Shown here piece by piece: positions 1 to 34,941 of a stretch of DNA of 34,941 nt. Source of the stretch: Acidimicrobiaceae bacterium (lineage in GTDB: Bacteria; Actinomycetota; Acidimicrobiia; Acidimicrobiales; MedAcidi-G1); contig PBDJ01000018.1 of assembly GCA_002717365.1 (NCBI GenBank), positions 10,211-45,151 on the forward strand, written 5' to 3'. The stretch's first letter is position 1. Each line of letters starts with the position of its first letter. The notes below the pieces were generated by a model. That model did not search any database. It saw nothing but the letters and a program-made list of their open reading frames with translations, and had not been told where the DNA came from. A program made the position numbers and the translations under genes.

Positions 1-123
1 ACCCCAGAACCGGACACCTCATGCGCTTGTTTTGGCAAGGCTGGTGGTCGGCTCGTAGCTCTGACCTGTCACGCTGGCCAGAATCATCCCAGCCGCCGCG
101 ACGGCCATCGCTAGCCTGTTGCG
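1..123. other. Short upstream region, no confident gene
   Basis: This stretch precedes aroK. In mycobacteria the gene before aroK is aroC. The forward frame open from base 1 to the TAG at 112-114 does not read like a chorismate synthase C-terminus, and the reverse-strand frame from about 108 to 19 gives only about 29 codons. I see no supported gene here. The only clear signal is the aroK promoter hexamer at 112-117. Confidence 0.5.
112..117 (+). promoter_or_regulatory. -10 element of leaderless aroK promoter
   Basis: TAGCCT is followed by 6 nt and then the aroK ATG. A -10 hexamer this close puts the transcription start on or next to the A of the start codon. There is no Shine-Dalgarno sequence between. 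The same hexamer and spacing recur before mogA, and with 7 nt before def, which supports it as a real promoter. No clear -35 box is visible. Confidence 0.65.
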
Positions 124-678
124 ATGGACTCCAAGCCCAACGTGACGCTCCCCCGCCACCTGGCACTGGTCGGCCTGATGGGGGCCGGCAAGACGGCTGT
201 CGGAGCCTCGGTGGCCTCTCGTCTGGGTTGCCGCCACGTAGACCTGGACCGAGCGGTAACCCAGTTGGCCGGACGCTCCATCGGTGTGATCTTCCACGAA
301 GGCGGAGAGGAAGCCTTCCGCGACCTAGAAGAGCAGGCCCTAGGCCTCCAGATGCAAGCCGTGGACCCCATCGTGTTGTCCACCGGTGGAGGCGTCCTGG
401 GCCGGGAAACCAACCGGGCCGTCCTAGCCCGGGAGGCGACCGTGGTGTGGCTGCGGGCCACACCCGAGACGCTGGCCGCCCGGGTAGGCGACCCATCGAG
501 CCGCCCCCTGCTAGCCGACAGCGACCCGGTCGAAGCACTGCGACGTCTGGCTTCCGAGCGGACCCCGGCCTATGAGACAGCCGCCGACGCGGTGATCGAC
601 ACCGACGGGTTGGACGTCTCGATGGTCGGCGCCCTCGTGGTGGACGCCTTGCCGGCCACCGACGGAGCCGTCCAATGA
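124..678 (+). CDS. aroK: Shikimate kinase
   Basis: AroK phosphorylates shikimate at the 3-hydroxyl using ATP, the fifth step of chorismate synthesis in the cytoplasm. The 184-residue protein has the P-loop GLMGAGKT at about 17-24, the D-L-D substrate and magnesium site at about 40-42, the F-R-x-x-E motif near 65-69, the S-T-G-G-G shikimate-binding motif at about 86-90 and a lid arginine in the RPLL segment. Length is normal for the family. The ATG at 124 is chosen because TAGCCT lies 6 nt upstream, the leaderless arrangement seen repeatedly in this window. The stop overlaps the start of aroB as ATGA, so the two genes are probably translationally coupled and open the aroK-aroB-aroQ-pepQ-efp-nusB cluster. 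Confidence 0.97.
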   Translation: MDSKPNVTLPRHLALVGLMGAGKTAVGASVASRLGCRHVDLDRAVTQLAGRSIGVIFHEGGEEAFRDLEEQALGLQMQAVDPIVLSTGGGVLGRETNRAVLAREATVVWLRATPETLAARVGDPSSRPLLADSDPVEALRRLASERTPAYETAADAVIDTDGLDVSMVGALVVDALPATDGAVQ

Positions 679-1679
679 TCGGCCTCGAGGTGGCACTGCC
701 CGAAGGACGGTCCTACCCCGTGCTGGTCGGCCCGCAAGCAGCGGAGGAACTGGCTTCGGTACTGCCATCCGGAGTCCAACGAGTCGCCATCGTTACCCAG
801 CCCGACATTCCCGTCGCCGTGGACCCGGGCGTAGACCACCGAATCTTTCCCATCCCGAACGGCGAGACAGCCAAAACACTGTCCACCATCGAAGAACTCT
901 GCCGGGCCTTCGCAACCTGGGGCCTGACCCGCGGCGACGCCGTAGTCGGCGTAGGCGGAGGGGTGGTCACCGACGTGGCCGGCTTCGCCGCCGCCTCCTA
1001 CCACCGCGGCCTACCCGTGGTTCACGTCGCCACCACACTGCTAGCCCAGATCGACGCAGCGATCGGCGGCAAAACCGGCGTCAACCTCCCGGAAGGCAAA
1101 AACCTGGTCGGTGCCTTCTGGCAACCGGTAGCCGTGCTGTGCGACACATCCACCCTGGACACCCTGCCCGCACGCGAGATGCGCTGCGGCCTGGGCGAAA
1201 TGGCCAAGTACCACTTCCTCGGGGGCGACGACCTAGCCGACCTGGCCTTCGACCAGCGGGTGGCCCGTTGCGTGGAAATCAAAGCCGACATAGTGGCCGC
1301 CGACGAGCGAGACGCCGGACGAAGAGCCGTCTTGAACTACGGCCATACCCTCGGCCACGCCATCGAAACCACCGGCCACTACGACCTCCGCCACGGCGAA
1401 GCGGTAGCCATCGGCCTGATCTATGCCGCCGAACTAGGCCGAGCCCTCGGACGAATCGACAGCGACCGGGTAGCCGAGCACCGAAAGATCGTGGACGGCT
1501 ACGGCCTTCCCAGTTCGCTACCCGAAGGCGCCCAAGCCGACGACCTGATGGCCGCCATGGCCAGCGACAAGAAAGCCGTCGACGGCCTGACCTTCGCCCT
1601 GGACGGCCCAACAGGCATCGAGGTGGTAGCCAGCATCGACCCGGGCCTCGTACGCGACACCCTCGAAGCCGTCCGATGA
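675..1679 (+). CDS. aroB: 3-Dehydroquinate synthase
   Basis: AroB converts DAHP to 3-dehydroquinate using NAD and a divalent metal, the second step of the shikimate pathway. The 334-residue sequence shows the nucleotide-binding GGGVVTDVAGF stretch near 94-104, the G-G-K-T-G-V-N substrate loop near 131-137, the G-L-G-E-M-A-K motif and the metal-binding N-Y-G-H-T-L-G-H-A-I-E segment near 218-228, with a second histidine motif H-G-E-A-V-A-I-G. It is somewhat shorter than the common length of about 360 residues but has every core motif. The ATG start overlaps the aroK stop by four bases. About 49 nt separate it from the preferred aroQ start. Confidence 0.97.
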   Translation: MIGLEVALPEGRSYPVLVGPQAAEELASVLPSGVQRVAIVTQPDIPVAVDPGVDHRIFPIPNGETAKTLSTIEELCRAFATWGLTRGDAVVGVGGGVVTDVAGFAAASYHRGLPVVHVATTLLAQIDAAIGGKTGVNLPEGKNLVGAFWQPVAVLCDTSTLDTLPAREMRCGLGEMAKYHFLGGDDLADLAFDQRVARCVEIKADIVAADERDAGRRAVLNYGHTLGHAIETTGHYDLRHGEAVAIGLIYAAELGRALGRIDSDRVAEHRKIVDGYGLPSSLPEGAQADDLMAAMASDKKAVDGLTFALDGPTGIEVVASIDPGLVRDTLEAVR

Positions 1680-1728
1680 GCAACAACCGGCGACCGGACC
1701 AGACAGCAGTCGTGGGAAGATGTCGACC

Positions 1729-2172
1729 ATGAGCGACCGCACCGTGCTCCTCCTGTCGGGACCCAACCTGAACCTACTGGGCGAACGGGAGCCGGACATC
1801 TACGGATCTGCCACCCTGGACGACCACTTAGCCGGCGCCACGGCAGCCGCCACCGCCCGCGGACTGACCCTGGAACACGTCCAGTCCAACCACGAAGGCG
1901 AACTGGTGGATGCCATCCACGACGCCCGGGGACGCTGCGCCGGCATCGTCGTCAACCCGGGGGCCTTCACCCACTACGCGTGGGCCATACACGACGCCTT
2001 GGCAGCTTTCGACGGCCCAATCGTGGAACTCCACCTCTCCAACCCGGCAGCCCGCGAACCATGGCGCCACACGTCGGTGGTAGCCCCGGTGGCCGCCGGA
2101 ACGATCGCCGGCTTCGGAGCTGCCGGCTACCGGATGGCAGTCGAGGCGGTGGCCGACCTCCTAGACAGGTGA
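1729..2172 (+). CDS. aroQ: 3-Dehydroquinate dehydratase, type II
   Basis: AroQ dehydrates 3-dehydroquinate to 3-dehydroshikimate. This is the type II enzyme: 147 residues, with P-N-L-N-L-L-G-E-R-E-P-x-I-Y-G near the N-terminus supplying the catalytic tyrosine and flexible-lid arginine, N-P-G-A-F-T-H-Y-A in the middle, and E-L-H-L-S-N with the catalytic histidine. An ATG at 1720 is also in frame, but a purine-rich GGGAAG at 1714-1719 is well placed (9 nt) for the ATG at 1729, and the shorter protein matches the family N-terminus. The stop overlaps the pepQ start as GTGA. Confidence 0.96.
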   Translation: MSDRTVLLLSGPNLNLLGEREPDIYGSATLDDHLAGATAAATARGLTLEHVQSNHEGELVDAIHDARGRCAGIVVNPGAFTHYAWAIHDALAAFDGPIVELHLSNPAAREPWRHTSVVAPVAAGTIAGFGAAGYRMAVEAVADLLDR

Positions 2173-3272
2173 CCAACGGAACCGTCGACGGGCTGCCGCC
2201 GCTAGCCGTAGCCGACCGGCTCGACGCCCTACGCGCCCTGTTCGACGACGCCGGGGTCGACGCGCTGCTGGTCACCGGAACGACCAACGTCCGCTACCTG
2301 ACCGGCTTCACGGGCTCCGCGGGAAACCTATGGGTCGACGACCGGCAAGCCGTACTGATCACCGACGGGCGATACAGCGAACAGGCCCCAACCCAGATAG
2401 CCGACGCAGGAACAGCAGTCGACGTCGAAGTATTCGCAAGCAGCGATCAGTCACCGGTCACCGCCCTAGCCGACGGATCAACCCGGATCGGCCTGGAAGC
2501 CCGATCGGTCACATGGTCCGAACAACAGCGCCTAGCCAAACTGCTGGACGACGACCCGGTAGCTACCGACGGCCTCGTCGAGGCACTGCGAGAAGTCAAG
2601 GACGACGGCGAGGTAGCACGAATCACCACCGCGGCAGCCATCGCCGACCGGGCACTAGCCGAAGTGCAACCAACCATGGTCGCCGGAACCACAGAGGCCG
2701 ACTTGGCCCTGGCCCTTGACCACGCCATGCGAACCGGCGGCGCGTCGGACCGGGCATTCGAGACAATCGTGGCCGCCGGCCCCAACAGCGCCCTGCCCCA
2801 CGCCCGACCCGGCTCCCGACCATTGGCCGACGGGGACCTGGTGGTGTGCGACTTCGGGGCGGTGTTCGACGGCTACCGATCCGACATGACCCGCTCCTTC
2901 CGGGTCGGAGGGTCAGGCTCCGGCCGGGAAGCCGACCTGCTGTCCGCCGTCCTAGACGCCCAGGAAGCCGGACTGGCCCTAGTGGCCGACGGCGTGCCCC
3001 TCGCCGAGGTGGACGCCGCCTGCCGCACTTCGTTGGACGCCGCCGGACTGGGGGAGGCGTTCATCCACGGCACCGGCCACGGCGTCGGCCTCGACATCCA
3101 TGAAGCCCCAGCTGTGTCAGCGACCGCCACTGGTACCCTGCGAGCCGGCCAAGTAGTCACCGTCGAACCGGGGGCCTACCTAGGTGGCTTCGGCGGCGTG
3201 CGTTGGGAGGACACGGTGCTGGTCACCACCGACGGCCACCGTGCGCTCACCCGTTCACCAAAGGACCCGTGA
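2169..3272 (+). CDS. pepQ: M24 metallopeptidase, Xaa-Pro aminopeptidase/dipeptidase type
   Basis: This is a cytoplasmic proline-specific peptidase of the M24 (pita-bread) family that needs two metal ions. The 367-residue protein has an N-terminal creatinase-like domain ([10 protein letters not shown]) over about the first 130 residues and a C-terminal catalytic domain. The metal ligands are visible: aspartates in [14 protein letters not shown], the histidine in H-G-T-G-H-G-V-G, the glutamate in V-E-P-G and the last glutamate in R-W-E-D-T. The GTG at 2169 is chosen because it forms a GTGA overlap with the aroQ stop and gives the family length. A peptidase at this position, between aroQ and efp, is conserved in actinobacteria. 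Exact substrate preference cannot be read from the sequence. Confidence 0.93.
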
Positions 3273-3312
3273 GACCGACCCTCCCCATCACCCATCCCCG
3301 CCTGGAGCCACC

Positions 3313-3876
3313 ATGCCCACCATCACCACCAACGACCTGAAGAACGGCATGACCCTGGAACTCGACCGGGACCTGGTCCAGGTCGTCGAGTTCCAGCACG
3401 TCAAACCAGGCAAGGGACACGCCTTCGTCCGTACCACGCTGCGCAACGTTCGAACCGGAGCCGTTGTCGACCGGACCTTCCGAGCCGGCGAGAAGGTCGA
3501 GCGGGCCATGATCGACAAACGGTCGATGCAGTTTCTGTACCGGGACGGCGCCGACTACGTGTTCATGGACGACGAAACCTACGACCAACGCAACCTCGCC
3601 CCAGCAGCCCTCGGCGACGCCGCCCGGTACCTGGTCGAGCAGGCCACAGCCCTGATCCTGCTGTTCGGCGAAGAGGTGATCGGGGTGGAACTCCCGGCCG
3701 CCGTGGAACTAGCAATCACCGAAACCGAACCCGGAGTGCAGGGCGACCGGGTATCCGGCGCCCGCAAGCCGGCCACCCTGGAGACGGGCCTCGTGGTGCA
3801 GGTCCCCCTGTTCATCGAGAACGGCGAGCGGGTCAAGGTCGACACCCGCTCCGGCGAGTATCTCAGCCGGGCCTGA
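3313..3876 (+). CDS. efp: Translation elongation factor P
   Basis: EF-P binds stalled ribosomes and rescues polyproline synthesis. The 187-residue protein has the normal three-domain size. The modification loop near residues 30-37 reads K-P-G-K-G-H-A, so the tip residue is lysine and not the arginine of the rhamnosylated EarP type. No genes for lysyl-modification enzymes are in this window. The C-terminal signature [17 protein letters not shown] is intact. The ATG at 3313 has GGAG five bases upstream and matches the family N-terminus. It lies about 40 nt after the peptidase gene and 10 nt before nusB. Confidence 0.97.
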
Positions 3877-3886
3877 CCACCCCGCC

Positions 3887-4315
3887 ATGTCCCGACCTAC
3901 CGACCCGACCGGCTCCCGCCGGGAGGCCCGTGAGACAGCCCTCGAGATCTTGTACGCCGCCGAGGTCCGGGAAATCGACATTCTCGAGATGCTGGCCGGC
4001 CAGCCAGTCGTTCCAGCCGACTACGCGGTAGCCCTAGTGGAGGGCGTTGCCGGCTCGCTGGATGAGTTGGACGGCGTAATCGGCCGGTACGCAGAGGGAT
4101 GGACAACCGACCGGATGCCCACCGTGGACCGGGCCCTGCTGCGCATGGCCGTCTACGAACTGGCCCACCTAGACGACGTACCCACCGCCGCCGTGCTGGC
4201 CGAGGTGGTGGAACTAGCCGGCAAGTACTCCACTGAGCGGTCATCACGCTTCGTAAACGGCGTCGTGTCAGGGATCGCCGGGGAACTCCGCGGGTCGAAG
4301 AGCGACCCGGCGTGA
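3887..4315 (+). CDS. nusB: Transcription antitermination factor NusB
   Basis: NusB binds boxA RNA with NusE (S10) and supports antitermination of rRNA operons. The 142-residue protein begins with the R-R-E-A-R-E-T-A-L-E-I-L-Y motif near residues 9-21 and contains the conserved D-R-M-P-T-V-D-R-A-L-L-R-M-A-V-Y-E-L and E-V-V-E-L-A-G-K-Y-S blocks, ending with the F-V-N-G-V segment. Length is normal. It follows efp closely, the usual efp-nusB pair of actinobacteria. Its stop overlaps the GTG start of the acetyltransferase gene. Confidence 0.96.
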   Translation: MSRPTDPTGSRREARETALEILYAAEVREIDILEMLAGQPVVPADYAVALVEGVAGSLDELDGVIGRYAEGWTTDRMPTVDRALLRMAVYELAHLDDVPTAAVLAEVVELAGKYSTERSSRFVNGVVSGIAGELRGSKSDPA

Positions 4316-4872
4316 TCGCCCTGCCGCTGCCCGAGCCACCGCTGGCCGGGACGCGGTACGGCCTCCGACCTTGGGCACCGGAGGACGCATCGGCCCTGGC
4401 CGCCGCCTGGGCCGACCCGGAGATACGCCTCCGACTACCGGTCCCTGACCCGGCCGACGAGACGGCCGCCGCCAAATGGATTGACGGATGCGCCAGTCGC
4501 CGGACAGCCGGCCTGGCTCTGGACCTGGTAGTCGTGGACCTCTCCGAACCGGACCGGGCCGTTGTCCACGGCGAGGTAGGCCTGTCGGCAGTAGACCGGA
4601 ATCGGGGCACGGCCCGGATCGGCTGGTGGACCGCAGCGGACCACCGCCGCCGGGGAGCAGCTACCGAAGCGGTCGCCCTGATGACCCGCTGGGCCTTGGA
4701 CCCCCTGGGGTTGGATGCGCTGGTCGCCGAAGTGGACCCCGACAACATTGCCTCGCTAACCGTGGCTCGGAAGGTCGGCTTCGAGAACCTGAGTCGACCG
4801 GTGGACGGCCGGACCGTCCTGGTGGCCCGACCCCCCGAGGGTCGTGGGAGGCGCACCACTGGACGCGTGTAG
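4312..4872 (+). CDS. GNAT-family N-acetyltransferase, RimJ/RimL-like
   Basis: The 186-residue protein is a GCN5-related acetyltransferase of the RimJ/RimL type. It has the usual opening Y-G-L-R-P-W-A-P-E-D-A at about 16-26, a central strand I-G-W-W-T and the acetyl-CoA loop R-R-R-G-A-A-T-E-A near residues 113-121, followed by N-I-A-S-L-T-V-A-R-K-V-G-F-E, which is typical of the C-terminal helix. The substrate is unknown; relatives acetylate ribosomal protein N-termini or small molecules. The GTG start overlaps the nusB stop (GTGA). The last codons run into the pyr promoter: the stop TAG at 4870-4872 is the first half of the TAGGCT hexamer. The arginine-rich C-terminal tail may be unstructured. 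Confidence 0.85.
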   Translation: MIALPLPEPPLAGTRYGLRPWAPEDASALAAAWADPEIRLRLPVPDPADETAAAKWIDGCASRRTAGLALDLVVVDLSEPDRAVVHGEVGLSAVDRNRGTARIGWWTAADHRRRGAATEAVALMTRWALDPLGLDALVAEVDPDNIASLTVARKVGFENLSRPVDGRTVLVARPPEGRGRRTTGRV

Positions 4873-4875
4873 GCT
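4870..4875 (+). promoter_or_regulatory. -10 element of the pyr operon promoter
   Basis: TAGGCT fits the TA(G/C)(C/G)nT hexamer found before other transcription units here. By the same geometry transcription would start about 4881-4883, exactly where the PyrR hairpin begins. The hexamer overlaps the stop codon of the acetyltransferase gene. No clear -35 box is visible. This is inference from motif and position. Confidence 0.55.
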
Positions 4876-4880
4876 GCCGA

Positions 4881-4922
4881 CTCGACCGTGAAGCGGGTCC
4901 TGTGAGGCCCGAACGGATCGAG
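4881..4922 (+). promoter_or_regulatory. PyrR-binding RNA hairpin
   Basis: Bases 4896-4909, GGTCCTGTGAGGCC, match the PyrR-binding-loop consensus ARUCCNGNGAGGYU known from Bacillus and mycobacterial pyr leaders. The flanks extend it into one hairpin: CGGG 4894-4897 pairs with CCCG 4908-4911, CCGT 4886-4889 with ACGG 4913-4916, and CTCGA 4881-4885 with TCGAG 4918-4922, leaving a purine internal loop. When UMP is high PyrR should bind and stabilise it. The lowest stem uses bases 4921-4922 of the AGGAG Shine-Dalgarno at 4921-4925, which points to translational repression of pyrR, as described in mycobacteria. Confidence 0.8.
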
Positions 4923-4935
4923 GAGAACGAGGCCG

Positions 4936-5502
4936 ATGGCCGAAAGAGAACGACGCCAAACGCCCCCGTTCGGGGGCGTCTTTGTGTCCCACGCGCGGAT
5001 CATGACCGCCGACGACATGGGACGAGCCGTCCGACGGATGGCCCACGAGGTGATCGAACGGAACCACGGCCTGTCCGAGCTGGTGGTCATCGGGCTGCAG
5101 ACCGGCGGGGTCCCGGTCTCCGAACGCCTAGTCGAGACCCTCGAGGAGATCGAGGGGATCCGACCCCCGCTCGGCACCCTGGACGTGGCCCTCCACCGCG
5201 ACGACATCGGCATCCGACCGGTCGTGCCCGAAGCCGCCACCGAACTGCCCACCGACCTGGACAGCCGTATTGTGGTGCTCGTCGACGACGTGCTGTTCAC
5301 CGGTCGGACCATCCGAGCTGCGCTGGACGCCATCTGCGACTTCGGCCGACCCCGGTCGATCCAACTGGCCGTCATGGTCGACCGCGGGCACCGAGAACTA
5401 CCCATCCGACCCGACTTCGTAGGCAAGAACCTGCCGACACGTCGCGACGAGGTCGTCGACGTCCACATCACCGGCGTAGACCTTGGGGTAATGGAGAAGT
5501 GA
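4936..5502 (+). CDS. pyrR: PyrR, pyrimidine operon regulator / uracil phosphoribosyltransferase
   Basis: PyrR senses UMP and PRPP and binds pyr leader RNA; many members also have uracil phosphoribosyltransferase activity. The 188-residue protein shows the PRPP loop V-L-V-D-D-V-L-F-T-G-R-T at about 114-125, the D-V-A-L-H-R-D-D motif near 83-90 and the signature Q-L-A-V-M-V-D-R-G-H-R-E-L-P-I-R. The start is uncertain. ATG 4936 has AGGAG and GAGG upstream and gives an N-terminal extension like that of mycobacterial PyrR. GTG 4984 gives 172 residues and aligns directly with Bacillus PyrR. With the first start, codons 9-16 are made by a terminator-like hairpin. The gene leads the pyr operon; its stop overlaps the pyrB GTG. 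Confidence 0.93.
   Translation: MAERERRQTPPFGGVFVSHARIMTADDMGRAVRRMAHEVIERNHGLSELVVIGLQTGGVPVSERLVETLEEIEGIRPPLGTLDVALHRDDIGIRPVVPEAATELPTDLDSRIVVLVDDVLFTGRTIRAALDAICDFGRPRSIQLAVMVDRGHRELPIRPDFVGKNLPTRRDEVVDVHITGVDLGVMEK
4960..4983 (+). terminator. Terminator-like hairpin at the head of pyrR
   Basis: ACGCCCCC at 4960-4967 pairs with GGGGGCGT at 4972-4979 around a GTTC loop, giving an 8-bp GC-rich stem followed by CTTT. This looks like a weak intrinsic attenuator downstream of the PyrR hairpin. It lies inside the reading frame if pyrR starts at 4936, or immediately before the start if translation begins at GTG 4984. In the second case its 3' arm holds the only purine-rich ribosome-binding candidate. 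Confidence 0.6.
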
Positions 5503-6512
5503 CCGCCACCCTGCAGTCCCCACCTGCGAGCGGCCTGGGACGACACCTCCTAGGAATCGACGGCATGTCCCGTTCGGACCTCGAAGAGATTCTGGACCTC
5601 ACCGACACGTTCGCCGAGATCGGCCGACGGCCCATCCCTAAGGTCCCGGCTCTGCGGGGCCGCACGGTGGCCACGGCCTTCTTCGAGAACTCGACCCGCA
5701 CCCGCATGTCGTTCGAGACGGCGGCCCGCCGCCTCTCAGCCGACACGGTGGCCTTTAGCGCTGGCTCATCGTCGTTAAGCAAAGGCGAGAGCCTGCGCGA
5801 CACCGTCGAAGTCGTGGCCTCCTACGGTGCCGACCTCCTAGTAGTCCGCCACGCCATGGCCGGCACCGCCCACCGGGTAGCCGACTGGACCGACCTGTCG
5901 GTGGTGAACGCCGGAGACGGCTGCCACGAGCACCCCACCCAGGCCCTGCTGGACTGCTACACGCTGCGAGAGCAGCGAGGATCCCTGGACGGGATGCGGA
6001 TCGCCATCGTGGGCGATATCCGCCACTCCCGGGTGGCCCGGTCCAACATCCTGGCTTTCACCGCCCTGGGCGCCGAGGTGGTGCTGGTGGCCCCCGCCAC
6101 CCTGCTGCCCCCGGCCATCGACGGTTGGCCAGTCACCGTGTTCCACGAACTCGACCTGCTGCTCGCAGACCTGGACGCCGTATACCTGCTCCGAATGCAG
6201 CAGGAACGCATCACCGAGGGCCTCATCCCCTCGCTGCGCGAGTACGCCAACGACTTCGGCCTGAGCACCGACCGAGTGGCTCGCATGCGGTCCGACGCCC
6301 TGGTACTCCACCCCGGACCCACCAACCGGGGGGTGGAGATCTCCGCCGAGGCGGCAGCCGACCCCCGCTCAGTGATTCTGGATCAGGTAGTCAACGGGGT
6401 TTCGGTCCGGATGGCCGTCCTCTTCCAACTGCTCGGCTCGGGCCAACAGCTGGTGGCTGCCGACATCGAACCCGTCGGAGACGACGCTCGACCCGAAGGG
6501 GTCGACCGGTGA
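5499..6512 (+). CDS. pyrB: Aspartate carbamoyltransferase catalytic subunit
   Basis: PyrB joins carbamoyl phosphate to aspartate, the committed step of pyrimidine synthesis. The 337-residue protein has the carbamoyl-phosphate site F-E-N-S-T-R-T-R at about 62-69, the loop S-S-S-L-S-K-G-E-S with the catalytic lysine, H-P-T-Q-A-L-L-D, the aspartate-binding R-M-Q-Q-E-R segment and H-P-G-P-T-N-R-G. The GTG at 5499 overlaps the pyrR stop as GTGA and fits the family start; an upstream open frame runs through pyrR but is not coding. No pyrI regulatory subunit is present, as expected for an actinobacterial pyr operon controlled by PyrR. Confidence 0.97.
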   Translation: MTATLQSPPASGLGRHLLGIDGMSRSDLEEILDLTDTFAEIGRRPIPKVPALRGRTVATAFFENSTRTRMSFETAARRLSADTVAFSAGSSSLSKGESLRDTVEVVASYGADLLVVRHAMAGTAHRVADWTDLSVVNAGDGCHEHPTQALLDCYTLREQRGSLDGMRIAIVGDIRHSRVARSNILAFTALGAEVVLVAPATLLPPAIDGWPVTVFHELDLLLADLDAVYLLRMQQERITEGLIPSLREYANDFGLSTDRVARMRSDALVLHPGPTNRGVEISAEAAADPRSVILDQVVNGVSVRMAVLFQLLGSGQQLVAADIEPVGDDARPEGVDR

Positions 6513-7801
6513 GCGTGGTTCTGCGCGGAGGGCGCATCATCGACCGAGACGGCGAACGTACACTGGACGTCGAGGTGGGAGACGACGGCCGAATCGCCGC
6601 GGTGGGAACCGGGCTGTCAGGAGACGCAGACCTGGACGCTTCAGGCTGTGTGATCTCACCCGGGTTCGTGGACCTCCACGCCCACCTCCGGGAGCCAGGC
6701 CAAGAAGAAGCGGAAACCATCGAGACCGGAGCCCGGGGCGGATCGCTGGGGGGCTACACCGCCCTAGTGGCCATGCCCAACACCGACCCAACCACCGACT
6801 GCGTGGCCGTAGTCGAACAGGTCCGAACGCTGGGAAGGCGCTCAACCTGCGAAATCATTCCCTCGGCGGCCATGACGGTGGACCGACGGGGTACTGACAT
6901 GGCACCCATGGGGGAGCTGGTAGACGCCGGAGTGGGCATCTTCACCGACGACGGGACCGGCCTCCAAGATCCCCGCCTCATGCGTCGGGTCATGGAGTAC
7001 AGCACCGGCCTGACCGGCCGTCTGGGCCGACCGGTGGTCCTAGCCCAGCACTGTGAGGTCACGGCCCTTTCAACCGGGGGCTTCATGCACGAGGGCGAGT
7101 GGTCGTCCCGCCTCGGGATCCCCGGTCAGCCAGCCGAGTCCGAAGAACTCATGGTCATGCGCGACATCGCCCTGGTGCACCTCACCGGCGCCCACACGCA
7201 CTTCCAGCACCTGTCCACCGCAGCGTCGGTAGCGATGGTGCGGGGCGCCAAGGCCGCCGGGCTTCCGGTAACCGCCGAGGCCACCACCCACCACCTCACC
7301 CTTACCGACGCGGCGTGTGCTTCCTACGACCCGGTGTTTAAGGTTCACCCCCCGCTACGTACCGACACCGATGTACAGGCCATACGAGACGGTCTGGCCG
7401 ACGGAACGATCGACGCCATCGCCACCGACCACGCCCCGCACGCTCCGCACGCCAAGGAACTGCCGTTCGATCAGGCCCCACCGGGGATGCTGGGCCTGGA
7501 AACGGCCTTCGCCCTGACCCTCGACGAGTCGGGACTCGACCTACCCGAGGTACTGGCCCTGCTGTCCTGGAAGCCAGCAGCCATCGCCGGGGTGGCCGAC
7601 CGGCATGGCGCGCCGATCCTGCCCGGAAACCCAGCCAACCTGTGCGTGGTTGATCCCGACGAGGTCTGGACGGTCTCCGGAGCGGCCATGGCCAGCCGGA
7701 GTTGCAACACCCCGTACGAGGGCCGCTCCCTGCGGGGCCGGGTCCGCCACACCCTCCGCGCCGGCGAACCGGTCGTGGTGGACGGTGAGGTCTGCCGGTG
7801 A
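6509..7801 (+). CDS. pyrC: Dihydroorotase
   Basis: PyrC cyclises N-carbamoyl-aspartate to dihydroorotate. The 430-residue protein is a type I amidohydrolase. It has the zinc motif D-L-H-A-H-L-R-E-P-G near 52-61, M-P-N-T-D-P, the D-D-G-T-G-L loop aspartate that replaces the carbamylated lysine in this class, histidines in Q-H-C-E-V and H-T-H-F-Q-H-L-S, and the catalytic A-T-D-H-A-P-H. The GTG at 6509 overlaps the pyrB stop by four bases (GTGA) and fits the family N-terminus V-V-L-R-G-G-R-I-I-D. The stop overlaps the carA start in the same way. Confidence 0.97.
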   Translation: MSVVLRGGRIIDRDGERTLDVEVGDDGRIAAVGTGLSGDADLDASGCVISPGFVDLHAHLREPGQEEAETIETGARGGSLGGYTALVAMPNTDPTTDCVAVVEQVRTLGRRSTCEIIPSAAMTVDRRGTDMAPMGELVDAGVGIFTDDGTGLQDPRLMRRVMEYSTGLTGRLGRPVVLAQHCEVTALSTGGFMHEGEWSSRLGIPGQPAESEELMVMRDIALVHLTGAHTHFQHLSTAASVAMVRGAKAAGLPVTAEATTHHLTLTDAACASYDPVFKVHPPLRTDTDVQAIRDGLADGTIDAIATDHAPHAPHAKELPFDQAPPGMLGLETAFALTLDESGLDLPEVLALLSWKPAAIAGVADRHGAPILPGNPANLCVVDPDEVWTVSGAAMASRSCNTPYEGRSLRGRVRHTLRAGEPVVVDGEVCR

Positions 7802-8918
7802 AACGTCGGACGGTCACCGAAGCCGCCCTGGTCCTGGCCGACGGCGAAGTTTTCGAAGGCGAAGCCATCGGCGCTGAACCGGACGGTGGCGTAGCCACCG
7901 GCGAAGTGGTGTTCAACACGGTGCTGGCCGGCTACCAGGAGGTGATCACCGACCCGTCCTACGCCGGACAGATCATCACCTTCACCGCGTCCCACATTGG
8001 AAACTACGGCGTCAACGACGACGACCACGAAAGCCGCCGCCCCTTCTGCCGAGGCGTCGTGGTACGCGACCTGGCCCGCCGGCGCAGCAACTGGCGGTCC
8101 ACCGGAGACCTGGATGGGCTACTGCGAACCCACGGCGTTCCCGGGATCGCCGGGGTGGACACCCGGAGACTCACCCGACACCTCCGCGACGCCGGGGCCA
8201 TGCCCGGGGCCTTCGGCACGAACGATGTGGCCACCCTGGCCGCCGCGGCGGCCAACGAGCCCGGAACCGACGGAATCGACCTGGTGGCCTCAGTGACCTG
8301 TGATACCCCGACCGTGGTGGCCTCCACAGGTGGCGCCCGACGCATCGTGGCCTACGACTTCGGCATCAAGGCCACCATCCTGCGTCACCTCTCCGGCCTG
8401 GGCGAGGTCACCATCGTCCCCGCCGCCACCCCAGCTACCGACGTGCTGGACCGGGACCCCGACGGAGTCTTCCTGTCAAACGGCCCCGGCGACCCTGGTC
8501 CACTAGACGACGTCCGCTCCAACATCGGAGCCCTGCTCGGAGCGGTCCCCGTCTTCGGCATCTGTTTGGGCCACCAACTTTTGGCCGGCACCCTGGGAGC
8601 TGAAACCTACAAGTTGCCGTTTGGCCACCACGGCGGGAACCACCCCGTGCGAAACCTGTCCACCGGAGCGGTGGAGATCACCAGCCAAAACCACAACTAC
8701 TGCGTGGCCGAGGGGTCGATGCCGACGGTCGAGTTGACCCACGTCAACCTCAACGACCAGACCGTCGAGGGAATCCGCTGCCTCGACGTGCCGGCCTTCA
8801 GCGTCCAGTACCACCCGGAGGCCGGCCCCGGCCCCCATGACAGCCGCTACCTGTTCGACGAGTTCGAGGACCTGATGGCCTCAGTTCGCGGCCCGGCACC
8901 GACCGGAGGTCGCTCCTG

Positions 8919-8919
<1 letters not shown>
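7798..8919 (+). CDS. carA: Carbamoyl-phosphate synthase small (glutaminase) subunit
   Basis: CarA hydrolyses glutamine and passes ammonia to CarB. The 373-residue protein begins with the CPSase small-chain domain ([22 protein letters not shown]), followed by a class I glutamine amidotransferase domain. The catalytic cysteine is in F-G-I-C-L-G-H-Q, and the histidine and glutamate are in Q-Y-H-P-E. The oxyanion segment L-S-N-G-P-G-D-P is present. It starts at a GTG overlapping the pyrC stop, and its TGA shares a base with the carB ATG (TGATG), so a fixed ratio of the two subunits is likely. Confidence 0.97.
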
Positions 8920-12214
<3,295 letters not shown>

Positions 12215-12218
<4 letters not shown>

Positions 12219-13147
12219 GGGGGCGTAGGCCGGCCGTCGACCTTACGACCCGTGTCGGGTCGGTCGTGCTTCCCAATCCCGTCCTGACCGCCTCGGGTAC
12301 TGCCGGTTACGGCCACGAGTTGGCCGACTACCTGGACCTGGACTCCCTGGGTGCGGTAGTCGTGAAATCCCTACACGCCGAGCCCTGGGAGGGGAACCCG
12401 GCCCCCCGGGTGCACGCCACGCCGGCTGGGATGCTGAACAGCGTGGGCCTTCAGGGCCCCGGGGTCGAAGTCTGGCTGACCCACGACCTACCCGCCCTGG
12501 CGGCGACGGGAGCCCGGGTGGTGGCCAGCATCTGGGGGCGCACAGTCGACGAGTTCGCCCGGGCCGCCGAACTACTAGCCGACGCCCCGCCCGAAGTGGT
12601 AGCCGTAGAGGTCAACGCTTCGTGCCCGAACCTGGAAGACCGGCGGGCCCTGTTTGCACACTCGACCGTCGCCACAGCGGCCGTAGTCGACGCCGCAGCG
12701 GCCGCCGGGCGTCCCCGGTGGGCCAAGCTAAGCCCAAACACCCCGGAGCTACCTGAGATGGCGGCAGCTGCCGTGTCGGCGGGAGCCGAAGCGGTCACCG
12801 TGGCCAACACACTGCTGGGCATGGTCATCGACACGGAATCTCGCCGGCCCCTGCTGGGCGCCGGTCGAGGAGGCCTCAGCGGGCCGGCCATCCGGCCGGT
12901 GGCCGTCAGGGCCGTCTTTGACACCCGGGAGGCGCTCCCCGAGGTGCCCATCATTGGGGTAGGCGGCGTGGCCAGCGCAGAGGATGCCGTGGAGTTCCTC
13001 CTGGCTGGCGCCTCGGCCGTACAGGTAGGCACGGCGACCTTCGCTGACCCCCGGGCGCCGGCCCGGATCCTGCGAGACCTTGGACGGTGGTGTGACCGTC
13101 GCGGAGTAGCCGCCTTGGACGAACTGATCGGAGTAGCCCATGGCTGA
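12215..13147 (+). CDS. pyrD: Dihydroorotate dehydrogenase, class 1B-type catalytic subunit
   Basis: PyrD oxidises dihydroorotate to orotate with FMN. The 310-residue cytosolic protein has the class 1B hallmarks: G-N-P-A-P-R-V then [13 protein letters not shown] near 60-84, and the catalytic cysteine in N-A-S-C-P-N at about residue 137, followed by the FMN phosphate motifs G-V-G-G-V and V-Q-V-G-T-A. There is no N-terminal membrane helix of the class 2 type. Class 1B enzymes normally work with the iron-sulfur/FAD subunit PyrK, usually encoded just before pyrD; here carB and pyrD overlap by four bases with no room for pyrK. The gene also overlaps pyrF by eight bases. Confidence 0.94.
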
Positions 13148-13841
13148 CCATGAGGTACCTGAGGAGGTCCGTTGCCGGCTGTGCCTAGTCCTGGACGTAG
13201 ACGACCTGGTAGCCGCCCGGCGAACCGCCGACCTGCTGGCCCCATGGTTCGGCACGGTCAAGGTGGGCCTGGAGCTGTTCTCGGCCGCCGGACCGGAGGC
13301 CGTGGCGACATTCGCGGAGTCCGGATTCGATGTGTTCTGTGACCTCAAACTGCACGACATCCCCAACACGGTGCGGAGCACCGCCCGGGTGCTGGGCACT
13401 TCGGGGGCGCGGTGGGTGACCGTGCACACCTCGGGAGGCGCTCCGATGCTGCAAGCCGCCGTGGAGGGGCTGACCGAAGGGGCAGCCAGCGTGGGGAGCA
13501 CGATCCCCGGAGCGTTGGGTGTAACCGTTCTGACCAGCGACGACGTAGCAGGCGCCGAAGTCCTCACCGCCCGGTGCGAGCTGGCAGCTGCCAGTGGCTG
13601 CGAGGGGATTGTGTGCGCCGCTCCGGACCTTCCAACCACCGACCCCTGGTCGGACCGGCTGGTCAGGGTGGTGCCGGGGATCCGGATGCCCGGCGGGGCA
13701 ACCCACGACCAAGCCCGGGTAGCCACACCCCGTGAGGCCCTGGCCGCCGGGGCCGACCTTCTGGTGGTGGGCCGGGCCGTAACGGCCGCCGTCGATCCGG
13801 TCCAGGCAGCCACCGACTTGGCCGCCCACCTGGCCGGCTGA
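13140..13841 (+). CDS. pyrF: Orotidine 5'-phosphate decarboxylase
   Basis: PyrF decarboxylates OMP to UMP, the last de novo step. The 233-residue protein is a beta-barrel decarboxylase of the group typified by Bacillus and E. coli. The catalytic D-x-K-x-H-D array is in F-C-D-L-K-L-H-D-I-P-N-T-V near 69-81, with an upstream lysine in V-K-V-G-L-E-L-F and the phosphate-binding P-G-I-R and V-V-G-R-A motifs at the end. Mycobacteria and streptomycetes carry a longer, different PyrF group, so this form is notable for an actinobacterium. It starts within the end of pyrD. The orotate phosphoribosyltransferase pyrE is not in this operon. Confidence 0.96.
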   Translation: MADHEVPEEVRCRLCLVLDVDDLVAARRTADLLAPWFGTVKVGLELFSAAGPEAVATFAESGFDVFCDLKLHDIPNTVRSTARVLGTSGARWVTVHTSGGAPMLQAAVEGLTEGAASVGSTIPGALGVTVLTSDDVAGAEVLTARCELAAASGCEGIVCAAPDLPTTDPWSDRLVRVVPGIRMPGGATHDQARVATPREALAAGADLLVVGRAVTAAVDPVQAATDLAAHLAG

Positions 13842-13875
13842 TACCGGGTCGTCCACACCGGTTCGCGGCTGCTAC

Positions 13876-13881
13876 TAGGGT
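13876..13881 (+). promoter_or_regulatory. -10 element of leaderless mihF promoter
   Basis: TAGGGT ends 7 nt before the mihF ATG, with no ribosome-binding site between, so transcription likely begins at the start codon. This separates mihF and what follows from the pyr operon, which ends 35 nt upstream of the hexamer. Confidence 0.6.
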
Positions 13882-13888
13882 CCTGGCC

Positions 13889-14203
13889 ATGGCAGGACTT
13901 CCTCAACTCACCGACGAACAACGACGAGCCGCTCTGGCAATGGCGGCCGAGGCCCGACGGGTACGGGCCGAGATCAAGGAGCTTCTCAAGATGGGGACGC
14001 TGTCCCTGTCCGAGCTGCTGGATCGGTCTGACAACGAAAAGATCTTGGCCAAGATGAAGGTGCTGTCCGTCCTAGAGGCGCTGCCCAAGTTGGGCAAGGT
14101 GAAAGCCCGCCGGACCATGGACGAGGTTGGGATCAGTGAGAGCCGCCGCCTACGGGGTCTGGGTTCCCAGCAGCGGGCCGAGCTGGTAGCGCGTTTCGGC
14201 TGA
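13889..14203 (+). CDS. mihF: Actinobacterial integration host factor MihF
   Basis: MihF is an actinobacterial nucleoid-associated DNA-binding protein, named for its role in mycobacteriophage L5 integration and unrelated in sequence to E. coli IHF. The 104-residue protein has the family pattern: an N-terminal helix L-T-D-E-Q-R-R-A-A-L followed by A-R-R-V-R-A-E-I-K-E-L-L-K-M-G, and a C-terminal helix-two-turn-helix portion with L-P-K-L-G-K-V-K-A-R-R-T-M-D-E-V-G-I near 67-84, ending in R-R-L-R-G-L-G. The position between pyrF and gmk matches mycobacteria. It has its own leaderless promoter, consistent with strong independent expression. Confidence 0.95.
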   Translation: MAGLPQLTDEQRRAALAMAAEARRVRAEIKELLKMGTLSLSELLDRSDNEKILAKMKVLSVLEALPKLGKVKARRTMDEVGISESRRLRGLGSQQRAELVARFG

Positions 14204-14231
14204 CACCGACTCTCAGACGGACGGCGAGCCG

Positions 14232-14804
14232 GTGGGGGAGAACCCCGATACCCGGACGCCGTTGGTGGTGGTGCTCTCCGGCCCGGGTGGCGCGGGGAAA
14301 GGCACGATCGCTCGGGCTCTGGTTGAGGGCGACGACCGCCTGGCCCTGAGCCGGTCCTGGACCAGCCGCGAACGGCGGATCGACGACGTTGCTGACGCCT
14401 ACGTCTTCGTGGACCGGGCCACCTTCGAGGAGCGTCGCGACGAGGGCGGGTTCCTGGAGTGGAACGAGTTCCTGGGTTGCTTCTACGGAACGCCGACCCC
14501 TGATATCGACGACCCGCGAGACCTCCTCCTAGAAATCGACGTAGCAGGAGGCCGACAGGTCCTGGAGCGGCTCCCTGATGCCCTTTGCCTGTTCGTGGAC
14601 GCCCCGGACGATGAGGAGTTGGTGAGCCGCCTCGTGGGTCGAGGCGACAGCGTCGAACAGGCAGAGGCACGGGTGCGAGAGGCGAAGCGGGAGCGTGGCG
14701 AAGCCGAGCAGCTGGGCTACCTCCGGGTCATCAACGACGACCTGGATGAGGCCGTGGCAAGGATTACCAACCTGATCGGAGAACACCGCAGGTTGAACGG
14801 CTAA
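14232..14804 (+). CDS. gmk: Guanylate kinase (divergent)
   Basis: Gmk phosphorylates GMP to GDP. The 190-residue protein has the P-loop G-P-G-G-A-G-K-G-T at 17-25, the GMP-site serine, arginines and tyrosine (S42, R46, R49, Y58), F-L-E-W with E76, the Y-G-T motif at 85-87 and the aspartate of L-E-I-D-V-A-G-G near 103. The usual R-P-G-E-x-x-G segment between the arginines and the tyrosine is altered to R-R-I-D-D-V-A-D and is one residue shorter. The start is GTG 14232, the only reasonable start before the first strand, without a strong ribosome-binding site. The neighbours mihF and rpoZ match the conserved mihF-gmk-rpoZ order. Confidence 0.9.
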   Translation: MGENPDTRTPLVVVLSGPGGAGKGTIARALVEGDDRLALSRSWTSRERRIDDVADAYVFVDRATFEERRDEGGFLEWNEFLGCFYGTPTPDIDDPRDLLLEIDVAGGRQVLERLPDALCLFVDAPDDEELVSRLVGRGDSVEQAEARVREAKRERGEAEQLGYLRVINDDLDEAVARITNLIGEHRRLNG

Positions 14805-14888
14805 CCACCAAAGTTCCGGGGCCGCTATCCAGAGATTTGACCCATTTGGCTCGGAGTCGTTGTTCGAGGGTTCGGACGGTCCCGCTGG

Positions 14889-14894
14889 TACCGT
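14889..14894 (+). promoter_or_regulatory. Candidate rpoZ promoter -10
   Basis: TACCGT matches the hexamer used before three other transcription units in this window. It would start transcription near 14901 and give rpoZ a leader of about 90 nt. In the leader CCGGTC occurs twice (14937-14942 and 14950-14955), and both copies can pair with GACCGG at 14961-14966, so two mutually exclusive hairpins are possible. Evidence is motif only. Confidence 0.35.
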
Positions 14895-14992
14895 GAGGGG
14901 CCGTTCGGTCGCCCCAGCACACGAGTCGGGGGTTGTCCGGTCGAGAGTCCCGGTCGTAGGGACCGGCACCCTGAGGAACGCAGAGGATCCAA

Positions 14993-15367
14993 GTGCAGCG
15001 TCACGACAGCATGGTCAACCCGGAGATCGAGGGCCTCCTCGAGACGGCCGACTCCAAGTTCCGCCTGGTCACGGTGAGCTCCAAGCGTGCCCGGCAGATC
15101 AACTCCTACTTCGGCCAGTTGGGCGAGGGCCTAGGGGCGTCGATTCCGCCACAGGTCACCTCGACGTCGCGCAAACCGCTGTCCATCGCCTTTGAGGAAC
15201 TAGCAGCGGGAAAAATCGAAGCTGTGGAGTCGCCGGACGAGCCGGAGGACGTAGACACCCTGCTGGACGCCATCGATGCCGAGTTGGCTGAACAGTTGGG
15301 CGAGGACCTCCCTGAGGGCGCGGTGCCCGAGGCCGAGGCCGAGGCCGAGGGCGACGAGGGCGCCTGA
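14993..15367 (+). CDS. rpoZ: RNA polymerase omega subunit
   Basis: Omega helps fold and hold the beta' subunit of RNA polymerase. The 124-residue protein has the core omega fold: M-V-N-P-E-I-E at the start, then S-K-R-A-R-Q-I-N-S-Y near 29-38, which is the conserved K-R-A-R-Q-I-N motif, and K-P-L-S-I-A-F-E-E-L near 63-72. After that comes an acidic tail of about 45 residues rich in Glu, Asp and Ala, ending in a short E-A repeat encoded by tandem GAGGCC units. GTG 14993 is preferred because AGAGGA at 14982-14987 lies 5 nt upstream; an in-frame ATG at 15011 has no such site. The gmk-rpoZ-coaBC order is conserved in actinobacteria. Confidence 0.95.
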   Translation: MQRHDSMVNPEIEGLLETADSKFRLVTVSSKRARQINSYFGQLGEGLGASIPPQVTSTSRKPLSIAFEELAAGKIEAVESPDEPEDVDTLLDAIDAELAEQLGEDLPEGAVPEAEAEAEGDEGA

Positions 15368-15392
15368 TTCTCCACCCCCTGGGGCAGCCACC

Positions 15393-16633
15393 ATGGGATC
15401 ACTCACCGGACGCCGGATCGTTCTCGGGGTCACCGGGGGCGTTGCCGCCTACAAGGCCGTCGAGGTCTGTCGGCGCTTGGTTGACGCTGGCGCCCACGTG
15501 GCACCGGTTCTTACTCGGGGAGCCCTCCACTTCGTAGGTCGGGCCACCTTCGACGCTTTGGCGTCAGAGCCCGTCCAGACGTCCCTGTGGGACGAACCCC
15601 ACCCGATCCCGCACACTCGCTTGGGTCAGGGAGCCGACCTGGTGGTGGTGTGCCCGGCCACGGCCCGTCTCCTGTCCGACTACCGGACGGGCCGTTCGGG
15701 GGACCTCCTGACCGCCACCCTGCTGGCTACCCGGGCGCCGGTCATCGTGTGCCCGGCCATGCACACCGAGATGTGGGAGCAGCCCTCGGTTCAGGAAAAC
15801 GTTGAGGTCCTGGCATCAAGGGGCGTGACCGTCGTCGGACCCGAGGACGGGCGCCTGGCCGGCGGCGACGTCGGAGAGGGCCGTCTCGCCGACCCGGCCA
15901 CCGTGGTGACCGCGGCCGAGGAGGTCCTGGGGGCAACCCGGGGCGACGCCGGTGGCGACCTGGCCGGCCTGACCGTACTGGTGACGGCCGGAGGGACTCG
16001 GGAGCCGATTTGCCCGGTCCGGTTCTTAGGCAACCGGTCCTCAGGTAAGCAGGGCCACGCTCTGGTGGCCGAGGCGGCCGCCCGCGGGGCTCAGGTCCGC
16101 TGCGTGACCACCCAGCCGGGCACGGCACCCGCTGGCCCGGGTATCGATGTCACGGCAGTTGACACAGCAGCCGAGATGGCCGCCGCGGTAATCGCTCAGG
16201 CCGTCGACGCCGACATTGTCCTCATGGCGGCTGCCGTAGCCGACTTCCGACCGGTCGAGGTGGCCGCCGAGAAGATCAAGAAAGGCGACGGCCCGACCGA
16301 GATCATCCTGGAGCCCACAGTCGACATCCTCGCCGAGTTGGGTCGATCTCGGATCAACGGACAAGTTCTGGTGGGGTTCGCGGCAGAGACCAGAGATCTG
16401 CGCCAGAATGCGGTGGCGAAGCTGGCTGCGAAGGGGATTGATCTGATTGTGGCCAACGACGTGTCGGCCCCCCAGGTGGGGTTCGAGCACGACACCAACG
16501 CCGTGCTGGTCATGGATGCCAGTGGCGGTGCCCGGGAGGTGTCGTTGGCGGACAAACGGGAGGTAGCCGGTGTTGTGCTGGACGCCGCGCTGGCCGAACA
16601 TAGGACGAACCGGACTGGAAACGGAGACGTCAG

Positions 16634-16637
<4 letters not shown>
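15393..16637 (+). CDS. coaBC: Bifunctional phosphopantothenoylcysteine decarboxylase / synthase
   Basis: CoaBC couples cysteine to 4'-phosphopantothenate using CTP and then decarboxylates the product, two steps of coenzyme A synthesis. The 414-residue protein has the FMN-binding CoaC domain first ([10 protein letters not shown] at about 12-21, catalytic histidine in P-H-T-R-L-G near 74, P-A-M-H-T-E-M-W near 121-128), then the CoaB domain from about residue 190 (G-G-T-R-E-P, N-R-S-S-G-K near 214-219, A-A-A-V-A-D-F-R-P). Two oddities: the substrate-flap motif reads L-A-G-G, without the cysteine known from E. coli, and the CoaB motif reads T-R-E-P-I-C-P-V-R where aspartate is usual. The stop overlaps metK (GTGA). 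Confidence 0.95.
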
Positions 16638-17827
<1,190 letters not shown>

Positions 17828-17840
17828 CCCGGCAACCGGC

Positions 17841-19730
17841 ATGACCGGCGAGGCCACCGACCAGGGTCGGCTGGACCTCGATGGTGATATTGCCGACAAC
17901 GTCTCCGCGACGGAGAAGCCGACGGTCGAAGCCTCCGGAGGGGTCAACGACGCTGTCCCTCAGGGCCTTCCAGGCCGGGTGGTCCGGGTACTTCCCGACG
18001 TGGCCGCTTTAGGCCGGGCCTTCGACTACCTCGTTCCCCCTGCCTGGGAGAACGACGGAAGAGCCAAAAACCTCGGGGTCGGCAGCCGGGTGCGGGTGAT
18101 CCTGGGCGGCCGCCGGGTGGGGGGCTGGGTGGTGGAAGACCACGTTGTTCCCCCGGCCGGCGTGGAACTTCGCCCCCTCTCCCGGCTCAGCGGGATGGGA
18201 CCCTCAGCAGCCCTGATCGACCTGGCCCGTTGGGCAGCCCGACGGTGGGTTGGTCCGGTGTCAGGGTTCTTGGCCACCGCGTCGCCCCCCACGGTGGTCG
18301 AGGTAGCAGCCCCCGGTCCGGCACCGGCCGTAGTCCCGGAGGCCACCGGACACTGGTTCGACGGGGCGTTTGCCGGAGACGCCGAGGTTCCCACGGTGGT
18401 TCGCCTGCCCCCAGCTGCCAACCCGGTGCCGCTGGTACTGGCCGCCGCTCGGCTAGGTGACGCCCTGGTGCTCGTGCCCACGGCCCCCGCCGCTTCCCAC
18501 CTAGCCGGGCAACTCCGCCGGGCTGGCCTACCGGTGGCCTCCATGCCCCGCGACTGGGCTCGGGCTGCTGGCGGCGGGCTGGTCGTAGGATCCCGGGCCG
18601 CCGCTCTGGCCCCCGTACGGCATCTGGGGGCTGTGCTGGTCCTAGACGAGCACGACGAGGCCTACCAGGAGGAGCGGGCCCCCACCTGGAACGCCCGGGA
18701 CTTGGCCGTCGAGCGGGCCCGCCGGGCCAGGGTGCCTTGCGTCCTGGCCTCGGCCGCCCCCACGCTGGAGGCCCTGGCTGCAGGACACCTCCTGGCCCCG
18801 TCGCGAGCCGTCGAGCGGGCCGGATGGCCGGTGCTGGACCTGGTCGACCGCCGCCAGGACGATCCGGTGCAGTCGGGTCTGTTCTCGCCAGCGTTGGTGC
18901 CCATCCTGCGAGGCGAGGGCGGCGACCCCGTGGTATGCGTCCTGAACCGGAAGGGTCGGTCCCGACTGTTGGCCTGCCAAGACTGCGGAGAACTGGCCCG
19001 ATGCGAGGAGCATCAGGTTCCCCTCATCCAGGACGAGGACGACCGGCTGCGCTGCCCGGTAGATGACGATCGCAGGCCCGTGGTATGTGACGCCTGCGGG
19101 GCCACCCGGTTCCGAAATCTGCGGGCCGGCGTAGCCCGAGTCCGCGAGGAGTTGGAGGCGCTGGCCGGACGTCCCGTTCTGGAGGTCACGGCGGACACGG
19201 GGGCGGCCAGTCTGGACGACGGTGAGGCCTCAGTGTTCGTAGGGACCGAGGCCGTGCTCCACCGGATCCACCGACGAGTAGCCCGGGTGGTGTTCCTGGA
19301 ATTCGACCAGGAGCTCTTGGCGCCCCGAATGCGGACTGCCGAACAGGCCGTGGCCCTGCTAGTCCGTGCGGCCCGCCTGGTCGGCCCCCGGGAGGCCGGC
19401 GGGCGATTGGTGGTCCAGACCCGCCAGCCTGACCACGAGGTGCTCCAGGCGGTGCTGCACGCCGATCCGGGGTGCCTGGTCGAGGGGGAACGGGAACGGC
19501 GGATGCTCCTCGGGCTTCCCCCGTACGGGGCCCTGGCTCGTATCTCAGGCGCTGCGGCCCCCGAGTTCATAGATCGGCTCGGCACGCCTGACGATGTCAA
19601 CGTCCTGGGCCCCCGGGACGGGGCATGGCTAGTCCGGGCGGCTGACCACGACAGCCTGAGTGCTGTCCTAACCGGGGTAGAGCGCCCTTCGGGTCGGCTC
19701 CGGATCGAGGTAGATCCCCGCCGGGCCTGA
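17841..19730 (+). CDS. priA: PriA-like primosomal protein N', helicase motifs lost
   Basis: PriA restarts stalled replication forks. This 629-residue protein has an acidic N-terminal stretch of about 45 residues, then the 3'-DNA-binding domain (R-V-L-P-D-V-A-A-L, F-D-Y-L-V-P). The helicase core is degenerate: there is no G-S-G-K-T Walker A, and the Walker B site reads L-V-L-D-E-H-D where active PriA has D-E-E-H. A recognisable G-S-R-A-A-A-L-A-P remains. Cysteine pairs (C-Q-D-C, C-D-A-C and others, near residues 378-418) suggest a zinc-binding insert. Actinobacterial PriA proteins are known to be helicase-defective, so it probably acts as a DNA-binding scaffold. ATG 17841 lies 13 nt after metK, the gene order seen in relatives. 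Confidence 0.9.
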   Translation: MTGEATDQGRLDLDGDIADNVSATEKPTVEASGGVNDAVPQGLPGRVVRVLPDVAALGRAFDYLVPPAWENDGRAKNLGVGSRVRVILGGRRVGGWVVEDHVVPPAGVELRPLSRLSGMGPSAALIDLARWAARRWVGPVSGFLATASPPTVVEVAAPGPAPAVVPEATGHWFDGAFAGDAEVPTVVRLPPAANPVPLVLAAARLGDALVLVPTAPAASHLAGQLRRAGLPVASMPRDWARAAGGGLVVGSRAAALAPVRHLGAVLVLDEHDEAYQEERAPTWNARDLAVERARRARVPCVLASAAPTLEALAAGHLLAPSRAVERAGWPVLDLVDRRQDDPVQSGLFSPALVPILRGEGGDPVVCVLNRKGRSRLLACQDCGELARCEEHQVPLIQDEDDRLRCPVDDDRRPVVCDACGATRFRNLRAGVARVREELEALAGRPVLEVTADTGAASLDDGEASVFVGTEAVLHRIHRRVARVVFLEFDQELLAPRMRTAEQAVALLVRAARLVGPREAGGRLVVQTRQPDHEVLQAVLHADPGCLVEGERERRMLLGLPPYGALARISGAAAPEFIDRLGTPDDVNVLGPRDGAWLVRAADHDSLSAVLTGVERPSGRLRIEVDPRRA

Positions 19731-19747
19731 CCATAGGGAGGGCCGGG

Positions 19748-20266
19748 CTACCAGTTCCGGCGGTTCAACTCGTAGAGGGCAATACCGGCCGCTGTGGCCA
19801 CGTTAAGGCTGCCAACCTTTCCCAGTTGGGGGATAAAGGCCACCACGTTGCAGGCGGCCAGGGTGGCGGCTGATAATCCGCGATCCTCGTGACCCAGAGC
19901 CAGACAGGCCTTCTCGGGCAGCGGCGCCTCGTGGAGGGGCACCGCCTCGTCGGCCAACTCCACCCCGACCAGCCCGTACCCGGCGGCCCGGATGCCCTCG
20001 ATGGCCTCCGAGACGTCGTCACAAGTTGTCCAGGTCAGGTAGCGGCCGGTTCCAAGGGCGGTCTTGGCCGTCTTGGCGTGGGTGGGCGCCGCGGTGGCCC
20101 CAGCCAGCCACAGGTGTGCGACCCGATAGGCGGCGGCGGTGCGCAGGATGGCCCCCACGTTGTAGGGCGTCTGGACGCTATCCAGCAGCAGGGCCACTTC
20201 GGGTTCGTGGCGTCTCCGCCAGTCGCGGTGCTGGCGTTTGAGGCCGGTGCCGTCAAGGTTCTTCAC
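19748..20266 (-). CDS. SpoU/TrmH-family RNA 2'-O-methyltransferase
   Basis: The 172-residue protein is a short SPOUT (knotted) methyltransferase that probably 2'-O-methylates tRNA or rRNA. Family motif 1 is P-Y-N-V-G-A-I-L-R-T-A near 34-44; motif 2 is L-A-L-G-H-E-D-R-G-L-S near 123-133; motif 3 is G-S-L-N-V-A-T-A-A-G-I-A-L-Y-E near the end. There is no separate N-terminal RNA-binding domain, so it resembles compact TrmH/TrmL forms, but target and position cannot be read from sequence. The GTG start shares a base with the TAG stop of the gene before it, and GGAGG lies about 8 nt upstream. It converges on priA with only 17 bp between the stops. Confidence 0.9.
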   Translation of the reverse strand: MKNLDGTGLKRQHRDWRRRHEPEVALLLDSVQTPYNVGAILRTAAAYRVAHLWLAGATAAPTHAKTAKTALGTGRYLTWTTCDDVSEAIEGIRAAGYGLVGVELADEAVPLHEAPLPEKACLALGHEDRGLSAATLAACNVVAFIPQLGKVGSLNVATAAGIALYELNRRNW

Positions 20267-20889
20267 TACACGTCCTCCCTCCGGGCCTTCCGAGCCGCTA
20301 CGTCAAGCAGGCGGTATCCCTTGCGCGACGCCCGCCGGGTAGTGGACCAGCCCTGGTCGTCCATCCACCGGGCAAGCGAGTCGGCCCCCAGGTGACGCTG
20401 AACCACCAGGTGGGCGGTGCCATCCGGAGCCAAGCGGTCTAGCCATCGTTCCAACAGGTCGTGCAAAGCCGCCTTGCCGATGCGGATCGGGGGGTTGGAC
20501 CACAGGGAGGCCATCCGGATCTCCTCGGGGACCTCGTCGGGGGCGGCTACCACGACATTGGCCAGACCGGCTGCCTCGGCGTTGGTTCGGCACAGGTCTC
20601 GTGCCCGCTCGTTCACATCCACGGCCCACACCCGGGCATCGGGGCACCGGATAGCCAACGTGCAGGCGATAGGGCCGTACCCGCAGCCCAGATCCAGGAG
20701 GTCGACGGCACCAGTAGGCGGAGGCGGCCCCTCCAACAGGAGGTAGCGGGTACCGCGGTCCACCCGGTCGGTCGAAAAGACCCCGCGGTCGGTGGCCAAG
20801 CGTAGGTCGACGTCGGGGAGGAGCAGATCCACCTCGGATGGCCGCGAGTCCACCTCGGGACGGCCGGTCCAGTACTGGCCGTCGTTCAC
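20266..20889 (-). CDS. RsmC-like methyltransferase (class I, SAM-dependent)
   Basis: The 207-residue protein resembles the catalytic half of 16S rRNA guanine-N2 methyltransferases (RsmC/RlmG, MTS domain). It opens with N-D-G-Q-Y-W-T, then has D-R-G-T-R-Y-L-L-L, the SAM-binding motif D-L-L-D-L-G-C-G-Y-G-P-I-A, an acidic motif A-V-D-V-N-E-R-A and the N-P-P-I-R-I-G-K catalytic motif of base N-methyltransferases. The family normally reads NPP-F/Y, so isoleucine here is unusual. GTG 20889 is preferred over the longer ATG at 20952: the longer form would start upstream of its own promoter hexamer and overlap def. The start overlaps the stop of an 11-codon leader ORF (GTGA). Confidence 0.88.
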   Translation of the reverse strand: MNDGQYWTGRPEVDSRPSEVDLLLPDVDLRLATDRGVFSTDRVDRGTRYLLLEGPPPPTGAVDLLDLGCGYGPIACTLAIRCPDARVWAVDVNERARDLCRTNAEAAGLANVVVAAPDEVPEEIRMASLWSNPPIRIGKAALHDLLERWLDRLAPDGTAHLVVQRHLGADSLARWMDDQGWSTTRRASRKGYRLLDVAARKARREDV

Positions 20890-20921
20890 CTGCGGTACCG
20901 GTCGGGCATCCGGGCCTCCAT
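20886..20921 (-). CDS. Candidate leaderless 11-codon leader peptide
   Basis: On the minus strand TACCGT is followed by 7 nt and an ATG at 20921, the leaderless geometry used elsewhere here. That ATG opens a reading frame of only 11 codons (M-E-A-R-M-P-D-R-Y-R-R) whose TGA overlaps the GTG of the RsmC-like gene as GTGA. The arrangement implies that ribosomes entering at the mRNA end translate this peptide and then reinitiate on the methyltransferase. The peptide may have no function beyond coupling. It rests on motif and overlap only. Confidence 0.4.
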   Translation of the reverse strand: MEARMPDRYRR

Positions 20922-20928
20922 GACTCCG

Positions 20929-20934
20929 ACGGTA
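20929..20934 (-). promoter_or_regulatory. -10 element, minus strand, RsmC-like/SpoU unit
   Basis: TACCGT read on the minus strand, 7 nt before the leader-peptide ATG at 20921. It shares the TA at 20933-20934 with the plus-strand def hexamer. Confidence 0.55.
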
Positions 20935-20938
20935 GCCT
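20933..20938 (+). promoter_or_regulatory. -10 element of leaderless def promoter
   Basis: TAGCCT is followed by 7 nt and the GTG at 20946. It shares its first two bases with the opposite-strand hexamer, so the def and RsmC-like units start from overlapping divergent -10 elements, with predicted transcription starts 25 bp apart. Confidence 0.6.
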
Positions 20939-20945
20939 TGCCCCC

Positions 20946-21485
20946 GTGGCACCCCACGAGATTCGACTCATCGGCGACCCGGTCCTACGCCAACCGGCGG
21001 CCGACGTGGCCGACGTGGACGGTGCGCTGGTTCGCCTAACCGACGACATGTTCACCACCATGTACGAGGCGGCTGGCATCGGTCTGGCTGCCCCACAGGT
21101 GGGCGTCCAGAGGAGACTCTTCGTCTACGACCACGGCCAGGGAACTGGAGTCATTTTGAACCCGCGGATCGTGGAGTCCGACGGGGAGTGGACGTTCGAA
21201 GAGGGATGTCTGTCGATCCCCGAACTGTCGTGGGAGATCGTCCGACCCAAGCAGATTCACCTGGTAGGCGTGGACCTGGACGGCAACGAGGTGTCCATCG
21301 AGGCCGACGAGCTAGAAGCCCGACTATTCCAGCACGAGTTGGACCACCTGGACGGGGTGCTGCTCGTCGACCACCTGGACGAGGACCAGCAACGCGATGC
21401 CCGACGGGTGCTGCGCGAAATGACCATGGCCCGTGTAGAAGCCGCCGGTAGCGGCCCGTCGGGTGGGGGCCTGCGATTGCCCTGA
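20946..21485 (+). CDS. def: Peptide deformylase
   Basis: Def removes the N-formyl group from new proteins. The 179-residue protein has all three metal and active-site motifs: G-I-G-L-A-A-P-Q near 44-51, E-G-C-L-S-I-P near 86-92 and Q-H-E-L-D-H-L-D-G near 128-136. The N-terminus A-P-H-E-I-R-L-I-G-D-P-V-L-R is typical. GTG 20946 is chosen because the TAGCCT hexamer is 7 nt upstream and because longer in-frame starts would lie upstream of that promoter. It is followed by fmt, the natural partner enzyme that formylates initiator tRNA, with the fmt frame entering at the def stop. Confidence 0.96.
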   Translation: MAPHEIRLIGDPVLRQPAADVADVDGALVRLTDDMFTTMYEAAGIGLAAPQVGVQRRLFVYDHGQGTGVILNPRIVESDGEWTFEEGCLSIPELSWEIVRPKQIHLVGVDLDGNEVSIEADELEARLFQHELDHLDGVLLVDHLDEDQQRDARRVLREMTMARVEAAGSGPSGGGLRLP

Positions 21486-22372
21486 TCGCGCCACCTCCGG
21501 CGCATCCCAGACGGCTGGTGTACCTCGGCAACCCCGCGGTAGCTGTGCCGACGCTGGACGCCCTGCACGAAGCGGAACACGAAGTGGTGCTGGTGGTGAC
21601 CTCACCGGACCGTCGACGGGGCCGACGCTCGGCTCCGACCCCAACCCCGGTGGCTGCCCGGGCCGTCGAACTGGGCATCCCGGTTTCTTACGACCTGGAG
21701 GCGGTAGCCGACTGCGGCGCCGACCTCGGGGTGGTGGTGGCCTTCGGGCGGATCGTTCCCGTCGAGTTGTTGGCCCGGATTCCCATGGTCAACCTGCACT
21801 TCTCGCTCCTTCCCCGTTGGAGGGGTGCCGCCCCCGTCGAGCGCGCCCTGCTGGCCGGTGACCCGACGACCGGGGTATGTCTCATGGACCTGGCCGAAGG
21901 TCTGGACGTTGGCGACGTCCACGCCAGGGTCGAGACGCCCATCGGGCCGACCGACACGGCGGCCAACCTCCGGGACCGCCTAGCCGACCTCGGAGCGACG
22001 CTGCTGGTCGACGCCTTGGCCGGTGGGTTGGGAAACCCGGAACCCCAAACCGGCGAGGCCACCTACGCCCACAAGATGAAACGGGAGGACTTGCACCTGG
22101 ACTGGAAGCGGCCGGCCGCCGAGCTGGCCAGAGTGGTCCGTGTCGGGGGAGCCTGGACCACGTTCCGGGGCGATGACCTGAAGGTATGGGAGGTCGAGTT
22201 GGTCGACGACCTATCGACTGCCGTCCCCGGGGTCCTGATCGGTGACCAGGTGGCTACCGGGGCGGGGAACCTACGACTCGTCGAGGTCCAGCCAGCCAGC
22301 CGGTCCCGAATGGCCACTTCGGCCTGGTTGGCTGGAGCACGGCCAGCAGCCGACGAACGGCTGGGCGGGTGA
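21482..22372 (+). CDS. fmt: Methionyl-tRNA formyltransferase (probable CTG start)
   Basis: Fmt formylates initiator Met-tRNA using 10-formyltetrahydrofolate. The N-terminal domain has L-V-Y-L-G-N-P-A-V-A-V-P-T-L and the catalytic N, H and D in N-L-H-F-S-L-L-P-R-W-R-G-A-A-P and G-L-D-V-G-D; the C-terminal OB-fold follows, with K-M-K-R-E-D. The first ordinary start, GTG 21518, would fall inside the first beta strand and drop the conserved arginine-leucine before it. No ATG, GTG or TTG lies between the def stop and that GTG in this frame. A CTG at 21482 overlaps the def stop as CTGA, mirroring the GTGA junctions elsewhere, and gives 296 residues. Start confidence is moderate; identity is high. 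Confidence 0.9.
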   Translation: MIAPPPAHPRRLVYLGNPAVAVPTLDALHEAEHEVVLVVTSPDRRRGRRSAPTPTPVAARAVELGIPVSYDLEAVADCGADLGVVVAFGRIVPVELLARIPMVNLHFSLLPRWRGAAPVERALLAGDPTTGVCLMDLAEGLDVGDVHARVETPIGPTDTAANLRDRLADLGATLLVDALAGGLGNPEPQTGEATYAHKMKREDLHLDWKRPAAELARVVRVGGAWTTFRGDDLKVWEVELVDDLSTAVPGVLIGDQVATGAGNLRLVEVQPASRSRMATSAWLAGARPAADERLGG

Positions 22373-23499
22373 GCGGGGACGATGCTCGGCGCCTGGCCCT
22401 CGAGGTGCTGGGACGAATCGAGAGGGACGGCGCCTACGCCAACCTGTCCCTGCGAGCCGCTCTGGACCGGTGCGACTTGGACCGCCGGGACCGGGCCTTC
22501 GTCACCGAGCTCGTCTACGGCACTACCCGGATGCGACGGGCCTGCGACCACCTGATCGACCGCTTCCTCCACGACGACATCCAGCCCGACGTCCGGACCG
22601 TGCTCCGGCTGGGCGCCTACCAACTGCACTGGGCCGGAGTTCCTACTCACGCCGCCGTGTCAGCCACCGTGGCGGTAGCTCCCCGCAGGGTCCAAGGCCT
22701 GTGCAACGCGGTTTTACGGCGAGTCGCCGACCACCAGCCGACCTGGCCCGGTCCAGCCGTCGAGCTGAGTGTTCCCGACTGGCTGATCGACCGCCTGGTA
22801 GCCGACCTTGGCTTGGACGACGCCCTGGCTGCCCTGACTGCCATGAACCGTCCGGCCCCGGCCGTGGTCCGAGACGACGGCTACCACCAGGACCGGGCCT
22901 CACAGCTAGTGGCCGACCTCACCGGGGAGGGGTTAATCCCCGGCGGACGAGTGCTGGACCTTTGTGCCGCCCCGGGAGGCAAGGCCACGGCCCTGGCGGC
23001 CGCTGGAGCCTCGGTAGTGGCCGCTGACCTACGACCGTCCCGACTGGGTCTGGTAGCCCAGAACGCCAATCGCCTCGGACAAGCGATAGTTCTGGTAGCG
23101 GCTGACGGTCGTACTCCGCCGTTCCGGCCCGGGTCGTTCGACCGGGTGCTGGTAGACGCACCCTGTTCCGGACTAGGGGTCCTGCGTCGTCGGGCCGATG
23201 CCCGCTGGCGAGGCGATGAAGCCGATCTGGCCGACCTGGCCCTCCTGCAAGCCAACCTGTTAACCGGGGCCGCTGCCCTGGTCCGACCAGGCGGCCAACT
23301 GGTCTACAGCGTGTGCACGGTGACCGAGGCTGAGACGGCCGGCGTGGACCGCCGGTTCCGTGAAGCCGAGCCGCGAGCGGAACCCGAGCCAATAGGTAGG
23401 CCATGGCGACCCCACGGCGACCACGGGTCCGGCGGCCTGCTGCTGCCCCAGGACCTGGACAGCGAAGGGATGGCCGTCTTCCGCTACCGAATGTCCTAA
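22369..23499 (+). CDS. rsmB: 16S rRNA cytosine-5 methyltransferase RsmB, internally shortened
   Basis: RsmB methylates C967 of 16S rRNA in E. coli. The 376-residue protein has an N-terminal NusB-like domain (A-R-R-L-A-L-E-V-L near 6-14; D-R-A-F-V-T-E-L-V-Y-G near 41-51) and a C-terminal Rossmann methyltransferase with D-L-C-A-A-P-G-G-K at about 197-205, D-A-P-C-S-G-L-G with one active cysteine near 266 and Y-S-V-C-T-V with the other near 316. Between M-N-R-P-A-P-A-V-V-R and Q-D-R-A-S-Q-L only about six residues remain, where the family has roughly 45-50 more of the RNA-binding N1 region. The GTG start overlaps the fmt stop. The def-fmt-rsmB order is common. Confidence 0.93.
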   Translation: MSGDDARRLALEVLGRIERDGAYANLSLRAALDRCDLDRRDRAFVTELVYGTTRMRRACDHLIDRFLHDDIQPDVRTVLRLGAYQLHWAGVPTHAAVSATVAVAPRRVQGLCNAVLRRVADHQPTWPGPAVELSVPDWLIDRLVADLGLDDALAALTAMNRPAPAVVRDDGYHQDRASQLVADLTGEGLIPGGRVLDLCAAPGGKATALAAAGASVVAADLRPSRLGLVAQNANRLGQAIVLVAADGRTPPFRPGSFDRVLVDAPCSGLGVLRRRADARWRGDEADLADLALLQANLLTGAAALVRPGGQLVYSVCTVTEAETAGVDRRFREAEPRAEPEPIGRPWRPHGDHGSGGLLLPQDLDSEGMAVFRYRMS

Positions 23500-23509
23500 C
23501 CGCTCCCGG

Positions 23510-24301
23510 TCAAACCAGTAGCCGTTCGGCCAGGTGGTTCAGGACCCGGTCCAGAGCTTCCCGGGTGGGGTGGCCCGGTTCATCCACGAACTCCTCGGTC
23601 AGCACCGAGTGGGCCCTCTTGGAGATGTACCACGGATTGCCGGGAGAGTTGTCCAGCTCGACGCCGATGAACCCTTCTCCCAACTCCTCGCGAAGACGCT
23701 CAAACCGTTCAGCGGGCGCTATCCCGTCCTCGCTGAACCGCAGGCCGAGGACGCAGACACCCTCGTCCACCCGCTCCCGGACCACCTCCAAGTCGCGGTC
23801 CGAAATGCCCACCGACCGTCGCTGCCGGGCCCCGAAGGGCAGAGGGAGGCTGGGTTGGCTGAGTACGGGGGCCAGCATCCGATCGTCGACCATCATCCCA
23901 AGGGCGAAACCTCCGGTGAAGCACATCCCAATTGCCCCGACACCCGGTCCGCCGCACCGGCCGTGCTCAAAGGCGGCTAGGGCCCGAAGCCAGTCGGTCA
24001 CTGGAGAGGTCCGCCTTCGCATAAACGCCGTGAATTCTCTCGACACGCAGCCTCTAGTGAGCATTCTGAGGGAGTAGCCGAGAGTGGGCCGGCGTCCCGG
24101 TGTGCCGAACAGCGATGGAAGCACGGCAGTACAGCCGATGGTTGCCACCCGACGGCCGAATTCGGCCACCCGAGGGGTGATTCCAGGCATTTCGGAGATG
24201 ACGATCACCGCCGGTCCAGTCCCGGTGCGAAGCACGGTCCGGATGGTGCCGCCGTGTTCGAAGTCGCCGATCTGGTAGCCGGCCAACGCGTCCACGCCCA
24301 T
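23510..24301 (-). CDS. Dienelactone hydrolase-family protein
   Basis: The 263-residue alpha/beta hydrolase has the dienelactone hydrolase pattern. The nucleophile elbow G-M-C-F-T-G-G puts a cysteine at about 127, a candidate aspartate lies in F-S-E-D-G near 192 and a candidate histidine in R-A-H-S near 231, which is the expected order and spacing. E-M-P-G-I near 37-41 corresponds to the family's active-site glutamate. The substrate is unknown; family members hydrolyse dienelactones or other esters and lactones. ATG 24301 is chosen because TACCGT lies 7 nt upstream on this strand; a longer in-frame start would precede the promoter and run into mogA. It converges on rsmB with 10 bp between stops. 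Confidence 0.85.
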   Translation of the reverse strand: MGVDALAGYQIGDFEHGGTIRTVLRTGTGPAVIVISEMPGITPRVAEFGRRVATIGCTAVLPSLFGTPGRRPTLGYSLRMLTRGCVSREFTAFMRRRTSPVTDWLRALAAFEHGRCGGPGVGAIGMCFTGGFALGMMVDDRMLAPVLSQPSLPLPFGARQRRSVGISDRDLEVVRERVDEGVCVLGLRFSEDGIAPAERFERLREELGEGFIGVELDNSPGNPWYISKRAHSVLTEEFVDEPGHPTREALDRVLNHLAERLLV

Positions 24302-24308
24302 GAGAGAG

Positions 24309-24314
24309 ACGGTA
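24309..24314 (-). promoter_or_regulatory. -10 element of leaderless dienelactone hydrolase-family promoter
   Basis: TACCGT on the minus strand, followed by 7 nt and the ATG at 24301. The 75-bp gap to mogA holds this and the oppositely directed mogA hexamer. Confidence 0.6.
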
Positions 24315-24364
24315 GCGCCAGGCCTGGACCCGATTCCGGTCCCGGCCTGCCTGAAGAGCGCCGG

Positions 24365-24370
24365 TAGCCT
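24365..24370 (+). promoter_or_regulatory. -10 element of leaderless mogA promoter
   Basis: TAGCCT followed by 6 nt and the mogA ATG, identical in hexamer and spacing to aroK. No ribosome-binding site is present. Confidence 0.6.
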
Positions 24371-24376
24371 CGCCCC

Positions 24377-24904
24377 ATGGGCGACCACGGGCATCACGAC
24401 GCCATTTCACCGGCCGTCAAGGTGCTCACCGTGTCCGACGGCGTGTTCCACGGCGTGCGAGAAGACCGGTCTGGAGCGGCCCTAGTGGCTTGCTGTGAAG
24501 CCGAGGGCTGGACGGTGGTCGAGACAGCGGTGACCGCCGACGGTGTCGACGCGGTGGCCAAAGCCTTGCACGCCCTCGTAGATGGCTTCCATGGCCTGGT
24601 GCTGACCACCGGGGGTACGGGCTTTGGGCCCCGCGACGCCACCCCAGAGGGCACCCTGGCTGTTGTAGACCGCTTGGCGCCCGGGCTATCTGAGGCCATG
24701 CGGCTAGTGAACCCGTTAGGCCGGCTCTCTCGGGGTGTAGCCGGAACGGTAGGTACGGCCCTGATTTTGAACACGCCAGGTTCGGCGAAGGGTTGCGTGG
24801 AGTGCCTCGAGGCGGTCGCCGACGTGGTGCCCCACGCCGTACGCCTGCTAGTCGACAACGCTGATCCGCACCCGTCAGGCGAGGGGTCGGGAACCGGTGG
24901 CTGA
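24377..24904 (+). CDS. mogA: MogA/MoaB-type molybdopterin adenylyltransferase
   Basis: Proteins of this fold bind molybdopterin and adenylylate it before molybdenum insertion. The 175-residue protein has the MoCF-binding signature L-T-T-G-G-T-G-F-G-P-R-D-A-T-P-E near 75-90, preceded by D-R-S-G and followed by G-R-L-S-R-G-V-A-G-T-V-G and L-N-T-P-G-S-A-K-G near 135-143. The first ten residues are histidine-rich (M-G-D-H-G-H-H-D). It cannot be split confidently between MogA and MoaB by eye. The only other cofactor gene nearby is ribD, whose GTG lies inside the end of mogA; no other molybdopterin genes are in the window. The leaderless hexamer sets the start. Confidence 0.88.
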   Translation: MGDHGHHDAISPAVKVLTVSDGVFHGVREDRSGAALVACCEAEGWTVVETAVTADGVDAVAKALHALVDGFHGLVLTTGGTGFGPRDATPEGTLAVVDRLAPGLSEAMRLVNPLGRLSRGVAGTVGTALILNTPGSAKGCVECLEAVADVVPHAVRLLVDNADPHPSGEGSGTGG

Positions 24905-25910
24905 CCGACCCGGTGTCGACGACCGTCAGGCCATGCGGGAGGCGATGGCCATGGCAGACGCGGCGCGCTTCCGGACCTCACCCAACCCGTGGGTGGGTGC
25001 CGTGGTGGTAGCCGATGGTGAGATCGTGTCCCGAGGGGCCACCGAGCCGCCGGGTGGTGCCCACGCTGAACGTATTGCCCTAGACGAGGCGGTGGGCTCA
25101 CTGGCCGGCGCCACACTGGTCACGACATTGGAGCCATGCGATCACGAGGGTCGGACGGGACCGTGCACTGAGGCCATCGTGGCCTCCGGTGTGGCCCGAG
25201 TAGTGGTTGGGGTGTCCGACCCCGACCCGGACGTTTCCGGTCGAGGCTTGGAGAGGCTCAGGGCAGCCGGCATCGACGTGGAGGTCGGCGTGCTGGGCGA
25301 TGAGGTGGCCAGGCAGCTGGCCCCCTACCTGCATCAGCGTCGTACCGGGCGCCCCTACGTCGTCCTGAAGTTGGCCGCCACCCTGGACGGTCGGATCGCC
25401 GCCCCCGACGGCTCCAGCCGTTGGATCACCGGCGCTGAGGCCCGAGCCGACGTGCACCTGCTACGGGCGTCTAGCGACGCCGTGTGCGTAGGCGCCGCCA
25501 CCGTACGGGCTGACGATCCACGCCTCGACGTGCGGGACGCTCCTGTGCCGGACGGAGTCGAGGCGCCCCGCCGGGTGGTGTTAGGGGCGATCCCCGAAGG
25601 CGCCCGGGTACTTCCCGCCGAGGAGCACCACGGCGAACCGGCCGACCTTCTAGACCGCCTGGGCTCCGAGGGCGTGCTGCAGTTGCTGGTGGAAGGCGGG
25701 GCCGACGTAGCAGGACGCTTCCACCGTGAGGGCCTGGTGGACCGCTACATCGTCTATCTGGCTCCAGCTCTACTGGGCGGCGACGACGGACGGTCCCTAC
25801 TGGCCGGCCCGGGTGCGTCGACTATGGCCGACCTGCGAAGGGGCCGGTTTGCTTCCGTGACCCCGTTGGGCGACGACCTCCGTATCGATCTGGTGCTGGA
25901 CGCCGGCTGA
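24897..25910 (+). CDS. ribD: Bifunctional riboflavin deaminase/reductase RibD
   Basis: RibD deaminates the pyrimidine intermediate made from GTP and then reduces its ribosyl side chain, two steps of riboflavin synthesis. The 337-residue protein has an N-terminal zinc deaminase (N-P-W-V-G-A-V-V-V; G-G-A-H-A-E-R near 53-59; L-E-P-C-D-H-E-G-R-T-G-P-C near 77-89) and a C-terminal reductase from about 145 (P-Y-V-V-L-K-L-A-A-T-L-D-G; D-A-V-C-V-G-A-A-T-V-R-A-D-D-P; L-L-V-E-G-G). The GTG start overlaps mogA by eight bases. No ribE, ribBA or ribH follows and there is no FMN riboswitch. In mycobacteria ribG likewise sits shortly after fmu (rsmB). Confidence 0.95.
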   Translation: MADRPGVDDRQAMREAMAMADAARFRTSPNPWVGAVVVADGEIVSRGATEPPGGAHAERIALDEAVGSLAGATLVTTLEPCDHEGRTGPCTEAIVASGVARVVVGVSDPDPDVSGRGLERLRAAGIDVEVGVLGDEVARQLAPYLHQRRTGRPYVVLKLAATLDGRIAAPDGSSRWITGAEARADVHLLRASSDAVCVGAATVRADDPRLDVRDAPVPDGVEAPRRVVLGAIPEGARVLPAEEHHGEPADLLDRLGSEGVLQLLVEGGADVAGRFHREGLVDRYIVYLAPALLGGDDGRSLLAGPGASTMADLRRGRFASVTPLGDDLRIDLVLDAG

Positions 25911-25960
25911 GCTCGGCAGAGGTCCGAGAAAACCGGGGGCGGGCCGGACGGGGGACCGGA

Positions 25961-25966
25961 TAGGTT
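25961..25966 (+). promoter_or_regulatory. -10 element of leaderless hisG promoter
   Basis: TAGGTT followed by 6 nt and the hisG GTG at 25973. The 62-bp gap after ribD holds no other signal I can see. Confidence 0.55.
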
Positions 25967-25972
25967 CAGCCC

Positions 25973-26848
25973 GTGCTGAAGCTTGTCCTACCCAAGGGTT
26001 CCCTAGAGAAGTCGACACTTGAACTGTTTGAGGGTGCCGACCTGGGGGTAGTTCGCAGTTCGTCAGTCGACTACCGGGCGACGATCGACGATCCCCGAGT
26101 CGACGAGGTGCGTATCCTGCGTCCTCAGGAAATTCCCACCTACGTGGCTGACGGACTGTTTGACCTGGGAATCACCGGCCGGGACTGGATCCAGGAAACG
26201 GGCAGCGACGTAGTCTCGCTCGGCGAACTGCACTACTCAAAGGCCACGGCCCGACCGGTACAGATCGTGGTCGCCGTCCCCGGCGACTCGCCGGTGGAGT
26301 CGGTAGCCGACCTGTCGTCAGGGGTCCGGGTGTCCAGCGAGTACCCAGAGTTGACCCGCCGGTTCTTCGCCGAGCAGGGCGTAGAGGCCGATATACGGCT
26401 CTCCTATGGGGCCACCGAGGCCAAGGTGCCCGACATCGTGGACGTAGTGGTCGACATCACCGAGACCGGCCGAGCCCTGCGAGCTGCCGGCTTGAAGGTC
26501 ATCGACACCATCCTGACCAGTTTCACCGAGTTGGTGGCCAACCCCGAGGCCTACGCCAACCCGGACAAACGCCACGCCATGGAGCAACTCCACAGACTTC
26601 TACAGGGCACCTTGGAAGCCCGAGGGAAGGTCCTAGTGAAGATGAACGTGGTGGGTGACCACCTCGACGCGGTGATTGGTCTCATCCCGTCGATGAAGTC
26701 ACCGACGGTGAACGAGTTGTTTGGGAGTTCGGGCTTTGCTGTGGAGACCGTGGTTGCCAAATCGGAGATAAACGTACTGATTCCTGCCCTACGCGATGCC
26801 GGGGCCACCGACATCATCGAACTGCCGATCTCCAAAATTGTTCACTGA
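25973..26848 (+). CDS. hisG: ATP phosphoribosyltransferase, long form
   Basis: HisG condenses ATP with PRPP, the first and feedback-controlled step of histidine synthesis. The 291-residue protein is the long form. The catalytic domains open with L-K-L-V-L-P-K-G-S-L and include G-I-T-G-R-D-W near 62-68 and the PRPP-binding run D-I-V-D-V-V-V-D-I-T-E-T-G near 151-163. The last 75-80 residues form the ACT-like regulatory domain that binds histidine (M-N-V-V-G-D-H-L onward), so no HisZ partner is needed. It starts at a GTG behind its own leaderless hexamer. hisE, which often precedes hisG in actinobacteria, is absent here. Confidence 0.96.
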   Translation: MLKLVLPKGSLEKSTLELFEGADLGVVRSSSVDYRATIDDPRVDEVRILRPQEIPTYVADGLFDLGITGRDWIQETGSDVVSLGELHYSKATARPVQIVVAVPGDSPVESVADLSSGVRVSSEYPELTRRFFAEQGVEADIRLSYGATEAKVPDIVDVVVDITETGRALRAAGLKVIDTILTSFTELVANPEAYANPDKRHAMEQLHRLLQGTLEARGKVLVKMNVVGDHLDAVIGLIPSMKSPTVNELFGSSGFAVETVVAKSEINVLIPALRDAGATDIIELPISKIVH

Positions 26849-26870
26849 CCCGCCCGGCGGACTGGGCCGG

Positions 26871-27326
26871 TTAGTCGCCGGCCGCCTCTCCAGTCTCGTT
26901 TTCGGCCTCGTCCCCGTCGTCGGCTGCCGCCTCCCTCATCGCCTTCTCGACGGCCACATAAGCCAGACGAATCTGGTGTAGGGCATCGCGCATTGTCGCT
27001 TCGGCTTCCCCTAAGCGGCCGGGAAGCGTGTCGACCACGGCGGCCAGAGCGTCGATAGCCACCGAAGCCTCGGACAAGTTGGGTGGCTGCTGGGACAGGT
27101 GGATGGCCGCCAGCTCGTAGAAACCCATCAGGTGGTTGGCCACCACAACAGAGGCCGGGGCCGAGGCCAACTGCTCCTGGACGGCGGCCATTTCCCGGGC
27201 CATGGCCTCGGCCTTCTCACGGTCCTCCGGCGACAGCGCCTCCAATGAGGGGTCGACCGGCGGGTCCTGTGGGGAACTGGAGGGGTCGACGGGATGTTCC
27301 CCGCCAGGGGTCCAGAGACTGCTCAT
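26871..27326 (-). CDS. DUF1844 domain protein
   Basis: The 151-residue protein is of unknown function. A proline- and acid-rich N-terminal region of about 45 residues is followed by a helical segment with A-S-V-V-V-A-N-H-L-M-G-F-Y-E-L-A-A near 57-73, then I-H-L-S-Q-Q-P-P-N-L and A-I-D-A-L-A-A-V-V-D-T-L, ending in L-H-Q-I-R-L-A-Y and an acidic tail. This matches my recollection of the DUF1844 family, whose streptomycete member also lies beside infC. No signal peptide or membrane segment is evident. ATG 27326 is preferred because GAGGAA sits 5 nt upstream; the open frame extends 17 codons further. Facing away from infC suggests a translation-related role, but that is inference. Confidence 0.75.
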   Translation of the reverse strand: MSSLWTPGGEHPVDPSSSPQDPPVDPSLEALSPEDREKAEAMAREMAAVQEQLASAPASVVVANHLMGFYELAAIHLSQQPPNLSEASVAIDALAAVVDTLPGRLGEAEATMRDALHQIRLAYVAVEKAMREAAADDGDEAENETGEAAGD

Positions 27327-27626
27327 CGGGATTCCTCGCCTAGTAGTCGGACTCCCCAGAGGGAGCGGAATACCCACCGGGCCGGCGGCTGGTGCCGGAA
27401 CGATGCGGGACCGGTAGCCTACGGGCTACAACTGAAAGGAAAGCGGGGTTCTCCCCACCCGACACGCGTCCAGCGGGTTCGGGTCTTCTTCTCGTCGGAT
27501 CTACGACGTCCATGGCGTACCGCCGTGGGACGTCGGGGTCGCCTCGGCGGGGGTCGGCTTTCTGGCGCCCGCCGTTTCCGCGTTCCGGGGCCGTTTCCCG
27601 GTCGGGGTGCGGAGGGTGCCGTCCCA
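27327..27626. other. Divergent intergenic region and infC leader
   Basis: About 350 bp separate the DUF1844 start from the infC start. It holds the DUF1844 ribosome-binding site, the infC promoter hexamer at 27415 and a small GGGG-TTCT-CCCC hairpin at 27445-27456. A 52-codon open frame runs from ATG 27512 to TGA 27668, in the infC frame; it is arginine-rich and I see no reason to call it a gene. The GC-rich section 27530-27620 could fold extensively, but I recognise no named RNA family in it. Confidence 0.5.
27414..27429 (+). promoter_or_regulatory. Candidate infC promoter with overlapping palindrome
   Basis: TAGCCT at 27415-27420 would start transcription near 27427, giving an infC leader of about 250 nt. 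It lies in a perfect inverted repeat, GTAGCC at 27414-27419 and GGCTAC at 27424-27429 around TACG, that covers the -10 and probable start point, an operator-like position. Six-base arms can arise by chance. Confidence 0.4.
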
Positions 27627-27680
27627 ATGTTCAATCACGAGGAGAGAGCCTGCGTGACACACAGGAGTGACGACCGATAG
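27627..27680 (+). CDS. Candidate 17-codon leader peptide coupled to infC
   Basis: An ATG at 27627, with GGAGG 11 nt upstream, opens 17 codons (M-F-N-H-E-E-R-A-C-V-T-H-R-S-D-D-R). They end in a TAG that overlaps the AUA start of infC as ATAG, the same kind of junction as the GTGA overlaps elsewhere. The infC ribosome-binding site AGGAG at 27663-27667 lies inside it. Translation of this ORF would deliver ribosomes onto the weak AUA start. No homology is known to me; the evidence is arrangement only. Confidence 0.4.
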   Translation: MFNHEERACVTHRSDDR

Positions 27681-28363
27681 CTGCCCCAACCAACCAGGAA
27701 CCACGGATCAACGACCGCATCCGGGCCGGACAGGTCCGCCTCGTCTCGCCAGAGGGTGAGCAAATGGGGATCCAGTCCCTACCGGATGCCCTGTCGGCGG
27801 CCCAAGAGATGGGCCTCGACCTAGTGGAAGTGGCCGACAAGGCTGATCCACCGGTCTGCCGGATCATGGACTATGGGAAGTTCAAGTACGAACAGTCCCA
27901 GCGGGCCAAGGAATCACGCCGGAAGTCGACCCACGTTCTGGTCAAGGAGATGAAGTACCGGCCGAAGATCGGTCCCGGGGACTTCGCCACCAAGACCCGC
28001 AAGGTGGAAGCGTTTCTGGGCGATGGCAGCAAGGTCAAGGTCACGATCATGTTCCGCGGCCGGGAGATGCAGCACCCCCAACTGGGGCGCCGCATCCTGG
28101 ACAACGTCGCCGAGGCGGTGTCCCACGTCGGTCGGGTAGAGGTGTTTCCTAAGCAGGAGGGCCGCAACATGTCCATGGTGCTGGTTCCCGGCCAGGCCAC
28201 CCGCAGGCAGCGGGAGGCGGCGGCCGAGCGTCAGGAGGCCCTGGCATCGGACATCACTACCGAGGAAACAGTTACCGAGGAAACAGTCGCCGAGGAAACA
28301 GTCACCGAGGAAACAGTCACCGAGGACGACGAAGCAGTAACGGACCCCAACCCGGCTACCTGA
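27677..28363 (+). CDS. infC: Translation initiation factor IF-3 (AUA start)
   Basis: IF-3 keeps 30S subunits free and proofreads start codons. The 228-residue protein begins with the family N-terminus E-P-R-I-N-D-R-I-R-A-G-Q-V-R-L, which lies upstream of the first in-frame ATG (27764). An in-frame TGA at 27668-27670 leaves nine codons of room before it, and AUA at 27677 is the best start: AGGAG at 27663-27667 is 9 nt upstream. IF-3 genes characteristically start with AUU, AUC or AUA, so that IF-3 represses itself. The C-domain motifs K-E-M-K-Y-R-P-K-I and R-G-R-E-M are intact. A C-terminal extension of about 30 residues is built on a five-residue E-E-T-V-T repeat. First gene of infC-rpmI-rplT. 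Confidence 0.95.
   Translation: MAAPTNQEPRINDRIRAGQVRLVSPEGEQMGIQSLPDALSAAQEMGLDLVEVADKADPPVCRIMDYGKFKYEQSQRAKESRRKSTHVLVKEMKYRPKIGPGDFATKTRKVEAFLGDGSKVKVTIMFRGREMQHPQLGRRILDNVAEAVSHVGRVEVFPKQEGRNMSMVLVPGQATRRQREAAAERQEALASDITTEETVTEETVAEETVTEETVTEDDEAVTDPNPAT
28259..28318 (+). repeat. 15-bp tandem repeat in the 3' end of infC
   Basis: Four complete 15-bp units of the form ACCGAGGAAACAGTC (28259, 28274, 28289, 28304) with one or two changes among them, then a partial unit. They encode E-E-T-V-(T/A) five-residue repeats in the acidic tail of IF-3. The unit is a multiple of three, so copy-number change would keep the frame. Confidence 0.9.
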
Positions 28364-28411
28364 GCCCGGGTGACCAAGACAGACCAAGATCCAGACACCG
28401 GAGCAGAACAC

Positions 28412-28588
28412 ATGCCCAAGATGAAGACCCACCGGGGGATGGCCAAGCGCATCAAGGTGACCGGCACCGGTCGCCTGAAGCGGGGCACCTATGTGAAGAA
28501 GGCGGTGAAGCTGAAGCGGCGACGCGGTCGCCAGCTCGACGTGGATCCGACCAACGCCTCGACCGTTCGGAAGCAACTCGGAATCTGA
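28412..28588 (+). CDS. rpmI: Ribosomal protein L35 (bL35), short
   Basis: L35 is a small basic protein of the large ribosomal subunit. The 58-residue product starts with the invariant M-P-K-M-K-T-H-R-G-M-A-K-R and continues V-T-G-T-G-R-L-K-R, ending in K-Q-L-G-I. It is a few residues shorter than the usual 64 or so: the middle segment that normally contains a histidine and L-L-x-x-K-S is replaced by Y-V-K-K-A-V-K-L-K-R-R-R. ATG 28412 is fixed by the family N-terminus; GGAG at 28399-28402 lies 9 nt upstream. It sits 48 nt after infC and 104 nt before rplT. Confidence 0.95.
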   Translation: MPKMKTHRGMAKRIKVTGTGRLKRGTYVKKAVKLKRRRGRQLDVDPTNASTVRKQLGI

Positions 28589-28594
28589 ACCTGG

Positions 28595-28670
28595 GCCACC
28601 AGATTGGTGGCTGACAACCGGGGACCAGGTCCCCATACGACACGACCAAACACTCGTCGCACGGCGACGA
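28595..28670 (+). promoter_or_regulatory. Three-hairpin rpmI-rplT intergenic region
   Basis: Three strong stem-loops lie in the 104-nt gap before rplT: GCCACC/GGTGGC (28595-28611, 5-nt loop), GGGGAC/GTCCCC (28620-28634, 3-nt loop) and TCGTCGC/GCGACGA (28654-28670, 3-nt loop). None is followed by a T tract, so they are not intrinsic terminators. In other bacteria L20 regulates this operon by binding mRNA; a similar role here is inference. They could also be processing or stability elements. Confidence 0.5.
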
Positions 28671-28692
28671 CGACGCCTACAAGGAGATCGTG

Positions 28693-29052
28693 ATGGCCAG
28701 GGTCAAGCGAGCCGTCCAGAACAAGAAGAAGCACAAGGCCGTCCTAGAGCAAGCCAAGGGGTACTACGGCGACAAGAGCCGGACCTTCCGTGCCGCCAAC
28801 GAGCAGGTGATGCACTCAGGCAACTACGCCTTCCGTGATCGCCGCGCCCGCAAGGGGCAGTTCCGCCGCCTCTGGATTCAGCGCATCAACGCGGCCTGTC
28901 GCCAGCACGGCACCAGCTACAGCGTGTTTATCGCCGGCCTGAAGCGGGCTGGCGTCGAAGTGGACCGCAAGGTCCTGGCCGACCTGGCGGTGGCCGAACC
29001 GGCGGCTTTTGCCGCCCTGGTCGAGGTAGCCACGACCGCCGACGCGGCCTGA
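28693..29052 (+). CDS. rplT: Ribosomal protein L20 (bL20)
   Basis: L20 is needed for early 50S assembly and represses its own operon in several bacteria. The 119-residue protein has the expected start M-A-R-V-K-R-A-V, the basic N-terminal extension [14 protein letters not shown], the [20 protein letters not shown] run near 47-65 and Y-S-x-F-I-A-G-L. ATG 28693 is preferred over GTG 28690 because AAGGAG at 28681-28686 is then 6 nt away and the protein begins as usual. The last 20 residues are alanine-rich. Confidence 0.97.
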
Positions 29053-29108
29053 GCGCCGAGACGGTTCCCGCCGCCAGTCCAGACCGATCGGTGGACGGAC
29101 ACCCACCC

Positions 29109-29912
29109 ATGATCGAAGAGCTCTCCGGGGGGAATCCCCGCTGTCGACGGTTACGCCGACTGGCTCGCGACCGCGGATTCCGCCACGACGAAGCGGCTTA
29201 CATCGTCGAGGGCCCCATCCTGGTGACCGAGGCGCTGAACGCCGACCGGGACGTTCGACAAGTAGCGCTACCGACCTCAGCGGCCGACCACGACCTAGTT
29301 CGGCTGGTCCAGCAAGCCGGGGTGGATGCCTTTCTCGTATCCGACCGGGTGTTCGACGGGCTGGCAAGTACCCGCTCCTCCCAGCCCGCCCTGGCTGAAG
29401 TGGCCTTTCACGACGTCGAGGCTGTGGCCCTAGCGTCCACAGCGGGGCCGCTGGTCGTCCTGGCCGAACTGGGAGACCCGGGCAACGCCGGAACCCTGAT
29501 CCGCTCAGCCGAGGCCTTCGGAGCCACTGGAATCCTGATGGCCGGAGGGGTGGACCCGTACAACCCGAAGTTGGTGCGGGCTGCTGCCGGCTCCAGCTTC
29601 CGGGTGCCCGTCGCAGCGGTCGACGACCCGGTCGCCGCCGTTCGGCTTCTGACCGATGCCGGAGTGTCCTGCTGGGCGACTGTGCCCCACGGTGGAATCC
29701 CACCTACCGAGGTGCCCTCTAATGGCCCGGTGGCCCTGATCCTGGGCAACGAACCCCACGGCCTGGACGCCGGGGTGGTGGAGGCCTGCACCGGTCTGAT
29801 CACCGTCCCCACGGTGGGCGGGGTGGACTCACTTAACGTGGCTGTGGCGGGTTCGGTGGCTCTCCACGCCCTAGTCGCCAGATCCGGAGAGGCCGACAGC
29901 GACTCCGACTGA
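29109..29912 (+). CDS. SpoU/TrmH-family rRNA 2'-O-methyltransferase with N-terminal domain
   Basis: This 267-residue SPOUT methyltransferase has an N-terminal RNA-binding-like domain (C-R-R-L-R-R-L-A-R-D-R-G-F-R near 12-25; Y-I-V-E-G-P near 32-37) followed by the catalytic domain: motif 1 D-P-G-N-A-G-T-L-I-R-S-A, motif 2 A-L-I-L-G-N-E-P-H-G-L and motif 3 V-D-S-L-N-V-A-V-A-G-S-V-A-L. Its place between rplT and pheS is conserved in actinobacteria, where the gene is often named tsnR or trmH. The methylated nucleotide cannot be read from sequence. ATG 29109 is preferred over GTG 29091, as it gives the family start. Confidence 0.92.
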   Translation: MIEELSGGNPRCRRLRRLARDRGFRHDEAAYIVEGPILVTEALNADRDVRQVALPTSAADHDLVRLVQQAGVDAFLVSDRVFDGLASTRSSQPALAEVAFHDVEAVALASTAGPLVVLAELGDPGNAGTLIRSAEAFGATGILMAGGVDPYNPKLVRAAAGSSFRVPVAAVDDPVAAVRLLTDAGVSCWATVPHGGIPPTEVPSNGPVALILGNEPHGLDAGVVEACTGLITVPTVGGVDSLNVAVAGSVALHALVARSGEADSDSD

Positions 29913-29987
29913 AACGGTCATGGGGGAGCGCGACCACGTCCCGTAGTCTGCGTGGATCGCCACCAGCCCCGACCGCCACCGCACCCG

Positions 29988-30986
29988 ATGATCTCTGACC
30001 TGGATCAGCATCTCGCCGAAGCCGCGACAGCCATCGCTACAGCCGGCGACCTCGATGCCATGAGAACCGTGAACTCCGAGCTGCTGGGGAAGCAGTCGGT
30101 GGTGACCGAGGCCCGGAAAACTCTGGGCGGCCTCGACGAGGACGAACGGAAGGCTGTGGGTCAACGCCTGAACGAAGTGCGGGCCGAGATCGAGGCTCTG
30201 GTGGCCGCCCGCCGGTCGGCACTGGAGGGTGAGGCCCGGGCCGAACAGTTGGAAGAGGAGCGCCTGGACCTGACAGAGCTGGACCGGGGTAGGCGTCTCG
30301 GCCATCGTCACGTGGTCACCCAGACATGGGAGCGGCTCGAAGACCTTTTCGTGGGAATGGGCTACACGGTCTCGGAGGGTCCCGAAATCGAAGACGAGTG
30401 GCATAACTTCGGTGCCCTCAACTTCCCGCCCGACCACCCAGCCCGCGACATGTACGACACCCTCTACGTGGACCATGGCGAGCCGGGTAGCACCCTGCTG
30501 CGCACCCACACCTCGCCAGTCCAGATCCGAGTCATGGAGGCCGGCGAGCCGCCCATCTACTCGATCATGCCGGGACGGGTGTTCCGCAGCGACACAGCAG
30601 ACGCCACCCATATGCCGGTGTTCCACCAGATCGAAGGCCTGGTGGTAGACCGGGGCATCACCTTCGGGGACCTGGCCGGGACCCTGGAGGCCTTCACTCG
30701 GGCCTACTTCGGCGGGGACTTCACCTCGCGGCTCCGACCATCGTACTTCCCGTTCACTGAACCGTCAGCAGAGTTCGACATCCGACGCCCGGACGGAACG
30801 TGGCTGGAGCTGGCGGGCTGCGGGATGGTCCATCCCAACGTGCTGGCAGCGTGCGACTTGGATCCAGAAGAATGGTCAGGCTTCGCCTTCGGGTTCGGGC
30901 TCGACCGCCTAGCGCTCATGCGCCACGGAATCGACGACCTTCGCGAACTGTTCCGCAACGACCACCGATTCCTGTCGCAGTTCTGA
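29988..30986 (+). CDS. pheS: Phenylalanyl-tRNA synthetase alpha subunit
   Basis: PheS carries the class II active site that charges tRNA-Phe. The 332-residue protein has an N-terminal coiled-coil arm of about 85 residues (D-L-D-Q-H-L onward) that contacts tRNA, then motif 1 near V-V-T-Q-T-W-E-R-L, motif 2 with L-L-R-T-H-T-S-P-V-Q and F-R-S-D-T-A-D-A-T-H, F-H-Q-I-E-G, and motif 3 G-F-G-L-D-R-L-A-L-M near the end. ATG 29988 gives the family start; a GTG at 29952 is in frame but lies 2 nt from a TAGTCT hexamer (29944-29949), which would make a 30-nt leader for the ATG. That hexamer may be an internal promoter. Confidence 0.96.
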   Translation: MISDLDQHLAEAATAIATAGDLDAMRTVNSELLGKQSVVTEARKTLGGLDEDERKAVGQRLNEVRAEIEALVAARRSALEGEARAEQLEEERLDLTELDRGRRLGHRHVVTQTWERLEDLFVGMGYTVSEGPEIEDEWHNFGALNFPPDHPARDMYDTLYVDHGEPGSTLLRTHTSPVQIRVMEAGEPPIYSIMPGRVFRSDTADATHMPVFHQIEGLVVDRGITFGDLAGTLEAFTRAYFGGDFTSRLRPSYFPFTEPSAEFDIRRPDGTWLELAGCGMVHPNVLAACDLDPEEWSGFAFGFGLDRLALMRHGIDDLRELFRNDHRFLSQF

Positions 30987-31029
30987 TGTCTTCCGTGCGC
31001 GCTTTTCCACCTCCGGGTGGTGGTGACCG

Positions 31030-33384
31030 GTGAAGGTCCTGCTGTCCTGGTTGCAGGAGTTCGCCCCCGTGTCCGGCGACCCCGGCGAGATCGGGGACCA
31101 ACTCAGCGAGCTTGGCCTGGCCGTCGAGGGGATCACCACGGTGGGAGCCGGCCTAGACGGCGTGGTGGTGGCCCGAGTGCTGGACCTCCGCCCCCATCCG
31201 GACGCCGACCGCATCCAACTGGTAGACGTCGACGTCGGGGACGGTGAAGCGTTACAGATCTGCTGCGGAGCGTTCAACATGTCGGCGGGCGACCTCGTTC
31301 CGCTGGCCACCCTTGGGACGACGATGCCCAACGGCATGGAGATCGCCCGCCGCAAGATGCGCGGCGAGTGGTCAAACGGGATGCTCTGCGCGGCCGACGA
31401 GATCGGCCTAGGTGCCGACGACGAAGGCATCCTCATCCTGGACGACGACCACGAACTGGGACGACCCCTGGCCGAGGCCTTGGAACTTCGCCCCGACGTG
31501 CTCTACGACCTGGAGGTCAACCCGAACCGACCCGACGCCATGTCAGTGGCCGGGGTGGCCCGGGACCTGGCAGCACGCCAAGGCGTACCCTTCGCCCGCC
31601 CCGAGCCGTCACCGGACGAGGCGGGCGAAGACGCCGCCCGGCGCCTTACCGTCGATGTGCTGGACCTGGACCTGTGTGGTCGGTTCGCCGTCCGGGTGCT
31701 AGACGGAGTCTCGATCGGTCCGTCGCCCCGTTGGATGGCCAACCGGCTGACCGCCCTTGGGATGCGGCCCATCAACCGCGTGGTGGACGTGTCTAACTAC
31801 GTGATGCTGGAACTAGGCCAGCCCAACCACACCTACGATCTGGATGCCGTGCAGGGCGGCGCGCTGCGGGTACGCCGGGCCACTGAAGGCGAAACAGTCG
31901 AGACCTTGGACGGGGTAGTCCGGACCCTGTCAGCCACCGATGGGGTGATCGCCGACGGAAACGACGAAGCCATCGGCATCGCCGGGATCATGGGCGGAGC
32001 GTCGACCGAAATCAGCGAGTCAACAACCAGTGTGGCTCTAGAGATGGCCTGGTGGGATCCGATATCCATCACCCGGTCGGCGCGACGCCTTGGCCTGCGT
32101 AGCGAAGCGTCGGCCCGCTTCGAGCGGGGTGCCGACCCCGAGGTAGCCGATCTGGCCATGCGCCGTTTCGCCGAGCTCTTAGCCGAGTCGGGGGCCACCT
32201 TGACCCCCGGCATGGTGGACGTACGGGGCAACACTCCAGCACGCGAGACAATCCGGGTGCGGACCGACCGGGTTAACGGCCTACTAGGGACGGGTTTGGA
32301 ACGCGACGAGATAGCCGGGCTGCTGGAATCGATTGAGTTCTCCACCCGGCCGGCCGACGACGACCTAGACGTGGACATTCCAAGCTTTCGACCGGACAGC
32401 GCCACCGAGATCGACGTAGTGGAAGAAGTAGCCCGGATCTACGGCTACCACCGGATCGCCCGGACCGTCCCCCAGTCGACCCTCACCGGATCCCTGACCC
32501 CGTACCAGACCGACCGCCGGGCCGTCCGGTCGGCCATGGTGGGCATGGGGCTCGACGAGGTCATGCCGGTGCCCTTCCTGGCCCCGGGCGACCTGGAGCG
32601 GGCCGGCCTGGAGTCCGACGGGATCACGGTGTCTAACCCGCTCGTGGCCGAGGAATCAGTCATGCGGGCCTCACTGCGCCCCGGAATTCTCAAAACACTG
32701 GTCTACAACGCCTCGCACCGACTACACAGCCTGGGGGTATTCGAGGTAGGTCACGTTTACCGGCGTCCAGACGGCAACCAGCCGCTGCCTGACGAGCGCG
32801 AACACCTGGCCGTAGCCCTGGCCGGTCAGGACGCCGGAGCCGCCGTGGGAGTTTTCTCAGCCCTTGCCGATGCCCTAGATGCTCGCCGTTACCACCTGGC
32901 AGCCCATGTCACCCCCGGATTGCACCCCACCCGGACAGCACAAATCGATGTGGACGGCGTGCCGGTGGGTTATGTGGGCGAAGTGGACCCCGGCGTGTTG
33001 GACGCCTTCGGAGTGGACGAACGGGTGGGATGGCTGGAAGTCGACCTAGAAGTCCTCCTCGGTCTGCCCCATGGGGGTCGCCCCTACCGCCCGGTGAGCC
33101 GATACCCGTCGTCAGACATCGACCTGGCCTTCGAGGTGGACGAAGCCACGCCGGCTGCTGACGTGGAGGCCCACCTCCGCGAGGCTGCCGGGGACCTATT
33201 GGCCGACCTCACCCTGTTCGATGTCTTCCGGGGGGCACCGGTGGCCGACGGGAGACGGAGTCTGGCTTTCACGCTGCGCTTTCAGGCCGACGACCGAACC
33301 CTCACCGATGGTGAGGTTGCCGAGGTGCGGAAGTGTTGCATCGATGCCGTACAGGGCTCTCTGCCGGCCATCCTGCGGGGCTGA
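31030..33384 (+). CDS. pheT: Phenylalanyl-tRNA synthetase beta subunit
   Basis: PheT binds tRNA-Phe and edits misacylated Tyr. The 784-residue protein has the full bacterial domain order: K-V-L-L-S-W-L-Q-E-F at the start, the tRNA-binding OB domain (H-P-D-A-D-R-I-Q-L near 56-64), the B3/B4 editing domain (N-R-P-D-A-M-S near 161-167; I-N-R-V-V-D-V-S-N-Y-V near 247-257), the B5 domain, the catalytic-like core (E-V-A-R-I-Y-G-Y-H-R-I) and the C-terminal ferredoxin-like anticodon-binding domain (V-S-R-Y-P-S-S-D-I-D-L-A-F). The GTG at 31030 gives the standard N-terminus. A small CCACC/GGTGG hairpin lies in the 43-nt gap after pheS. Confidence 0.97.
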   Translation: MKVLLSWLQEFAPVSGDPGEIGDQLSELGLAVEGITTVGAGLDGVVVARVLDLRPHPDADRIQLVDVDVGDGEALQICCGAFNMSAGDLVPLATLGTTMPNGMEIARRKMRGEWSNGMLCAADEIGLGADDEGILILDDDHELGRPLAEALELRPDVLYDLEVNPNRPDAMSVAGVARDLAARQGVPFARPEPSPDEAGEDAARRLTVDVLDLDLCGRFAVRVLDGVSIGPSPRWMANRLTALGMRPINRVVDVSNYVMLELGQPNHTYDLDAVQGGALRVRRATEGETVETLDGVVRTLSATDGVIADGNDEAIGIAGIMGGASTEISESTTSVALEMAWWDPISITRSARRLGLRSEASARFERGADPEVADLAMRRFAELLAESGATLTPGMVDVRGNTPARETIRVRTDRVNGLLGTGLERDEIAGLLESIEFSTRPADDDLDVDIPSFRPDSATEIDVVEEVARIYGYHRIARTVPQSTLTGSLTPYQTDRRAVRSAMVGMGLDEVMPVPFLAPGDLERAGLESDGITVSNPLVAEESVMRASLRPGILKTLVYNASHRLHSLGVFEVGHVYRRPDGNQPLPDEREHLAVALAGQDAGAAVGVFSALADALDARRYHLAAHVTPGLHPTRTAQIDVDGVPVGYVGEVDPGVLDAFGVDERVGWLEVDLEVLLGLPHGGRPYRPVSRYPSSDIDLAFEVDEATPAADVEAHLREAAGDLLADLTLFDVFRGAPVADGRRSLAFTLRFQADDRTLTDGEVAEVRKCCIDAVQGSLPAILRG

Positions 33385-33460
33385 TCAGACTCGACTCCGA
33401 GCAGTTCACGCCCTGACGGATCTGGCCTGACCCGCTACGGACAGTTGCGAGTTCCACGGG

Positions 33461-33466
33461 TACCGT
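33461..33466 (+). promoter_or_regulatory. -10 element of leaderless oxidoreductase promoter
   Basis: TACCGT followed by 7 nt and the ATG at 33474. No Shine-Dalgarno sequence is present. The 89-bp gap after pheT has no obvious terminator. Confidence 0.6.
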
Positions 33467-33473
33467 CGTTGCC

Positions 33474-34451
33474 ATGCGTGCATGGCAAGTCCACGAACTA
33501 GGTGATCCGATCGACCGTATGGTCCTCGACGAAATCGACGATCCCGACGTCGGTCCCGGCTGGGTGGTCGTGGACGTGGCGGCAGTAGGTCTGGCCTTCC
33601 CTGATGTCCTGCAGTGCCGGGGCGAGTACCAGGTGAAGCCCCCGTTGCCCTTCACCCCGGGTAGTGAGACGGCAGGCCGGGTTTTGGCAGTGGGCGACGA
33701 TGTGGATGAGGCCCTGGTGGGCCGTCGGGTGGTCGCCCTGGGCGGAGGGCTAGCCGAGCGGCTGGTCCTACCAGCCTCCAGCGTGTTCGAGGTGCCCGAC
33801 GTTCTGGCGTCAACCAAGGCGGCTGCCGTGCCTATGAACTACGGGACCACCTGGTTCGCTCTCCACGACCGGGCTCATCTGGCGGCCGGGGAGACGCTGC
33901 TGGTCACCGGGGCTGCGGGTGGGGTGGGTTCGGCAGCCATCCAGTTGGGTAAGGCCGCCGGAGCACGGGTTATAGCGGTGGCTGGCGGACCGGAAAAGGT
34001 GGCGGCCTGTGTCGGTCTTGGTGCCGACGAGGTGATCGATCACCGCGAAGTCGACGATCTGGTGACCCGGGTTCGAGAGTTGACCGACGGTAACGGTGTG
34101 GACGTGGCCTACGACCCGGTAGGGGGAGAGACCTTCCAACAGGTTCGACGATGTATGGCTTGGGACGGGCGCCTGCTGGTTATCGGCTTTGTGGCCGGCA
34201 TCCCCGAGTTGGCCACTAACCACGTGCTGCTCAAAAACTATTCGGTAGTGGGAGTTCACTGGGGTGCTTCCTTGGCTCGAGATCCAGCGTCGCTGGGCCG
34301 CCAGATGGAAGCCCTGTTCGCCCTAGCCGGCGAAGGGGCAGTAGATCCCCTGTTGCATCCCCCGTATGCCTTCAGCGATGCCCCGCGGGCTCTTCAAGAC
34401 ATCGCGGATCGCCGTGTAGTGGGCAAGGTGGTGGCCGATCTGACGGCCTGA
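33474..34451 (+). CDS. NADPH:quinone oxidoreductase-like MDR protein
   Basis: The 325-residue protein is a medium-chain dehydrogenase/reductase of the zinc-free quinone oxidoreductase type. The N-terminal GroES-like domain has G-L-A-F-P-D-V-L-Q-C-R-G-E-Y near 39-52 and P-F-T-P-G-S-E-T-A-G-R-V near 60-71. The NADPH-binding Rossmann domain has V-T-G-A-A-G-G-V-G-S-A-A-I-Q near 143-156, followed by G-A-D-E-V-I-D-H and Y-D-P-V-G-G. No structural or catalytic zinc cysteine cluster is seen. It likely reduces a quinone, enone or acyl substrate, which cannot be specified. It is a separate unit with a leaderless start; the region after it is non-coding. Confidence 0.9.
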   Translation: MRAWQVHELGDPIDRMVLDEIDDPDVGPGWVVVDVAAVGLAFPDVLQCRGEYQVKPPLPFTPGSETAGRVLAVGDDVDEALVGRRVVALGGGLAERLVLPASSVFEVPDVLASTKAAAVPMNYGTTWFALHDRAHLAAGETLLVTGAAGGVGSAAIQLGKAAGARVIAVAGGPEKVAACVGLGADEVIDHREVDDLVTRVRELTDGNGVDVAYDPVGGETFQQVRRCMAWDGRLLVIGFVAGIPELATNHVLLKNYSVVGVHWGASLARDPASLGRQMEALFALAGEGAVDPLLHPPYAFSDAPRALQDIADRRVVGKVVADLTA

Positions 34452-34497
34452 AACGCCGGACCTGATCCGTTGGCCGACCCCAGTTCTTGACCGGGGA

Positions 34498-34570
34498 CGC
34501 TACGAGACCCCAAACCAGCCGATTTTGTGCCTCCAGGCCCCAAAAACCCTGCAATTGCAATAGTTTCGGG
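34498..34570 (+). repeat. Diverged direct repeat, copy A
   Basis: It starts with CGCTACGAGACCC and ends with TTGCAATAGTTTCGGG. Copy B has the same boundary words with one change in each (CGCTACAAGACCC and TTGCAACAGTTTCGGG). The middle parts are only loosely alike. It may be an old duplication or two structured elements of one family. Confidence 0.65.
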
Positions 34571-34590
34571 TTCCGTCCTTGGACAGAGAT

Positions 34591-34672
34591 CGCTACAAGA
34601 CCCGAATTAGGCCAATTGTGTCCTAGATTCGCCTAAAAGGCTCTAGAACCCCTTGATTGCAACAGTTTCGGG
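34591..34672 (+). repeat. Diverged direct repeat, copy B
   Basis: This 82-bp partner of copy A begins 20 bp after it, with matching start and end words. A shorter inverted version of the end word, CCGAAACTAGCAA, lies at 34749-34761 on the far side of the 12-bp inverted repeat. Confidence 0.65.
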
Positions 34673-34678
34673 GGTTTT

Positions 34679-34707
34679 GCGCCACTCTCCAGGTGGGAGA
34701 GTGGCGC
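34679..34707 (+). repeat. Perfect 12-bp inverted repeat (hairpin)
   Basis: GCGCCACTCTCC at 34679-34690 and GGAGAGTGGCGC at 34696-34707 pair perfectly around the 5-nt loop AGGTG. As RNA this is a very stable hairpin. On the plus strand it is followed by ATTCTG, a poor T tract, so it is at best a weak intrinsic terminator for the oxidoreductase, 228 bp upstream. It could instead be a protein-binding site or the core of the repeat element around it. Confidence 0.75.
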
Positions 34708-34855
34708 ATTCTGTGGCGTTACGGCGCCTAAACCATCCGGTTCCTTTGCCGAAACTAGCAAAGAGCCCACCTATCCCTCTGAGTCAAGCGACAGGGTCGG
34801 TCTTAAGAGCTTCGGATATCCCCCAAATGGCCGGAGAGGTTTGCTTAGACTTGTG

Positions 34856-34939
34856 TCAAGCCAAGGAATATCGGATCGCTTGCAGAGTCGTAGGGGCTTG
34901 TGGGCGGGCGTCTCGGTAGGCCTGGGCGAACTGGAGACC
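34856..34939 (-). CDS. Possible C-terminal end of a gene running in from the right
   Basis: A minus-strand frame enters at the window edge and stops with TGA at 34858-34856 after 27 codons, ending Q-A-I-R-Y-S-L-A. Codon third positions are only moderately G/C-rich. I do not recognise it. It may be the 3' end of a gene lying mostly outside, or chance. Confidence 0.2.
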   Translation of the reverse strand, partial: GLQFAQAYRDARPQAPTTLQAIRYSLA

Positions 34940-34941
34940 AA

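Follow-up and report, generated by a model that had tools for sequence, protein, structure and literature searches.

A bad start codon is the textbook means by which infC, the gene for translation initiation factor IF3, is autoregulated. In the present window, by which we mean the whole 34,941-nucleotide stretch of Acidimicrobiales DNA that was analysed, the start codon of infC is overlapped by the stop codon of a short leader ORF, and the locus raises the question of what such a leader could contribute to the control of IF3. The gene and its surroundings comprise the following features:

25973-26848: hisG, in the window near infC
27663..27667, plus strand: Shine-Dalgarno (SD) sequence of infC, AGGAG, inside the leader minigene described below, 9 nt upstream of AUA, -8.9 kcal/mol
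27677..27679, plus strand: AUA start codon of infC, read from the sequence and present in 44 of 44 readable family members
27677..28363, plus strand: infC, translation initiation factor IF3 (Pfam IF3_N 107.7 bits, IF3_C 108.5 bits)
28412..28588, plus strand: rpmI, ribosomal protein L35 (Pfam Ribosomal_L35p)
28690..29052, plus strand: rplT, ribosomal protein L20, exact start approximate (Pfam Ribosomal_L20)

The infC frame is closed upstream by a TGA at 27668-27670. Between this stop and the conserved residues EPRIND lie nine codons (CGA CCG ATA GCT GCC CCA ACC AAC CAG), none of which is NTG, and ATA 27677 is the sole plausible infC start ahead of the conserved EPRINDRIR. An earlier note on this DNA had placed the start at this AUA, nine codons before the conserved N-terminus and 9 nt behind AGGAG, and the sequence bears this out; the window infC, with both IF3_N and IF3_C, is an IF3 gene with an AUN start other than AUG. 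The same note had taken AUA to be a rare infC start. This does not apply to the lineage, where AUA occurs throughout the readable family and in 104 of 156 dereplicated leaders and is the normal predicted infC start. The window's genome, which is 78% complete, contains one infC match. In the window infC is followed by rpmI, rplT and a SpoU-type methylase gene, and a divergent gene near infC has a DUF1844-like match below the Pfam cut-off (23.1 bits vs 27). No sigma-70-like site was found in 27300-27720. The C-terminal end of IF3 is an acidic repetitive tail (TEETVTEETVAEETVTEETVTEDD...) that stems from a short DNA repeat (window 28250-28360, plus strand).

Upstream of AUA, the earlier note had described a 17-codon ORF from ATG 27627 to an overlapping TAG. 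Three features were distinguished in this region:

27627..27680, plus strand: 17-codon ORF, ATG form, in the minigene's frame; a real ORF, its ATG present in 2 of 15 genus members
27639..27644, plus strand: SD of the minigene, GAGGAG, 9 nt before GTG 27654; duplex with the anti-SD -8.7 kcal/mol
27654..27680, plus strand: infC leader minigene, 8 codons, GTG ACA CAC AGG AGT GAC GAC CGA TAG, the stop sharing bases with the start of infC in ATAG

The ORF from ATG 27627 to TAG 27680 translates as MFNHEERACVTHRSDDR up to the stop and the minigene as VTHRSDDR; the stop/start overlap ATAG lies at 27677-27680. In the window, ATG 27627 also has an SD-like stretch (-10.0 kcal/mol vs -8.7 for GTG 27654). 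Family leaders were aligned by the IF3 N-terminus, with 48 members searched and 44 readable. The minigene from GTG 27654, with GAGGAG 9 nt ahead of it, is kept in 15 of 15 readable genus members. With either GTG or ATG as its start it is present in 42 of the 44 family members; L112 and L113 show no recognisable minigene start. In six genus members (L088, L090-L092, L099, L102) codon 8 is TAA, which gives a 7-codon ORF whose stop overlaps the A of AUA. The layout proposed in the earlier note, a short leader ORF coupled to an AUA-started infC via ATAG, is therefore strongly supported by conservation in relatives. The ORF, its TAG and the ATAG overlap stand; the ATG 27627 start and the length of 17 codons do not. 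With its ATG in so few genus members, the 17-codon ORF was rejected as the functional unit: it is local, and the conserved unit inside it is the predicted 8-codon minigene starting at GTG 27654.

Across 20 distinct family sequences, the invariant letters of the minigene are the AGG AG of the infC SD, the A before the stop and the TAG; the start is GTG or ATG in 19, and the remaining positions vary. As an upstream ORF the minigene is conserved, and it brings initiation signals separate from those of infC. As its letters vary beyond the infC SD, the A and the TAG, we think that what counts is the act of translating it and not its peptide. An amino-acid-sensing leader peptide was rejected, since no codons are conserved beyond the SD constraint and the peptides vary widely across the order.

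The wider survey comprised 327 loci and yielded 317 usable leaders (those with N or with less than 60 nt upstream were excluded), which fell into 156 clusters at 90% identity. Out of 289 order genomes with a match, 30 loci, 100 places chosen among the matches listed, 30 further genomes and four more regions were read, and two wider searches contributed the best 30 loci each; the order-level sample leans to closer relatives. An infC match was absent from 2 of 48 family genomes (G034, G009), 9 of 298 order genomes, 2 of 60 class genomes and the region G214 (L331). The match in G042 was cut at a contig end and left out, and L126 was without a leader. Some loci came from the same genome present twice (e.g. 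L001 and L082) and were removed by deduplication and clustering. At 9 of the 327 loci no ATN or NTG start was found in the allowed range (L053, L126, L301, L311, L315, L319, L320, L321, L327). In L053, L301, L311, L315 and L319, the codons from the in-frame stop to the conserved N-terminus of infC offer no such start and read TGC GGG GTC/GTA ... after GGAGGTGATGC, which may mean a still rarer start or another arrangement. In L320, L321 and L327 (Actinobacteriota), infC may start at GTA, within GAGGAGTG(G/A)TGC(A/G)CAGTAGC.

An SD-led ATG, GTG or TTG placed 5-9 codons upstream in the coupling frame was found in 63 of the 104 AUA representatives. The same rule returned 0, 4, 0, 0 and 3 hits at five other, mock-stop positions in the AUA representatives and no hit in 49 AUC representatives; 200 dinucleotide shuffles averaged 4.0 hits and never exceeded 14. 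When counting was confined to order-level representatives with real stops no more than 6 nt from the start, 63 AUA leaders had a minigene and 28 of the 91 had none, while AUC leaders had none in 25 (Fisher p = 6e-11); as this p value ignores shared ancestry and AUC is unable to form a +1 stop, the mock-stop figure is the fairer comparison. G follows AUA in 99 of 104 AUA representatives and makes UAG automatic. The +1 stop is therefore not independent evidence; the evidence is the in-frame start together with its SD. Outside the order, one of 35 leaders among the best loci listed carries a qualifying ORF (L309), probably by chance, and none of 35 does so among L045-L081, mostly Streptomyces and other Actinomycetes.

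The 147 distinct minigene leaders of the order start with GTG (55), TTG (47) or ATG (45) and have 6 (59), 7 (40), 8 (40), 5 (5), 11 (2) or 9 (1) codons. Their stop is TAG at +1 (ATAG) in 138, TAA at +1 (ATAA) in 1 and TAA at -2 (TAATA) in 5; in two further leaders it abuts the infC start, and one has TGA at +5. Taken together, 146 of the 147 have a stop in overlap or contact with the infC start. By eye, the minigene start may be near-cognate in L202 (ATC) and L284 (ATT), where relatives have NTG. On these counts the layout is real and beyond chance, a predicted gene of 5-8 codons before infC in a large, mostly uncultured group.

The distribution of the minigene was followed on an IF3 tree, a quick one of 165 columns in which 65 of 153 inner branches are open and the clades were drawn by eye, so that their limits are approximate. 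A minigene clade of 62 representatives (support 93) holds 57 AUA leaders with a minigene, 3 AUA leaders without a recognised one, 1 GTG leader with and 1 AUC leader without. A related clade of 44 representatives (21 AUA and 23 AUC, support 88) has no minigene by the SD rule. Another eight representatives with a minigene fall elsewhere on the tree (L271, L286, L293; L020, L214; L163, L164, L182). The AUA-plus-minigene label changes 10 times on the tree vs a mean of 50 for shuffled labels. Independent pairs for AUA vs minigene are few, with 3 on supported branches and 9 on the best tree (sign test, median p = 1), and the association, as far as the tree indicates, is largely that of one clade.

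An open NTG 5-8 codons upstream, with the SD not required, occurs in the +1 frame in 55 of 62 members of the minigene clade, vs none in frame 0 and 2 in frame +2; the corresponding figures for the related clade are 3, 2 and 8 of 44. Of the two controls, frame +2 is the fair one; in frame 0 a TGA often falls within the SD, which biases that count. Seven of the 62 fall outside the simple 5-8-codon rule. Relatives that have infC without an overlapping ORF, which the earlier note had named as evidence against its reading, do exist, as seen in the related clade with its 3 of 44 open NTG in the coupling frame. Since this clade keeps infC, the minigene device is clade-specific and not universal.

Pairing with the anti-SD at -40 to -22, a zone comparison in which start codons were not selected for, averages -9.5 kcal/mol in the minigene clade vs -4.8 in the related clade (p = 4.8e-11), and in the control zone at -65 to -47 the clades are alike (p = 0.56). 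Pairing in the infC SD zone is -9.6 kcal/mol in the minigene clade, weaker than the -11.5 of the related clade (p = 0.0002); the SD is fair in most minigene leaders and weaker than -4 kcal/mol in 3 of 64. The anti-SD tail was assumed, since the 16S tail pattern was found in 7 of 41 genomes and was absent from the window's incomplete genome. For the infC start codon the tree gives 11 changes over a length of 8.75 within the related clade and 2 over 10.66 within the minigene clade (binomial p = 0.004). The two changes are to GTG in the genus g76 and to AUC in L174, the sole AUC of the minigene clade, where the overlap is lost.

In all four genomes of g76 (L147, L180, L328, L329), no ATA is present in the infC frame at the infC start, and the start appears to be GTG. 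The minigene of this genus reads ATG CGG AAC GAG CGT CG(A/T), followed by TAG or TAA directly before GTG, and stands in the infC frame. Because g76 kept the abutment after losing AUA, and start changes are few in the minigene clade, stop-start adjacency looks selected in this clade. Comparison across genomes demonstrates the predicted minigene, its SD, its frame and its spread, as well as stop-start adjacency through a change of start codon. This genus appears to have exchanged AUA for the canonical GTG while keeping the minigene, and would be a naturally occurring example of an IF3 gene with an ordinary start.

We lean towards the reading that infC is made largely by termination-reinitiation from the minigene and that IF3 damps both reinitiation and the use of AUA. 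Ribosomes would load on the minigene at its strong SD and an ordinary start codon (AUG, GUG or UUG), translate it as far as the UAG and terminate there; this stop has two bases in common with the infC AUA, a geometry corresponding to the common AUGA overlap with AUA for AUG. The terminating ribosome or its 30S subunit would be held by the AGGAG inside the minigene and would restart on AUA after a 2-nt forward shift, as at AUGA (counted from the A of AUA, the last sense codon sits at -2 to 0). A minigene of 6-8 codons places its start 17-23 nt from that of infC, a spacing for which two initiating ribosomes are too large; both starts would hardly be occupied together, so that de novo initiation on AUA would compete with minigene traffic. 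IF3 would affect the restart in two ways, by discriminating against AUA and by discouraging reinitiation, and high IF3 would lead to less IF3 synthesis. AUA is the only AUN codon besides AUG able to place a stop in the coupling frame. Where a minigene exists, AUA may be kept over AUC or AUU for supplying this stop (UAG or UAA). AUA is common without a minigene, in 21 of 44 members of the related clade and in 28 of 91 order-level representatives, and such a lock-in therefore does not explain the origin of AUA. Translation of the minigene, dependence of infC on it and feedback of IF3 on it are what we infer from this layout. Direct initiation at infC is possible, given its fair SD.

The earlier note had suggested that coupling could either override or tune the discrimination of IF3 against its own start. 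Tuning fits better, because excess IF3 lowers reinitiation in E. coli and coupling could add a second IF3-sensitive step. In E. coli, reinitiation was reported to fall almost threefold when IF3 was raised, de novo initiation at AUG staying unchanged, and the inhibition of reinitiation was smaller when an SD was present (PMC2268962). As the window has an infC SD, IF3 would be expected to act on AUA pairing and perhaps more weakly on reinitiation. One study, as related in a review, had IF3 promoting coupling by 70S scanning (PMC12548453), which counts against the model.

The minigene might also be translated and repress infC: a ribosome initiating on it, or pausing at its AGG Arg codon, would hide the infC SD, and infC would be initiated de novo when the minigene is idle. 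Consistent with this, the infC SD lies inside the minigene and the starts are mostly 17-23 nt apart, and in S. aureus translation of the 8-aa leader rbfL, which overlaps the rbf SD, represses rbf (PMC13009471). Hiding the SD needs no stop at the start, yet nearly every minigene leader has one overlapping or touching it (though AUA plus G gives that alone). Moreover, the adjacency outlived the loss of AUA in g76, the infC SD zone is weaker and not stronger in the minigene clade, and the AGG is imposed by the SD and hence no evidence of pausing. We consider repression of this kind unlikely. It is improbable that the upstream SD-like patch and NTG serve only as a standby site that loads 30S subunits and yields no peptide. 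A second anti-SD match 22-40 nt upstream does mark the minigene clade; such a site predicts no reading frame, however, and the open starts of this clade are concentrated in the +1 frame, with minigene start codons and stop codons interchanging synonymously.

Classical coupling often acts by unmasking (PMC6728339), and translation of the minigene could accordingly open a hairpin in which the infC SD is buried. Folding of the window segment is no better than that of its shuffles (z = 0.19), and the same holds for four other leaders (z 1.02, 0.58, 2.02, -0.29); a row for L083 came from a stretch that is not leader. Bases of the infC SD zone are, on average, a little more likely to be unpaired in the minigene clade than in the related clade (0.45 vs 0.37). 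By these fold scores and unpaired probabilities, structured RNA masking the infC SD was rejected, and unmasking is very improbable; as no RNA structure is supported near the start, termination-reinitiation is preferred. We give even less credence to chance, that is, to an open frame reaching an automatic UAG with ease in a GC-rich leader before an ordinary IF3-sensitive AUA start: AUA plus G always makes UAG and the 17-codon form is unconserved, but the shuffles, the other frames, the AUC leaders, the SD zone and the conservation contradict it. Least probable of all is a frameshift fusion, in which infC would really begin at the minigene start, strong and SD-led where the start codon of infC itself is weak, and a shift at CGA UAG would lead into the infC frame, since no shift could join the in-frame g76 minigene to infC across a UAG or UAA directly before GTG, the arrangement on which we rejected this reading, and the related clade starts with AUA or AUC after a single SD, mostly with no upstream start in frame.

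A separate element lies further upstream in the leader:

27543..27576, plus strand: leader hairpin with T-rich tail, stem about 27547-27556 / 27563-27572

Hairpins of the type GGCGGRYGUYGG-CUUUC-CRRCRYCCGCC with a T-rich tail occur in the infC leaders of many Acidimicrobiales, at a median of about 76 nt upstream of infC in both clades. A hairpin with a T tail was found in 47 of 117 leaders vs 2-11 in ten shuffles; the window copy has one G-G mismatch and fails this rule. Compensatory changes were present in 9 of 10 pairs among 41 sequences chosen by the loop motif (41 of 117 had it), several of which look like false picks with pairs broken or paired otherwise. The hairpin could be a candidate attenuator. 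Rfam 15 gave no match at gathering threshold over the window, nor any up to E = 1 over 27330-27720, and a known Rfam element in the infC leader was rejected on this basis.

Autoregulation of IF3 via a non-canonical start has been described for AUU in E. coli and AUC in Streptomyces infC (PMC5472188), and infC of S. aureus has an AUA start at which retapamulin-enriched ribosomes were found (PMC13009471). The present infC shares with these a non-canonical AUN start of the gene for IF3 itself, a basis for feedback; unlike in these, an SD-led minigene overlaps the AUA here, so that reinitiation can come in as a further step. The available parts of these two papers mention no leader minigene before infC in E. 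coli, Streptomyces or S. aureus. Stop-start coupling is widespread (Huber et al. 2019, PMC6728339). The AUAG and UAAUA junctions resemble the AUGA and UGAUG overlaps of that study, respectively, also with the SD inside the upstream ORF; they differ in that the upstream ORF is a minigene of 5-8 codons, the restart codon is not AUG, and the restarted gene encodes a factor that disfavours such starts. Short coupled leader ORFs are known as well, among them the third leader ORF of E. coli iraD, whose stop overlaps the main start and which controls via coupling (Park et al. 2017, PMC5574718); there, in contrast to the infC minigene, the regulator is CsrA acting at the leader-ORF SD, and the iraD product is no translation factor. 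In the rbfL-rbf pair of S. aureus, an 8-codon GUG leader ORF likewise overlaps the SD of the next gene (PMC13009471). This leader differs in that it senses arginine and represses. Its stop codon falls within the rbf SD and, in the part of the paper at hand, is not described as reaching the rbf start. Ribosome delivery by an upstream ORF has been proposed in general terms (PMC12548453). The accessible portions of PMC10158994, PMC1805508, PMC9845219, PMC4128351 and PMC9031893 contain nothing bearing on a minigene, and a minigene coupled to infC was found in none of the open-access matches listed. Non-canonical infC autoregulation, stop-start coupling and short coupled leader ORFs were known; on the open-access literature covered, the minigene joined to the infC start appears to be new.

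Gene-calling programs tuned to NTG starts and longer ORFs would probably overlook both the AUA start and the minigene. The junctions AUAG, AUAA, UAAUA, UAG-GUG and UAA-GUG provide natural variants for testing inhibition vs promotion of reinitiation by IF3, and the minigene-free AUA and AUC leaders are further variants for this question. The layout also offers a reason for AUA, and not AUC or AUU, where a minigene exists. A whole clade appears to tie the bad start of infC to a minigene by stop-start overlap. If so, the disputed role of IF3 in reinitiation would be part of its own control circuit. We suggest tentatively that IF3 in this branch of the Acidimicrobiales may be run by a reinitiation sensor and not by start-codon discrimination alone: the minigene would feed AUA, AUA would be held as the coupling stop, and IF3 would be read as the chance of restart, which in g76, with its GUG start, would leave reinitiation as the only step sensed.
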